From Atlantibacter subterraneus (GTDB taxonomy: Bacteria > Pseudomonadota > Gammaproteobacteria > Enterobacterales > Enterobacteriaceae), in contig NZ_VLPS01000007.1 of assembly GCF_007570865.1 (NCBI RefSeq), positions 1 to 64,000 of the forward strand: a DNA stretch of 64,000 bases, read 5' to 3'. The stretch's first letter is position 1. Each line of letters opens with the position of its first letter. Below the pieces are notes generated by a model. It saw only the letters and a program-made list of their open reading frames with translations. It was not told where the DNA came from and made no database searches. The translations under genes and the position numbers were made by a program. Of the stretch, positions 1-64,000 are shown in pieces.

Positions 1-1130
1 GAGAAAAACGCCGCATTGCCCGAACCCATCAGCGCAGAAATAGAGAAGGTGATTAGCGTCATCAGCAGAATGATCGACGCTGCGCTGAGCCCAAACTCGC
101 TGGACATATTCAGCAGCGCATCCACCGCGCCGGTGGCTTTTAGCCCGGCGGAGAACACTTCACCGGCGATAATCAACGTAACCACGGTGGCAAACACGCT
201 GCCCATGCTGTCGAATACCCGCTGTAAACCGGCCATCACGTCGCGCGCGTTACGATGACGTAAGTACTCACAAAACAGACTGATAAAGACGCTAATCAGA
301 ACCGCCGTATCCAGCGTAATGCGCAGCTGACTAAACGCCAGGCTACTGCACAACAGCATCAGCACCAGTGGCAGCATCGGCAGGAACATATAAAAAATCG
401 GCGCTTGCGGGCCTTCATTTTCATTCAGCGTCACATCTGACTGTGGTGCGGTTTCTTCCCGCTGGCGCTTATCAAAAAAGCGCTGCACCACAATGTGCAA
501 CACGGCGATAAACAGCACCACCGGGACTACCACCGGCAACTGGTCGCGCACAAAATATTCCACTACTTCTACGCCTGCGGTTTTAGCGGCCAGCACCGAG
601 TTACCGGAGCCGGGGCCAAATTCCACGGCGCAGGTGCTGGCGATCACCGCTGCAACAGCGGCTCGGCTACAGCCCAGGCGCGTCAATAATGGGTAAAGCG
701 TCGCCATAAGCAACAGGCCCAGCCCGGTTGCGCTGCTGATAAACAGCGATAAAAACTGGCCGAGGATCAAGGCCAGCCCCAGCAGCAGATAGGGCGAGTT
801 GAGTTTTTGTAGCGGGCGAGAGGTGAGACGCACCAGTACCTGGCTGGCACCGATGGCAGACATATACACTGCGAACCCGCCAATCAGCATGATTTGCAGT
901 CCCAGCCCGCCAAGGCGTACGCTCAGGGTATCGCGAATAAACTCAAACGCATCAAAGGCGCTGACCCCGGTAGTTTTCTTCACCAGCCCGCTGATATCCG
1001 ACATGTTGAAAATCTGGGCGATAAACAGCAGCGCCAGGCCGGTTAACAGCAACACCGCCTGAGGATTATATTTTTTAAGGATCAGCCGACCGGCAAAAAT
1101 CACGGCGATAAGTGCTATCAGTAATGACAT
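1..1130 (-). CDS. DcuC-family C4-dicarboxylate transporter, 3' end outside the window
   Basis: Reading leftward from the ATG at 1130 gives about 376 codons of a hydrophobic protein that runs off the window. It resembles anaerobic C4-dicarboxylate carrier DcuC: N-terminal helices, a conserved LNSPYLLLGLALI stretch, SSATGLGLLLMATLYPLLT, and near the edge LMGSGNAAFFS matching the DcuC TGSGNAPFY region. It is an inner-membrane carrier. It starts 10 nt after the iadA stop with a GAGGG Shine-Dalgarno sequence, so it is probably cotranscribed with iadA and may import acidic substrates related to aspartyl peptides. Family is well supported; the substrate is inferred. Confidence 0.85.
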   Translation of the reverse strand, partial: MSLLIALIAVIFAGRLILKKYNPQAVLLLTGLALLFIAQIFNMSDISGLVKKTTGVSAFDAFEFIRDTLSVRLGGLGLQIMLIGGFAVYMSAIGASQVLVRLTSRPLQKLNSPYLLLGLALILGQFLSLFISSATGLGLLLMATLYPLLTRLGCSRAAVAAVIASTCAVEFGPGSGNSVLAAKTAGVEVVEYFVRDQLPVVVPVVLFIAVLHIVVQRFFDKRQREETAPQSDVTLNENEGPQAPIFYMFLPMLPLVLMLLCSSLAFSQLRITLDTAVLISVFISLFCEYLRHRNARDVMAGLQRVFDSMGSVFATVVTLIIAGEVFSAGLKATGAVDALLNMSSEFGLSAASIILLMTLITFSISALMGSGNAAFF

Positions 1131-1140
1131 GGCCTGGCCC

Positions 1141-2274
1141 TCATTCAAAATTGCCGCGTACCAGACACTCGCCGGACGCGAACATAAGCTGTCCGGCGGC
1201 GTAAGTCTGATGAAGCGTCAGATCATCGTTCAGTACGCAGAGATCGGCGCGCTCGCCCACGGCGATGCGTCCGCCGCTAATGCTTAAAGAGTTGGCCACG
1301 TTCGACGTTAGCATCGCCAGCGCCTGCTCTACCGGAATACCAGCGTCAACAAGCCGCGGCAAGAGTTGAATATTGCCGTCGACCGGCGCAGCGGAAAGGC
1401 CCTCCACCACGCCGTTGGCGTTGAAGCGCGGCACGCTGCCGTTGCCATCGGAACTGATGGTGATGCAGTTCGGCGCGACGCCGGATTCCAGCGCATGAAC
1501 AATCGCCTCTTCCTGCGGCGCATAGCGGCTGCCGCCTGACGTGACGTCGATCATGCCGCCGCGCCGGGCGAAAGCGATCGCCTGCTCAAACAGCGGTGCG
1601 GTGCGGGCCACGTGGGTCGGCGAGAGATGGTGAATGGGTAATCCGGCATCGCATAGTGCATTCAGCGCGTCAAAGCCTTCAGGTAATCCGCCGAGATGAA
1701 TATGCAGCAGGCCTTTTTTCCCTGCCAGCAACGCCGCGACGCGAATATCACTCACCAGCCGCAGCAATTCCTGCACCGTTGGGAAAGAGCCGCGATGATC
1801 GGCAAGGGCGATTTTGACGCCGAGAATGGCAGGAATAAATGCAATATCGTCCCGCACATTGCCGGTGATAGTGCGGGTAGGCAACTCATAGGAGCCGGTA
1901 TGCATAAATGCCCGGATCCCTTCCAGATTGAGCGCCTGCATTTTGGCATACAGATCTTTCGGTGAACGCGAAATGCCATCGGTGCCCAGCACGCCTACCA
2001 CGGTGGTAATGCCTGCGGAAATCAGGCGAGTGAGACTGCACGCTGGCGTTCTGCTGGCAAACCCCGCCTCGCCACCACCGCCGGTCAAATGGACGTGCTG
2101 ATCGATAAAGCCGGGAACCAGCCATTTTCCTTTACAGTCGTGCGTGGCCACAGGGAAAGGGAGCGTGGGGCAGGTATCGCTAATACTGACAATCTTATCG
2201 CCGTACAGTAAGACGGACTGTCTACCCAAATCCTTTGGTGCAAAAACCCTGGCATTGGTCAGTAACGTAAACAT
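1141..2274 (-). CDS. iadA: Isoaspartyl dipeptidase
   Basis: 377 aa amidohydrolase-superfamily enzyme (E. coli IadA about 390 aa) that hydrolyses beta-aspartyl (isoAsp) dipeptides formed from damaged proteins; cytoplasmic. Binuclear metal ligands are recognisable: HVH at residues 60-62, a candidate carboxylated lysine K154 in LGVKIALADH, H193 in HIHLGG, a histidine near 221, and D276 in ISSDGNGS. The H60-K154 and K154-H193 spacings equal those of E. coli IadA. It is first gene of a two-gene unit with the DcuC-like carrier and divergent from a LysR gene, as iadA is beside yjiE (hypT) in E. coli, but the locus here is upstream of secG. Confidence 0.93.
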   Translation of the reverse strand: MFTLLTNARVFAPKDLGRQSVLLYGDKIVSISDTCPTLPFPVATHDCKGKWLVPGFIDQHVHLTGGGGEAGFASRTPACSLTRLISAGITTVVGVLGTDGISRSPKDLYAKMQALNLEGIRAFMHTGSYELPTRTITGNVRDDIAFIPAILGVKIALADHRGSFPTVQELLRLVSDIRVAALLAGKKGLLHIHLGGLPEGFDALNALCDAGLPIHHLSPTHVARTAPLFEQAIAFARRGGMIDVTSGGSRYAPQEEAIVHALESGVAPNCITISSDGNGSVPRFNANGVVEGLSAAPVDGNIQLLPRLVDAGIPVEQALAMLTSNVANSLSISGGRIAVGERADLCVLNDDLTLHQTYAAGQLMFASGECLVRGNFE

Positions 2275-2358
2275 ATCAAGCCTGCTATGTGTGTAAGAAA
2301 GGGGAGGTAAAGCGTGGCGGCTTATAAAGGGGGTAAATGAAATCGGTGCCGCTGCACT

Positions 2359-2380
2359 AAAAGGTAAAGTTTTACTTTTT
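2359..2380. promoter_or_regulatory. A/T-rich dyad in the iadA-LysR divergent region
   Basis: AAAAGG-TAAAGTTTTA-CTTTTT is an imperfect palindrome (9 of 11 positions pair; core GTAAA/TTTAC) in the 166-nt region between divergent iadA and the LysR gene. Position and symmetry suit an operator for the adjacent LysR regulator. No consensus is known to me, so this is inference. Confidence 0.35.
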
Positions 2381-2440
2381 GTGTGGCTATTGCGGATTTA
2401 GTATCGGGTGATACCGAAACGGCATAGCAGGGCGAAACAC

Positions 2441-3343
2441 ATGGACAGTAAATGGCTGGAAGATTTCTTAAGCCTGAGTCGGCACGGCAACTTTTCACTT
2501 GCCGCCCGTGAGCGGTGTGTTACCCAACCGGCATTCAGCCGCCGGGTTAAGGCGCTGGAAGAGACGCTGGGCGCGCCGCTGTTTGACAGAACCACCACGC
2601 CCGTAACGCTCACGCGCTACGGCGAGCGCTTTGAGCCTTATGCCCGGCAAGTAGTTTCTGCGCTGAAGGAGGCGCAGCACGAGTTATCCTGTATGCTGCC
2701 GCAGACCGATAACACTATTGTGATGGTGAGCCTGCATACCCTGTCGATTAATGTGCTGCCAGACATGATTAATTACCTGCATCGTACCTATCCTGAAGCC
2801 CGCTTTACGGTGAATGCCTGTATGCAGGGTATCGATAATCACTTTAACGCCTTGCTGAATCGCCAGATCGATTTGCTGATCACTTACGATTTACTGCAGG
2901 CCCAGCCCTCGCTGGAAACGGCAGAACAGCTGAAGCGCACGGTCTGGCGCTACGAACGTTTTATTCCGGTGATGGCCGCGCATTTGATGCCGCTGGTTGA
3001 CGATGAGCACAGCCCTATACCCTGGCTGCGCTACAGTGATTACACGTTTGTACAGCAAATTATCGCCCCCGCTGAAAAGCAGGTTGCCGCCCGGCTTAAG
3101 CCAGTTTTTGAAAGCGGATTAAGCGAAAGCATTCGCGAAATGGTGCTGCGTGGGATGGGGCTGGCGTGGCTACCGGAATCCACCATTGCGGAACAGCTGG
3201 CCAGCGGCGAACTGGTGCAACTCTGGCCGGACAATGCCTCCCGGCAGCGCGAAATCGCGATTGTGATTTGGTGCCAGCGCCAGGAGAATCGCCCAATTCT
3301 TAGCCTGTGTTGGGAGAAATTGTCCCGAAAGTCACATGGTTGA
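2441..3343 (+). CDS. LysR-family regulator (HypT/YjiE-like) of the iadA cassette
   Basis: 300 aa. An N-terminal winged helix-turn-helix (residues about 5-62: WLEDFLSLSRHGNFS, then CVTQPAFSRRVKALE) is followed by a LysR substrate-binding domain. The WLEDFL and QPAFSRR motifs and the pairing with iadA recall E. coli YjiE/HypT (hypochlorite-responsive), but the effector domain differs, so I do not assign hypT. Likely controls the divergent iadA-carrier unit. The ATG at 2441 has an AGGG about 9 nt upstream; a GTG at 2408 in frame would add 11 residues, giving the N-terminal length of HypT, and cannot be excluded. Confidence 0.88.
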   Translation: MDSKWLEDFLSLSRHGNFSLAARERCVTQPAFSRRVKALEETLGAPLFDRTTTPVTLTRYGERFEPYARQVVSALKEAQHELSCMLPQTDNTIVMVSLHTLSINVLPDMINYLHRTYPEARFTVNACMQGIDNHFNALLNRQIDLLITYDLLQAQPSLETAEQLKRTVWRYERFIPVMAAHLMPLVDDEHSPIPWLRYSDYTFVQQIIAPAEKQVAARLKPVFESGLSESIREMVLRGMGLAWLPESTIAEQLASGELVQLWPDNASRQREIAIVIWCQRQENRPILSLCWEKLSRKSHG

Positions 3344-3362
3344 TGTTTTTTTCTGCAAACGC

Positions 3363-3400
3363 GCCAGGATGGTGAAAATGGTCTTGCGCGCCACCCTGGC
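3363..3400 (+). terminator. Possible hairpin after the LysR gene
   Basis: GCCAGGATGG pairs with CCACCCTGGC (one G:T or mismatch position) across an 18-nt loop, 20 nt after the LysR stop and 100 nt before secG. There is no proper T-run, so termination is doubtful. Confidence 0.3.
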
Positions 3401-3504
3401 TTTGGTTAGTATTCACACCCGCTTCAGTGGGGAATGACAAACGCCTCCCACTTTACTTGGTGAAGCAATTGGTATGCGGTTAACCCGCAAGGAACAGGTT
3501 GATT

Positions 3505-3837
3505 ATGTACGAAGCTCTTTTAGTAGTTTTCCTTATTGTAGCCATTGGCCTGGTAGGTCTGATCATGCTGCAACAAGGTAAAGGCGCTGATATGGGAGCC
3601 TCCTTTGGAGCAGGCGCTTCCGCCACGCTGTTTGGTTCAAGTGGTTCTGGTAACTTCATGACCCGCATGACGGCTATTCTGGCGACGCTGTTCTTCATCA
3701 TCAGCCTGGCTCTGGGTAATATCAATAGCAACAAAACCAATAAAGGAAGCGAGTGGGATAACCTGAACGCACCAGCTCAGACTGAGAAAGTTCAGGACGC
3801 AGCGCCGGCTAAACCGACCAGCGATATCCCGCAGTAA
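3505..3837 (+). CDS. secG: Protein-export translocase subunit SecG
   Basis: 110 aa, exactly the E. coli length. Two transmembrane helices (about 3-22 and 52-72) flank a conserved cytoplasmic loop with LQQGKGADMGASFGAG; the tail is polar. SecG joins SecY and SecE in the inner-membrane channel and assists SecA-driven export. The ATG at 3505 (MYEALLVVF) matches the family start; a TTG two codons upstream is ignored. As in E. coli it precedes tRNA-Leu(GAG), but the upstream neighbour is the iadA-linked LysR gene rather than glmM. Confidence 0.98.
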   Translation: MYEALLVVFLIVAIGLVGLIMLQQGKGADMGASFGAGASATLFGSSGSGNFMTRMTAILATLFFIISLALGNINSNKTNKGSEWDNLNAPAQTEKVQDAAPAKPTSDIPQ

Positions 3838-3881
3838 GTTGTCAGCTTCAGTACGGTTATCGACGAAGCCGTACACAAAGT

Positions 3882-3968
3882 GCCGAGGTGGTGGAATTGG
3901 TAGACACGCTACCTTGAGGTGGTAGTGCCCGATTGGGCTTACGGGTTCAAGTCCCGTCCTCGGTACCA
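3882..3968 (+). tRNA. leuU: tRNA-Leu (anticodon GAG)
   Basis: 87-nt class II tRNA: acceptor GCCGAGG pairs with CCTCGGT, long variable arm TGCCCGATTGGGCTTAC, T-loop GGTTCAAGTCC, encoded CCA at 3966-3968. Anticodon GAG at 3916-3918 in the loop CTTGAGGT. Position 3' of secG is that of E. coli leuU, and it probably shares the secG transcript. Confidence 0.97.
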
Positions 3969-3982
3969 AATCTAAGCAAAAC

Positions 3983-4011
3983 TTGCATTTTAGACGTTTT
4001 AGGCGTAGTAT
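3983..4011 (+). promoter_or_regulatory. Sigma-70 promoter of metY and the rimP-nusA-infB operon
   Basis: -35 TTGCAT (3983-3988), 17-nt spacer, -10 TAGTAT (4006-4011). It ends 16 nt before the tRNA-fMet 5' end, matching the position of the E. coli metY promoter that drives the nusA operon. Confidence 0.75.
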
Positions 4012-4027
4012 TTGCCACGTTTTCGGA

Positions 4028-4103
<76 letters not shown>

Positions 4104-4104
<1 letters not shown>

Positions 4105-4125
4105 CTTTCCCTGAAAGTTTTTTTT
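4104..4125 (+). terminator. Weak terminator after tRNA-fMet
   Basis: ACTTTC pairs with GAAAGT (loop CCT), followed by eight T. The short A/T-rich 6-bp stem should be leaky, which suits read-through into rimP-nusA. Confidence 0.7.
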
Positions 4126-4235
4126 CAAATAGACTGTGAATAGCGGTTGACGCTTTACACTATGAAATTTGAAAGAAAATTCTCTCGGAAGTGTCCGGGT
4201 CGCGCAAGCGGCTTACAGGGTTCAGTTATTAAAAG

Positions 4236-4257
4236 CCCCGATTTATCGGGGTTTTTT
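4236..4257 (+). terminator. Intrinsic terminator/attenuator in the rimP leader
   Basis: CCCCGAT pairs with ATCGGGG (2-nt TT loop) followed by TTTTTT, 54 nt before rimP. It probably attenuates read-through from metY into the nusA operon, which is autoregulated in E. coli. Confidence 0.8.
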
Positions 4258-4279
4258 GTTATCTGAGTTAATAATAACT

Positions 4280-4299
4280 GGGCTTTATGCCCTTTTTTT
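4280..4299 (+). terminator. Second short hairpin with T-run before rimP
   Basis: GGGC pairs with GCCC across TTTAT, then seven T, ending 11 nt before the rimP start. The 4-bp stem is weak; in tandem with the stronger hairpin at 4236 it may be part of the leader control. Confidence 0.4.
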
Positions 4300-4310
4300 A
4301 TGTCTTGGGG

Positions 4311-4769
4311 GTGGGCTTGTCCACATTAGAGCAAAAATTAACAGAGATGATTACAGCGCCGGTTGAAGCACTGGGCTATGAACTTGTCGGCATCGAGTTT
4401 CTTCGTGGTCGCACATCGACGCTGCGCATCTATATTGATAGTGAAGATGGCATCAATGTTGACGATTGTGCTGATGTTAGCCACCAGGTGAGTGCTGTAC
4501 TCGACGTCGAAGATCCGATCACTGTGGCATATAACCTGGAAGTGTCCTCGCCAGGTCTCGACCGTCCGCTGTTCTCCGCTGAGCATTACACGCGTTTTCT
4601 CGGTGAAGAAGTCACGGTAGTGCTGCGTATGGCGGTTCAGAACCGCCGTAAATGGCAGGGTGTCATCAAAGCCGTTGAAGGCGAAATGATCACCGTAACG
4701 GTTGAGGGCAAAGACGAAGTGTTCGCGCTGAGCAACATTCAGAAAGCGAATCTGGTTCCCCATTTTTAA
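4311..4769 (+). CDS. rimP: Ribosome maturation factor RimP
   Basis: 152 aa, nearly identical to E. coli RimP (YhbC): [27 protein letters not shown], the SSPGLDRPL motif and a C-terminal SH3-like domain ending KANLVPHF. It binds free 30S subunits and helps assemble the S12/S9 region. The GTG at 4311 gives VGLSTLEQ, matching the family start; the weak TTGGGG upstream abuts it. First protein gene of the operon; 26 nt separate it from nusA. Confidence 0.97.
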
Positions 4770-4795
4770 CAGTCTGGATTGAGGCGAAGCCCAGG

Positions 4796-6283
4796 ATGAA
4801 CAAAGAAATTTTGGCTGTTGTTGAAGCTGTTTCTAACGAAAAAGCGGTTCCGCGCGAGAAGATTTTCGAAGCGCTGGAAAGTGCCCTGGCCACGGCAACC
4901 AAGAAAAAATACGAACAAGAGATCGACGTGCGTGTCAGCATCGATCGTAAAAGCGGTGATTTTGATACCTTCCGTCGCTGGATGGTGGTGGAAGAAGTCA
5001 CTCAGCCGACCCGTGAAATCACATTAGAAGCGGCGCAGTACGAAGATCCGAACTTCAACGTCGGCGACTATGTAGAAGATCAGATTGAATCGGTCACTTT
5101 TGACCGTATCACCACCCAGACCGCGAAGCAGGTTATCGTACAAAAAGTGCGTGAAGCCGAGCGCGCGATGGTGGTCGATCAGTTCCGCGAGCACGAAGGC
5201 GATATCATTACCGGCGTGGTGAAGAAAGTGAACCGCGACAACATCAGCCTCGATCTGGGAAGCAACGCTGAAGCCGTTATTCTCCGTGAAGACATGCTGC
5301 CGCGTGAAAACTTCCGTCCGGGCGACCGCATTCGCGGCGTGCTGTACTCTGTACGCCCTGAAGCGCGCGGCGCGCAGCTGTTCGTGACCCGTTCCAAACC
5401 GGAAATGCTGATCGAACTGTTCCGCATCGAAGTGCCGGAAATTGGCGAAGAAGTCATTGAAATTAAAGCAGCCGCTCGCGATCCAGGTTCCCGTGCCAAA
5501 ATCGCGGTGAAAACCAACGATAAGCGTATCGACCCGGTTGGCGCTTGTGTTGGGATGCGTGGCGCGCGCGTTCAGGCGGTGTCTACCGAACTGGGCGGCG
5601 AGCGTATCGACATCGTTCTGTGGGACGATAACCCGGCGCAGTTCGTGATCAACGCCATGGCACCAGCCGATGTGGCGTCTATCGTGGTGGATGAAGATAA
5701 ACACACCATGGATATCGCCGTTGAGGCTGGCAACCTGGCGCAGGCGATCGGTCGTAACGGCCAGAACGTGCGTCTTGCTTCGCAGTTAAGCGGTTGGGAA
5801 CTCAACGTGATGACCGTTGAAGACCTGCAAGCGAAGCATCAGGCCGAAGCGCATGCGGCGATTGATACCTTCACCAAACATCTTGATATTGATGAAGATT
5901 TCGCCACGATTCTGGTTGAAGAAGGTTTCTCGACTCTTGAGGAACTGGCTTACGTGCCAATGAAAGAGCTGCTTGAAATCGACGGGCTGGATGAAGCGAC
6001 CGTTGAAGCATTGCGCGAACGTGCCAAAAACGCACTCACGACGCTGGCGTTGGCTCAGGAAGAAAGCCTCGGCGACAAGAAGCCGAGTGAAGATCTGTTA
6101 GCCCTTGAAGGCATGGATCGCGCTCTTGCCTGGAAGCTGGCTGCTCGTGGGGTTTGTACGCTGGAAGACCTCGCCGAACAAGGCGTTGATGACCTTTCAG
6201 ATATTGAAGAGTTGACGGATGAGAAAGCCGGTGAGCTGATCATGGCCGCGCGTAATATCTGTTGGTTTGGTGACGAAGCGTAA
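4796..6283 (+). CDS. nusA: Transcription termination/antitermination factor NusA
   Basis: 495 aa, the E. coli length. Domains in order: RNA-polymerase-binding N-terminal domain (1 to about 125), S1 domain (about 135-200, [16 protein letters not shown]), two KH domains ([14 protein letters not shown] and [12 protein letters not shown]), and two acidic repeats (about 364-415 and 440-490), the second of which contacts the alpha-CTD in E. coli. It modulates pausing, hairpin termination and lambda N/rrn antitermination. Between rimP and infB, 24 nt before infB. Confidence 0.98.
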
Positions 6284-6307
6284 TAAACTGTAGCAGGAAG
6301 GAACAGC

Positions 6308-9022
6308 ATGACTGATGTAACCGTAAAAGCGCTGGCCGCAGAGATTCAGACCTCGGTGGACCGCCTGGTACAGCAATTCGCTGATGCAGGGATCCCCAAG
6401 TCCGCTGAAGACTCTGTGACGGCACAAGAGAAACAAACTTTACTGGCGCACCTGAACCGTGAACATGGTTCGGCACCGGATAAGTTGACATTACAGCGCA
6501 AAACGCGCAGTACTTTAAGCATTCAAGGTACCGGTGGTAAGAGCAAATCGGTACAGATCGAAGTCCGCAAGAAACGCACCTTTGTAAAACGTGATCCGGC
6601 TGAGGCAGAACGCCTCGCCGCGGAAGAGCAAGCGCAGCGTGAAGCGGAAGAGCAGGCCCAACGTGAAGCAGAGGAAGCTGCAAAGCGCGAGGCTCAGGAA
6701 AAAGCGAAGCGTGAAGCGCAAGAGAAAGCCAAACGCGACGCAGACGAAAAGGCTAAACGTGAGCTTGCAGACCAGGCTAAACGCGAAGCTGCGGAAAATA
6801 GTAAAGTGAGCAATCAACAAACTGACGAAGCAACCAAGGCCGCTCAGGCTGAAAAAGCCCGCCGTGAAGCAGAAGCCAATGAGCTGAAGCGTAAGGCTGA
6901 AGAAGAAGCGCGTCGTAAACTCGAAGAAAACGCTCGCCGTGTCGCTGAAGAAGCACGCCGTATGGCTGAAGAAAACGCTGCGGGCTGGACCAGCACTGAA
7001 ACCGTAGAAGAAGACAAGAGTGATTACCACGTCACCACGTCTCAGCACGCTCGTCAGGCTGAAGATGACAGCGATCGCGAAGTAGAAGGCGGCCGTGGCC
7101 GTGGGCGTAACACGCCTAAAGTTGCCCGTCAGAAAAAAGGCAACAAACACGCCGAATCTAAAGCCGATCGTGAAGAAGCCCGTGCGGCTGTTCGTGGCGG
7201 AAAAGGCGGAAGACAGCGTAAAGGCAGCGCACTGCAGCAGGGCTTTAATAAGCCAGCTCAGGCCGTTAACCGCGACGTTGTGATCGGTGAAACCATCACC
7301 GTTGGCGAACTGGCTAACAAGATGGCGGTGAAAGGCTCTCAGGTTATCAAAGCGATGATGAAACTGGGCGCAATGGCCACCATCAACCAGGTCATCGACC
7401 AGGAAACCGCACAGCTGGTTGCCGAAGAGATGGGCCACAAAGTTATCCTGCGTCGTGAAAACGAGCTGGAAGAAGCGGTAATGAGCGACCGTGATACGGG
7501 TGCCGCAGCCGAAGCGCGCGCGCCGGTCGTGACCATCATGGGTCACGTTGACCACGGTAAAACCTCGCTGCTCGACTATATTCGTTCAACCAAAGTGGCC
7601 TCCGGCGAAGCGGGTGGTATTACCCAGCACATCGGTGCTTACCACGTGGAAACCGACAATGGCATGATCACCTTCCTGGATACCCCGGGCCACGCCGCGT
7701 TTACCGCGATGCGTGCACGTGGTGCTCAGGCAACGGATATCGTGGTTCTGGTTGTGGCGGCTGACGACGGCGTGATGCCGCAGACTATCGAAGCTATCCA
7801 GCACGCGAAAGCGGCGCAGGTGCCGGTGGTGGTTGCCGTGAACAAAATCGATAAGCCAGAAGCCGATCCGGATCGCGTGAAGAACGAACTGTCCCAGTAC
7901 GGTATCATGCCGGAAGAGTGGGGCGGCGAGAGCCAGTTCATTCACGTATCCGCGAAAGCCGGTACCGGTATTGACGACCTGCTGGATGCCATCCTGCTGC
8001 AGGCTGAAGTTCTCGAACTGAAAGCCGTCCGCAAAGGTATGGCAAGCGGCGTGGTTATCGAATCCTTCCTGGACAAAGGCCGTGGCCCGGTTGCCACCGT
8101 TCTGGTTCGCGAAGGTACGCTGAACAAAGGCGATATCGTGCTGTGCGGCTTCGAATATGGCCGTGTGCGTGCGATGCGTGACGAACTGGGTCGCGAAGTG
8201 ACCGAAGCGGGTCCGTCTATCCCGGTTGAGATCCTCGGCCTGTCCGGTGTTCCGGCTGCGGGTGATGAAGTGACCGTGGTACGTGACGAGAAGAAAGCGC
8301 GTGAAGTGGCTCTGTATCGTCAGGGTAAATTCCGTGAAGTGAAACTGGCTCGCCAGCAGAAATCTAAACTGGAAAACATGTTCGCCAACATGACCGAAGG
8401 CGAAGTGTCCGAAGTGAACATCGTGCTGAAAGCCGACGTTCAGGGTTCTGTGGAAGCCATCTCCGACTCGCTGCTGAAACTCTCCACCGACGAAGTGAAG
8501 GTGAAGATTGTCGGCTCCGGCGTGGGTGGTATCACCGAGACCGATGCGACGCTGGCTACCGCGTCCAACGCGATTCTGGTTGGCTTCAACGTGCGTGCCG
8601 ATGCCTCTGCCCGCCGCGTTATCGAAGCGGAAAGCCTGGATCTGCGCTACTACTCCGTCATCTATCATCTGATTGATGAAGTGAAAGCGGCGATGAGCGG
8701 CATGCTGTCTCCGGAACTGAAACAGCAGATCATCGGTCTGGCTGAAGTACGTGATGTGTTTAAATCACCGAAATTCGGTGCGATCGCGGGCTGTATGGTT
8801 ACCGAAGGCACGATTAAACGTCACAACCCAATCCGCGTACTGCGCGACAACGTGGTTATCTATGAAGGCGAGCTGGAATCCCTGCGCCGCTTCAAAGATG
8901 ACGTTAACGAAGTCCGTAACGGCATGGAATGTGGTATCGGCGTGAAGAACTACAACGACGTTCGCGTTGGCGATATGATCGAAGTGTTCGAAGTCATTGA
9001 GATTAAACGTACCATCGCTTAA
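6308..9022 (+). CDS. infB: Translation initiation factor IF-2
   Basis: 904 aa (K-12 890 aa). IF2N domain (1-50), a long charged Ala/Glu/Lys/Arg helix (about 100-230), a linker, then the GTPase: G1 GHVDHGKTS (about 411), G3 DTPGHAAF, G4 NKID, followed by the EF-Tu-like and fMet-tRNA-binding C domains. It delivers fMet-tRNA to the 30S P site. The internal GTG start of the IF2-2 isoform is kept at 6806-6808 (codon 167, KVSNQQ). The methionine that starts IF2-3 in K-12 a few codons later is an alanine here (DEATK). The extra length lies in the charged helix. Confidence 0.98.
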
Positions 9023-9049
9023 TCGGGCTGATGTGACTGCTTAATTTTA

Positions 9050-9068
9050 GGGGGGCCGAGTGCCCCCC
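9050..9068 (+). other. G/C hairpin between infB and rbfA
   Basis: GGGGGGC pairs with GCCCCCC (loop CGAGT) in the 67-nt spacer, followed only by GATTTG. It resembles an RNA-stabilising or processing stem rather than a terminator, since rbfA follows directly. Confidence 0.5.
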
Positions 9069-9089
9069 GATTTGTCTGGAGATTTTACT

Positions 9090-9491
9090 ATGGCGAAAGA
9101 ATTTGGTCGCCCGCAGCGGGTGGCTCAGGAAATGCAAAAAGAAATTGCCATTATCCTGCAGCGCGAAATCAAAGACCCGCGTTTAGGTCTGATGACCACC
9201 GTATCCGGCGTGGAAATGTCCCGCGATCTGGCCTATGCGAAGGTGTTCGTCACGTTTTTGAACGATAAAGACGAAGACGCCATCAAAGCGGGCATTAAAG
9301 CGCTTCAGGAAGCGTCCGGTTTTATCCGTTCGCTGCTGGGTAAAGCAATGCGTCTGCGTATTGTGCCGGAATTAACCTTCTTCTATGACAACTCACTGGT
9401 AGAAGGGATGCGCATGTCGAACCTGGTGAGTAATGTCATCAAGGACGACGAAGCGCGCCGCGTCAACCCGGACGACAGCAAGGAGGACTGA
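9090..9491 (+). CDS. rbfA: 30S ribosome-binding factor RbfA
   Basis: 133 aa, the E. coli length; single KH-type fold ([42 protein letters not shown]). A cold-shock maturation factor for 16S rRNA that acts at the 5' end of the 30S subunit. ATG at 9090 ([10 protein letters not shown]) matches the family; a longer upstream reading is not supported. Its stop overlaps the truB start by 1 nt (TGATG), with the truB Shine-Dalgarno sequence AAGGAGGA inside the last codons. Confidence 0.98.
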
Positions 9492-10435
9492 TGAGTCGTC
9501 CTCGTCGTCGCGGTCGCGATGTGCATGGCGTGTTGTTGCTGGATAAGCCCGGCGGGCTCTCGTCCAACGACGCGCTGCAAAAAGTTAAACGCCTCTACAA
9601 TGCCAACCGGGCAGGGCATACCGGCGCGCTGGATCCGCTGGCGACCGGTATGTTGCCGATTTGCCTTGGCGAGGCAACAAAGTTTTCCCAATATTTGCTT
9701 GATTCCGATAAGCGTTATCGCGTGATTGCGCGGCTCGGGCAGCGCACCGATACCTCGGACGCCGACGGCAATATCGTCGAGGAAAGACCGGTAACGTTTT
9801 CTGCGCAGGAGCTGGAAAGCGCACTGGAGAGTTTCCGTGGTGAGACCCAACAGGTCCCGACCATGTTCTCGGCGCTAAAGTATCAGGGCAAACCGCTGTA
9901 CGAGTATGCGCGTCAGGGGATTGTGGTGCCGCGTGAAGCGCGTCCGATCACCGTTTATGAGCTGCTGTTTATTCGTCATGAAGGGCTGGAACTGGAGCTG
10001 GAAGTTCACTGCTCCAAGGGCACTTATATCCGCACCATCATTGACGATCTGGGTGAAAAGCTCGGCTGCGGCGCGCATGTTAGCTATCTGCGTCGGCTTG
10101 CGGTGAGTAAATACCCTGTCGAACGCATGGTGACGCTGGAGCAGCTGACTGCGCTGCGCGCTCAGGCGGATGAAGAAGGCGTTGATTTGTCGGTAGTTCT
10201 TGACCCGCTGTTAATGCCGATGGACAGTCCGGCTTCGGATTTCCCGGTGGTGAATATTCCACCTGTGACTGCGGGCTATTTTAAAAATGGCCAGCCGGTA
10301 CGCGTTGCAGACGTGCCGCTGCACGGCCTGGTGCGCGTAACCGAAGGCGATGAACAGAAGTTTATCGGCATGGGTGAAATTGATGACGAGGGACGCGTCG
10401 CGCCCCGTCGTCTGGTGGTGGAATACCACGACTAA
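9491..10435 (+). CDS. truB: tRNA pseudouridine(55) synthase TruB
   Basis: 314 aa (E. coli 314). Makes pseudouridine 55 in the T-loop of all elongator tRNAs and also acts as a tRNA chaperone. Catalytic Asp is in [15 protein letters not shown] (about residues 41-55); TruB motifs [15 protein letters not shown] and [13 protein letters not shown] are present, and a C-terminal PUA domain starts near 250. Translationally coupled to rbfA. Confidence 0.98.
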
Positions 10436-10438
10436 CGT

Positions 10439-10467
10439 TTGCGATAAGCTGCTGTGACAGGTAGAAT
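10439..10467 (+). promoter_or_regulatory. rpsO promoter (P1-like)
   Basis: -35 TTGCGA (10439-10444), 17-nt spacer, -10 TAGAAT (10462-10467), beginning 4 nt after the truB stop. A transcript starting near 10474 has a leader of about 100 nt, the region where ribosomal protein S15 represses its own translation through a pseudoknot in E. coli. Confidence 0.75.
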
Positions 10468-10502
10468 ATTGCGGCTAAATACGCTGCCAGTCGTTATTTT
10501 AA

Positions 10503-10844
<342 letters not shown>

Positions 10845-10862
10845 TTCTTGCGAGTTTCAGAA

Positions 10863-10888
10863 AAGGGGGCCTTTACGGCCCCTTTTTT
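10863..10888 (+). terminator. rpsO intrinsic terminator
   Basis: AAGGGGGCC pairs with GGCCCCTT around TTTAC, then a T-run to 10888; equivalent to E. coli rpsO t1, which partly reads through into pnp. The opposite strand also ends in CTTTT, so it can serve a leftward transcript. Confidence 0.88.
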
Positions 10889-11040
10889 CAACCAGATGGC
10901 AGAATTCAATAGTAAACTACTGTATTGTTGCCTGAAGGGATCTTCTTGTGCAGAGGTTCGCGCGGCTAATGAGAGGCTTGACTCCGCGACGGGGTTAGGA
11001 TTGTCATTAGTCGCGAGGATGCAAAGAAGGTCAATACTCA
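10866..11040 (-). ncRNA. Possible SraG-type antisense small RNA locus
   Basis: E. coli encodes the small RNA SraG opposite the rpsO-pnp intergenic region. The same region is conserved in layout here, and the rpsO terminator stem is also usable on this strand. I did not identify a promoter or a sequence match; the ends are nominal. Confidence 0.25.
10942..11029 (+). promoter_or_regulatory. RNase III stem-loop in the pnp leader
   Basis: Long interrupted stem: CTTCTT with AAGAAG, GCA with TGC, CGCG with CGCG and CTAATGA with TCATTAG, enclosing a second C/G-rich loop. In E. coli RNase III cuts the equivalent stem and PNPase then destabilises its own mRNA. It ends 60 nt before the pnp start. Confidence 0.85.
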
Positions 11041-11089
11041 ACAGCACGCCGCAGCGGTGTGCTGTCATTCATTAAGAAAGGGTATTATT

Positions 11090-13234
11090 TTGCTTAATCC
11101 GATCGTTCGTAAATTTCAATATGGTCAACATACCGTCACGTTAGAGACCGGTATGATGGCGCGCCAGGCTACCGCCGCAGTGATGGTAAGCATGGACGAC
11201 ACCGCAGTATTCGTGACCGTTGTGGGTCAGAAAAAAGCCAAACCGGGTCAGGATTTCTTCCCGCTGACCGTTAACTATCAAGAGCGTACCTACGCTGCTG
11301 GCCGTATCCCGGGTAGCTTCTTCCGTCGTGAAGGCCGCCCGAGCGAAGGCGAAACCCTGATCGCGCGCCTGATTGACCGTCCGGTTCGTCCGCTGTTCCC
11401 GGAAGGCTTCGTTAACGAAGTTCAGGTCATCGCGACCGTGGTTTCCGTGAACCCGCAGGTTCACCCGGACATCGTGGCAATGATTGGCGCATCCGCGGCC
11501 CTGAGCCTGTCTGGTATTCCGTTCAACGGCCCAATCGGCGCTGCACGCGTTGGCTATATCAACGACCAGTACGTGCTGAACCCGACGGCTGACGAGCTGA
11601 AAAACAGCAAGCTGGATCTGGTGGTTGCCGGTACCGAAGGCGCTGTACTGATGGTTGAATCCGAAGCTGAACTGCTGAGCGAAGACCAGATGCTGGGCGC
11701 AGTAGTGTTTGGCCACGATCAACAGCAGGTTGTTATCGAAAACATCAACGCCCTGGTCGCCGAAGCGGGCAAACCGCGTTGGGACTGGCAGCCGGAAGCC
11801 GCTAACGACGCGCTGAACAGCCGCGTTGCTGCGCTGGCTGAAACGCGTCTGAGCGACGCTTACCGCATCACCGACAAACAAGAACGTTATTCCCAGATCG
11901 ACGCGATTAAATCCGACGTCATCGCTGCGCTGCAGGCTGAACAGGCTGAAGGCGACGCGCTGGATGAAAACGAGCTGAACGACATTCTGCACGCTATCGA
12001 GAAAAACGTAGTACGTAGCCGCGTTCTGCGTGGTGAGCCGCGTATTGATGGCCGTGAAAAAGACATGATCCGTGGTCTGGACGTTCGTACCGGCGTACTG
12101 CCGCGTACTCACGGTTCGGCACTGTTCACCCGTGGCGAAACGCAGGCACTGGTTACCGCAACGCTGGGGACCGCACGCGATGCGCAGAACCTGGACGAGC
12201 TGATGGGCGAACGTACTGACAACTTCCTGTTCCACTACAACTTCCCTCCGTACTCCGTGGGTGAAACCGGGATGGTGGGCTCGCCGAAGCGTCGTGAAAT
12301 CGGCCACGGTCGCCTGGCGAAACGCGGCGTGATGGCAGTTATGCCGGATGCAGAGCGCTTCCCGTACACCGTTCGCGTGGTGTCGGAAATCACCGAATCC
12401 AACGGTTCTTCTTCCATGGCTTCCGTGTGTGGCGCATCTCTGGCGCTGATGGACGCGGGCGTGCCGATCAAAGCCGCCGTTGCGGGTATCGCAATGGGTC
12501 TGGTGAAAGAAGGCGACAACTTCGTGGTGCTGTCCGACATTTTGGGTGATGAAGATCACCTGGGCGACATGGACTTTAAAGTAGCCGGTAGCCGTGAAGG
12601 TATCTCCGCGCTGCAGATGGATATCAAAATCGAAGGCATCACCCGCGAAATCATGCAGGTGGCACTGAACCAGGCTAAGGGCGCGCGTCTGCACATCCTG
12701 AGCGTAATGGAACAGGCTATCAACGCACCGCGTGGCGACATCTCCGAATTCGCTCCGCGTATCCACACCATCAAGATCAACCCGGACAAGATCAAAGACG
12801 TGATCGGTAAGGGCGGTTCTGTGATCCGTGCGCTGACCGAAGAAACCGGCACCACCATCGAAATTGAAGATGACGGCACCGTGAAAATCGCGGCTACCGA
12901 CGGTGAAAAAGCCAAACACGCTATTCGCCGTATCGAAGAGATCACCGCTGAAATCGAAGTGGGTCGCGTTTATAACGGTAAAGTCACCCGTATCGTTGAC
13001 TTCGGTGCGTTTGTTGCCATTGGTGGCGGCAAAGAAGGCCTGGTACACATTTCCCAAATCGCTGACAAGCGCGTTGAGAAAGTAACTGATTATCTGCAGA
13101 TGAATCAGGAAGTGCCGGTCAAAGTTCTGGAAGTGGATCGCCAGGGCCGTATCCGTTTAAGCATTAAAGAAGCAGCCGAGCCGTCTCAGCCGGCGGCCGC
13201 ACCGGAAGCTCCGGCAGCACCGCAAGCTGAATAA
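11090..13234 (+). CDS. pnp: Polyribonucleotide nucleotidyltransferase (PNPase)
   Basis: 714 aa (E. coli 711). Two RNase PH-like domains joined by an all-alpha domain, then KH ([19 protein letters not shown], about 560-590) and S1 ([22 protein letters not shown], about 622-690) RNA-binding domains. 3'-5' phosphorolytic exoribonuclease of the degradosome. Active-site elements [19 protein letters not shown] are intact. The start is TTG at 11090 ([11 protein letters not shown]), the unusual codon also used in E. coli, which keeps initiation weak; upstream in-frame codons lie in the leader. Confidence 0.98.
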
Positions 13235-13247
13235 GGGTTGCCATTAG

Positions 13248-13271
13248 GCTCTCCATGTTCGCATGGAGAGC
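13248..13271 (+). terminator. Hairpin after pnp
   Basis: GCTCTCCATG pairs perfectly with CATGGAGAGC around a TTCG tetraloop, 14 nt after the pnp stop. Only TCTTT follows, so it may act mainly as a 3'-end stabiliser with partial termination before nlpI. Confidence 0.65.
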
Positions 13272-13350
13272 TCTTTGATACCGGGCTGGAAGCCGGGTTT
13301 GCAACCGGGGAACAGGACGTTCATCCAATTGTTGTCTTCGGGAGTGGGAA

Positions 13351-14235
13351 ATGAAGCCTTTTTTGCGCTGGTGTTTCGTTGCGACAGCTCTCACGCTGGC
13401 AGGATGCAGCAACTCTGCCTGGCGTAAGAGTGAAGTCCTCGCGGTACCATTGCAACCGACTTTACAGCAAGAAGTCATTCTGGCTCGCATGGAACAAATT
13501 CTTGCCAGTCGGGCTTTAACCGATGATGAACGCGCTCAGCTTTTATATGAGCGCGGAGTGTTGTATGATAGTCTTGGTTTGCGGGCACTGGCGCGAAATG
13601 ATTTTTCACAAGCGCTGGCTATCCGCCCCGATATGCCTGAAGTATTCAATTACTTAGGCATTTATTTAACGCAGGCAGGCAATTTTGATGCTGCCTATGA
13701 AGCGTTTGATTCTGTACTTGAGCTTGAACCAACTTACAACTACGCGCATTTAAACCGCGGTATCGCCCTCTATTACGGCGGACGTTACCAGTTAGCGCAA
13801 GATGATCTGCTGGCGTTTTATCAAGACGATCCCAATGATCCTTTCCGTAGTCTGTGGCTCTATATTGCTGAACGCAAACTGGATGAGAAACAGGCCAAAG
13901 CGTCGTTACAACAACGCTTAGACAAATCGGATAAAGAGCAATGGGGATGGAACATTGTCGAGTTCTACCTGGGCAACATTAACGAAGCAACGTTAATGGA
14001 TCGGCTCAAGGCGGACGCAACGGATAACACCTCGCTCGCTGAGCATCTCAGTGAAACCAACTTCTATTTAGGTAAGTACTACCTAAGTCTGGGGGATACG
14101 GACAGCGCTACGGCACTGTTCAAGTTAGCGGTAGCTAACAACGTACATAACTACGTTGAACACCGTTACGCATTGTTGGAACTAGCACTCTTGGGCCAGG
14201 AGCAAGAAGACCTGGCAGAATCGGACCAGCAATAG
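13351..14235 (+). CDS. nlpI: Outer-membrane lipoprotein NlpI
   Basis: 294 aa, the E. coli length. Signal peptide with lipobox LAGC (lipidated C19), followed by TPR repeats (about 60-165, e.g. [22 protein letters not shown]... [15 protein letters not shown]). NlpI is an adaptor for murein endopeptidases: it delivers MepS to the protease Prc and scaffolds hydrolases with synthases at the outer membrane. Start ATG is preceded by GGGAGTGGGAA. Lies between pnp and yrbN/deaD as in E. coli. Confidence 0.97.
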
Positions 14236-14341
14236 CTGACGGACATCTATCAGCCCAAAACTTTTTTAAAGTCATCACCTTAGCGGGTGAGGGCGTTTTT
14301 GTTCGTCAATCAACCAAATTTGAGCCGGTTCACACTTTTCA

Positions 14342-14422
14342 ATGAAAATTGCAGATCTTTTTCATGATGAGTTATGTAGACTGGCCGCCATTTATCTTGA
14401 GGCACACGTACTACATGACTGA
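14342..14422 (+). CDS. yrbN: YrbN, 26-residue small protein upstream of deaD
   Basis: ATG at 14342, TGA at 14420-14422: 26 residues beginning [14 protein letters not shown] and ending EAHVLHD, to my memory the same as the E. coli small protein YrbN, whose expression has been reported. Function unknown. Its last 8 nt overlap the start of deaD (ATG at 14415) in another frame, so translation of yrbN may couple to deaD. Conservation at the amino-acid level where the surrounding leader has diverged supports a real gene. Confidence 0.85.
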
Positions 14423-16358
14423 ATTCGAAACCACTTTTTCTGATCTGGGGCTGAAGACTCCTATCCTTGAAGCCCTTAACGATCTGGGTTACGAAAAGCC
14501 ATCTCCAATCCAGGCCGAGTGTATTCCGCACCTGCTTGGTGGCCGCGATGTTCTGGGTATGGCCCAGACAGGCAGCGGCAAAACCGCAGCGTTCTCATTA
14601 CCGCTGCTGAACAACCTTGATCCTGAATTGAAAGCGCCGCAAATCCTGGTGCTGGCCCCGACCCGCGAACTGGCGGTTCAGGTTGCTGAAGCAATGACGG
14701 ACTTCTCTAAACATATGCATGGCGTAAACGTGGTAGCCCTTTACGGTGGCCAGCGTTATGACGTGCAGCTGCGCGCCCTGCGTCAGGGCCCACAGATTGT
14801 TGTGGGTACTCCAGGTCGCCTGCTTGACCATTTAAAACGCGGTACGCTGAACCTGTCCAACCTGAGCGGTCTGGTACTGGACGAAGCGGATGAAATGCTG
14901 CGTATGGGCTTCATCGAAGACGTTGAAACCATCATGGCGCAGATCCCGGAAGGTCATCAGACCGCCCTGTTCTCCGCTACCATGCCGGAAGCGATTCGCC
15001 GCATTACCCGCCGCTTTATGAAAGAGCCGCAGGAAGTGCGCATTCAGTCCAGCGTGACCACTCGCCCGGACATCAGCCAGAGCTACTGGACTGTATACGG
15101 CATGCGTAAAAACGAAGCGCTGGTGCGTTTCCTGGAAGCGGAAGATTTTGACGCGGCGATTATTTTCGTGCGCACCAAAAACGCGACCCTGGAAGTAGCC
15201 GAAGCGCTGGAGCGCAGCGGTTACAACAGCGCCGCGCTGAACGGTGACATGAACCAGGCGCTGCGTGAGCAGACCCTGGAACGCCTGAAAGATGGTCGTC
15301 TGGACATCCTGATCGCCACCGACGTTGCGGCCCGTGGCCTGGACGTTGAGCGTATCAGCCTGGTCGTTAACTACGATATCCCGATGGATTCAGAATCCTA
15401 CGTTCACCGTATTGGCCGTACCGGTCGTGCGGGTCGTGCTGGCCGCGCGCTGCTGTTCGTTGAGAACCGCGAGCGTCGTCTGCTGCGCAACATCGAACGC
15501 ACCATGAAGCTGACCATTCCGGAAGTAGAACTGCCGAACGCAGAACTGCTGGGCAAACGCCGCCTGGAGAAATTCGCCGCTAAAGTACAGCAGCAGTTGG
15601 AAAGCAGCGATCTGGATCAGTACCGCGCTCTGCTGGCGAAAATCCAGCCGACCGCAGAAGACGAAGAGCTGGACATCGAAACCCTGGCTGCCGCGCTGCT
15701 GAAAATGGCGCAGGGCGAACGTCCGCTGATCCTGCCGCCGGATGCGCCGATGCGTCCGCGTCGTGAGTTCCGTGAGCGTGACGATCGTTTCGAGCGTCGC
15801 GGCGATCGTAACGATCGTGGTCCGCGTAGCGACCGTCCTCAGCGCGAGGGTGAAGATCGTCCGCGTCGTGAGCGTCGTGACGTTGGCGACATGGAGCTGT
15901 ATCGCATTGAAGTGGGCCGTGATGATGGCGTTGAAGTTCGTCATATCGTTGGCGCGATTGCTAACGAAGGCGACATCAGCAGCCGTTACATCGGTAACAT
16001 TAAGCTGTTTGCGTCCCACTCCACCATTGAGCTGCCGAAAGGCATGCCGGGCGAAGTTCTGCAACACTTCACCCGCACGCGTATTCTCAACAAACCGATG
16101 AATATGCAGCTGCTGGGCGACGCGCAACCGCGTCCGGATCGCGGTGGTGAACGTCGTGGCGGCGGCGCTGGTGCTGGCCGTGGCGGTTTCGGTGGCGAGC
16201 GTCGTGAAGGCGGTCGTAGCGAAGGTCGTCGTTTCAGCGGTGAACGTCGTGAAGGCGGCGCAGGCCGTAGCTTCAGCGGCGAGCGTCGTGAAGGTGGCCG
16301 TGGCCCGCGTCGTGAAGATGGCGCTGCACCGTCCCGCCGTCGTTTCGGCGACGCATAA
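14415..16358 (+). CDS. deaD: ATP-dependent RNA helicase DeaD (CsdA)
   Basis: 647 aa (K-12 629). DEAD-box core with Q motif, AQTGSGKT (I), PTRELA (Ia), LDEADEM (II), SAT (III), and [11 protein letters not shown] (VI) in the first 370 residues; then a dimerisation region, an RRM-like domain ([21 protein letters not shown]) and an Arg/Gly-rich tail with repeated GERREGG. Cold-shock helicase of 50S biogenesis and the cold degradosome. The start [13 protein letters not shown] matches the family; the longer in-frame reading crosses yrbN and is rejected. The tail is longer than in K-12. Confidence 0.97.
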
Positions 16359-16385
16359 GGTCTGAACGCCTTACGCTTTACAAAC

Positions 16386-16403
16386 TGTAAAGTTTAATAA
16401 ACA
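16386..16403 (+). promoter_or_regulatory. TyrR box upstream of mtr
   Basis: TGTAAA-N6-TAAACA, a near match to the TyrR consensus TGTAAA-N6-TTTACA, just after an inverted TTTACA/TGTAAA pair. In E. coli TyrR activates mtr with Phe or Tyr. It lies about 105 nt upstream of the mtr start and abuts the deaD terminator. Confidence 0.6.
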
Positions 16404-16433
16404 GTCCCGATCAAAATGATTGGGACTTTTTTT
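16403..16433 (+). terminator. deaD intrinsic terminator
   Basis: AGTCCCGATCA pairs with TGATTGGGACT (one mismatch-tolerant position) around AAA, followed by TTTTTTT. Confidence 0.9.
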
Positions 16434-16442
16434 ATCTGGATT

Positions 16443-16460
16443 GTACTCGTGTACTGGTAC
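16443..16460 (+). promoter_or_regulatory. TrpR operator overlapping the mtr promoter
   Basis: GTACTCGTGTACTGGTAC has Trp-operator symmetry (GTAC ends, GTACT and ACTGGTAC half-sites) and overlaps the probable -10 TACAAT at 16458-16463. Tryptophan-loaded TrpR represses mtr in E. coli through a site of this kind. Confidence 0.7.
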
Positions 16461-16507
16461 AATGACGCATCCGCTTTCCGGATCCGATCGTTAATACAGG
16501 ACATAAC

Positions 16508-17752
16508 ATGGCAACCCTCTCCACCACCAGCGTCTCGCCCTCCATTCTGGGCGGCATTGTTATTATTGCCGGCACCATCATCGGCGCAGGAATGTTCTCT
16601 CTGCCGGTCGTGATGTCAGGCGCGTGGTTTTTCTGGTCACTGGCGGCGTTAGGGGTTACCTGGTTCTGCATGCTCCATTCCGGCTTAATGATCCTCGAAG
16701 CAAACCTCAACTACGCGCCCGGTGCCAGCTTCGATACCATGACTAAAGATCTGCTCGGCAAAAACTGGACGTGGATCAACGGCCTCTCCATCGCCTTTGT
16801 ACTGTATATCCTGACCTACGCCTATATCTCGGCGAGCGGCTCGATACTGCATCACACGCTGTCGGAAATGTCGCTGTCGTTTTCTCCCCGGCTGGCGGGA
16901 CTGATCTTCGCGTTGATCGTGGCGTTTGTGGTCTGGCTTAGCACCCGTGCGGTGAGCAGGATGACGGCGATTGTGCTGGGCGCGAAGGTGATTACGTTCT
17001 TCCTGACTTTCGGCAGCCTGTTGGGCCACGTTGAGCCTGCCACGCTGTTTAACGTTGCGGAGCCTCAGCCATCCTACCTGCCGTATTTGTTGATGACGCT
17101 GCCATTCTGCCTGGCGTCATTTGGCTATCACGGCAACGTGCCGAGCCTGATGAAGTATTACGGCAAAGATCCGCGCACCATTGTGCGCTGCATTGTGTGG
17201 GGAACGCTGATTGCGCTGGCGCTGTATACCGTCTGGCTGCTGGCGACCATGGGGAATATCCCGCGTCCGGCGTTTATTGAGATTGCCCAAAAAGGCGGCA
17301 ATATTGATGTGCTGGTCCAGGCGCTGGCGGGCGTGCTCAACAGTAAGACGCTCGACCTGCTGTTAATCATCTTCTCTAACTTTGCGGTCGCCAGCTCGTT
17401 CCTCGGCGTCACCCTGGGTCTGTTTGACTACCTGGCGGATTTATTCGGCTTCGATGATTCCGCGCTGGGGCGTTTCAAAACCGTGCTGTTAACCTTTGTG
17501 CCGCCGATTGCGGGCGGCATGCTGTGGCCGAACGGATTTTTGTACGCTATCGGCTATGCCGGGCTGGCTGCGACTATCTGGGCTGCAATTGTACCTGCGC
17601 TGTTGGCCAGGGCGTCGCGTAAGCGCTTCGGCAGCCCGCTGTTTCGCGTCTGGGGCGGGACGCCGATGATTGTGCTGATCCTGGTTTTCGGCATCGGTAA
17701 TGCGCTGGTGCATCTGTTATCGACGGCGAACCTGCTGCCAGTTTATCAATAA
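16508..17752 (+). CDS. mtr: High-affinity tryptophan permease Mtr
   Basis: 414 aa, the E. coli length, ending LLPVYQ as in E. coli. Aromatic amino-acid permease (HAAAP family) with about 11 membrane helices; the N-terminal [17 protein letters not shown] is the substrate-site GxG motif of the APC fold. Proton-driven Trp (and indole) uptake. Promoter region carries TyrR- and TrpR-type sites. Monocistronic, ended by a bidirectional terminator shared with yhbW. Confidence 0.97.
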
Positions 17753-17757
17753 AAAAA

Positions 17758-17778
17758 CGCCCTCCGATGTGGAGGGCG
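17758..17778. terminator. Bidirectional terminator between mtr and yhbW
   Basis: CGCCCTCC pairs with GGAGGGCG (loop GATGT), preceded by seven A. Those give a T-run for the leftward yhbW transcript; the rightward mtr transcript has only CTCTGTT. Confidence 0.85.
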
Positions 17779-17783
17779 CTCTG

Positions 17784-18788
17784 TTACAACGATTCGCGAA
17801 CCTGCATCGCTAAATCGAAGGAGTGGAGACGGGCCTGATGATCGAAAATCTGCCCGTTAACCATGATTTCATCGGCCTCGGTTTCCCGCAGGATCGACAG
17901 CAAGCCGTGGCGCACTTTAGCCTTATCGCCCACCAGAGACATGCCCAGCGCCTGCTGGACGCCATACTGCTCCGCCGGGCTCCAGATACTCTCCATGCTT
18001 TCCACCGGCGGCGGCAGCTGTCCGGCCTCGCCGCGGCGCAGCTTCACAAACGCCTGCTGCATTGAGGTAAACAAAAACTCCGCGTCGCGATTGCTGTCGG
18101 CTGCCACGATATTGATGCACACCAGCGCGTACGGTTTTTCCAGCCGCCCGGACGGTTTGAACTGGGTACGATACAGATGCAGCGCCTGGAACAGCATATC
18201 CGGCGCGAAGTGCGAGGCAAATGCGAAGGGCAGCCCCATCTGAGCCGCCAGCTGTGCGCTATACAGGCTGGAGCCTAACAGCCACAGCGGGATTTTCGCG
18301 CCGTAGCCCGGCACCGGACGCACGGCAGGGTGCGGATCGCGCGCGTCAAACCACTCCACCAGCTCGTTCACATCGCGCGGGAAGTTATCAATATCGCCGC
18401 TCATATGGCGGCGCAGCGCCATCATGGTGCGTTGATCGCTGCCCGGCGCGCGGCCCAGCCCCAGCTCAATGCGGCCAGGATACAGCGCGTCCAGAGTGCC
18501 GAACTGTTCGGCAATCACCAGCGGAGAGTGGTTGGGCAGCATCACGCCGCCTGAGCCCAGGCGCAGTGTGGAGGTATTCGCGGCAAGATAGCCGATCAGC
18601 ACCGACGTCGCCGCGCTGGCGATGCCGGTCATATTGTGATGTTCAGCCAGCCAGTAGCGGTGATAGCCGCGCGCTTCGGCAAGTTTGGCTAAATCCAGAG
18701 AATGATGGAACGCGTCCCGGGCGCTGAGCCCTTGCGGGATCGGGGCCAGGTCAAGCAAAGAGAAAGGTACAGTTGATTGCGTGGTCAT
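17784..18788 (-). CDS. yhbW: Luciferase-like flavin monooxygenase-family protein YhbW
   Basis: 334 aa (E. coli 335), bacterial-luciferase-like TIM barrel: [45 protein letters not shown] and [13 protein letters not shown] are typical of the FMN/F420-type family. Reaction unknown; it may be a flavin-dependent oxidoreductase. Downstream of ubiUV on the same strand, separated by a 127-nt spacer almost entirely occupied by an imperfect palindrome, whose proximal arm covers the likely Shine-Dalgarno sequence GTGAG. Confidence 0.93.
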
Positions 18789-18791
18789 AGC

Positions 18792-18911
18792 AGCTCACTT
18801 TGTCACAGCACTGTTTCAGATTAAAGGTCTGCCTCCGGCGCGCATGCGCCAGAAAGCTGTACCTTTTAATACTGCATTAAAATCCGCTGATTGCTGTTAA
18901 CAAAGTGAGCT
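18792..18911. repeat. 120-nt imperfect palindrome filling the ubiV-yhbW spacer
   Basis: Outer arms AGCTCACTTTGT (18792-18803) and ACAAAGTGAGCT (18900-18911) are perfect 12-mers, extended inward by AGCA/TGCT with one bulge. A middle pair ATTAAAGGT / ACCTTTTAAT and an apical GGCGC-GCAT-GCGCC are nested inside; the right arm has about 17 extra nt. Seven T follow on the + strand. The whole element could fold as one long hairpin in either strand. It matches none of the enteric repeats (REP, ERIC) I know. Confidence 0.75.
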
Positions 18912-18915
18912 TTTT

Positions 18916-19794
18916 TTAGGCCTGCAGCTCAAGCCCCGCCAGACGACGCCAGTAACCGTTGCAGTCGCTGTTGGCTTCCAGCGCCAGCGGCGCAGCGCCT
19001 GCCTCATTGGCACGAAAGGCGTTGAGCATGTCGATGGTGTCCGTGCCCATCGGAGAAAGCCGCACTACATCTACCAGACCCTGCATAGAGGTTAACTCGT
19101 TGCCGAGATTGTAGACGTAGCCGCTCATGGTCTGGATACCGTTCAGCACAAACACCTGCTGGCCTTCCTGGGAATGAATCACCCGCCCATGTGGGTATTT
19201 GATGCAGCAGGTTTCGCATTCATCTTTAGGCCGATCCTCTGATCGCGCGGTAAAGCAGCGGGCGGAGTAGGCCAGCGGCAGATGACCGTAGCTCAGCACT
19301 TCCACCTCGAACTGCTGGCGAATGCCCAGATCTTCGCACTGGGTCAGTAAATTCACCAGCCAGTCGCGGGAGAGTTCCACGGGCATACACCAGCGCATCA
19401 TGCCCTGTTTCGCCAGGCGGCGCAGCGTGACGGCGTTATAGCAGTTGAGCGCATGGCTGGCGACAAACGGCAACCCGCGTTCCCAGGCCATATTCACGGT
19501 GCCGAAATCGCTGGCCTCAATCAGAAACTCGCCGTTTTCCACATAACGCTTCAGCTCGTTAAGCTCCGATGGTGCCTGTACCAGCGCTAAGGTGGAGATG
19601 ACGACCTGTTTGCCGCTGGCCGCGACGGTTTTCGCCATCTCCAGCCAGTCGCCCACTTTGGTATCGCGGCGCTTGCTGCACACCGACTCGCCAAGATAGA
19701 TAATATCGGCGCGGCTGTTGGCCGCTGCCTGATAAAACTGTTCCAGCGTCGCTTTCGGCCAGTAATACAGTACTGGCCCTAATGAATATTTCAT
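18916..19794 (-). CDS. ubiV: Oxygen-independent ubiquinone hydroxylation protein UbiV
   Basis: 292 aa U32-peptidase-family protein. The four [4Fe-4S] ligands of E. coli UbiV are kept: C39, C180, C193 and C197 (in DECETCCIKYPHG). With UbiU it forms a heterodimer that hydroxylates ubiquinone precursors without O2, using prephenate as oxygen donor. The ubiU stop is 10 nt upstream of its ATG, so the pair is one operon. Confidence 0.95.
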   Translation of the reverse strand: MKYSLGPVLYYWPKATLEQFYQAAANSRADIIYLGESVCSKRRDTKVGDWLEMAKTVAASGKQVVISTLALVQAPSELNELKRYVENGEFLIEASDFGTVNMAWERGLPFVASHALNCYNAVTLRRLAKQGMMRWCMPVELSRDWLVNLLTQCEDLGIRQQFEVEVLSYGHLPLAYSARCFTARSEDRPKDECETCCIKYPHGRVIHSQEGQQVFVLNGIQTMSGYVYNLGNELTSMQGLVDVVRLSPMGTDTIDMLNAFRANEAGAAPLALEANSDCNGYWRRLAGLELQA

Positions 19795-19804
19795 TGTGGT
19801 TCCT

Positions 19805-20800
19805 TTACTGCCATTTGCGGTGATACGCGCCGAGCGTGGTTTGCGTGCCTTCGGACATCGCGCCGAGGGTGTCCATCCAAGCCTGCTGCGGCTGGAACTG
19901 TTGCGGATCCGTCATGCAGCGGTCGATGGCTTGCCGCCACACTTTCGCCACCTGGCTAACGTATGCCGGGCTACGCTGGCGGCCTTCGATTTTCACCGAG
20001 GCGATATTGGCAGCCAGCAGCTCCGGCAGCAGTTCCAGGGTGTTGAGGCTGGTGGGTTCTTCAAGGGCGTGATAGCGCTGGTCGTCAACCAGATAGCGCC
20101 CTTTACACAGCGTCGGGTAGCCCGCGTTCTCCCCGTCCTGATAGCGGTCGATCAGTACGTCATTGAGGCGTGATTCCAGGCCCTGAGGCGTCTGCTGCCA
20201 GCGCACAAAACGCGCTGGTGAGCACGCGCCGACGGTGTTGGGCGATTCGCCGGTCAGGTAAGAAGAGAGATAGCAGCGGCCTTCCGCCATGATGCACAGG
20301 CTACCAAAGGCAAATACTTCCAGCGGCACCGGCGTCACGCGCGCCAACTGCTTAACCTGATGGATAGACAGCACGCGAGGCAGCACAACCCGCGCCACAT
20401 CAAAGTTGCGCTGGTAAAAACGGATCGCCTCTTCATTGGTGGCGGATGCCTGCACCGAGACGTGGCGCTCCACGTGCGGATAGCGCTCGGCGGCGTACTC
20501 CAGCATCGCGATATCCGCCAGAATCAGGGCATCGGCTCCGGATTGCGCTGCCATGTCCACTGCGCGCTCCCAGCGCTGATAGCCATCGGGATGGGCAAAG
20601 GTGTTAATCGCAATATGCAGCTTGCGGCGGTGTTGATGGACCACATTCACCGCTTCCTGAAGTTTCTTATCAGTAAAGTTGAGGCCTGCAAAATGGCGGG
20701 CGTTGGTATCGTCTTTCAGGCCGATATAAACCGCATCAGCCCCGTTTTCGATAGCCGCTTTCAGTGCCGGCAAGTTTCCGGCAGGACACAGCAACTCCAT
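19805..20800 (-). CDS. ubiU: Oxygen-independent ubiquinone hydroxylation protein UbiU
   Basis: 331 aa, the E. coli length. U32 family: starts MELLCPAGNLPALKAA and has the cysteine set LCIMAEGRCYLS, VGACSPARF and TLCKGRYL that binds a 4Fe-4S cluster. Partner of UbiV in anaerobic ubiquinone synthesis. I use the ATG at 20800, 7 nt after AGGAAAG, rather than an in-frame start 10 codons upstream. Divergent from ubiT. Confidence 0.96.
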   Translation of the reverse strand: MELLCPAGNLPALKAAIENGADAVYIGLKDDTNARHFAGLNFTDKKLQEAVNVVHQHRRKLHIAINTFAHPDGYQRWERAVDMAAQSGADALILADIAMLEYAAERYPHVERHVSVQASATNEEAIRFYQRNFDVARVVLPRVLSIHQVKQLARVTPVPLEVFAFGSLCIMAEGRCYLSSYLTGESPNTVGACSPARFVRWQQTPQGLESRLNDVLIDRYQDGENAGYPTLCKGRYLVDDQRYHALEEPTSLNTLELLPELLAANIASVKIEGRQRSPAYVSQVAKVWRQAIDRCMTDPQQFQPQQAWMDTLGAMSEGTQTTLGAYHRKWQ

Positions 20801-21027
20801 AGACTTTCCTGAAGGTGAGGGGGCGGACATAAATCGTCGCCATATTGTTAATGAACGGCGATTTTAGTTAACCTGGCGGCGACAAGATTTGATTTGAGGC
20901 AGTTAAACGCGTATTGATGAAACCAATAAAGAGGTAATCAAAACGTTTAAAATCTTGATTTACGCCGCTATGCCGCAGGAACGATATGGCACAATGATGG
21001 GTCGATAGTTATCAAGGAGTAGAGCTC

Positions 21028-21552
21028 GTGTTAGATCAACTGCGTTCGCGCCTGGTTCGTCTTGGCCCCTCACTGATGAGGACGCCCGTTAAGCTGGCGC
21101 CCTTTGCTCTGAAACGACAGGTTCTTGAGCAGGTGCTGGCCTGGCAGTTCCGTCAGGCGCTTGAAGAAGGAGAGCTTGAATTCCTTGACGGGCGCTGGTT
21201 ATGCATTGAAGTACGGGATATCGGCCTGCGATGGTTTACTTCGGTGGAAAACGACCGGCTGGTGGTCAAAGAAGATGCCCCGGCTGACGTCAGTTTCAGC
21301 GCCGATGCCAGCGATCTTTTAATGATCGCCGCACGCAAACAGGACCCGGATACGCTATTCTTCCAGCGCCGGTTGATTATTGAAGGCGATACCGAACTTG
21401 GTTTGTATGTTAAAAACCTGATGGATGCCATTGAGCTGGAGGCGATGCCGAAACCGCTGCGCATCATGCTTCTGCAACTGGCTGACTTCGTCGAAGCGGG
21501 TCTGAAAGACCAGCCGTCGACCAAAGCAACCTCAGTAGGTGAACCATGCTAA
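21028..21552 (+). CDS. ubiT: Ubiquinone biosynthesis accessory factor UbiT
   Basis: 174 aa, the E. coli length; an SCP2 (sterol-carrier) lipid-binding domain covers most of it (VSFSADASDLLMIAARKQDPDTLFF). UbiT is the anaerobic counterpart of UbiJ, holding hydrophobic quinone intermediates for UbiUV. GTG start with AAGGAG 9 nt upstream. The 227-nt region shared with divergent ubiU should carry the FNR control known in E. coli; I see isolated TTGAT/ATCAA half-sites but no full FNR box. Confidence 0.95.
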   Translation: MLDQLRSRLVRLGPSLMRTPVKLAPFALKRQVLEQVLAWQFRQALEEGELEFLDGRWLCIEVRDIGLRWFTSVENDRLVVKEDAPADVSFSADASDLLMIAARKQDPDTLFFQRRLIIEGDTELGLYVKNLMDAIELEAMPKPLRIMLLQLADFVEAGLKDQPSTKATSVGEPC

Positions 21553-22049
21553 TTCGTGTAGAAATACCCATAGATGCCCCCGGTATTGACGCGCTGCTGC
21601 GCCGGACGTTTAAAGACGGCGGCGAGGCGGATCTGATTCACGATCTGCGTGAAGACGGCATGTTGACGTTAGGGCTGGTGGCTACCGATGATGAAGGTCA
21701 GGTGGTCGGCTACGTCGCGTTCAGCCCGGTAAGCGTGCAGGGTGAAGATCTCCAGTGGGTGGGCCTTGCGCCGCTGGCGGTAGAAGAATCGCTGCGTGGC
21801 CAGGGCCTGGCACGCCAGCTGGTTTACGAAGGGCTCGACTCCCTGAATGAATTTGGCTACGCCGCCGTGGTAACGCTGGGCGATCCGGCGCTGTATGGCC
21901 GTTTCGGTTTTGAACTGGCCGCGCACTACGATTTACACTGCCGCTGGCCGGGGACGGAAGCGGCATTCCAGATCCATCCGCTGGCTCCCGATGCGATGAA
22001 GGGCGTAAGCGGTCTGGTGGAATATCACGAGCACTTCAATCGTTTCTAA
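21546..22049 (+). CDS. yhbS: GNAT-family N-acetyltransferase YhbS
   Basis: 167 aa. GNAT fold with acetyl-CoA-binding motif A around [19 protein letters not shown] (about 80-98), followed by the [18 protein letters not shown] motif of the YhbS subgroup. Substrate unknown to me. Overlaps the ubiT end by 7 nt, so the two are translationally coupled. Its own 3' end overlaps the convergent yhbQ by 14 nt. Confidence 0.93.
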
Positions 22050-22338
22050 TCGCAGGCGCTGGTAAATCTGGAAACAGATCCGCCAGCGCGATTTCTCCCG
22101 CCACCAGTCGCTCCTTTTCCCGCTTCGGCAACTGCTTAATACGGTATTCAATGCGCAGCGCTTGTGAGCGCTCACCAACTTGTTGAGCGAATACCAGGGT
22201 TAGCGCACCTTTGCCCCGCAGCGAGCGCGCGCCTTTACCGGTCTGATGCTGAAGCAGACGGCGTGCGGTATCGGTAGTGACACCGGTATAGAGCCGATTG
22301 TCGGCGGTGCGAATCAAATAGAGAAACCAGCAGTTCAT
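22036..22338 (-). CDS. yhbQ: GIY-YIG nuclease-domain protein YhbQ
   Basis: 100 aa, the E. coli length. GIY-YIG core: [20 protein letters not shown] at the N-terminus with the catalytic Arg in RRLLQHQ and a Glu in [15 protein letters not shown]. Small single-domain DNA-nuclease family. ATG at 22338 (MNCWFLYL) matches the E. coli start; longer readings run into the divergent yhbP promoter. Convergent with yhbS. Confidence 0.94.
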
Positions 22339-22433
22339 AAAGCGTATTCGGACGAGGATTTTGCCGCACCTTATCACGCTTTCCCGGCAGCGACACTGTG
22401 GTAGTGTGTCGGCAAACCTTTTCAGGAGGCATT

Positions 22434-22856
22434 ATGGAAGCACTGGAAGCCATCAGCCGCTGGCTCGCTAAACAGCATGTGGTGAGCTACTGCGTAGCGA
22501 ACGACCAGGATATGTGGTGCGCGAACGCGTTTTACCTGTATTGCCCACAGGCAGTCGCGTTTTATCTGTTAAGCGATCCGCAGACCCGGCACGGGCAAAT
22601 CAGCGGCGGCAAAGCGAGAGTGGCGGGCACCGTAAGCGGGCAGACAAAAAACGTGGCGTTAATACGCGGGGTGCAGTTTAAAGGCGAGCTTGAGCTGTTG
22701 GAGGGTGAAGCGTCAGCAAGCCTTCGCGAGCGCTATAACCGACGCTTCCCCATAGCCAGAGCGATGTCAGCGCCGGTCTGGTCGATCCGGCTGGATGAAC
22801 TTAAATTCACCGACAACACCCTTGGCTTTGGCAAAAAACATATCTGGCAGCGTTAA
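22434..22856 (+). CDS. yhbP: UPF0306 flavin-reductase-like protein YhbP
   Basis: 140 aa (E. coli 147). Split-barrel, PNP-oxidase-like fold suggested by [10 protein letters not shown]...[22 protein letters not shown] and [22 protein letters not shown]. Function unknown; possibly flavin-binding. ATG at 22434 follows AGGAGG. The last residues end at HIWQR, shorter than in K-12. Stop is 3 nt from the convergent yhbO stop. Confidence 0.9.
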
Positions 22857-22859
22857 CCG

Positions 22860-23378
22860 TTAGCTGCCTAGCAGGCGTAGCGCCTCGCGGTTAAAGGCGG
22901 GTAAATCGTCCGGAGTACGGCTGGTGACCAACTGGTCTTTATCGACCACCACTTCCTGGTCGAAAAACTCTGCGCCCGCGTTTTTCACATCAATCACGAT
23001 GGGCGTTACCGCCGTCAGCTTACGGCCACGGATCACATCGGCGCTAATCAGCAGCTGTGGACCGTGACAAATGGCGAATACCGGTTTGCCGCTTTCAACA
23101 AACTCACGGGTAAAATCGACAAAGCGGCTATCACCACGCAGGTGATCCGGTGAATGACCGCCCGGCAGCAATAGCGCATCGAATTCATCAGGTTTTACGT
23201 CATCAATGCCTTTATCGATAGTCACCTGAGCTTCGCCTTTTTTACCTTTTACGGTATTGCCGGCTTGCTTCTCGATGGTGATCACTTCATGGCCCGCTTT
23301 TTTAAATTCTTCCGCCGGGGAGGTGAACTCGGAATCTTCGAACTCGTCGGTAATCAGGACTGCAATCTTCTTGCTCAT
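22860..23378 (-). CDS. yhbO: DJ-1/PfpI-family protein YhbO (stress protein, reported deglycase 2)
   Basis: 172 aa, the E. coli length. DJ-1/ThiJ/PfpI fold with nucleophile elbow AICHGPQLLI (cysteine near 104) and partner residues LLPGGHSPDHLRG. E. coli YhbO protects against oxidative, heat, UV and acid stress and has been reported to repair methylglyoxal-glycated proteins and nucleotides. Single gene, divergent from yraR. Confidence 0.95.
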   Translation of the reverse strand: MSKKIAVLITDEFEDSEFTSPAEEFKKAGHEVITIEKQAGNTVKGKKGEAQVTIDKGIDDVKPDEFDALLLPGGHSPDHLRGDSRFVDFTREFVESGKPVFAICHGPQLLISADVIRGRKLTAVTPIVIDVKNAGAEFFDQEVVVDKDQLVTSRTPDDLPAFNREALRLLGS

Positions 23379-23411
23379 GTTTACTCCTCAGTTCGTTTTA
23401 GACACACCTAA

Positions 23412-23439
23412 TCACTGAAAATAGTGAATACTGACTATT
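23412..23439. promoter_or_regulatory. Overlapping inverted repeats in the yhbO-yraR divergent region
   Basis: TCACT/AGTGA (23412-23427) and AATAGT/ACTATT (23420-23439) overlap in the A/T-rich spacer between two divergent genes. They could be operator half-sites; no matching regulator is known to me. Confidence 0.25.
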
Positions 23440-23495
23440 AAGCCTGGTTGAAGGGCATGGCTTTGCAACACGGATTAATCTGCAAGGGGGAAATA

Positions 23496-24143
23496 ATGAG
23501 CCGGGTATTGATTACGGGGGCCAGCGGTTTAGTTGGCGGCCACTTACTTAGACTACTGAACGACGAGCCGCGCATTGAAACCATCGTCGCGCCCAGCCGC
23601 AGGCCGCTTGCGCCCATGAAAAAAATGTTTAACCCCCACGATCCGCAGCTTACGGATGCGTTAGCCCAGGCCACCGAGCCGGTGGATATCGTGTTCTGCT
23701 GTCTCGGTACCACCCGGCGCGAGGCGGGCAGCAAAGAGGCGTTTGTTCATGCCGATTTTACCCTGGTGGTAGATACCGGCCTGACGGGGTTACGCCTTGG
23801 CGCAACGCATGTGCTGGTGGTCAGCGCGATGGGCGCGAATGCCCATTCGCCATTTTTTTACAATCGGGTCAAAGGCGAGATGGAAGAGACGCTGCGCGCC
23901 CAGGGCTGGCCGCGTTTGACCATCGCCCGGCCATCGATGCTGCTGGGGCATCGCAATAAAAAACGCTTTAACGAATCGCTGTTTGCGCCGCTCTTCAGCC
24001 TGCTGCCAGGGAAATGGAAAGCGATTCATGCGCGGGACGTCGCGCTGGCGATGTTTCAGGATGCGATGACAGGAGGGAAACCAGGCGTGACGATTCTGGA
24101 CTCTGCTGAACTGCGGGAAAAAGCGCAGCTGGCGGCGCGATAG
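23496..24143 (+). CDS. yraR: NAD(P)-binding SDR-like protein YraR
   Basis: 215 aa (E. coli 211). Atypical short-chain dehydrogenase/reductase: dinucleotide motif [13 protein letters not shown] at the N-terminus, [13 protein letters not shown], and an active-site-like YNRVKGEME. Enzymatic role unknown. ATG at 23496 follows AAGGGGG; in-frame codons upstream lack family similarity. Confidence 0.93.
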
Positions 24144-24148
24144 AAACA

Positions 24149-24173
24149 GCGCCCGCCAGTAACCTGCGGGCGC
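24149..24173. terminator. Hairpin between convergent yraR and dolP
   Basis: GCGCCCGC pairs perfectly with GCGGGCGC across a 9-nt loop, 5 nt after yraR and 6 nt after the dolP stop. T-runs are poor on both sides, so this is a probable but weak bidirectional terminator. Confidence 0.5.
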
Positions 24174-24179
24174 AAGTCG

Positions 24180-24755
24180 TTATTTAATATAGGTAAAGGC
24201 GGTGGTGACGTGCTTCACGCCGCTCACATGGCTGGCGATATCGGCAGCCGCTTTCCCTTCGCGGTCCGTTACCAGACCCAGCAGGAACACTTCGCTGTTC
24301 TCGGTAGTGACTTTCACGTTGGAGGATTTCACCAGATCGCTTGCCAGCAGCTGGGAGCGTACTTTGGTGGTGATCCAGGTATCGGTGGAGGCGGTTCCCA
24401 GGCCAATCGGCTGGCCCTGGCGCACTTCGTTATACACTTCAGTGGTGCCTTCCACGCCCATGGCGATCTGTTTGGCACGCGACGCCAGCTCGGTATTGGG
24501 TGCCTGGCCAGTTAACAGAACCTTGCCCTGATAAGCGGTCACGTTGATACGTGCCTCTTTCTTGATCTGCTCATCTTTGGATAACGCGCTATTGACCCGT
24601 AGCTCCAGCGTTCCGTCGTCGACCTGAGTGCCGACCGAGCGCGGATCGGTAGCGGCTTTAGTACCTACCGCCGCAGTTCCGACAACCGCTGCAGCAACGC
24701 AACCTTGTAATAGCAACGCGGCAATAAGGACGGCGAGGGGCGAAAATGCCTTCAT
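24180..24755 (-). CDS. dolP: Division/outer-membrane stress-associated BON lipoprotein DolP (YraP)
   Basis: 191 aa, the E. coli length. Lipobox LQGC (C19) and two BON domains (about 46-115 and 124-190). DolP is an outer-membrane lipoprotein that binds anionic phospholipid, localises to the division site and supports envelope integrity and the BAM machinery; sigma-E controls it in E. coli. Follows diaA by 9 nt, so it is last gene of the lpoA-yraN-diaA-dolP group. Confidence 0.96.
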   Translation of the reverse strand: MKAFSPLAVLIAALLLQGCVAAAVVGTAAVGTKAATDPRSVGTQVDDGTLELRVNSALSKDEQIKKEARINVTAYQGKVLLTGQAPNTELASRAKQIAMGVEGTTEVYNEVRQGQPIGLGTASTDTWITTKVRSQLLASDLVKSSNVKVTTENSEVFLLGLVTDREGKAAADIASHVSGVKHVTTAFTYIK

Positions 24756-24764
24756 GTGTACTCC

Positions 24765-25355
24765 TTAATCATCCTGGTGAGGAAAAAGCGTGTTATCTAT
24801 CAAATCGCACAGACAGTTCACCGTCAGCATATGCATCTCCTGAATACGCGCGCTGCGGTGAGAGGGGATACGAATCTCCACATCCTGCGGTCCCAGCAAA
24901 CCCGCCAGTTCGCCGCCGTCGTAACCGGTAAGGGCGACGATGGTCATATCGCGGGTTACCGCGGCTTCTACCGCCTTGACGATATCCCGGCTGTTGCCGC
25001 GGGTGGAGATTGCCAGTAAGACATCGCCCGCATGGCCTAATGCGCGAACCTGTTTGGCATAAATCTCTTCATGCAAACGGTCGTTGGCGATGGCTGTTAA
25101 GACCACATTATCAGTATTTAGTGCTATCGCCGGTAAACTGGGGCGCTCGGTTTCAAACCGGTTGATCATACTGGCGGCAAAATGCTGGGCGTTCGCGGCG
25201 GAGGTGCCGTTGCCGCAGCACAGGATTTTGTTGCCATTGAGTAAGGACTGAACCAGCGTCATTGCCGCACGAGAGATGGCATCCGGAAGGGCTTCAGCAG
25301 CAGCAATTTGAGTTTGAATGCTTTCCGTAAAGCAGACTTTGATTCGTTCTAACAC
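24765..25355 (-). CDS. diaA: DnaA initiator-associating protein DiaA
   Basis: 196 aa, the E. coli length, nearly identical. SIS (phosphosugar isomerase-like) domain: [34 protein letters not shown] and [14 protein letters not shown] homotetramer that binds several DnaA molecules and promotes their assembly on oriC. Start is GTG (VLERIKVCF). Between yraN and dolP. Confidence 0.97.
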
Positions 25356-25384
25356 GGTGATCCTTTGAAAAATACGTCAATTGA

Positions 25385-25774
25385 TTAATGGGCGGAAAAC
25401 GCGTTCTCAATCCACTCGACTTCATCGCCGGTGAAGGCTAACACATCGAACCGGCAATCCACAGTATCAAAACTCTCAGACTGACGGGCGAGCCAGCCGC
25501 GCGCGGTTTGTAATAATTTATGTTGCTTGGCCTGGGTAACGCTGGCGGCGGCCCCGCCAAAATAGCCGGAGCGGCGATAGCGCACCTCGACAAACACGAT
25601 GACGTGGCGGTGCTTCATGATCAAATCAATCTCACCCCAGCGTTCGCGCACATTTGCCGCGACAAAACGCAATCCCTTGCGTTCCAGCCACAGGCGCGCC
25701 CGGTGTTCCCAGGCCGCGCCCTGCTGTGAATTTAATTTGCCCGCACCACCTGTCCCTGCTGGTATTTGAGCCAT
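25385..25774 (-). CDS. yraN: UPF0102 endonuclease-like protein YraN
   Basis: 129 aa (E. coli 131). PD-(D/E)XK-like UPF0102 core: [22 protein letters not shown] carries the acidic and Lys/Arg positions of the fold. Role not established; neighbours suggest a link with envelope or replication housekeeping. The start lies inside the last 43 nt of lpoA, an overlap also seen in E. coli, implying coupled translation. Confidence 0.95.
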
Positions 25775-27768
25775 GTTAACTTCCTGTTGATCACGCAGTC
25801 ACCATCGGCGGTCAGCGTGCCGGTATTGCCGTTGAGCTGGAAGCCCTGCACCTGACGCATTTGCGAGAAGTGATTCGCCAGCGACCAGGCGTCGACGCCC
25901 ATGGCGTAAAGCCGCGCCAGCGAATAGTCGTTATTCACTGCGGCCAGTGCCTGCTGCTGTAAGCCCGGATTATCTCCGGCCAGCATCGGGATTTCGCTAA
26001 ACTGCAGCCCTTCCATTTCCAGACGGAAGTCCGGCCCGGTATTGCCCTGCGCGCTGCGTGACGAGGCATACAGCGTCGCGCCGTTATGGCTGCCGGTGCG
26101 CATTGCGATCATTGGTTTGATTAAGGCGATTTCATCCTGGCTTGCCACAATGTAAACCGCATCCACATTGCCGCTGGTGCCGGCAGTGATTTGCGCATCC
26201 GTCGGTGGCGCAGGGATAGTGAGGCCGCCGATGGTGGTCGCCTGCTGAGATGGCAGACTGGACGCTACCGGCGAGCCGGTTAATGCAATCCCGGAACCGC
26301 TGTTGATGCCCATTTTCAGTTCCGACACGGAGCCAAATTTTTGCTGTAACACTGCAGCGCCGCCCAGATGCTGCCACTGTTCGGCAAACGCGCGCGTCAC
26401 GCGGTCGCCCAGCGCGCTGCGCGGTACCAGCAGCAACGGATTACGTTGGCCTTGTTGCCATATGTGGTCTGCGGCGTCACGCGCTTCGTCTTCCGGGGAG
26501 AGGGCGAAATAGCAGATGTTGGCGCGGTTTTGCACGTTCTCTGGTTCATTCATCGCCAGCACGTTTAATGGCGTGTTGCTACGCACCAGCTCTTCAACGT
26601 TAGGCTTCAACAGCGGGCCGACGACGATACTCGCGCCATCCTGCTGCACCTGATTCAGTACCTGATTAAGCGGCTGGCTGCTGGTGTCGTAGATTTTAAT
26701 TTCCGCGCCCGGATTGGCCGGGGCGTTGGTTGCGGTTTGCGTCTCTGCGGGTTGCGGCACAGCTGCCGGCGCGACGGCATCCTGGGTTAAATCGTTAACG
26801 TTGGCGGCGGACGGGCTTGCCACGCCGTCCGTGCCGATCGGCTGTTGCGCAGTCTCAGCGGCAGGCTGCGCCGCCACCGGCGTTTGCGGGGCGTTTACCG
26901 GGCTCACGCCGCTATTTTTCGCCGCTTCAAAGCCCTGCTGAATGGCGCGGCCAAAGACGGCGGCCTGGCCGTTAAGCGGTAATAACAGCGCAATCTTATC
27001 CGCCGAGGCGGGTTTGAAATTCTGGACGTTCACCAGTTGAGTCGGTAGCAGCTTTGCGCCCGGGTTCTGCGGATAACGGGTCTGCCAGTCCTGAATCCCC
27101 GCCTTCAACATGGCAGGATCGCTGCGGTTATCAAACCACATGCGCTGTAAATCCAGCCAACCGCGCAACACGTTTTCATCCGCGTTAATCACCAGCGCGT
27201 TGGCCTGTTCGGGCGTCATGGCAGAGAGCGCTTGCCAGGTGGCGTCGATATTTTTTTGCTTATCGGCGGGTTTCAGCAGCGGCTCCTGAGCGATCAGCGC
27301 GCGCAGCAGTTCCAGCGACGGTCGGCCCTGGCTGGCGTCAATTTGCGCCTGGTAGTAACGCGCTTTTTGCGCATCGCTAAAATCGGACGTATCCAGAGAA
27401 GCCAGTTGAGCGGCAGCGCCCTGGTAATTTTTGTTCGCGAGGATCAGTTCGACATCGAGCAGGCTACGCTCACGGCGCTGTGCATCATTAAGTTTTTCAG
27501 GTAGCTGCTGGTACAGCTCGGTGGCCTGCTGGCGCTTACCTTCCTGAATCAGGGCACGTATCGCGAGTAATTGCCAGTTGGTCTTGGTATCATCCGAGCT
27601 CTGCTGCATTTGCTGTAAGTAGTAAGCAGAATTCGCCTGCGCTTCACCCTGCATGTGCGCGGTACTTTGATCCGGCGCCTGGGTGCCACAGCCGGCGAAA
27701 AGCAGCGCGGCAAGCACAACAGGCAGGCAGCGCGCGGCTTTAGAACGTATTAAGGTTGACGGTACCAT
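25732..27768 (-). CDS. lpoA: Outer-membrane lipoprotein activator of PBP1A, LpoA
   Basis: 678 aa, the E. coli length with the start at 27768 ([13 protein letters not shown]); a start 10 codons upstream is rejected. Lipobox FAGC (C26), an N-terminal helical TPR-like domain (to about 255) and a C-terminal periplasmic-binding-protein-like domain (from about 260) that activates the transpeptidase PBP1A through the peptidoglycan layer. The Ala/Pro/Gln-rich insert within the C-terminal domain (about 300-360) differs strongly from K-12, as expected of a disordered segment. Divergent from rsmI. Confidence 0.97.
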
Positions 27769-27832
27769 ACTGTATCCAGTGAGTTTTTTTTTAATCAATA
27801 TTCAATATTAAATCGGCAATACGGACTAAACA

Positions 27833-28696
27833 ATGAAACAACACGATTCCACCGAGAATTCTCAGGGCCAGCTTTATATTGTCCCAACGCCAATCGGTAA
27901 TCTTGGGGACATAACCCAGCGTGCGCTCTCGGTGTTGCAGTCGGTTGACCTGATTGCTGCTGAGGATACGCGCCATACTGGCTTATTGCTGCAACACTTT
28001 GCTATTTCCGCGCGGTTGTTCGCATTACACGATCATAATGAGCAACAAAAAGCGCAAACGCTGCTGGCAAAGTTGCAGGAAGGGCAAAATATTGCGCTGG
28101 TCTCCGATGCGGGCACGCCGTTGATTAACGATCCGGGCTATCATCTGGTTCGCACCTGCCGCGAGGCGGGTATTCGCGTTGTGCCGCTGCCGGGGCCGTG
28201 CGCCGCCATCGCGGCGTTAAGCGCGGCCGGGCTGCCGTCTGACCGCTTCTGCTACGAAGGCTTTTTACCTGCTAAATCCAAAGCGCGCCGCGATGCGCTC
28301 AAAGCTATTGAGCAGGAGCCACGCACCCTGATTTTTTACGAATCCACCCACCGTTTGCTGGAGAGCCTGGAAGACATTTGCACCGTGCTGGGTGAATCAC
28401 GTTATGTGGTGTTGGCCCGGGAGATCACCAAGACCTGGGAGTCGATTCACGGCGCGCCCATCGGCGAGCTGCTGGCGTGGGTTAAGGAAGATGAAAATCG
28501 CCGCAAGGGCGAAATGGTGCTTATTGTTGAAGGCTTCGACGTGCAGGAAGAGGCGTTGCCCGCCGATGCGCTGCGCACCCTGGCGCTGTTGCAGGCCGAG
28601 CTGCCGTTAAAGAAAGCGGCGGCGCTGGCGGCGGAAATCCACGGCGTGAAGAAAAACGCGCTGTATAAATATGCGCTGGAACAGCAGGGAGATTAA
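27833..28696 (+). CDS. rsmI: 16S rRNA (cytidine1402-2'-O)-methyltransferase RsmI
   Basis: 287 aa (E. coli 286). Tetrapyrrole-methylase-like fold: [19 protein letters not shown] at the N-terminus, [12 protein letters not shown], and [13 protein letters not shown] for SAM binding; C-terminal helical HTH-like domain. It methylates C1402 of 16S rRNA in the P-site decoding region together with RsmH. Divergent from lpoA by 64 nt. A Fic gene follows 3 nt after the stop. Confidence 0.97.
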
Positions 28697-28699
28697 CCT

Positions 28700-29716
28700 G
28701 TGAGCCGCTATCAGCCGCCATTTACCCTTACTCCCGCCATGCTTAACCAGGTGGTGGAGATTGGCGAACTGATGGGGCACTGGGCGGCGCAATCCGGCAG
28801 GACGTCGCCCCTGTTGCGCAAAGAAAACCGTATTCGCACCATTCAGGCCTCTCTGGCGATTGAGCATAACTCGCTAACCACCGATCAGGTCACGGCGATT
28901 ATGGAAGGAAAGCGCGTTCTGGCACCTGAAAAAGATATTCAGGAAGTGCGTAACGCCATACAAGCTTATGAAAAAATGCCCGGCTGGAAGGCTGGGCGAC
29001 GACAGGATTTACTGAGCGCCCATCGAGTTTTGATGATGGGGCTTGTGGATAATCCCGGTAAATTGCGGCGCGGGGATGTCGGTATTTACCGGGATAATAC
29101 CCTGATCCATATGGCTCCTTCCGCCTCACAAGTTCCGCGCCTGATTGAGGATCTTCTCGGCTGGCTTCAAACAACAGAACTTCATCCTCTGATTGCCAGC
29201 TCGGTGTTTCATTATGAATTTGAATTCATTCACCCTTTTTCTGACGGTAACGGGCGTATGGGGCGCTTGTGGCAGACCCTGATATTGAGCCAATGGCGTA
29301 CAGAACTGGCATGGTTGCCGGTTGAAACGTTAATTCATCATCAGCAGGAAGCCTATTATCAGATCCTGCGTCAGTGCGACAGGGAAAGCGACTGTACGGC
29401 TTTTATTGAATTTATGCTGCAAAACGTCGCTCAGGCGCTGGAAGAAGGATTGGCATCTACCCCCGCAGTGTCGGAACAAATGTCGGGAAAAATGTCGGAA
29501 GAAAATTCTTTTTATCTGACGGCGACAGAGCGCGATATTCTGCAATTATTAGACCGCCAGCCAGCAATGACGGCCGTTCAACTGGCCAACAACATTGGCG
29601 TGACGTCGCGGACCATTGAGCGTTACCTCAAACTGCTTCAGGATAAATCAGCGCTTCGGCGAGTCGGGCCCAGAAAAGGGGGCTACTGGCAGGTTTTAGA
29701 AACCTGCCGACCGTGA
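28700..29716 (+). CDS. Fic-family protein with C-terminal winged HTH
   Basis: 338 aa. The Fic catalytic motif HPFSDGNGRMGR (residues 178-189) is complete (His178, Asn184/Arg186-type loop, Arg189), predicting AMPylation or another NMP transfer onto a hydroxyl of a target. A class II inhibitory helix SLAIEHN (51-57, Glu55) sits N-terminally in the same chain, so activity is self-restrained. Residues about 275-330 form a winged helix-turn-helix, suggesting DNA binding. GTG start 3 nt after rsmI implies cotranscription. K-12 has no such gene here; probably acquired. Target unknown. Confidence 0.9.
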   Translation: MSRYQPPFTLTPAMLNQVVEIGELMGHWAAQSGRTSPLLRKENRIRTIQASLAIEHNSLTTDQVTAIMEGKRVLAPEKDIQEVRNAIQAYEKMPGWKAGRRQDLLSAHRVLMMGLVDNPGKLRRGDVGIYRDNTLIHMAPSASQVPRLIEDLLGWLQTTELHPLIASSVFHYEFEFIHPFSDGNGRMGRLWQTLILSQWRTELAWLPVETLIHHQQEAYYQILRQCDRESDCTAFIEFMLQNVAQALEEGLASTPAVSEQMSGKMSEENSFYLTATERDILQLLDRQPAMTAVQLANNIGVTSRTIERYLKLLQDKSALRRVGPRKGGYWQVLETCRP

Positions 29717-29720
29717 TTGC

Positions 29721-30494
29721 TCACACCACCATCATCTTTGCGCCGCTGTTATTCAGCAGCATCTTATCTTCTTCACTGATCCCATCATCCGTAATGATGA
29801 CGTCAATTTTCTCCATCGCAATGACCTGGTTAAAGCCGCGGCGATTAAACTTCGAGGCGTCGAGCACGGCAATGACGCGGCGCGCCGCTGCCGCCATCAC
29901 CGCGCTGATGGAGTACCCTTCATTAAACGTGGTGATGCCATTAGTGGTATCAAAGCCGTCAGCCCCGACAAACATCAAATCGGCGCTGATCCCCTGCAAT
30001 GAGCGCTCGGCAATCGTGCCGTGCATCGAATGGGTTTTATGGCGTACCGTGCCGCCGCACACCACCAGGGTGATGTCTTTATTGTCGGAAAGAAGATAGG
30101 CGGCGGGCAGGTTATTGGTGATCACCGTGATATTGGCGCGTTTTACCAGCGCTTCGGCGATCAGTAGCGTAGTGCTGCCGCTGTCGAGGATCACGGTCAT
30201 GCCTTCTTCGATCATCGCCGCTGCGGTTTGCGCAATGCGTTTCTTGGGATCTTTCGCCAGCTGGTAGCGTGCTTCCAGCAATACTTCGTGGTTATCGCTT
30301 TCAGCACCATTATTGCCCGGCTTCGCCGCGCCGCCGTGAAAACGCGTCACCAGACCCTTTTCTTCAAGCAGGCGAAGATCGGCGCGGATCGTGACTTCCG
30401 AGATGCCGAAGGTGTTCGACAAATCAAGCACCAGCACGCTGCCATGGGTGTTGACCATTTCGACTATTTTGTTGCGTCGTTCAAAGGAGTTCAT
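29721..30494 (-). CDS. gatR: DeoR-family repressor GatR
   Basis: 257 aa. N-terminal DeoR HTH (MNSFERRNKIVEMVN...ISEVTIRADLRLLEEKGLVTR) and a C-terminal sugar-phosphate sensor domain (DSGSTTLLIAEAL, FVGADGFD). The sequence follows E. coli galactitol repressor GatR closely throughout. Presumed repressor of gatABC just upstream on the same strand. It is 220 nt downstream of gatC, where E. coli has gatD. Its 3' end is 4 nt from the convergent Fic gene. Confidence 0.9.
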   Translation of the reverse strand: MNSFERRNKIVEMVNTHGSVLVLDLSNTFGISEVTIRADLRLLEEKGLVTRFHGGAAKPGNNGAESDNHEVLLEARYQLAKDPKKRIAQTAAAMIEEGMTVILDSGSTTLLIAEALVKRANITVITNNLPAAYLLSDNKDITLVVCGGTVRHKTHSMHGTIAERSLQGISADLMFVGADGFDTTNGITTFNEGYSISAVMAAAARRVIAVLDASKFNRRGFNQVIAMEKIDVIITDDGISEEDKMLLNNSGAKMMVV

Positions 30495-30577
30495 CTTTTC
30501 AATCCTTAAAAATAATTACCCCTAGTGTAATCGAAAGCGTTTTGAAAGGTTAGCGTTGCATTTCGAAAGGCGATGAC

Positions 30578-30598
30578 AGCCAGCGCTAAACGCTGGCT
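30578..30598. terminator. Hairpin between gatC and gatR
   Basis: AGCCAGCG pairs perfectly with CGCTGGCT (loop CTAAA). It lies 117 nt beyond the gatC stop and 84 nt upstream of gatR. Neither strand has a clear T-run directly after it, so termination is uncertain; the spacer shows no recognisable gatD remnant. Confidence 0.4.
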
Positions 30599-30714
30599 TT
30601 GGGTTATTTCCACTGCGCCGTCAACGAGGGTGGAGAGAGCGAGTTTTCAGCGTTATCAGGGCGCGCAGGACTCTGCCGCCGCTAATCAGCAGATAAAATC
30701 TGATTCTTATAGCG

Positions 30715-32061
30715 TCAGACGCCGACCGGCGATTTACTGTTTTCCCTGGCTCTACGCCAGGTTAAAAATACGCCTGCGACGTAAATCACGGCGATAACGC
30801 AAAACCCGGCAACGTTTTGCCACGTAAAAAGTTGGATCAGCAGCCAGGTAATCGGCGAGCCGCCCTGATCCATTGACGCTACCATACCGCCTGCTTTAAG
30901 CGTGCCCGCATTTGCCGCAAGTTGGGTGTGTAATCCAATGGTTTGCGTGGCGATCCACAGGGTAATACTCATAATAATGACGCCAGAAATCAGGGTGCGG
31001 AACAGGTTTCCCTGATGTACCGCTACCGCCATGGCGACAAAAAAGCCAATCGTTGCAAGGTCGCCAAACGGTAGCACCTGATTACCGGGAACCGCGATGG
31101 CGATTAAAATGGTTAACGGAATAAATATCAGGCTGGCGGATACCACTGAGGTCTGGCCGAGCAGCAGTGCCGGGTCGAGGCCAATCAAAAATTCCTGGCC
31201 GCCAAATTTAGCCTGCAGGCGTTTGCGCGCGTGTTTCGCAATAGGGGTTAAGCCATCCATAATCGGTCTAATCACGCGGGGCATTAGCAGCATGACGGCG
31301 GCGGTTTTCACGGCCAGTTGTAATACGCCTTTAGCGTCATACCCGGCCAGCAATCCAATCAGAATACCCATTACAAAACCCACGGTCACCGGCTCGCCGA
31401 ATGGTCCAAACCGCTTCTGAACGTCATCGGCGCTAAAGTGAATACGGTTCAGGCCCGGCACTTTTTCAATCAGCGTATCCACCAGTACCGCGATTGGCCC
31501 CAGATAGGCGGAGGTTCCGTGGGGGATTGCCATCCCTTCCAGACCGAAATAGTCGCGCACGTCTTTAGCGAACCAGTCTCCCAGCTTGTAAACAAAGGCG
31601 GCATGAACCACAACGCCGAGAATACCAATCCAGTAGGAGCCCGTTGCCAGATGCAACAACGCGCCGGTAAAAGTCATATGCCAGATATTCCAGATATCGA
31701 CGTTAACCACGCGGGTCAGACGCGTCACCAGCATCACGATATTTACCGCAATAGCGATCGGAATAGCGACCAGCGCGATTTGCGAAGCCCAGGTCATTGG
31801 CGATGAGCCGGGCCAGCCGACATCGACCACGTTCAGGTTAATGTCGAAATTTTCTGCCATCGCTTTCGCAGCGGGGCCAATAGAGTCAAGCATTAAACCG
31901 ATGACCAGCCCGATACCTACAAACCCGATGCCGATATGCAATCCCGATTTGAAGCTGTCTCCTGGCTTCATTCCCAGCAGCAGGGAGAAAATAATGATCA
32001 CCACTGGCAGCATCACGGTGGGGCCGAGATCGAGGATATAACGCATGATGTCGTTAAACAT
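30715..32061 (-). CDS. gatC: Galactitol-type PTS EIIC component
   Basis: 448 aa (E. coli GatC 451). Polytopic EIIC of the Gat family with the typical N-terminus MFNDIMRYILDLGPTVMLP, the PGSSPMTWASQIALVAIPIA stretch and the HGTSAYLGPIAVLVDTLIEK loop. Imports and phosphorylates a polyol, expected galactitol, with GatA and GatB. Codons read upstream of 32061 overlap gatB and are not used. The gene is intact. No galactitol-1-phosphate dehydrogenase or tagatose-bisphosphate aldolase gene lies nearby, so the fate of the phosphorylated product is unclear. Confidence 0.93.
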   Translation of the reverse strand: MFNDIMRYILDLGPTVMLPVVIIIFSLLLGMKPGDSFKSGLHIGIGFVGIGLVIGLMLDSIGPAAKAMAENFDINLNVVDVGWPGSSPMTWASQIALVAIPIAIAVNIVMLVTRLTRVVNVDIWNIWHMTFTGALLHLATGSYWIGILGVVVHAAFVYKLGDWFAKDVRDYFGLEGMAIPHGTSAYLGPIAVLVDTLIEKVPGLNRIHFSADDVQKRFGPFGEPVTVGFVMGILIGLLAGYDAKGVLQLAVKTAAVMLLMPRVIRPIMDGLTPIAKHARKRLQAKFGGQEFLIGLDPALLLGQTSVVSASLIFIPLTILIAIAVPGNQVLPFGDLATIGFFVAMAVAVHQGNLFRTLISGVIIMSITLWIATQTIGLHTQLAANAGTLKAGGMVASMDQGGSPITWLLIQLFTWQNVAGFCVIAVIYVAGVFLTWRRARENSKSPVGV

Positions 32062-32066
32062 GATTT

Positions 32067-32351
32067 CTACTCCTCCAGGATAGCCAGGATTTTTTGTTGT
32101 AATGCTTCGATACCCACGCCGGAAACGAACGGCATACCGTGCACCACGGGAATATCGCCAAAGGTCCGATCGACCCGCGCAGTGGTACAAATCAGATCGG
32201 CCCCCTCCATATAAGTCTCGATCTCCGTGACACGACACTGCACCAGATCGAGTTCTATACCCTGTGCCGCACACAGCTCTTTAATTTCTTCGGCTGCCAG
32301 GGTTGATGTCGCAACCGCACCGCCGCAGGCGACAATAACTTTTCGTTTCAT
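32067..32351 (-). CDS. gatB: Galactitol-type PTS EIIB component
   Basis: 94 aa, the E. coli length. Lactose/cellobiose-like EIIB fold with the phosphocysteine in [15 protein letters not shown] (C9). Accepts phosphate from GatA and passes it to the substrate in GatC. 14 nt after gatA and 5 nt before gatC, a compact operon. Confidence 0.95.
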
Positions 32352-32365
32352 AACGTTCTCCTTAT

Positions 32366-32836
32366 TTATCGTGTCGAAGCCGCTTCAGGCTGCGGTTCGA
32401 TCAGGGTTTCCCGGAATACTTTTCTCAGTTCTGCCGAATCCGCATTAAGCATTGCCGTCATTCGTTGCGGATTTTGGAGCCCGCTAAATAACTGGCGCAG
32501 CAGTTTGAGTTGGGCATCAGGGTTTTCGACGATCAGCGCGATAATGAGCGATACCGCGATTTCATCGTCGTCATCCGCGCGTTGAAAAAAGACGGGGTTA
32601 TCCGAACGGATCAAATAAATAGCGGGCGAAATAGCGTGTATAGCTTCACAGTGCGGGATAGCGACGGCATGGTGTTCAAGGGCGATGCCGGTTGGAAAAA
32701 CCGCCTCTCGCTGTTTCAGCGCCTGCGGATAACTCGCTTTCACTACGCCTTTCGCCAGCATTTCCGTGCCGATGTGCTCAAGCGCCTCCTCACGGTTAGC
32801 AAAGTGAATACCGGTACGAACGTACAATTGGGTCAT
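32366..32836 (-). CDS. gatA: Galactitol-type PTS EIIA component
   Basis: 156 aa (E. coli 150). Fructose/mannitol-type EIIA domain; the active histidine lies in [15 protein letters not shown] and the [17 protein letters not shown] region is conserved. Receives phosphate from HPr. ATG at 32836 ([12 protein letters not shown]) follows AGGAG; a longer in-frame reading upstream is not supported by the family. In E. coli gatY and gatZ precede gatA; here a 354-nt regulatory region precedes it instead. Confidence 0.93.
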
Positions 32837-33134
32837 GATTTCTCCTCTGGGGCATACCACCCATGGCCGTATTCCCATGATGTGAAACATCTCAACTGCG
32901 GCCTCCTTTCGTTGTGCGGGGAAACCGCTGTTATTTCTTCGAAATAAGGCGCACATTTATTTTCGTTTTGTTTCTTACGAAAGGAATTTAATCATTTTGA
33001 ATTTCAATAATTGTGATCTGCGTTCACAAAGGAAAGGTTTCAAAAATATTCGGAATATGTACCGGAAATCGGTGGGAAAAGGCTGAATATCAGGCTTGAA
33101 GGGAACGCTACGCATGAGGGAAGCGCGGTAAACC
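32837..33134 (-). promoter_or_regulatory. Promoter/operator region of gatABC
   Basis: No gene in this 298-nt part of the garD-gatA spacer. It holds three symmetrical elements near the expected promoter: TTATTTC-TTC-GAAATAA (32931-32947, perfect), TTTCGT-N10-ACGAAA (32961-32982), and a related CTTTCGTT at 32906-32913. Repetition of CTTTCG/CGAAAG is what one would expect of operators for a DeoR-type repressor such as GatR, and CGAAAG also recurs upstream of gatR (30533-30570). Confidence 0.5.
33012..33028 (-). promoter_or_regulatory. CRP-like site upstream of gatABC
   Basis: TGTGA-N7-TCACA: both half-sites are perfect, but the spacer is 7 instead of the usual 6 nt, so affinity may be reduced. 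Catabolite control of a PTS operon would be expected. Confidence 0.45.
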
Positions 33135-33162
33135 AAAAAAAATGCCAGCGCGAGCGGCTGGC
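33135..33162 (-). terminator. garD terminator
   Basis: On the garD strand GCCAGC pairs with GCTGGC around a 7-nt loop, followed by A and eight T; 29 nt after the garD stop. It separates garD from the gat operon. Confidence 0.85.
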
Positions 33163-33190
33163 ATAATGGCAAGGAAATTGAAATGAGATA

Positions 33191-34762
33191 TCAGGTCACA
33201 GGTGCCGGGTTGAACACCGCCAGCTGATTATGTAAGCCCCACTGATCGGAGAAGGTTTTCTTGCGCCCGCTCGCCACATCCAGAATGAAGTGGAACAGCT
33301 TCCAGCCCACCTGCTCAATGGTCTCTTCACCGGTAGCGATAGTACCTGCGTTGATGTCCATTAAGTCATACCAGCGGTTCGCCAGCTCGGTGCGGGTCGC
33401 CATTTTAATCACCGGCACCGCCATCAGGCCGTACGGCGTGCCGCGACCGGTGGTGAACACCTGCACGGTGATCCCGGAGGCCACCTGCTGGGTACCGCAC
33501 ACAAAGTCGCTGGCCGGGGTAGCGGCATAAATCAGGCCGCGTTTGGTCGGGCGTTGGCCCGGCGACAGCACTTCCACAATCGCGCTCTGGCCGGATTTCG
33601 CGATAGACCCCAGCGCTTTTTCCACCACGTTCGCCAGGCCGCCTTTCTTGTTGCCCGGGGACGGGTTGGCGCTGCGGTCGGTTTTGCCCATGTCGAGGTA
33701 ATCATCGTACCAGGCCATCTCTTCCAGCAGGCGCTTACCGACCTGCTCGTCCACGGTGCGCGGCGTTAACAGATGGATCGCATCGCGCACTTCAGTGACT
33801 TCCGAGAACATCACCGTGCCGCCGCAGCGTACCAGCAGGTCGGAAGCGTAGCCGACCGCCGGGTTGGCGGTCACGCCGGAGAACGCGTCGCTGCCGCCGC
33901 ACTGCATGCCGACAACCAGTTCAGAAGCCGGACAGGTTTCGCGTTTACGCTGGTTGAGTTTTTCAAGGTGACGCTCGGCGACGCGCAGAATATCGTCCAC
34001 CATGGAGCGGAAGCCCACGTGCTGCTCATCCTGCAAACGCACAATGCTGGCGTCATCGACCGCGATAGCCTGCACGTCTTCGGTGCCCTGCAACAGGCGT
34101 TCCGGCTGCAGTTTTTCACAGCCCAGGCCAATCACCATCACTTCGCCGCCAAAGTTGGGGTTCAGCGCGATATTGTGAATGGTACGGATTGGAATTACCG
34201 CCGCCGGGGCGTTAATCGCCACGCCGCAGCCGTAGAGATGGTTCAGGCCGACCACGCCGTCCACGTTCGGGTAACGCGGCAGCAGATCGCGCTCGATGAT
34301 TTTAATCACGTAATCCACCACGCCCGCCACGCAATGCACGCTGGTGGTAATGCCGAGCAGATTTTTAGTCCCCACGCTGCCATCCGCGTTGCGATAGCCT
34401 TCAAAGGTATAGCCTTCCAGCGGCGGCAGCGGCTCCGGGACTTTGGTCGCCAGCGGCAGGGTATTCAATGGCGGTGCTTTTGGCAGTTCCACCAGAGATT
34501 CTTCAATCCAGCTGCCGCGCGGAATATCTTTTACGGCATAACCGATTACTTCGCCGTAACGGACAATTTCGCCATGCGCGGGAATATCGCTCAGCGCGAC
34601 TTTATGGCCCTGAGGAATATGTTCAATCAACTCAAGACCATCCGGGAAACGGGTGCCCGCTTTTAAGCCGTAATCATTTACAATGATGGCGACGTTATCA
34701 GTGTCGTGCACTTTGATATAAAAAGCGCCGGGCGGTTGTTGTTTAATTTCAATATTAGCCAT
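33191..34762 (-). CDS. garD: Galactarate dehydratase
   Basis: 523 aa, the E. coli length. Dehydrates galactarate to 5-keto-4-deoxy-D-glucarate, iron-dependent, cytoplasmic. N-terminal SAF-like domain ([17 protein letters not shown]...) then the altronate/galactarate dehydratase core: [55 protein letters not shown]. Same superfamily as UxaA in this window. Divergent from garPLRK across a 398-nt control region, as in E. coli. Confidence 0.97.
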
Positions 34763-35160
34763 TGTCCAGTATTCTCCGCGTGCTCAAGGCATGGTTAATA
34801 AATTAAGGAATATTATTTTTATCGGTATCAAGCAGTAATGGCAGTAAGAATGTCAGGTGTTCAAAAATAAAAATGTGACGCAGGTCACCAGACACCGCGA
34901 AGCCAGCGCTGGCAAGGGCGGCAATGATTAAATCTGTGGATTAGCGCCCATGAAGTTGGGCTTCGGCAAAACAAAAACGCTATTTAAGAATGTTTTGTTG
35001 TGCAGATGCATGATGCGAGGTTAGGGGGCGCTGTTTATACTGACCCATAACGTAATGGTGTGAATTTAATATCCCAGAATAAGATATAAAAATATAAAAA
35101 CTACTCCCGCACCGGTTCAATTTAATTCCGAATAGAGTGCCTGAACCAGAGGTAAATAAT
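34763..35160. other. Divergent control region garD-garP, no gene
   Basis: 398 nt, A/T-rich near garP. Apart from a CRP-type site at 34874 it shows a GCCC/GGGC stem near 34948-34963 and an A/T-rich tract (about 35070-35100) that may hold the garP promoter. In E. coli CdaR activates both directions with diacid sugars; I do not know its motif well enough to place it. Confidence 0.6.
34874..34889. promoter_or_regulatory. CRP-type site between garD and garP
   Basis: TGTGA-CGCAGG-TCACC inside an AAATGTGA context matches the CRP consensus at 9 of 10 half-site positions with the correct 6-nt spacer. Catabolite repression of galactarate use is the likely role. Confidence 0.65.
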
Positions 35161-36489
35161 ATGATGCTTGATGCCGCCAGTGAAACAAAAAAGGGTATGC
35201 ATACCCGATATTATATATTGCTGATTATTTTTATTGTTACTGCCATTAACTACGCCGACCGCGCTACCCTGTCTATCGCCGGGACCGAAGTGGCCAAAGA
35301 GCTTCAGCTCAGCGCGATTTCCATGGGTTACATCTTCTCCGCGTTTGGATGGGCCTACCTGCTGATGCAAATTCCGGGCGGTTGGCTGCTTGACCGTTAC
35401 GGTTCTAAGAAAGTGTATACCTACAGCCTGTTCTTCTGGTCGCTGTTTACTTTCCTGCAAGGGTTTGTGGATATGGTGCCGCTGGCCTGGGCGGGCGTGT
35501 CGATGTTCCTGATGCGCTTTATGCTCGGCTTCTCTGAAGCGCCGTCATTCCCGGCCAACGCCCGTATTGTGGCGGCCTGGTTCCCGACCAAAGAGCGCGG
35601 CACCGCCTCGGCGATCTTCAACTCAGCGCAGTACTTCTCACTGGCAATCTTCTCGCCGCTGCTGGGCTGGCTGACCTTCGCATGGGGTTGGGAGCACGTT
35701 TTCACCGTGATGGGCGCGATTGGCTTTGTGCTGACGATTATGTGGGTCAAATTTATCCATAACCCCACTGACCACCCGAAAATGTCTGCGGCTGAGCTGG
35801 AGTTCATCAAGAAAGGCGGCGCAGTGGTGGATATGGACCACAAAAAAACCACCACTGACAGCGGCCCTAAACTGCATTACATCAAGCAGATGCTGACCAA
35901 CCGCATGATGCTGGGCGTATTTTTCGGCCAATACTTTATCAACACTATCACCTGGTTCTTCCTCACCTGGTTCCCGATTTACCTGGTGCAGGAAAAGGGC
36001 ATGTCGATTCTGAAAGTGGGGATGGTGGCGTCTATCCCGGCGCTGTGCGGATTCGCCGGCGGCGTGCTGGGCGGCGTGTTCTCGGATTCGCTGATTAAAC
36101 GCGGCCATTCGCTGACGCTGGCCCGTAAGCTGCCGATTGTGCTGGGCATGCTGCTGGCATCGACCATCATTCTGTGTAACTACACCGACAATACCGTGCT
36201 GGTGATTGCTCTGATGGCGCTGGCGTTCTTCGGTAAAGGTTTTGGCGCGCTGGGCTGGCCGGTTATCTCTGATACCGCGCCGAAAGAAATTGTCGGGCTG
36301 TGCGGCGGGGTATTCAATGTGTTTGGTAACGTTGCCTCTATCGTCACCCCGCTGGTGATTGGCTATCTGGTGAGTGAGTTGCACTCCTTTAACGCTGCGC
36401 TGCTGTTCGTGGGCTGTTCCGCCCTGATGGCGATGGTTTGCTACCTGTTCGTGGTTGGCGACATCAAGCGTATGGAACTGCAGAAATAA
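35161..36489 (+). CDS. garP: Galactarate/glucarate/glycerate:proton transporter GarP
   Basis: 442 aa (E. coli 444). Major facilitator (anion:cation symporter group) with 12 helices; [34 protein letters not shown] and [20 protein letters not shown] are hallmark loops. Imports galactarate or glucarate. ATG at 35161 aligns with the E. coli start MILDTVDEKKKG; a reading from 35137 is not supported. First gene of garPLRK. Confidence 0.96.
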
Positions 36490-36515
36490 GCATCGATGAC
36501 ATTAAGGTAAAGAGA

Positions 36516-37283
36516 ATGAGCGCTATTTTCCCTAACAAATTCAAGGCCGCGCTGGCGGCCAAACAGACCCAAATCGGCTGCTGGTCCGCACTGGCAAATC
36601 CGATCAGCGCCGAGGTGCTGGGTCTGGCAGGTTTTGACTGGATCGTGCTGGACGGCGAACACGCGCCGAACGATGTCACTACCTTTATCCCGCAACTGAT
36701 GGCGTTGAAAGGCAGCCACAGTGCGCCGGTGGTACGCGCGCCGACCAACGAGCCGATCATCATCAAGCGCCTGCTGGATATCGGTTTCTACAACTTCCTG
36801 ATCCCGTTCGTGGAAACGGCGGAAGAAGCGGAGCAGGCGGTGGCCTCTACACGCTATCCGCCGGAAGGCATTCGCGGCGTGTCGGTTTCTCATCGCGCCA
36901 ACATGTTTGGCACCGTGCCGGATTATCTGACCGAATCGAACAAGAACATCACCATCCTGGTGCAGATCGAAAGCCAGCAGGGCGTTGATAACGTTGATGC
37001 CATTGCCGCGACCAACGGCGTAGACGGCATCTTCGTCGGCCCGAGCGATTTGGCCGCCGCGCTGGGCCATCTGGGTAACGCGAATCACCCGGACGTGCAG
37101 CGCGCCATTCAGTACATTTTCGAACGCGCCAAAGCGCACGGCAAACCGGCAGGCATCCTGGCACCGGTTGAAGCCGACGCCCGTCGCTATCTGGAATGGG
37201 GCGCGACCTTTGTTGCCGTGGGCAGCGATTTAGGCGTGTTCCGCTCCGCCACGCAGAAACTGTGTGACGCTTTTAAAAAATAA
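36516..37283 (+). CDS. garL: 5-keto-4-deoxy-D-glucarate aldolase
   Basis: 255 aa (E. coli 256). HpcH/HpaI class II aldolase: catalytic His in LDGEHAPND, Arg in [10 protein letters not shown], metal ligands in [10 protein letters not shown] and [14 protein letters not shown]. Cleaves KDG (5-keto-4-deoxy-glucarate) to pyruvate and tartronate semialdehyde. Start ATG at 36516 follows AAAGAG, 26 nt after garP; in-frame codons within garP are ignored. Confidence 0.97.
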
Positions 37284-37317
37284 CCACCCCCCGTAATTAA
37301 CGAGAGAGATTAACGCT

Positions 37318-38208
37318 ATGACACTGAAAGTTGGTTTTATTGGCCTGGGCATCATGGGTAAACCAATGAGTAAAAACCTCATTAAAGCCGGTTATTCCCT
37401 GGTGGTTGCCGACCGCAATGCCGAGGTGATTGCTGAAGTTGTTGAGGCTGGTGCCAGCACCGCGGCCACCCCGAAAGAGATCGCCCAGCAGTGTGACGTC
37501 ATCATCACCATGCTGCCGAACTCCCCGCACGTCAAAGAAGTGGCGCTGGGTGAAAACGGCATCATCGAAGGCGCGAAGCCGGGCACCGTGGTCATCGACA
37601 TGAGCTCCATCGCACCGCTGGCGAGCCGTGAAATCAGCGATGCGCTGAAAGCCAAAGGCATCGACATGCTGGACGCGCCGGTGAGCGGCGGCGAACCGAA
37701 AGCCATCGACGGCACCCTGTCGGTGATGGTTGGCGGTGACAAAGCGATTTTCGACAAATACTACGATCTGCTGAAAGCCATGGCGGGTTCCGTGGTGCAC
37801 ACCGGCGACATCGGCGCGGGCAACGTCACCAAGCTGGCGAACCAGGTGATTGTGGCGCTGAACATCGCCGCGATGTCTGAAGCGCTGACGCTGGCGACCA
37901 AAGCGGGCGTAAATCCGGATCTGGTTTACCAGGCTATACGCGGCGGCCTAGCAGGCAGTACCGTACTGGACGCGAAAGCGCCGATGGTGATGGATCGCAA
38001 TTTCAAACCGGGTTTCCGTATCGATCTGCACATTAAAGATCTGGCGAACGCGCTGGATACCTCTCACGGCGTGGGCGCACAGCTGCCGCTGACCGCGGCA
38101 GTGATGGAGATGATGCAGGCGCTGCGTGCCGATGGTCATGGCAACGACGACCACAGCGCGCTGGCGTGCTACTACGAGAAACTGGCGAAGATCGAGATCA
38201 CCCGGTAA
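37318..38208 (+). CDS. garR: 2-hydroxy-3-oxopropionate (tartronate semialdehyde) reductase
   Basis: 296 aa. Beta-hydroxyacid dehydrogenase: NAD-binding GFIGLGIMGKPMSKNL at the N-terminus, substrate motif DAPVSGGEPKA, catalytic lysine in GNVTKLANQ. Reduces tartronate semialdehyde to D-glycerate. Shine-Dalgarno GAGAGA, 34 nt after garL; followed by garK. Confidence 0.97.
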   Translation: MTLKVGFIGLGIMGKPMSKNLIKAGYSLVVADRNAEVIAEVVEAGASTAATPKEIAQQCDVIITMLPNSPHVKEVALGENGIIEGAKPGTVVIDMSSIAPLASREISDALKAKGIDMLDAPVSGGEPKAIDGTLSVMVGGDKAIFDKYYDLLKAMAGSVVHTGDIGAGNVTKLANQVIVALNIAAMSEALTLATKAGVNPDLVYQAIRGGLAGSTVLDAKAPMVMDRNFKPGFRIDLHIKDLANALDTSHGVGAQLPLTAAVMEMMQALRADGHGNDDHSALACYYEKLAKIEITR

Positions 38209-38273
38209 TAAAACAGGGCGCGGGGACGCGCCCTTGGTTTCACGCCCCGCACGGCAAGAAGGGCTTAATAATG

Positions 38274-39419
38274 ATGAAAATTGTAATAGCACCAGACTCT
38301 TATAAAGAAAGCCTTCCTGCTGCTGAGGTAGCCCAGGCCATCGAAAAAGGATTTCGGGAAATTTTCCCTGACGCTCAGTATGTTCGCGTACCGGTTGCCG
38401 ATGGCGGCGAAGGTACCGTGGACGCCATGATTTCGGCGACTGACGGCAGCAAAATTACCACGCAGGTGACCGGTCCTATGGGCGAGCGCGTGAATGCCAG
38501 CTGGGGTATTTCGGGCGATAAAAAGACGGCTTTTATTGAAATGGCGGAAGCCAGCGGGCTGTCGCTGGTTCCACTGAACTTACGCAACCCGCTGATTACC
38601 ACTTCGCGCGGCACCGGGGAGCTGATCCTCCACGCGCTGGATAACGGGGCGCGCAATATTATTATCGGCATTGGCGGCAGCGCTACCAATGACGGCGGCG
38701 CAGGCATGGTGCAAGCGCTGGGCGCAAAGCTGACGGATGCGGCCGGTAAAGAGATCGGCCACGGCGGCGGCAGTTTAATCGCGCTGAACAGCATTGATAT
38801 TTCCGGGCTCGATCCGCGTCTCGCGGAATGTTCGATTCGCGTTGCCTGTGATGTAACGAATCCGCTGGTGGGCGACACGGGCGCATCGCGGATTTTTGGC
38901 CCGCAAAAGGGCGCAACGGAAGCGATGATCGTTGAGCTCGATCGCAATCTCGGCCATTTTGCCGATGTGATTAAAAAATCGCTGCGCGTGGACGTGAAAG
39001 AGGTGCCGGGCGCAGGCGCGGCGGGCGGCATGGGGGCAGCGCTGATGGCGTTCCTGAACGCAGAGCTGCGCAGCGGAATTGAGATCGTCACCGAGGCGCT
39101 CAATCTGGAAGAACATATTCACGACTGCACGCTGGTGGTGACGGGCGAAGGGCGTATCGACAGCCAGAGCATTCACGGCAAAGTGCCGGTAGGCGTGGCG
39201 AATGTGGCCATGAAGTACCACAAGCCGGTGATCGGCATCGCGGGCAGCCTGACGCCGGACGTTGGCGTGGTGCATCAGTATGGCATCGATGCGGTATTCA
39301 GCGTGCTGACCAGCATCGGTTCGCTGGAAGAGGCGTTAAAGAACGCGTTTGAAAACATCTATCGCGCCTCGCGCAACATCGCCGCGACGCTGAATGTTGG
39401 GATGCATACCGCGCCTTAA
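38274..39419 (+). CDS. garK: Glycerate 2-kinase GarK
   Basis: 381 aa, the E. coli length from ATG 38274 (MKIVIAPDSYKES); the adjacent ATG at 38271 is an alternative with better spacing to AAGGG. GckA/GlxK family: VADGGEGTV, ITTSRGTGELIL, IGIGGSATNDGGAGM, GPQKGA and TGEGRIDSQS. Phosphorylates D-glycerate to 2-phosphoglycerate, joining glycolysis. Last gene of garPLRK; its stop overlaps the rnpB promoter region. Confidence 0.96.
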   Translation: MKIVIAPDSYKESLPAAEVAQAIEKGFREIFPDAQYVRVPVADGGEGTVDAMISATDGSKITTQVTGPMGERVNASWGISGDKKTAFIEMAEASGLSLVPLNLRNPLITTSRGTGELILHALDNGARNIIIGIGGSATNDGGAGMVQALGAKLTDAAGKEIGHGGGSLIALNSIDISGLDPRLAECSIRVACDVTNPLVGDTGASRIFGPQKGATEAMIVELDRNLGHFADVIKKSLRVDVKEVPGAGAAGGMGAALMAFLNAELRSGIEIVTEALNLEEHIHDCTLVVTGEGRIDSQSIHGKVPVGVANVAMKYHKPVIGIAGSLTPDVGVVHQYGIDAVFSVLTSIGSLEEALKNAFENIYRASRNIAATLNVGMHTAP

Positions 39420-39422
39420 GGC

Positions 39423-39451
39423 GTGACAGAGAGGCGCAAACCCTCTATACT
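39423..39451 (+). promoter_or_regulatory. rnpB promoter
   Basis: -35 GTGACA (39423-39428), 17-nt spacer, -10 TATACT (39446-39451), then a GC-rich discriminator CCGCGCC and the RNA start at 39459. The -35 begins 4 nt after garK. Confidence 0.9.
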
Positions 39452-39458
39452 CCGCGCC

Positions 39459-39836
<378 letters not shown>

Positions 39837-39843
39837 CATTAGA

Positions 39844-39865
39844 AACCCCGCTTCGGCGGGGTTTT
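39844..39865 (+). terminator. rnpB terminator
   Basis: AACCCCGC pairs with GCGGGGTT around a TTCG tetraloop, followed by TTTTGCTTTTT; 7 nt after the mature RNA end. Confidence 0.92.
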
Positions 39866-39994
39866 GCTTTTTCAGCATCCCTCTTCACTGTCCATTTTTA
39901 CAGGACGGCGCATCCGACCTTGACCAATGACAAAGCGGGTTAGATCTTCGCCTCTTTATAATCAGGCCCGTTTGTCTTCACAATGGTCACCATC

Positions 39995-41116
39995 ATGGCT
40001 TATCAACTGAATCTTAACTGGCCTGAGTTTTTAGAGAAGTACTGGCAAAAACAACCTGTGGTGTTGAAAAATGCCTTCCCCAATTTCGTCGATCCGATTA
40101 CTCCGGACGAACTGGCAGGGCTGGCGATGGAACCCGAAGTGGATAGCCGCCTGGTCAGCCATAAAAATGGTCAATGGCAGGCCGCCAACGGGCCGTTCGA
40201 GGATTTCGATAACTTAGGCGAGACCGGCTGGTCGCTGCTGGCCCAGGCGGTGAACCACTGGCATATGCCTTCCGCCGAGCTGGTAAAACCGTTCCGCGTA
40301 CTGCCCGACTGGCGGCTGGACGATCTGATGATCTCGTTTTCCGTGCCGGGCGGCGGTGTGGGCCCGCATATCGATCAGTATGATGTGTTTATCATTCAGG
40401 GCATGGGCAGCCGCCGCTGGCGCGTGGGCGATAAATTGCCGATGCGCCAGTTCTGCCCGCATCCGGCGCTGCTGCATGTCGATCCATTCCCGCCGATCAT
40501 CGATGAAGATCTTGAGCCGGGCGATATTCTGTACATCCCACCGGGATTCCCGCACGACGGGTTTACCCATCAAACCGCACTTAACTACTCTGTTGGTTTC
40601 CGTGGGCCTAATGGCCGCGATTTGATTAGCAGCTTTGCGGACTATGCGCTGGAAAACGATCTCGGCGGCGAGCACTACAGCGATCCGGATTTGACCTGCC
40701 GGGAGCATCCGGGCCGCGTTGAAGAGTACGAACTGGATCGCCTGCGCGATATGATGATCGCCATGATCAACCAGCCGGAAGATTTCAAACAGTGGTTTGG
40801 CCGCTTCGCGACAACGCCGCGCCATGAACTGGATATCGCCCCGGCAGAGCCGCCGTATGAGGTGGACGAAGTGGTTGGTGCCCTGATGGACGGCGAAATG
40901 CTGACGCGCCTTAGCGGGCTGCGGGTACTGCACATTGGCGACAGTTTCTTTATTAACAGCGAGAAGCTGGAGACGGTCGATCCGCAGGCTGCGGATGCGC
41001 TGTGCCGTTACACCACTCTCGGTAAAGAGCTGCTAGGCGCGGCTCTGGCTAACCCGGCGTTTGCAGCAGAGCTAACCGGGCTGATTAATCAGGGCTACTG
41101 GTATTTCGACGAGTAA
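39995..41116 (+). CDS. RoxA/YcfD-type ribosomal oxygenase (cupin, uL16 arginine hydroxylase family)
   Basis: 373 aa, the length of E. coli RoxA. JmjC-like Fe(II)/2-oxoglutarate oxygenase: metal ligands H125 and D127 (GVGPHIDQYD) and H187 (PPGFPHDGF), 2OG-binding R140 (GSRRWRVG), all at the E. coli residue numbers, and a C-terminal winged-helix dimer region. RoxA hydroxylates Arg81 of ribosomal protein L16. Similarity to E. coli RoxA is only about 60 % by eye and the gene is beside rnpB, not phoPQ, so it may be a paralogue rather than RoxA itself. TATAAT at 39957 is a possible -10. Confidence 0.85.
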   Translation: MAYQLNLNWPEFLEKYWQKQPVVLKNAFPNFVDPITPDELAGLAMEPEVDSRLVSHKNGQWQAANGPFEDFDNLGETGWSLLAQAVNHWHMPSAELVKPFRVLPDWRLDDLMISFSVPGGGVGPHIDQYDVFIIQGMGSRRWRVGDKLPMRQFCPHPALLHVDPFPPIIDEDLEPGDILYIPPGFPHDGFTHQTALNYSVGFRGPNGRDLISSFADYALENDLGGEHYSDPDLTCREHPGRVEEYELDRLRDMMIAMINQPEDFKQWFGRFATTPRHELDIAPAEPPYEVDEVVGALMDGEMLTRLSGLRVLHIGDSFFINSEKLETVDPQAADALCRYTTLGKELLGAALANPAFAAELTGLINQGYWYFDE

Positions 41117-41142
41117 CCCAGCGCGTTTCGCTAATGAAAATA

Positions 41143-41174
41143 AGCCGTAGCACACCGTGCTGCGGCTTTTTTTT
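41143..41174 (+). terminator. Terminator after the RoxA-like gene
   Basis: AGCCGTAGCAC pairs with GTGCTGCGGCT (one G:T pair) around ACC, then nine T. Strong intrinsic terminator 26 nt after the stop. Confidence 0.93.
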
Positions 41175-41235
41175 ATGTTTATCCGTCACTAACCAGAGTA
41201 AGTTAGTCGCTGGCTTTTTGAAGAAGGTGGAGCAA

Positions 41236-41865
41236 GTGTCAAACAAACTCAGCAACGAAGATATCAATCTTATCGCCCAGCGCATCCAGGCCATTGCTCA
41301 ATCCGGGCTGACATACTCACCTGGCGTGTTTGACAGAGAACGCTATGAAGCCCTACGGAAAATTGCGTATGACATGCTGGCGGCGGGTTTTAACCTGAGC
41401 CCGGAGGCCTTTGCCAACATGCATCTTTCCGATGATGGCTACGCGACGCCAAAAACCGATGTACGTGCCATTGTGCTGCGTGAAGGCAAGTTGTTGATGG
41501 TGCAGGAGTCGGATGATGGTTTATGGAGCCTGCCGGGGGGATGGGTTGACGTCGGTGACAGCCCTTCAACGGCCATTCGCCGTGAAGTGCTCGAAGAAAC
41601 CGGGCTGAATGTTAAGGTCACTAAACTGTTAGGCATATGGGATCGCAACCTGCACGGCCATCCACCGTACCCGTGGCACGTGTATAAAACGCTTTTCTTG
41701 TGCGAAGAACTGGGCGGCGAACTGCAGATTAGCCACGAGTCGCTGGATATCGGCTTTTTTGATATCGATAACCTGCCTGCACTTTCACTGACGCGGATCG
41801 TTAAGGAAGAGATCCTGACAGGCATCGACATCGCCGTCAGCGATAAACCCGCGTGGTTTGATTAA
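41236..41865 (+). CDS. Nudix hydrolase with N-terminal helical domain
   Basis: 209 aa. Residues 1-65 are the helical N-terminal domain common to a Nudix subgroup that cleaves ADP-ribose-like or NAD-related compounds. The Nudix box GGWVDVGDSPSTAIRREVLEETG keeps the REVLEETG metal-binding half; the first acidic position is Asp rather than Glu, as in this subgroup. GTG at 41236 follows GGTGGAG; codons upstream of it lie in the preceding terminator. Substrate undetermined. Absent from this position in K-12; paired with the RoxA-like gene. Confidence 0.82.
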   Translation: MSNKLSNEDINLIAQRIQAIAQSGLTYSPGVFDRERYEALRKIAYDMLAAGFNLSPEAFANMHLSDDGYATPKTDVRAIVLREGKLLMVQESDDGLWSLPGGWVDVGDSPSTAIRREVLEETGLNVKVTKLLGIWDRNLHGHPPYPWHVYKTLFLCEELGGELQISHESLDIGFFDIDNLPALSLTRIVKEEILTGIDIAVSDKPAWFD

Positions 41866-41886
41866 CCCAACGCGGGGTAGAGAGTC

Positions 41887-42039
41887 TTACTGTTCTTCTT
41901 GCTCAAGCCGCTGCTCGGCGTCGCTGACAATGGCTTCAAGCTCGGTGAGCATCTCTTCATAACCCCATTCCTGGCGTTTTGGCGATTCCTGCTCTTTTGG
42001 CGCAGCGGTTTGCGTCGCTTTTCCTTTGTGTTTTTTCAT
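41887..42039 (-). CDS. yhaL: Small protein YhaL
   Basis: 50 aa (E. coli YhaL about 54). Basic N-terminus MKKHKGKATQTAAPKEQ, then the conserved acidic helix WGYEEMLTELEAIVSDAEQR, which matches E. coli YhaL, ending in EQEEQ. Probably an exonuclease-VII-small-subunit-like coiled helix; function unknown. 21 nt downstream of yhaK and likely cotranscribed. It is too short to be found by long-ORF searches. Confidence 0.88.
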   Translation of the reverse strand: MKKHKGKATQTAAPKEQESPKRQEWGYEEMLTELEAIVSDAEQRLEQEEQ

Positions 42040-42060
42040 AGCATCCTTCCCGGACAGTTC

Positions 42061-42762
42061 TTACACCGGCAAATCTATCAGCAATGCCCGCAGCGGTGAA
42101 TCTGCTACCAGCGTTACGTTAGCTTCGTCACGAATAAACGCGCCATCGCCGCAGGTTAAAATCTGTTTCTCATCGCTGTGAGATAGCGCATTGACGGTGC
42201 CGTGAATCGATTGCAGATAGGCGCGCGGCCCGTGAAGCTGGAATGACAGGCGCTCGCCCGCACACAGATCGATATGGTGCAGCCAGACCTGCTGGCGTAA
42301 CTGCAAACTGTTATTGCTGCCGTCCGGCGTCGCCAGCAGCTGGGTCGCCTGGGGCAGAATTTCAATTTTTTGGATCGGCGGGTTTTCCCGTTCCGGGCAG
42401 GCGTCCAGCCACAGCTGCATGCGCGTCAGCGGCTGGTCTTTGCTGAGGTTGTGCTCGCTATAGCTCACGCCCGGCTGGGTGGCCAGCAGCAGCGCTTCTC
42501 CGGTGGAGGCGCGAACGTGGTTACCCTCGCTGTCGCGGTATTCCGCTTCGCCTTCCAGGATGATATTCAGAATATCCACCTTCGGGAACGTGCGCGGCTG
42601 GAAGGATGCGCCTGGTGCCAGAACCTCCTGGTTAAGCACCCGCAGCGAGGCATAACCCAGTAATTTTGGATCGAAGTAGTGCCCAAAGGAGAAGGTGTAG
42701 CGAGCTTGCAGCCAACCATAGTCAGCTTGCCCGCACTGTTTGGCTGTTCTCGTCGTAATCAT
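42061..42762 (-). CDS. yhaK: Pirin-like bicupin YhaK
   Basis: 233 aa, the E. coli length. Two cupin domains of the pirin family (GYASLRVLNQEVLAPGASFQPRTFPKVDILNIIL in the first). Unlike typical pirins it reads PRTFPKVD where metal-binding histidines would stand, as in E. coli YhaK, a reported marker of reactive nitrogen species. Divergent from yhaJ, whose product may control it. Confidence 0.94.
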   Translation of the reverse strand: MITTRTAKQCGQADYGWLQARYTFSFGHYFDPKLLGYASLRVLNQEVLAPGASFQPRTFPKVDILNIILEGEAEYRDSEGNHVRASTGEALLLATQPGVSYSEHNLSKDQPLTRMQLWLDACPERENPPIQKIEILPQATQLLATPDGSNNSLQLRQQVWLHHIDLCAGERLSFQLHGPRAYLQSIHGTVNALSHSDEKQILTCGDGAFIRDEANVTLVADSPLRALLIDLPV

Positions 42763-42866
42763 AATTCTTGACCTCTCTTTACCAGCTTTTATGTTAAGGC
42801 TCTGGACGCTGCATTGTTAGCCAGTTAATCTGCTGGGTATGTTCAAATTTCCTGAATGAGCACCCG

Positions 42867-43769
42867 ATGGCTAAAGAAAGAGCACTGACGCTAGAAGCGT
42901 TACGCGTCATGGATGCAATCGATCGGCGCGGCAGTTTTGCCGCCGCAGCGGATGAGCTGGGGCGAGTTCCGTCAGCGCTCAGCTACACCATGCAGAAGCT
43001 GGAAGAAGAGCTGGACGTGGTGCTTTTTGACCGCTCCGGACACCGCACCAAATTCACTAACGTCGGGCGTATGCTGCTGGAACGCGGACGCGTGTTGCTG
43101 GAAGCCGCCGATAAGCTTACCACTGACGCCGAAGCGCTGGCGCGCGGTTGGGAAACCCATCTCACTCTCGTCACCGAGGCGCTGGTGCCCACTTCCGCGC
43201 TATTTCCGCTGGTGGATAAACTGGCGGATAAAGCCAACACCCAGCTTTCCATTATTACTGAAGTGCTGGCAGGTGCCTGGGAACGGCTGGAGCAGGGGCG
43301 CGCCGATATCGTTATCGCGCCGGATATGCACTTCCGCTCGTCCTCTGAAATCAACTCCCGCAAGCTCTACAGCCTGATGAACGTATACGTCGCCGCGCCG
43401 GATCACCCAATCCACCAGGAGCCGGAGCCGCTGTCTGAAGTCACGCGCGTGAAGTACCGTGGCGTGGCGGTCGCGGATACTGCCCGCGAGCGCCCGGTGT
43501 TAACGGTTCAGTTGCTGGATAAGCAGCCGCGCTTAACGGTCAGTTCTATTGAAGATAAGAGAAACGCGCTGCTGGCGGGCATGGGCGTAGCGACCATGCC
43601 GTATCCGCTGGTGGAAAAAGATATCGCGGAAGGGCGGCTGCGCGTGGTGAGCCCGGAGTCGACCCACGAAATCGACATCATTATGGCCTGGCGTCGCGAC
43701 AGCATGGGTGAGGCGAAAGCCTGGTGTCTGCGTGAGATCCCCAAACTGTTCGCCCATATGCGCAGTTAA
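42867..43769 (+). CDS. yhaJ: LysR-family regulator YhaJ
   Basis: 300 aa (E. coli 298). N-terminal HTH (LEALRVMDAIDRRGSFAAAADELGRVPSALSYTMQKLEEEL) with a LysR effector domain. E. coli YhaJ responds to nitroaromatics such as 2,4-dinitrotoluene or their products and activates yqjF and virulence genes in pathogens. Here yqjF lies 1.6 kb downstream. Divergent from yhaK with a 104-nt spacer. Confidence 0.95.
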   Translation: MAKERALTLEALRVMDAIDRRGSFAAAADELGRVPSALSYTMQKLEEELDVVLFDRSGHRTKFTNVGRMLLERGRVLLEAADKLTTDAEALARGWETHLTLVTEALVPTSALFPLVDKLADKANTQLSIITEVLAGAWERLEQGRADIVIAPDMHFRSSSEINSRKLYSLMNVYVAAPDHPIHQEPEPLSEVTRVKYRGVAVADTARERPVLTVQLLDKQPRLTVSSIEDKRNALLAGMGVATMPYPLVEKDIAEGRLRVVSPESTHEIDIIMAWRRDSMGEAKAWCLREIPKLFAHMRS

Positions 43770-43778
43770 TTAATGAAG

Positions 43779-43797
43779 ATGGCCGCACGGCGGCCAT
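43779..43797. terminator. Hairpin between convergent yhaJ and yhaH
   Basis: ATGGCCGC pairs with GCGGCCAT around ACG in the 27-nt spacer. No T-run on either strand; weak bidirectional terminator at best. Confidence 0.4.
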
Positions 43798-44162
43798 TAG
43801 ATTTCGCGAATCGGGTCGGGGCCAAAACGGTTTTCACCCGGCGTGCCGCGCTGGCAGTTAAAGATAACGATCACTAACCAGCCGATAACCGGAATCAGCA
43901 GCAGCAACAGCCACCATGCGGAACGATCCGTATCGTGCAGACGGCGGAACTGCACTGCCCACCAGGGCAGGAACACCAGTATGCCGTAAATACCTGCCAG
44001 GTATCCCTGGCCACTTTCCGTTTGCCAACCGAGAATACTGTCCACGATGCTTAACACGGTGGTTAAAATCACGTTGACCAGCACGAACATCCAGTATTCC
44101 TTACGACGCGCGCGGCCACCAAATCCAATATAGTTACGAATGACTTTAAAATACCAATCCAT
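43797..44162 (-). CDS. yhaH: DUF805 inner-membrane protein YhaH
   Basis: 121 aa, the E. coli length. Three to four membrane helices; the DUF805 signatures FGGRARRKEYWMFVLVN and LVFLPWWAVQFRRLHDTDRS are intact and the tail ends NCQRGTPGENRFGPDP. Function unknown. Monocistronic. Confidence 0.93.
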   Translation of the reverse strand: MDWYFKVIRNYIGFGGRARRKEYWMFVLVNVILTTVLSIVDSILGWQTESGQGYLAGIYGILVFLPWWAVQFRRLHDTDRSAWWLLLLLIPVIGWLVIVIFNCQRGTPGENRFGPDPIREI

Positions 44163-44259
44163 CTGTTCTTCGCCTCTTCAGCAATAATCACTTGTTTTGT
44201 AAGCGATCACTTCAAGAATAGACGTGAATGAATAAGCGGTAAATATTCTTTGTCTGAAT

Positions 44260-44283
44260 AAAAAAGGCATCCCGAAGGATGCC
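44260..44283 (-). terminator. yqjG terminator
   Basis: On the gene strand GGCATCC pairs with GGATGCC around TTCG, followed by six T, 8 nt after the yqjG stop. Confidence 0.9.
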
Positions 44284-44291
44284 CTGATGCA

Positions 44292-45278
44292 TTAGCGGAA
44301 GCGCTCATCGCGCCCGTGAGGTTCGCTTAAGTCCTGCTCCGGTCCAATGGAAATAATCCCGGTAGGGTTAATGGTCTTGTGGCTGCGGTAATAGTGATTG
44401 CGGATATGCGCCAGATTCACCGTTTCGGCAATGCCCGGCATCTGGTAAATATCGCGCAGGAAGCCGTACAGGTTCAGATAATCGCTAATGCGGTATTTGT
44501 CGCATTTAAAATGGGTAACATACACCGGATCGAAACGCACCAGCGTCGTCCACAGGCGAATATCGGCTTCGGTAAGCTGGTCGCCAGTGAGATAACGATG
44601 GCGGCCTAAAATCTGTTCCAGCCGTTCCAGGTGGCTAAACACATTTTCCACCGCCTCATCGTAGGCTTGCTGGCTGGTGGCGAACCCGGCTTTATAAACG
44701 CCGTTATTCACGTTGTCATAAATCCAACCGTTCAGCTCATCGATTTTTTCACGCAGCGCTGGCGGATAGTAATCGCCCGCCCGCGCGCCGTGGGCGTCAA
44801 AGGCGCTGTTAAGCATGCGGATAATTTCCGCCGACTCGTTGCTGACGATGGTTTCATTCTTCTTATCCCACAGTACCGGCACCGTCACGCGGCCCGAGTA
44901 GTGCGGATCGGCATGGAGATAGAGTTGATATAAGAACTGATGATCGTAGAGCGTGTCGCCCGTCGCGTCCGGGAAATCGTTGCCGAAGGTCCAGCCGTTT
45001 TCCAGCATCAGCGGATGCACCACGGAAACCGAGATAAACGATTCCAGCCCTTTTAAGCTGCGCATAATCAGCGTGCGGTGAGCCCAGGGGCAGGCGAGGG
45101 AAACATAGAGATGGTAGCGATCTTTCTCAGCGGCGAAACCGCCTTTGCCGTTTGGGCCGGGCGCACCATCGGCGGTCAGCCAGTTGCGAAACGCCGCTTC
45201 CGAACGCTTAAAACGTCCGCCCGTTGAGGCTGTGTCATACCAGGTATCGTGCCAGACGCCGTCAACCAGTTGTCCCAT
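44292..45278 (-). CDS. yqjG: Glutathionyl-hydroquinone reductase YqjG
   Basis: 328 aa, the E. coli length. Xi-class glutathione transferase: catalytic Cys in SLACPWAHRT (about 63), thioredoxin-like N-domain and helical C-domain (DIRLWTTLVRFDPVYVTHFKC). Reduces GS-hydroquinones to hydroquinones. ATG at 45278 (MGQLVDGVWHD) follows GAGGAGC; the in-frame upstream extension lies in the terminator after yqjF. Confidence 0.96.
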   Translation of the reverse strand: MGQLVDGVWHDTWYDTASTGGRFKRSEAAFRNWLTADGAPGPNGKGGFAAEKDRYHLYVSLACPWAHRTLIMRSLKGLESFISVSVVHPLMLENGWTFGNDFPDATGDTLYDHQFLYQLYLHADPHYSGRVTVPVLWDKKNETIVSNESAEIIRMLNSAFDAHGARAGDYYPPALREKIDELNGWIYDNVNNGVYKAGFATSQQAYDEAVENVFSHLERLEQILGRHRYLTGDQLTEADIRLWTTLVRFDPVYVTHFKCDKYRISDYLNLYGFLRDIYQMPGIAETVNLAHIRNHYYRSHKTINPTGIISIGPEQDLSEPHGRDERFR

Positions 45279-45297
45279 TTTGCTCCTCCTCGGAATG

Positions 45298-45328
45298 GAA
45301 AAAGCGAGGAACATCCCTCGCTTTTTTT
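45298..45328. terminator. Terminator between yqjF and yqjG
   Basis: AGCGAGG pairs with CCTCGCT (6-nt loop), flanked by A-run and T-run, so it works in either direction. For the leftward yqjF transcript it gives CGCTTTTTCC, partly isolating yqjG. Confidence 0.85.
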
Positions 45329-45345
45329 AATTCATTATAGATGGC

Positions 45346-45738
45346 TTACCATTTTTTATTCAGCACGCGGTCGATGCTGATAGCGCCAGGGCCGGTGATG
45401 GTCAACAGCAGGAAGCCGCCAGCGATGGTCAGGTTTTTCATAAACATCAGTGAGTTCACGCCTTCGGCAAAGTTGCTGTGGAACAGGAAGGCCGTCAGCA
45501 GCGTAAACACGGCGGTGATAATCGCGGTGGTACGGGTCAGGAAACCAAACAGGATTGCCAGACCGCCGCCAAACTCAAGCAGGATCACCAGCGGCAGCAT
45601 AAAGCCCGGTACGCCCATCGCTTCCATATACTGCTGAGTGCCTGCATATCCGGAGATTTTGCCCCAGCCAGCGCTGATAAACAGGATTGGCATCAGAATA
45701 CGCGCAACCAGGATACCTACATCTTCAAATTTTTTCAT
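45346..45738 (-). CDS. yqjF: DoxX-family inner-membrane protein YqjF
   Basis: 130 aa, the E. coli length. DoxX family, four helices: LVARILMPILFISAGWGKISGYAGTQQYME, VILLEFGGGLAILFGF and an ending DRVLNKKW. In E. coli it is induced by nitroaromatic breakdown products via YhaJ and is thought to act as a quinone-type oxidoreductase. Precedes yqjG on the same strand. Confidence 0.94.
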   Translation of the reverse strand: MKKFEDVGILVARILMPILFISAGWGKISGYAGTQQYMEAMGVPGFMLPLVILLEFGGGLAILFGFLTRTTAIITAVFTLLTAFLFHSNFAEGVNSLMFMKNLTIAGGFLLLTITGPGAISIDRVLNKKW

Positions 45739-45934
45739 TTTGCTCTCCGGGGGATCTGTCTCTTTTGCTGTGTGTATCAGCGTTAATTTATTCAGTTATT
45801 TCGGCCATGTCGGTCGTTGAAAGGGATAATAGACAGATGGGAGAGCGATTGTAAGCAAGGAAAACTGTCGAAGTTTTTCAAATATATTGAGAAAGGGTAT
45901 TTCCCTCTTATTAACTAAGAGGGAAGAGGGGAAA

Positions 45935-46225
45935 TTAGCGTGACTGGTCTTTAACGGTATTTTTAAGCAGCTTCCATGCGCTCCATGCTGCAAACCCACG
46001 TTTCCCCCAGCGCAGCAGGAAGTTCGGGTTTTTGATGGTCCAGATTGCGCCAATACTGCTGCCGACCAGCAACCACGAGCGCAGGCCCAATAACGTATGC
46101 CAGCCGCGATCGTAAGAACCGGTCGCCTCAAGCCAGTCGCGTCGGCTCGACGACAGGTCGAGCCGCTGCTGGTGGACCTGGGTTATCAACATGGCTTTGC
46201 GCAATTCGCGTTCAGCCTTGTTCAT
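45935..46225 (-). CDS. yqjK: YqjK-like protein
   Basis: 96 aa (E. coli 99). Basic, with a predicted central hydrophobic segment (LLVGSSIGAIWTI) and an N-terminal helix LRKAMLITQVHQQRLDLSSSRRDWLEA. Function unknown. Last gene of yqjCDEK, overlapping yqjE by 4 nt (ATGA). Confidence 0.9.
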   Translation of the reverse strand: MNKAERELRKAMLITQVHQQRLDLSSSRRDWLEATGSYDRGWHTLLGLRSWLLVGSSIGAIWTIKNPNFLLRWGKRGFAAWSAWKLLKNTVKDQSR

Positions 46226-46620
46226 GACTTATCCTCCTCCAGTAAATCACGATCGTTCGCCAGTTCTTTACGGGTATGGCGCAGTAGAGTGGATTTACGC
46301 GCTTTACGCAACGTCATCAATCCGCCGATAAGCGCCAGCACCAGTAACACGGCAGTTGTCGCGATCATGGCGTTCAGACGGTATTGCGGATCGATAGCCC
46401 AGATAATCAGTACCATCAGGCTCATCAACCCAAATGCCGCGAACAGCATGGTCATGCCAAGCATCAGAAGAATTTGAACGAGATTCGCTTTTTCTTCTTC
46501 CAGCTCGACGACCGCGAGGCGCACGCGCGTTTCAACCATTTCAACAATAATGGTGATAATGCGCTGTCCGATGCCGAGAACGCCTTTACCCGGCCCTTGA
46601 GGTTGACGATACTCTGCCAT
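46222..46620 (-). CDS. yqjE: Inner-membrane protein YqjE
   Basis: 132 aa (E. coli 134). Two adjacent membrane helices (about 45-70 and 80-105) after a charged helix MVETRVRLAVVELEEEKANL; holin-like PF07332-type family. Function unknown; in E. coli it is coexpressed with yqjD in stationary phase. ATG at 46620 (MAEYRQPQGPGKGVLG), 1 nt after yqjD. Confidence 0.93.
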   Translation of the reverse strand: MAEYRQPQGPGKGVLGIGQRIITIIVEMVETRVRLAVVELEEEKANLVQILLMLGMTMLFAAFGLMSLMVLIIWAIDPQYRLNAMIATTAVLLVLALIGGLMTLRKARKSTLLRHTRKELANDRDLLEEDKS

Positions 46621-46621
46621 A

Positions 46622-46924
46622 TCAACGACGCGACAGAAGTACGCCCAGTACGACACCGACTGCCGCACCGATACCTACGCCAGTCCATGGGTTTTCACGA
46701 ACGTAATCGTCGGCACGTGCCGCCGCTACGCGGGTCTGTTCTGCGAGGACTTCGCCGGTTTCGCCCAGGCGAGTACGGCTTTCTTTAAGCGCACGCTCGG
46801 CTTTGCCACGCAATTTGCTTAACTCTTCTTTCGATTTATCGCTGGATGAGCTCAACACTTCTTCAAGCGTATCAGCCAGGGATTTCAACTCTGCGCGCAA
46901 ATGCTCTGAATTATCTTTTGACAT
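46622..46924 (-). CDS. yqjD: Membrane-anchored ribosome-binding protein YqjD
   Basis: 100 aa (E. coli 101). ElaB/YgaM/YqjD family: a long amphipathic helix rich in Lys/Glu (LRAELKSLADTLEEVL...) and a C-terminal tail anchor GVGIGAAVGVVLGVLLSRR. E. coli YqjD attaches 70S and 100S ribosomes to the inner membrane in stationary phase under RpoS. In the yqjCDEK unit. Confidence 0.94.
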   Translation of the reverse strand: MSKDNSEHLRAELKSLADTLEEVLSSSSDKSKEELSKLRGKAERALKESRTRLGETGEVLAEQTRVAAARADDYVRENPWTGVGIGAAVGVVLGVLLSRR

Positions 46925-46957
46925 AGTTCTCTCCAGTGAAGTGAGTGAGGTGTTAAC

Positions 46958-47326
46958 TCAGTAATCGCGAGCTTTCAAAGCCTTTAAATCCTCTTCAGCT
47001 TCGTTCAGTTTACGCTCGCGTTTAGAAATCTTTTCTCGATCGCCGCTTTGCTGCGCTTCGTGTAACTCGGCGCGGCGTTCAGAAATCTCAGCTTGTTGTT
47101 CGGAAATTTTCTGCTGATGCTTAGCGCGTAAATCGCTGTCGGAACAGTTAGCGCGGACTTCGCTTAACGCTTTGTTCAGACCGTTGATGCGATTTTGATT
47201 GTTATGCTTTTCGGCATAGCTAATTTCTCGAAGGATTTCCTGTTCCTTCTCCTGGCATAACGAGGCGGCTTGCGCAGCAACAGTCGTTGAGAAAAGGATG
47301 CATGCCAGGATAGTGCGGTATTTCAT
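46958..47326 (-). CDS. yqjC: DUF1090 periplasmic protein YqjC
   Basis: 122 aa, the E. coli length. Signal peptide (MKYRTILACILFSTTVAAQA) and then a highly charged coiled coil (about 22-118) with two cysteines near the N-terminal side (C24 and C60 region). Function unknown. ATG at 47326 preceded by GGAAGG; an earlier in-frame reading is rejected. First gene of yqjCDEK. Confidence 0.92.
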   Translation of the reverse strand: MKYRTILACILFSTTVAAQAASLCQEKEQEILREISYAEKHNNQNRINGLNKALSEVRANCSDSDLRAKHQQKISEQQAEISERRAELHEAQQSGDREKISKRERKLNEAEEDLKALKARDY

Positions 47327-47345
47327 TGATAAACCTTCCATTGTG

Positions 47346-47364
47346 ATGCAGCGAAACGCTGCAT
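47346..47364 (-). other. Perfect stem-loop in the yqjC leader
   Basis: ATGCAGCG pairs with CGCTGCAT around AAA, 20 nt upstream of the yqjC start. Further upstream CTTACTA-AGCA-TAGTAAG (47403-47420) is a second perfect dyad. One may be the mzrA terminator or a leader control element; neither has a T-run on the gene strand. Confidence 0.45.
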
Positions 47365-47470
47365 GTTCCAGATTATTAACGGCGCGGGTGGAGTGGATTG
47401 CGCTTACTAAGCATAGTAAGTAATGACGCAAACCCCAAAGAAACTGAAAAGATTCAGAATCCTGGAAGTC

Positions 47471-47848
47471 TTAACCTAAGTGGCGGGATTCGCTACGAAT
47501 GCGGGATAACCAGCTGGAGGCCAGGTTATCTTCTTCCTGTTGAGCGATGGTAAAGCCGTGCGGCAGAGAACGGTAAAGCACCTCTTTGGCGGCTTCGCTC
47601 TGTGCGCTTGAATCGAATTTAATCAACAGGATATCGTCCTGCGGCGTAATGCTCTTAAAGCGGATGCCGTTGGCATCAAGATGGTGCCAGACGGAGAAAC
47701 CGTCCGGAATAGCCGCGCCCTGCGCCGTGGCGCGTATTTCCAGCGTCGACTCGGTATTGCGCAGCGCCGAAAGCGCCACGCAGAGTGAGATCAGCGCCAG
47801 CGCACCTCCTGTTACCAGGGTGAGTCTGGTCCACCGTTTTTGTCGCAT
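47471..47848 (-). CDS. mzrA: EnvZ/OmpR modulator MzrA
   Basis: 125 aa (E. coli 127). One N-terminal membrane helix (about 10-30) and a periplasmic domain ([23 protein letters not shown]...[10 protein letters not shown]). MzrA links CpxAR and EnvZ/OmpR by binding EnvZ in the inner membrane. Starts 4 nt after yqjA, the E. coli arrangement. Confidence 0.94.
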
Positions 47849-47852
47849 CCTT

Positions 47853-48515
47853 TTAACCTCGATTTCCGTATTTCTTCTTCCATAACACCACTAACGATCC
47901 TACCAGGCCAAACACCAGCAGCACCACCGGCAGCAGCATCAGACAGCTCATCAGCGCGTCTTCATACTTTAAAAACACCGGCGTTTTGCCCAGCAGATAG
48001 CCCAGCGTGGTGAGGATCAACACCCACAGCAACCCGCTCATCCAGTTAAAGAACTGGAAGCGCGCATTGTTCAGCCCGGACAAACCGGCAATGGTGGGCA
48101 GCAGCGTGCGCACAAACGCAATAAAACGACCAATCAGCAGCGCGGATAAACCGTGCTTATGGAACAGGTGATGGGCGCGCTGGTGATAGTGCGCGGGCAA
48201 ATGGGATAACCAGTTTTGCACAATCCGCGTGTTGCCGAGCCATCGCCCCTGTATATAGCTGAGCCAGCATCCAAGGCTGGCCGCCGTGGTAAGCAATAAA
48301 ATAGTCTGCGGAAAGCCCATAGTCCCTTTGGCAATCAGCACGCCTACCAGCACTAATAAACTGTCTCCCGGTAAGAAAGCGGCAGGTAACAGGCCATTTT
48401 CCAGAAACAGAATCATAAACAGCACAAAGTACAGCATACCCACCATGGAGGGATTGGACAGCGTCTCGAAGTCCTGGCTCCACAGCGCGTTTAACAGTTG
48501 GGTAAACAGTTCCAT
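47853..48515 (-). CDS. yqjA: DedA-family membrane transporter YqjA
   Basis: 220 aa, the E. coli length. DedA/SNARE-associated fold; functional residues known from E. coli are all present at the same numbers: E39 (FLENG), D51 (FLPGDS), R130 and R136 ([13 protein letters not shown]). Proton-dependent, osmosensing, needed with YghB for division, drug and alkaline tolerance, probably through lipid-carrier transport. Operon with mzrA; Cpx-regulated in E. coli. Confidence 0.96.
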
Positions 48516-48836
48516 TCAATTTTCCTGGCACATCGGTTAAAGCCAAAGGTTTTATAAAGGAAACAGCATCGTGGACATTGTGATTATTAATTGGGTGGCC
48601 ACTTCAAGCTATGCATACATCGCACCTGCACGATTCCCTGTCAGGTTGGCAAAGTGAGTGGGTACTTACACTGTAGCCAAGAATTGCGTCTAATTGTAAC
48701 AAAGCGCGGCGCAATACGTCATAAAATTTGCGCGTTGTTGACGATTGATTTTGCTTACCGGGGGAGGCGCTGGCGAGGGTATTTACAAACGCTGACACTA
48801 TACATGGTTTGCTTACCCTCGCTGGGGGAATAGAGA
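48516..48836. other. Spacer between exuR and yqjA, no gene
   Basis: 321 nt without a credible coding region. It must hold the exuR terminator and the yqjA promoter. Visible structure: the hairpin at 48773-48822 and a TTGGC/GCCAA inverted repeat at 48656-48680 enclosing GAGT-GGGT-ACTT. I found no clear CpxR box. Confidence 0.6.
48773..48822. terminator. 50-nt interrupted hairpin downstream of exuR
   Basis: GCGAGGGTA pairs perfectly with TACCCTCGC, and inside it CAAAC pairs with GTTTG around a 16-nt loop. It starts 15 nt after the exuR stop, so it is likely the exuR 3' structure, although no T-run follows on that strand. Confidence 0.5.
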
Positions 48837-49616
48837 TTATTTTACGCTATTAGCTGCAGTATCCAGATGAACTACAGGATTTTCAGCGAATAGATAGCGA
48901 TCGGCATTAAATTCAAAGTCATCGCTGGTTTCGTTAAACAACATTTGCTTGGTGTTTTCGAGGTGCTGCCACATAGCCAGTTTTGCCGCGTGGGAGTCCT
49001 TGCGAATCAGCGCTTTTAGGATTTTGTCATGATCATCGCACCAGTTATCCACGGTGCGGGAATCAATGTGTTCATGGAGTTTTTTCCAGTACGGGTTATA
49101 GACGCGCTGGGTCCACATTTTTTCGACAATCGCCGCCAGGGCGCTGTTCTGAGTTGCCAGCGCCACCTGAACGTGAAACTGCAAATCCCACTCAGAATCG
49201 CGGAAGCATTTCTCGTTGCGCGCTTTATCCTGGATTTCCATCAGCTTCATGATGTCCTGCTTGGTCACCTGAGTAGCGGCAAATTCAGCGATATTGCTTT
49301 CAATCAGCTGGCGCGCCTGCAACAGCTCAAAAGGACCATAGCTGGCGAACTCAAACTGCTGTTCATCCGGCATTGAATGGTATTTTGCCTGATTAGAAAT
49401 CACGTGAATGCCCGAGCCTTTGCGGACCTCTACGTAGCCTTCGACTTCAAGCATGATAATGGCTTCACGAACCACAGTGCGGCTCACGTTTTTTTCATCA
49501 GCGATAAAGCGCTCAGCAGGTAATTTATCACCCACCAGATAAACGCCTTGCTCGATACGGCTTTTCAGCTCAGCCGCGAGCTGCTGATAAAGTCGGCGAG
49601 ATTCTGTGATTTCCAT
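48837..49616 (-). CDS. exuR: Hexuronate regulon repressor ExuR
   Basis: 259 aa (E. coli 258). GntR family, FadR subgroup: wHTH about 5-72 ([38 protein letters not shown]) and an all-helical FCD ligand domain. Represses exuT and uxaCA until galacturonate or glucuronate is present. The ATG at 49616 follows GGAG; a TTG two codons upstream is not needed. Preceded by an ExuR/UxuR-type operator. Confidence 0.96.
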
Positions 49617-49649
49617 ATGCAACTCCGGAATGAACTGCGGGACAACATT

Positions 49650-49667
49650 GATTTGTTATACCACTTT
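49650..49667. promoter_or_regulatory. ExuR/UxuR-type operator upstream of exuR
   Basis: GATTTGTTATACCACTTT matches 14 of 18 positions of the palindromic AAATTGGTATACCAATTT consensus known for this regulator pair; 34 nt upstream of the exuR start, suggesting autoregulation. Confidence 0.6.
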
Positions 49668-49694
49668 TACGAGAAACGCTCCACTTGCGGGCTC

Positions 49695-49719
49695 AAAAAA
49701 GCCGCCCCTGAGGGCGGCT
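49695..49719 (-). terminator. exuT terminator
   Basis: On the exuT strand GCCGCCC pairs with GGGCGGC around TCAG, followed by six T; 23 nt after the exuT stop. Confidence 0.92.
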
Positions 49720-49741
49720 GCGAGACGATTTGTGATGCCGG

Positions 49742-51043
49742 TTAATGTTGGGCGGCAGGTTTAGGGTCTGGAGCCTGCTTTTGCAATTCCGCCATCGGTT
49801 TGTTTTGCAGCAGCGTCCAGATAGCGACCGCGCCTAACAGGTCAAATACTGCCAGCACGGCGAACAGCGGGCTGAAACCGATGGTGTCAGCCAGTGCGCC
49901 CACCACCAGTGCAAACATGGTGCTCGCGGTCCAGGCGGCCATACCGGTCAGGCCGTTTGCGGTGGCAACTTCGTTACGACCAAATACGTCGGAAGAAAGG
50001 GTAATCAGCGCGCCAGACAGGGACTGGTGAGCGAAGCCACCGATACACAGCAGTGCGATAGCGATATACGGGCTGGTGAACAGGCCGATCATGCCTGGGC
50101 CAATCATCAGCAGTGCGCCCATGGTGACCACCATCTTACGGGAAACGATCAGGTTTACGCCAAACCAACGCTGGAACAGCGGCGGCAGGTAGCCCCCCAC
50201 GATGCAACCCAGGTCTGCAAACAGCATCGGCATCCAGGCGAACATGGCGATTTCTTTCAGGTTAAAGCCGTAGACTTTAAACATGAACAGCGGGATCCAG
50301 GCGTTAAACGTACCCCATGCCGGCTCTGCCAGGAAACGCGGCAGGGCGATACCCCAGAACTGACGGTTACGAATGATTTGCCACGGGGACATCTTCTTAC
50401 CGTTGTCTTTCTGGTGATGCGCTTCCTGACCACCGATGATGTACTCGCGTTCTTCATCAGTTAATTTTTTCTGATCGCGCGGGTGTTTGTAGAAAATCAG
50501 CCAGGCCATCGCCCAGGCGAAGCTCAGCACGCCGGAGATAATGAACGCCATCTGCCAGCTGTGCATCACGATTGCCCAGACCACCAGCGGCGGCGCAATC
50601 ATCGCACCAATAGAAGAACCGACGTTGAAGTAACCGACCGCGATAGAACGCTCTTTTGCCGGGAACCACTCAGAACTGGCTTTCAGGCCAGCCGGGATCA
50701 TCGCCGCTTCCGCTGCGCCCACTGCGCCACGGGCCAGCGCCAGGCCGCCCCAGCTGCCTGCCAGCGCGGTTGCGCCGCAGAATACAGCCCACAGGATAGC
50801 GAACATGGCATAACCGACTTTGGTGCCCAGGATATCCAGAACATAACCCGCAACCGGCTGCATGATGGTGTAAGCCGCAGAGTACGCAGCGATAATATAA
50901 GAGTACTGCTGGGTGGAGATGTGTAACTCTTCCATCAGCGTCGGCGCAGCCGCCGCCACGGTGTTACGAGTCAGGTAACCCAGTATGGTGCCTAAGGTGA
51001 CCAGGGCGATCATGTACCAACGTAGCCCTTTGATTTTACGCAT
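49742..51043 (-). CDS. exuT: Hexuronate transporter ExuT
   Basis: 433 aa, close to E. coli ExuT. MFS anion:cation symporter with 12 helices: GYLTRNTVAAAAPTLMEELH, YAMFAILWAVFCGATALAG and GLKASSEWFPAKERSIAVGYF. Proton symport of galacturonate and glucuronate. Same superfamily as GarP. Divergent from uxaC, with exuR downstream on the same strand. Confidence 0.96.
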   Translation of the reverse strand: MRKIKGLRWYMIALVTLGTILGYLTRNTVAAAAPTLMEELHISTQQYSYIIAAYSAAYTIMQPVAGYVLDILGTKVGYAMFAILWAVFCGATALAGSWGGLALARGAVGAAEAAMIPAGLKASSEWFPAKERSIAVGYFNVGSSIGAMIAPPLVVWAIVMHSWQMAFIISGVLSFAWAMAWLIFYKHPRDQKKLTDEEREYIIGGQEAHHQKDNGKKMSPWQIIRNRQFWGIALPRFLAEPAWGTFNAWIPLFMFKVYGFNLKEIAMFAWMPMLFADLGCIVGGYLPPLFQRWFGVNLIVSRKMVVTMGALLMIGPGMIGLFTSPYIAIALLCIGGFAHQSLSGALITLSSDVFGRNEVATANGLTGMAAWTASTMFALVVGALADTIGFSPLFAVLAVFDLLGAVAIWTLLQNKPMAELQKQAPDPKPAAQH

Positions 51044-51278
51044 GTGAAAACCTCATTGTTTTGAAATCCACCGTAGTAACACGGTCACCTGCCTGACCAA
51101 TTACGGCAGGTGTCGAAAACTGAAACGGCACCATTTTCAGGTTGTAGCTGAAACGTTCCGTTCCTTGCCATAGAAAGTGTTTGTGGGGCAATTCGGTGTC
51201 CATACCGGTAAAGTCGCTTTTCACCTTGAGGCTGTTTTTGCGACGGCTGCAAAGATAACTTGTCATACAGCTTTAAAA

Positions 51279-51294
51279 GTTGAGAGCCATCACA
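51279..51294 (-). promoter_or_regulatory. CRP-like site for exuT
   Basis: On the exuT strand TGTGA-TGGCTC-TCAAC fits TGTGA-N6-TCACA at 8 of 10 positions with the right spacing. Confidence 0.45.
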
Positions 51295-51331
51295 AAAGCG
51301 CTTTTCTTAATAAGGTTATTAACAATTGCCG

Positions 51332-51363
51332 CTCAGGCCAGTAGTGGCGCGGCCTGGCCTGAG
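51332..51363. other. Perfect 9-bp hairpin in the exuT-uxaC region
   Basis: CTCAGGCCA pairs with TGGCCTGAG across a 14-nt GC-rich loop. About 140 nt upstream of uxaC and 290 nt upstream of exuT; no T-run. Role unknown; a transcription barrier between the divergent promoters is possible. Confidence 0.5.
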
Positions 51364-51436
51364 ATTTACTCCTAAAGTGGGACAGAATTTGTTAGCGTTT
51401 ATTGATCTTGCTCACTAAATAATTCTCTGTGACTGG

Positions 51437-51454
51437 AAATTGGTGTGATAACTT
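51437..51454 (+). promoter_or_regulatory. ExuR-type operator (half-palindrome) for uxaCA
   Basis: AAATTGGTGTGATAACTT matches the left half of AAATTGGTATACCAATTT perfectly and 13 of 18 positions overall. TGTGATAACTTTGTCA (51444-51459) within it is also CRP-like, so activator and repressor may compete about 50-65 nt upstream of uxaC. Confidence 0.5.
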
Positions 51455-51465
51455 TGTCAGCATAG

Positions 51466-52917
<1,452 letters not shown>

Positions 52918-52938
52918 TTAAGGCCGTTTGAGGTTGAT

Positions 52939-54426
52939 ATGCAATACATCAGGATCCATTCGCAGGATAACGTCGCGGTTGCGCTGGCCGACCTGGCAGA
53001 AGGCAGCGTCGTCACCATTGACGGTATTACCCTGACGCTTGTGCAGGCGGTGGCGCGCGGGCATAAGTTCGCCATCAGCCCGATTGCGAAAGGTGAGAAC
53101 GTTATTAAATATGGATTGCCGATTGGCCATGCTCTGAGCGATGTTGCGCCAGGCGAGCACATCCATTCCCATAACGCGCGCACCAATCTGAGCGATCTGG
53201 ATACCTATCGCTATCAACCGGATCTGCAAACGCTGGAGCAGCAGGCCGCGGATCGCGACGTTAATATCTACCGTCGCGCCAACGGCGACGTCGGGGTGCG
53301 CAACGAGTTGTGGATCCTGCCGACTGTGGGCTGCGTCAACGGGATTGCCCGTCAGATCCAGAGCCGTTTCCTGAAAGAAACCAACGATGCCGAAGGCACC
53401 GACGGGGTATTTCTGTTCAGCCATACCTACGGCTGCTCACAGCTGGGCGACGATCACGTTAATACCCGCACCATGTTGCAGAACATGGTGCGTCACCCCA
53501 ACGCGGGCGCGGTGCTGGTGATTGGCCTGGGTTGCGAAAACAACCAGGTTGACGCGTTCCGTGAAACCCTGGGCGACTTCGATCCTGAGCGCGTACATTT
53601 CATGGTTTGCCAGCATCAGGATGACGAAGTGGAAGCCGGTCTGGAGCATCTGCACGCGCTGTATGAAGTGATGCGTCACGACCAGCGTCAGCCGGGCAAA
53701 CTGAGCGAGCTGAAGTTTGGGCTGGAGTGCGGCGGTTCTGACGGCCTGTCCGGTATTACCGCTAACCCGATGCTGGGCCGCTTCTCCGACTATATGATCG
53801 CCAACGGCGGCACCACGGTGCTGACCGAAGTGCCGGAAATGTTCGGCGCTGAACAACTGCTGATGAGCCACTGCCGCGATGAAGCGACGTTTGAAAAAAC
53901 TGTCACCATGGTGAACGACTTCAAACAGTACTTTATCGCCCACAATCAGCCGATTTACGAAAACCCGTCGCCGGGCAACAAAGCGGGCGGGATCACCACC
54001 CTGGAAGAGAAATCTCTCGGCTGCACCCAGAAAGCGGGCGAAAGCCAGGTGGTTGACGTGCTGCGCTACGGCGAACGCCTGACCCAGCATGGCCTGAACC
54101 TGCTGAGCGCGCCGGGCAACGACGCCGTCGCCACCAGCGCGCTGGCCGGAGCCGGTTGCCATATGGTGCTGTTCAGCACCGGGCGCGGTACGCCGTACGG
54201 CGGTTTTGTGCCGACGGTGAAAATCGCCACCAACAGCGAGCTGGCGAAGAAAAAACCGCACTGGATTGACTTCGACGCCGGGCAGCTCCTGCATGGTCAG
54301 ACCATGCCGCAGCTGTTAAACCAATTTGTCGACACCATTGTGGAGTTTGCTAACGGCAAGCAGACCTGCAATGAACGCAATGATTTCAGAGAACTGGCAA
54401 TCTTTAAGAGTGGCGTGACATTATAA
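52939..54426 (+). CDS. uxaA: Altronate dehydratase
   Basis: 495 aa, the E. coli length. N-terminal SAF domain (about 1-75, ending in AKGENVIKYGLPIGHAL), then the UxaA core with FSHTYGCSQLG, VIGLGCENNQ, LECGGSDGLSGITANPMLGR and [10 protein letters not shown]. Fe-dependent conversion of D-altronate to 2-keto-3-deoxygluconate. uxaB, encoding the intermediate reductase, is not in the window, as in E. coli. Second gene of uxaCA. Confidence 0.97.
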   Translation: MQYIRIHSQDNVAVALADLAEGSVVTIDGITLTLVQAVARGHKFAISPIAKGENVIKYGLPIGHALSDVAPGEHIHSHNARTNLSDLDTYRYQPDLQTLEQQAADRDVNIYRRANGDVGVRNELWILPTVGCVNGIARQIQSRFLKETNDAEGTDGVFLFSHTYGCSQLGDDHVNTRTMLQNMVRHPNAGAVLVIGLGCENNQVDAFRETLGDFDPERVHFMVCQHQDDEVEAGLEHLHALYEVMRHDQRQPGKLSELKFGLECGGSDGLSGITANPMLGRFSDYMIANGGTTVLTEVPEMFGAEQLLMSHCRDEATFEKTVTMVNDFKQYFIAHNQPIYENPSPGNKAGGITTLEEKSLGCTQKAGESQVVDVLRYGERLTQHGLNLLSAPGNDAVATSALAGAGCHMVLFSTGRGTPYGGFVPTVKIATNSELAKKKPHWIDFDAGQLLHGQTMPQLLNQFVDTIVEFANGKQTCNERNDFRELAIFKSGVTL

Positions 54427-54453
54427 TCTGTGGACTCCTGAGTTCATTTACCC

Positions 54454-54483
54454 CGGCGCTCCGTTAACGAGCGCCGTTTTTTT
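54454..54483 (+). terminator. uxaCA terminator
   Basis: CGGCGCTC pairs with GAGCGCCG around CGTTAAC, then seven T; 28 nt after the uxaA stop and 20 nt before ygjV. Confidence 0.92.
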
Positions 54484-54502
54484 ATGATGTTAAGGACAGA
54501 GA

Positions 54503-55078
54503 ATGACCGCGTATTGGCTTGCCCAGGGCGTTGGCGTCCTGGCGTTTGTAATCGGTATAACAACGTTTATCAACCGCGACGAAAAGCGCTTCAAACTGCA
54601 ACTCTCGCTGTACAGCTTCATTATCGGCTGTCATTTCTTTCTGATGGGCGCGGCACCCGCCGGGATGAGCGCGGTGTTAAACGCCTTGCGCACCGTGATT
54701 TCTCTGCGCACCCGCAGTCTGTGGGTGATGTCGGCATTCATCGTGCTGACATTGTTCCTCGGGCTTGCCAAACTTCATCACCCCATGGAGCTGCTGCCGA
54801 TTGTCGGCACCGTCGCCAGCACCTGGGCGCTGTTTCGCTGCAAAGGCTTAACCGTGCGCTGCGTGATGTGGTGCTCCACGGCCTGCTGGGTGAGCCACAA
54901 TATCTGGCTGGGCTCGATTGGCGGCTCGCTGATTGAGGGGAGTTTTCTGGTGATGAACGGCCTGAATATTATTCGCTTCTGGCGGATGCAAAAGCGCGGT
55001 ATCGATCCGTTTAAAATCGAAAAAGAGAGTGGGCAGAAGGAAGAAGAGGCGGGCGCAAGGCCCGCCTGTAAAGATTAA
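54503..55078 (+). CDS. ygjV: Inner-membrane protein YgjV
   Basis: 191 aa (E. coli 183). About five to six membrane helices; [38 protein letters not shown] and the end [20 protein letters not shown] match E. coli YgjV. Function unknown. The polar C-terminal tail is longer than in K-12. It overlaps convergent sstT by 4 nt. Confidence 0.92.
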
Positions 55079-56319
55079 TTGCGCAGCGCGTTCGCCGCTA
55101 AACGCTGGTCTTCCGCCTGGCAAACTGCCGCGGTGAAGATCACGTCGGTGGAGGAGTTCAACGCGGTTTCGCAGGAGTCCTGCAGGACGCCGATGATAAA
55201 GCCGACCGCAACCACCTGCATGGCGATTTCGTTCGGGATACCAAACATATTACAGGCCAGCGGGATCAGCAGCAGCGAACCGCCCGCCACGCCGGATGCG
55301 CCGCAGGCGCACAGCGATGCGACTACGCTCAGCAGCAGCGCGGTCGGGATGTCCATGGCAATCCCCAGGGTATTCACCGCCGCCAGGGTCAACACGGTAA
55401 TGGTGATAGCCGCGCCCGCCATGTTGATGGTGGCACCCAGCGGGATCGACACCGAATAGGTATCGCGGTCCAGGTTCATCTTCTCGCACATCGCCATATT
55501 CACCGGGATGTTGGCAGCGGAGCTGCGGGTGAAGAAGGCGGTCACGCCGCTTTCACGCAGGCAAGCCAGCACCAGCGGGTACGGGTTACGGCGGATTTTG
55601 TACCAGACGATCAGCGGATTGATGACAAACGCCACCAGGAACATACAGCCAATCAGCACCACCAGCAGGTGCGCATAGCCCCACAGCGTCGCGAAGCCGG
55701 TTTCCGCCAGGGTGGACGCCACCAGGCCAAAGATACCGATCGGCGCAAAGCGGATCACCAGCGTCACCATAAAGGTCACCGCGTCAGACATATCGTTGAG
55801 CAGATTTTTGGTGGTGTCGTTGCCGTGGCGCAGCGCGAAGCCGAGGCCCACCGCCCACACCAGAATGCCGATGTAGTTGCCTTTCAGCACCGCATCAACC
55901 GGGTTAGAGACCATGCTCATCAACAGGCCGCGCATCACTTCCACAATGCCGGAAGGTGGAGTGATTTCCGTTGCGCCAGTGGTGAGGTGCAGCGTTGACG
56001 GGAACGCGAAGCTGAACAGCACCGCCGTCAGCGCTGCGGCGAAGGTGCCGATCAGATAGAGAAACAGGATAGGACGAATGTTGGTTTTCTGGCCCTGGCG
56101 GTGGTTAGCGATAGACGCCATTACCAGTACCAGTACCAACACCGGCGCAACGGCTTTCAGTGCGCCGACGAACAGTGTACCCAGCAGGCCCGCCGCTATC
56201 GCCGCGTCTTTGGACACTAACGCCAGCAGAATGCCGAGAACTAAACCGACAAGAATTTGTTTAACCAGACTGCCGCCCGCAAGGCGGCGCAACAACCCTG
56301 GTGTAGATTGCGTGCTCAT
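55075..56319 (-). CDS. sstT: Serine/threonine:Na+ symporter SstT
   Basis: 414 aa, the E. coli length. DAACS (glutamate-transporter) fold, 8 helices and two re-entrant hairpins: [19 protein letters not shown] (HP1 serine-rich), [23 protein letters not shown] and [23 protein letters not shown] (HP2). Imports L-serine and L-threonine with Na+. ATG at 56319 ([12 protein letters not shown]); the longer in-frame reading is upstream leader. Confidence 0.96.
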
Positions 56320-56696
56320 AGATATTCCTTCAGATGTGATGTGGTTCCATCCCGCGTCAATATTATTAAAAGCTTTGTGACCGGATGTAACAGATGTTTG
56401 CATGGATGAGTATAGGGATTTGCCGTCCGAGAGGAAGGGGATAGTGCTGTTTTTTCCGAATCGCTCCAGCTTTCCAACTTAAAATTAACATTCTTGTGAC
56501 ATTAATAGCACTTCTGATTCGGGTGATATTGCAAAGCCAAAATGGCTGGCTATAGCGTGACGTTCTGGCGTTTGGCGGCGTTGCGTTACAGGTGACGCGC
56601 CTGGGGGGCAGGAAGCGGAATTTTCGTGAAGGGTAAGCGATGATTCGCAGGATGAAGCGTCCCAACGCAGCGCTGCCGCGTTGAGACGCCCTGGTT
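56320..56696. other. Spacer between alx and sstT, no gene
   Basis: 377 nt. A leftward -10-like TATACT (56409-56414, on the sstT strand) with a poor -35 may be the sstT promoter, giving a leader of about 85 nt. The rest is A/T-rich up to 56530 and GC-rich beyond. A 99-codon leftward reading frame spans it but has no family features and is rejected. The alx 3' hairpin lies at the right end. Confidence 0.55.
56657..56689 (-). terminator. Long hairpin at the alx 3' end
   Basis: GCGTCCCAACGCAGC pairs with GCCGCGTTGAGACGC (13 of 15 positions, loop GCT), starting 8 nt after the alx stop. T-run is poor on the alx strand. Confidence 0.65.
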
Positions 56697-57665
56697 TTAT
56701 GACAGCGTTTTGCGTCTGTCGTTACGGTGATTCACCCAGGCGTTGATCAGCAACGTCACCACCAGAATACCGCCCACCACGCCCAGCGAGATGGCGATTG
56801 GGATATGGTAGAAATCGACAATCAGCATCTTAAAGCCGATAAACACCAGGATCACCGACAGGCCGTATTTCAACATGGTGAAACGTTCGGCGACGCCCGC
56901 CAGCAGGAAGTACATGGCGCGCAGGCCGAGAATAGCGAACAGGTTAGAGGTCAGCACGATAAACGGATCGGTGGTGACCGCGAAGATCGCCGGGATACTG
57001 TCCACCGCGAAAATTACGTCGCTGATCTCCACCAGGATCAGCACCAGGAACAGCGGCGTGACGTACAGCAGGCCGTTGTGCCGCACGAAGAACTTCTCGT
57101 TTTCGATTTTATCGGTCATGCGTAAATGGCCGCGCAGCCAGCGCACGATCGGTTTCTCGCCGATGCCCGCCTCGTCCTCTTTGGCCAGCGCCATCTTCAC
57201 GCCGGTAAACAGCAGGAACGCGCCGAACACATACAGCAGCCATTCAAACTGCGAAATCAGCCAACTGCCAGCGAAAATCATAACGGTGCGCAGGACGATC
57301 GCGCCGAGTACGCCGTAAATCAGCACCCGCCGCTGTAGCGCCGGGGGAACGGCAAAATAGCTGAACAGCATCAGCCAGACGAAGACGTTATCCACCGCCA
57401 GCGCTTTCTCGATGAGATAACCGGTAAGAAAGGCCAGCGCCTGGGTATCCGCCACCGCGCGGCCTTCAGTGCCGGTGAGATACCACCAGAAGCCTAAATT
57501 AAACAGCAGCGACAGCCCGACCCAAATCAGCGACCAGACCGCCGCCTGCTTCATAGTCATGGTATGTACGCCGCGCCGACCCTGAAGCAACAGGTCGATG
57601 GCGAGCATTATCACCACAATGACAGCGAAGCCGCCCCACAGCAGGGGAGTACCCACGGTATTCAT
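56697..57665 (-). CDS. alx: TerC-family manganese exporter Alx
   Basis: 322 aa (E. coli 321). TerC family, about nine membrane helices; acidic metal-site motifs [19 protein letters not shown] and [20 protein letters not shown]. coli Alx exports Mn2+ and is induced by alkaline pH and manganese through a leader riboswitch, which is visible here. I choose ATG 57665 ([12 protein letters not shown]), 9 nt after AAGGA; ATGs at 57671 and 57674 are too close to that Shine-Dalgarno sequence. Confidence 0.95.
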
Positions 57666-57687
57666 AAGCATCATTCCTTAAAAATGA

Positions 57688-57773
57688 AAAACGGCCAACG
57701 TCGGAAGACGTTAGCCGCTTAGCTGAGGCCGCGATGTTGTCTCGCCTTCCGGCAAGGAAGTGACTCCCCTTTG
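57688..57773 (-). promoter_or_regulatory. yybP-ykoY (PRE) manganese/pH riboswitch of alx
   Basis: On the alx strand: conserved AAAGGGGAGTCACTTCC, GCCGGAAGGCGAGACAAC and CGCGGCCTCAGCTAAGC give the yybP-ykoY aptamer pattern. It ends in an expression-platform stem CGGCTAACGTC / GACGTTGGCCG (57692-57717) followed by TTTTTC, directly before the alx Shine-Dalgarno sequence. Same position as the E. coli pH-responsive element. Confidence 0.85.
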
Positions 57774-57781
57774 CAGATAAA

Positions 57782-57810
57782 AAAGTATGCAGCGCCAGCG
57801 ATCTCGTCAA
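57782..57810 (-). promoter_or_regulatory. alx promoter
   Basis: On the alx strand -35 TTGACG (57805-57810), 17-nt spacer, -10 TACTTT (57782-57787), with the riboswitch starting about 10 nt downstream. Confidence 0.7.
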
Positions 57811-57837
57811 CGACGCTGCCGGGGCTTTTACTGAGCT

Positions 57838-58836
57838 TTACGCGGTTAGCGGTTCGTTGACATCATCCGCCGGAAACTTGACGCCGGTCTGGGCGCGGAT
57901 CTCGGTAAGCAGCTTCGCCGTGATGCGGCTGACCGTCAGACCGGGGTGGTTAACTTCGTTCGTTTCCACCAGCCGGGCGAAGGTTTCCGCCTCATACAGC
58001 ATGGTATTGATATGCTGCGGCAGCGAGAGATCCTGGGCTTTGCCGCCGCGCGGTATAAAGGTGATGCGCTGGCATTCGGAGATCTTCTCGATCACCAGTG
58101 TGCCGGCCTCGCCCTGAATTTCGCTATGCAGGCCCGAGTCGCTGACTTTGGAATGCAGCAGGGTGACGTCTGCGTCCCCATAGTGCATCACCACCGTGCC
58201 GTGGGCGTCGACGCCGCTGTCCAGCAGGCTGGCGGAGGCGTTAACCGATGCCGGCTCGCCCCACAGCGCCACGGCGCTCGCCAGGCAGTAAAAACCGATA
58301 TCCATAATCGAACCGTTGGAATAGGCCGGATTAAAGGTATTCGGATTCTCGCCGTCCAGATAGCGCTGATAGCGCGAGGAGTACTGGCAATAGTTGAACA
58401 GCGCTTTACGCAGCTTGCCGACTTTTGGCAGCGCCTGGCTCAGGGCGATAAAATTGGGCAGGCTGGCGGTTTTGAAGGCTTCGAAAAACACCACCTGATT
58501 TTCCCGCGCCACCGCGATGGCCGCTTCCACCTCGCGCAGGTTAGAGGCCAGCGGCTTCTCGCAAATCACATGTTTTTTATGGCTCAGGAACAGACAGGAT
58601 TGGGAGAAGTGCAGGGAGTTAGGGCTGGCGATATACACTGCGTCAACATCATCGCTTTGCGCCAGGGCTTCCAGCGAGGTAAACAGATGCTCGACGGGGT
58701 AATCGTTGGCGAACATCTGGGCCTGTTCAAGGGTACGTGAATAGACCGCCGTGAGTTTGAGTTTGCCGGTCTCATGGGCGGCATCGACGAACTGGCGTGT
58801 GATCCAGTTGGTGCCAATAACAGCGAAACGTATCAT
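57838..58836 (-). CDS. ygjR: Gfo/Idh/MocA-family oxidoreductase YgjR
   Basis: 332 aa (E. coli 328). N-terminal Rossmann domain (FAVIGTNWITRQFVDAA; YIASPNSLHFSQ; ICEKPLASNL with the EKP motif) and C-terminal sheet domain. NAD(P)-dependent sugar- or dihydrodiol-type dehydrogenase; substrate unknown. Its stop is 28 nt upstream of the alx promoter -35. Confidence 0.94.
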   Translation of the reverse strand: MIRFAVIGTNWITRQFVDAAHETGKLKLTAVYSRTLEQAQMFANDYPVEHLFTSLEALAQSDDVDAVYIASPNSLHFSQSCLFLSHKKHVICEKPLASNLREVEAAIAVARENQVVFFEAFKTASLPNFIALSQALPKVGKLRKALFNYCQYSSRYQRYLDGENPNTFNPAYSNGSIMDIGFYCLASAVALWGEPASVNASASLLDSGVDAHGTVVMHYGDADVTLLHSKVSDSGLHSEIQGEAGTLVIEKISECQRITFIPRGGKAQDLSLPQHINTMLYEAETFARLVETNEVNHPGLTVSRITAKLLTEIRAQTGVKFPADDVNEPLTA

Positions 58837-58908
58837 ATCGGGGAGTTAACTCCGCAGTGGAATGTACCCGTCAGAGTAGCATGCGATGGCAGGAAATCAC
58901 GTGGCCTG

Positions 58909-59409
58909 TTACGCAGAACTGAGCAATGCCTGATGAGTCAGCCACAGGCGGGTGTCAAATTCCAGCTGGTGGTAGTCCGGCTCCATATGGCAGCACAGCT
59001 GATAAAACGCTTTGTTGTGCTCTTTCTCTTTCAGGTGCGCCAGCTCGTGCACCACGATCATCCGTAAAAACGGCTCCGGGGCCTGGCGGAACACCGTCGC
59101 CACGCGGATTTCCGCTTTGGCCTTCAGCTTATTGCCCTGCACCCGCGACACGGCGGTATGCAACCCCAGCGCGTGTTTCAGCACGTGGATTTTATTGTCA
59201 TAAGCCACTTTGCTTAGCGGCGAGCTGCTGCGCAGATGACGGTTTTTAATCTCCTGCACATAGTTCCACAGCGCTTTATCGGTCGCGATATCATGCAGTT
59301 GCGGATAGCGTTTATTCAGCACTTCCCCCAGCCGCCCCTGTTCGATCAGGCTGTTTACCTGGCTTAACAGAGATTCAGGGTAGCCCTGGAGATACAGCAG
59401 TGCGCTCAT
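58909..59409 (-). CDS. ygjP: YgjP-like zinc metallohydrolase (DUF45)
   Basis: 166 aa (E. coli 167). WLM/DUF45-type metallopeptidase fold: zinc motif VVHELAHLKEKEHNKAFY (HExxH plus downstream His), then CCHMEPDYHQLE. The E. coli homologue has been reported to hydrolyse UTP. Divergent from rlmG; about 70 nt upstream of ygjR on the same strand. Confidence 0.93.
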   Translation of the reverse strand: MSALLYLQGYPESLLSQVNSLIEQGRLGEVLNKRYPQLHDIATDKALWNYVQEIKNRHLRSSSPLSKVAYDNKIHVLKHALGLHTAVSRVQGNKLKAKAEIRVATVFRQAPEPFLRMIVVHELAHLKEKEHNKAFYQLCCHMEPDYHQLEFDTRLWLTHQALLSSA

Positions 59410-59494
59410 GGATGCCTCGGCGAGAGAAAAAAAGGTTTACTCAGATGCGTAATTAAGGGATAAATCGCGCGAATTTTAGCACCGTGGAGGGCCG

Positions 59495-62685
<3,191 letters not shown>

Positions 62686-62763
62686 CTAATTTAGCTGGCC
62701 TGAGAAAGAATGGAAAAAGCGCAATCAGCGATTGTGATGGGATTCAAAGAACGCGGTGAATAA

Positions 62764-62781
62764 CGGCAGGCGGGCCTGCCG
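62764..62781 (-). terminator. Hairpin after dsdA
   Basis: CGGCAGG pairs with CCTGCCG around CCCG, 10 nt after the dsdA stop, followed by TTATTC on that strand; weak terminator between dsdA and fadH. Confidence 0.5.
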
Positions 62782-62790
62782 CGTAAATGA

Positions 62791-64000
62791 CTAACGGCTG
62801 CGGGCGAGGTATTTCGCCATCTCGTCAGCGGGCACCATGCCGCCGCCGGTAGCCCACACCAGGTGCGTTGCGTGGTTCAGCGCCTGCTCGCTAAAGCGGC
62901 GGCGATACGCGTCATCCCAGCGCCACGGGCCGGGCATCCCCGCCAGCGCGGAAGGCTCCAGGGCGATATTTTCCTGCCGATTCAGCATGCCCAACAGGGT
63001 GAACAGCGTGTCATCGTTCAGGGTGTAATAGCCGTCGATTAACCGCTCCATCGCCCGCCCAACAAAACCGGAGGCGCGGCCTACCGCCAGACCGTCGGCG
63101 GCGGTTTGGTTATCAATCCCCAACTCCTGCACCGAAATAGCGTCATGCAACCCGGTATGAACCCCCAACAGCATGCAGGGCGAGTGGGTCGGCTCAGCGA
63201 AAATACAGTGTACCGCATCGCCAAACGCCAGCTTCAGGCCGAACGCTACCCCACCGGGGCCGCCGCCGACGCCGCAGGGCAGATAGACAAACAGCGGACG
63301 ATCGGCATCCACCCTGATGCCCGCATCTGTAAACTGGCGTTTTAGCCTGCCGCCTGCCACCGCATAGCCCAGAAACAGGTTGCGGGAGTTTTCATCATCG
63401 ATAAAGAAACAGCGGGGATCCTGCTCCGCCTCGCGGCGGCCCTGTTCCACGGCAACGCTGTAGTCATCGGCGTATTCCACCACCGTGACGCCATTGGCGC
63501 GCAGCAGCGCTTTCTTCCATTCCCGCGCGTCTGCCGACATATGCACGCTCACCTGAAAGCCCAGCCGGGCGGAGGCAATGCCGATAGACAGACCCAGATT
63601 GCCGGTAGAGCCGACCGCGATGCGGTGCTGACCAAAGAGCTGGCGCAGCGGCGCATCCGCCAGTTTGCGGTAGTCATCGGTGAGCTGAAGAAGACCTGCC
63701 TCAAGCGCCAGCTTCTCGGCGTGAAACAGCACTTCGTAGATCCCGCCGCGCGCTTTAATCGAGCCGGAGACCGGCAGATGGCTGTCTTTTTTGAGCCACA
63801 GCTGGCCGGGCAGCGGCGCTGCATAGTGTGATGCCAGGGCCGATTGCATCGCGGGGATGGCGACGCAGGGGGATTCGATAATCCCGCCGCTGGCGGCAGT
63901 TTCCGGGAACACATGGGCAATCCAGGGCGCAAAGCGCTGCAGGCGCGCTTCGGCATCTTGCACATCATCAAGGGTTAAACCGACCCAGGGCAACCCGTCC
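62791..64000 (-). CDS. dsdA: D-serine dehydratase, 5' end outside the window
   Basis: About 403 C-terminal codons of a roughly 440-aa enzyme; the frame stays open to the window edge (DGLPWVGLT aligns with about residue 37 of E. coli DsdA), and no true start is present. PLP lysine in [12 protein letters not shown], phosphate loop GSTGNLGLS, glycine-rich [12 protein letters not shown]. Deaminates toxic D-serine to pyruvate and ammonia. In E. coli dsdA is elsewhere with dsdXC; here it precedes fadH. Confidence 0.95.

Follow-up and report, generated by a model that had tools for sequence, protein, structure and literature searches.

The DNA analysed here, a stretch of 64,000 nucleotides from Atlantibacter subterraneus referred to below as the window, carries ubiU, ubiV and yhbW in this order on the minus strand, with mtr on the opposite side of yhbW and convergent with it (Table 1). 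Among the matches listed, the window UbiV is closest to the proteins of Atlantibacter sp. RC6 (99% identity) and A. hermannii (97% identity). Two side features were noted near yhbW: a strong hairpin with a T-run 3' of the gene (window 17754-17782), located between the convergent yhbW and mtr, and a Spot_42-like match on the plus strand (window 16343-16434) that scores 29.5 bits against a gathering score of 80 and is probably due to chance.

The ubiV and yhbW genes are separated by a spacer of 127 nt (18789-18915). A preliminary description of this DNA had reported a 120-nt palindrome filling nearly all of the spacer and built as a nested repeat, with 12-nt perfect outer arms, one bulge and a GC apical stem. 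It was right about the extent, and both the inverted repeat (I8) and the predicted fold bear out the architecture. The outer arms, perfectly complementary over 12 nt, are 96 nt apart; past a one-base bulge they extend into ACAGCA/TGCTGT, and the apical stem is GC-rich. As had also been described, the arm on the yhbW side covers the ribosome-binding site of this gene. On the minus (coding) strand, the region 18780-18925 folds with a predicted energy of -57.2 kcal/mol (z -5.46, none of 200 shuffles being as good), compared with -48.7 kcal/mol on the plus strand (z -3.36, one of 200 shuffles being as good). We ranked the 56 window ORFs of at least 120 aa, each at its candidate starts, by complementarity between the ribosome-binding site and the upstream sequence; yhbW ranks first with -28.9 kcal/mol.

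Table 1. Genes and sequence elements of the ubiUV-yhbW locus in the window
Feature	Position	Strand	Evidence
ubiU, first gene of the upstream operon	19805..20830	-	NCBIfam quinone_UbiU equivalog NF047963, 559.4 bits against a cut-off of 440
ubiV, whose transcript would enter the element	18916..19794	-	NCBIfam quinone_UbiV equivalog NF047965, 359 bits against a cut-off of 275
5' arm of the read-through stem, AGCTCACTTTGT	18900..18911	-	Inverted repeat I8, 100% complementary to 18792-18803
Marbox-like 15-mer GCTCACTTTGTTAAC, forward orientation	18896..18910	-	Score of 6.9 bits with a matrix built from 87 published ChIP-seq sites
-10-like element CAGTAT of the predicted yhbW promoter	18869..18874	-	Such an element 35 or 36 nt from the motif start in 104 of 107 loci
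Predicted yhbW transcription start region	18858..18866	-	Deduced from the -10-like element
Structured long-type leader: apical GC hairpin and conserved ACCTTTAATCTGA	18816..18860	-	Alignment A2 of 29 long-type sequences; motif count
3' arm of the stem, containing the yhbW ribosome-binding site (ACAAAGTGAGCT)	18792..18803	-	Inverted repeat I8; same ribosome-binding site also where the 5' motif is missing
yhbW, luciferase-like monooxygenase gene, the putatively controlled gene	17784..18788	-	Pfam Bac_luciferase, 1.1e-40; NCBIfam PRK10508 equivalog, 695.6 bits against a cut-off of 540

Copy number and class of the spacer

The spacer is neither a mobile repeat nor a sense-strand terminator. It is present as a single copy in its own genome, where the remaining matches are short and have E-values of 0.29 or worse, and related sequence is found at the same locus in other Enterobacteriaceae. 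The extra segment that distinguishes the long type of the element (see below) had a match with E <0.01 in six of 25 genomes, at one place in each and adjoining yhbW. When the E. coli form was used as a 96-nt query, matches were obtained in 5374 of 5426 complete E. coli genomes, at a median of one place. The single copy rules out a mobile repeat of the MITE, REP or ERIC type; the earlier suggestion of a small palindromic (MITE-like) element is thereby refuted. The preliminary description had not recognised the sequence as REP, ERIC or another listed repeat.

A scan for terminator-like sites found none on the sense (minus) strand of the spacer, which rules out a sense terminator of ubiUV. This is in line with the preliminary description, which had placed the T-run on the plus strand only and had concluded that it forms no normal ubiUV terminator. 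In the window, the T-run arises beside the ubiV stop codon. As a putative antisense terminator on the plus strand it is not generally conserved: at least six A residues among the 10 nt before the 5' motif (coding strand) were counted in 36 of the 107 motif loci described below. No Rfam family matched above its gathering score in the window segment 16000-22000 or in three other loci (L074, L047 and L098); the one match over the L047 spacer, located on the opposite strand, reached 27.1 bits where the gathering score is 56.

Some E. coli genomes depart from the usual arrangement. Near position 4639769 of NZ_CP027390.1 and near position 2776629 of NZ_CP135719.1 the match starts only at the arm, which points to inserted sequence between ubiV and the arm. 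The best match in TUM1226 ends at query base 35, and the module looks interrupted there.

Distribution and conservation of the arms

Altogether 161 upstream regions were collected, namely the window, the best 80 of 373 relatives found, and 80 further regions. For the last group, 295 genomes were searched and 172 gave a match; among the matches listed we chose 60 regions of lower similarity and 20 others. One region was dropped for masked bases (L108) and eight as duplicates over the last 130 nt. The resulting 152 loci comprise 107 with the 5' motif, 24 with a same-strand upstream ubiV and no motif, and 21 without such a ubiV in the fetched stretch; in this last group the motif was found in none of the 21. 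Four loci with no ATG at the expected start (L147, L152, L154 and L175) were kept, all of them without the motif. A duplex test gave p <0.05 in four of the 45 no-motif loci (L145, L167, L169 and L179). In 10 genomes from other families of the order, a search at E 1e-50, run without a positive control, found no YhbW.

The element occurs in two types. In the short type of E. coli, Salmonella, Citrobacter and much of Enterobacter, the arms are ~50 nt apart, whereas the long type, found in most Klebsiella, Raoultella, Cedecea, Kosakonia, Atlantibacter and others, has an extra hairpin and a conserved stretch between them. The same arms are kept in both types. Alignment A1 includes 49 of 51 distinct short modules and alignment A2 includes 29 of 46 distinct long modules; those omitted belong to other lineages or carry further insertions.

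Several features of the yhbW leader were recorded alongside the arms. The conserved long-type leader consists of a hairpin followed by ACCTTCAATCTGATG, which reads ACCTTTAATCTGA in the window. The pattern CC[CT]T[CT]AA at 80 nt or less from the ATG was counted in 33 of 45 long loci, 14 of 45 no-motif loci and one of 62 short loci, with 1-2% in shuffles. In three Kluyvera loci (L080, L098 and L112) a further insertion of ~54 nt separates the leader from the ribosome-binding site and is flanked, by eye, by repeated TATGC-like ends; the arms of these loci are kept. Visual inspection of three other loci (L130, L131 and L132) showed a terminator-like hairpin and T-run downstream of the -10-like element, within the yhbW leader, which suggests attenuation in this lineage.

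In the 49 short-type sequences the outer stem is paired in 99.8% of cells, with 9 of 12 pairs invariant; covariation was not above shuffles, because the arms hardly vary. The preliminary description had set a single-copy sequence that gathers unpaired changes in its homologs against a conserved structure, and had pointed to covariation as a check. The spacer does occur just once in its genome, but its homologs show no build-up of unpaired changes, and the stem is kept paired yet does not covary above shuffles. When a tentative upper helix was added to the same 49 sequences, the paired share fell below that of shuffles (88.5 vs 89.5%), and an upper-stem CGGT/ACCG helix was rejected, being paired in just 61% of cells. 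Among the 29 long-type sequences no both-side changes were found in the 17 predicted pairs. Across 35 distinct arm pairs, arms matched with their own partners were paired in 348 of 385 cells against a permuted mean of 343.8, and 153 of 20,000 permutations were as good, in a comparison that ignores relatedness. As far as these alignments go, covariation neither proves nor disproves the stem.

Individual arm positions are more informative about pairing. Positions 6-8, which were left free in the search pattern, hold one base in 106, 96 and 104 of the 107 loci, respectively, and carry 0.07-0.19 bits in the marbox matrix described below; pairing accounts for their conservation, whereas MarA-type binding does not. 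At position 5, G replaces A in 14 loci and still pairs in 13 of them (nine G-U and four G-C pairs). An A-C mismatch occurs at this position of the stem in L123.

Promoter-like features of the 5' arm

A marbox matrix was built from 87 ChIP-seq sites listed in Table 1 of PMC10268841. Against this matrix the 15-mer at the 5' arm ranks 114 of 127,972 window positions, and its score corresponds to the 5th percentile of the 87 sites; judged by sequence, the marbox match is fair, not strong, and its score is low for the class. A -10-like element, [CT]ANTA[TC], was found 36 nt from the motif start in 97 of the 107 loci and 35 nt from it in seven, with no match in place in the remaining three. Provided that CAGTAT (CANTAT) is the -10, the centre of the marbox-like site falls at -41 relative to the predicted start. 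Published sites near -41 are mainly in forward orientation, and under the class II rule a forward-orientation site lies 30-42 bp upstream of the start (PMC10268841). By sequence and predicted position, the 5' arm resembles a marbox, the activator site of MarA, SoxS, Rob and RamA, in the class II position.

No consensus sigma-70 promoter was detected when the spacer was scanned. A second candidate, TTTAAT as -10 with TTGTTA as -35, was set aside in favour of CANTAT, because the latter places the marbox centre at -41 and because TTTAAT is without A at the second position; either choice of -10 would start the RNA beyond the 5' arm. A related sequence, [CT]AATACT, is present in 20 of the 45 no-motif loci against 2.5% in shuffles.

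Other distances within the spacer vary considerably. From the -10-like element to the ATG there are 35 to 155 nt across the motif loci, and from the ubiV stop codon to the motif there are 4 to 772 nt over the 107 loci (4-8 nt in 80 loci and 14-772 nt in 27). Because the spacing is rigid on the promoter side only, the 5' arm appears to be tied to the promoter by DNA geometry and the 3' arm by sequence only. The module from the motif to yhbW stays together despite the variable gap on the ubiV side, and the element therefore belongs to yhbW and not to ubiV. The preliminary description had not noticed that yhbW's own promoter probably includes the far arm.

In nine loci (L046, L048, L050, L052, L059, L090, L101, L105 and L194) the stretch between the ubiV stop and the 5' motif contains sequence that we take, by eye, to be REP- or ERIC-like, and the module is intact. 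In L127, L128, L133 and L134 the gap between ubiV and yhbW is ~880-960 nt; the stem masks in L127 and does not in L134.

Predicted accessibility of the yhbW start site

We calculated the cost of opening positions -14 to +3 of yhbW in two model RNAs: a read-through RNA beginning 40 nt before the 5' arm and a promoter RNA beginning after the -10-like element, the predicted start. Over the 107 motif loci the predicted cost averages 15.8 kcal/mol (sd 3.8) in the read-through RNA and 4.5 kcal/mol (sd 1.2) in the promoter RNA; the corresponding values for the window are 20.8 and 3.5 kcal/mol. The difference exceeds 2 kcal/mol in 98 of the 107 loci and is reversed in three (L131, L120 and L140), and masking is weak or absent in nine motif loci (L120, L124, L125, L130-L132, L134, L140 and L143). 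In these models the start site is predicted to be closed in the read-through RNA and open in the promoter RNA.

The predicted masking depends on the 5' arm. When this arm alone was shuffled in the window, the cost fell to 4.8 kcal/mol (range 3.6-9.1, 40 shuffles); a window RNA begun 5 nt into the arm gave 6.7 kcal/mol, and RNAs begun further in gave 3.9 or less. In eight loci, shuffling the 15-nt arm alone removes most of the effect on average, with single shuffles of L063 keeping up to 14.2 of 21.2, and an RNA start at least 5-8 nt into the arm likewise removes most of the masking. Taken together, the arm shuffles and the later starts mean that the predicted difference needs a start past the first few arm bases, not an exact site.

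The 3' arm is also found by itself. Relatives that have neither the 5' motif nor notable upstream complementarity (e.g. L153, L157 and L166) carry ACAAAGTGAGC before the ATG as well. Since the ribosome-binding-site sequence is kept there without the 5' motif, the 3' arm has a role of its own.

Arms and terminators between ubiV and yhbW

Terminator-like hairpins between ubiV and yhbW were detected in two of the 107 motif loci vs nine of the 24 no-motif loci with ubiV upstream (Fisher p 2.4e-6, ignoring relatedness). In the two motif loci with a terminator, L120 and L134, the arms do not mask. Among the terminator loci, L133 and L169 contain an arm-like sequence missed by the pattern, and the contrast without them stands at seven of 22. 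The scan found no terminator in 15 of the 24 no-motif loci, nor in seven of the nine weakly masked motif loci. Phylogeny confounds this contrast throughout; the pattern fits, and does not prove, two ways to keep ubiUV transcription from making YhbW.

Published regulation of yhbW and ubiUV

Luciferase-like monooxygenases use oxygen. Published work describes yhbW as answering stress regulators tied to multidrug resistance (PMC4310594). For instance, RamA binds the yhbW promoter of K. pneumoniae and activates it 6.9-fold in vitro (PMC4310594), and yhbW is among the genes lowered in a Salmonella ramA mutant (PMC3139621). The gene has also been placed in the SoxRS regulon (PMC6561319) and in the rob regulon (PMC7653855), and has been described as a multicopy suppressor of the need for rpoE. 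In the Salmonella ChIP-seq table (PMC10268841 Table 1), some rows of which carry locus numbers, no row is named yhbW. Vanillin raises the YhbW protein 77-fold and its RNA ~13-fold, and this induction of yhbW is independent of soxS (PMC6561319).

The ubiUV genes are activated by Fnr under microaerobic to anaerobic conditions (PMC10470549), so yhbW and ubiUV answer different conditions. Given that YhbW is of an oxygen-using type and belongs to the response to oxidative and drug stress, its production from an anaerobic operon would be pointless. The publications consulted, mainly from sources other than subscription journals, contained no description of the ubiV-yhbW element.

Proposed mechanism and alternative explanations

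The arms, their conservation, the rigid spacing of the -10-like element and the predicted difference in accessibility are established directly; we infer the start site, the occurrence of read-through and the effect on translation. We propose, with a probability of roughly two in three, that the palindrome is a translational insulator shielding the stress-induced monooxygenase gene yhbW from the anaerobic ubiUV operon. With its activator site and -35 region, the 5' arm would form the upstream part of a class II promoter of yhbW of the MarA/SoxS/Rob/RamA type, and the 3' arm would be the ribosome-binding site of yhbW. Polymerase running on from ubiUV would yield an RNA with both arms, and their pairing would bury the yhbW start site, with little YhbW being made. 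When stress activators fire the internal promoter, the RNA would begin between the arms, would be without the 5' arm and would be translated. A translational switch for yhbW was among the readings offered in the preliminary description; translational control is close to the evidence, but a trap for read-through RNA fits better than a ligand-type switch.

Three of the four alternatives that we weighed also give the palindrome a function. The inverted repeat might work as DNA, in the form of two opposed marbox-like sites with the second downstream of the start, an arrangement through which proteins of the MarA family could act both to activate and to block. Read as its reverse complement, GCTCACTTTGCTACA, the 3' arm does score 10.0 bits in 13 loci, above the 6.9 bits of the 5' arm, and 8.2 bits in the window. 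In many other loci, however, the 3' arm stands at 4.0 or less than the best other site on its strand; moreover, its distance from the promoter varies with the 35 to 155 nt between the -10-like element and the ATG, and loci that lack the 5' motif retain its sequence as a ribosome-binding site. We consider this explanation unlikely. Another alternative accepts the mask and has it opened by a ribosome ending at ubiV, or by a ligand, a protein or a small RNA, such that yhbW would be made from the ubiUV message under some condition. The motif begins in the reach of a terminating ribosome, 4-8 nt past the ubiV stop, in 80 of the 107 loci, but the wider gap in the other 27 argues against such coupling, with L050 among them still predicted to mask (17.2 vs 6.3 kcal/mol); nor does the absence of Rfam matches above gathering score in the segments searched (window 16000-22000, L074, L047 and L098) favour a switch of this kind, which we regard as quite unlikely. 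The stem might also be a site for RNase III or other processing, as the preliminary description had suggested, or for 3'-end stabilisation, parting the ubiUV RNA from the yhbW RNA. A long imperfect stem in the predicted read-through RNA and the negative scan for a sense-strand terminator between the genes are consistent with this role. Yet the uninterrupted stem in E. coli-type loci is only ~13 bp, which is short for RNase III, and a nuclease is required neither for the link between 5' arm and promoter nor for that between 3' arm and start site; we regard such a role as unlikely.

The last alternative denies the RNA any role and holds that the arms are conserved separately, as a marbox and as a ribosome-binding site, with a complementarity due to chance or common descent. 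It would explain why the ribosome-binding-site sequence is kept without the 5' arm in other lineages and is compatible with covariation not above shuffles. Against it stand the first rank of yhbW for complementarity among the 56 window ORFs, the strong conservation of arm positions that the marbox matrix does not read, and the pairing retained by G at arm position 5 in 13 of 14 loci. Of the four, this is the one to which we give the least credence.

If the insulator reading of the palindrome is true, RNA-seq alone would misjudge yhbW expression while ubiUV is on. A basal mask on read-through RNA would fit the larger change of the YhbW protein than of its RNA under vanillin, a suggestive agreement for which other causes are possible. 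The presence of the E. coli form in nearly all complete E. coli genomes makes the idea testable in K-12. As a tentative extension, which we think could well prove wrong, one 15-nt stretch may have been selected both as a DNA operator and as an RNA antisense to its own ribosome-binding site; operator traps of this kind could be a general, so far unrecognised means by which stress promoters downstream of unrelated operons are kept silent, evolutionarily interchangeable with a terminator, and the long-type leader could add a further control layer. The signature to look for in other operons would be an activator site whose sequence is complementary to the ribosome-binding site of the same gene.

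Comparison with known systems

In IS10/Tn10, transcripts entering from outside fold so that the transposase start is hidden, and those begun at the inner promoter do not. That system is a mobile element, however, whereas the yhbW element is single copy. Like the class II mar/sox/rob promoters, yhbW would have a forward site, marbox-like and centred at -41 as counted from the predicted start, and RamA activation of yhbW is published; it would differ from them in that its putative activator site is also complementary to its own ribosome-binding site.

In the leader of the phage T4 gene e (lysozyme), longer upstream transcripts fold and hide the ribosome-binding site, and a late promoter lies inside the region encoding the 5' strand (PMC3014915). 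The yhbW leader would be alike in both respects, with an upstream transcript that hides the ribosome-binding site and a promoter of its own within the 5'-strand region. In contrast to yhbW, gene e is a phage gene with phage late promoters and no marbox-like activator site; its repression was measured and is 100-fold (PMC3014915), whereas that of yhbW is predicted. At B. subtilis spoIIGA-sigE/sigG, a hairpin of 20+ pairs was proposed to block read-through translation and is absent in the RNA from the sigG promoter (PMC5942855). As suggested for yhbW, the read-through RNA there would be masked and the own-promoter RNA free, a mechanism likewise at the level of a proposal. The genes and sigma factors are other ones, and the available part of that report does not describe an arm made of an activator site. 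By analogy, we propose that the yhbW element works like the T4 gene e and spoIIG-sigG traps. It is unusual in that the activator site itself seems to form the 5' strand of the trap, and in being kept across many genera.
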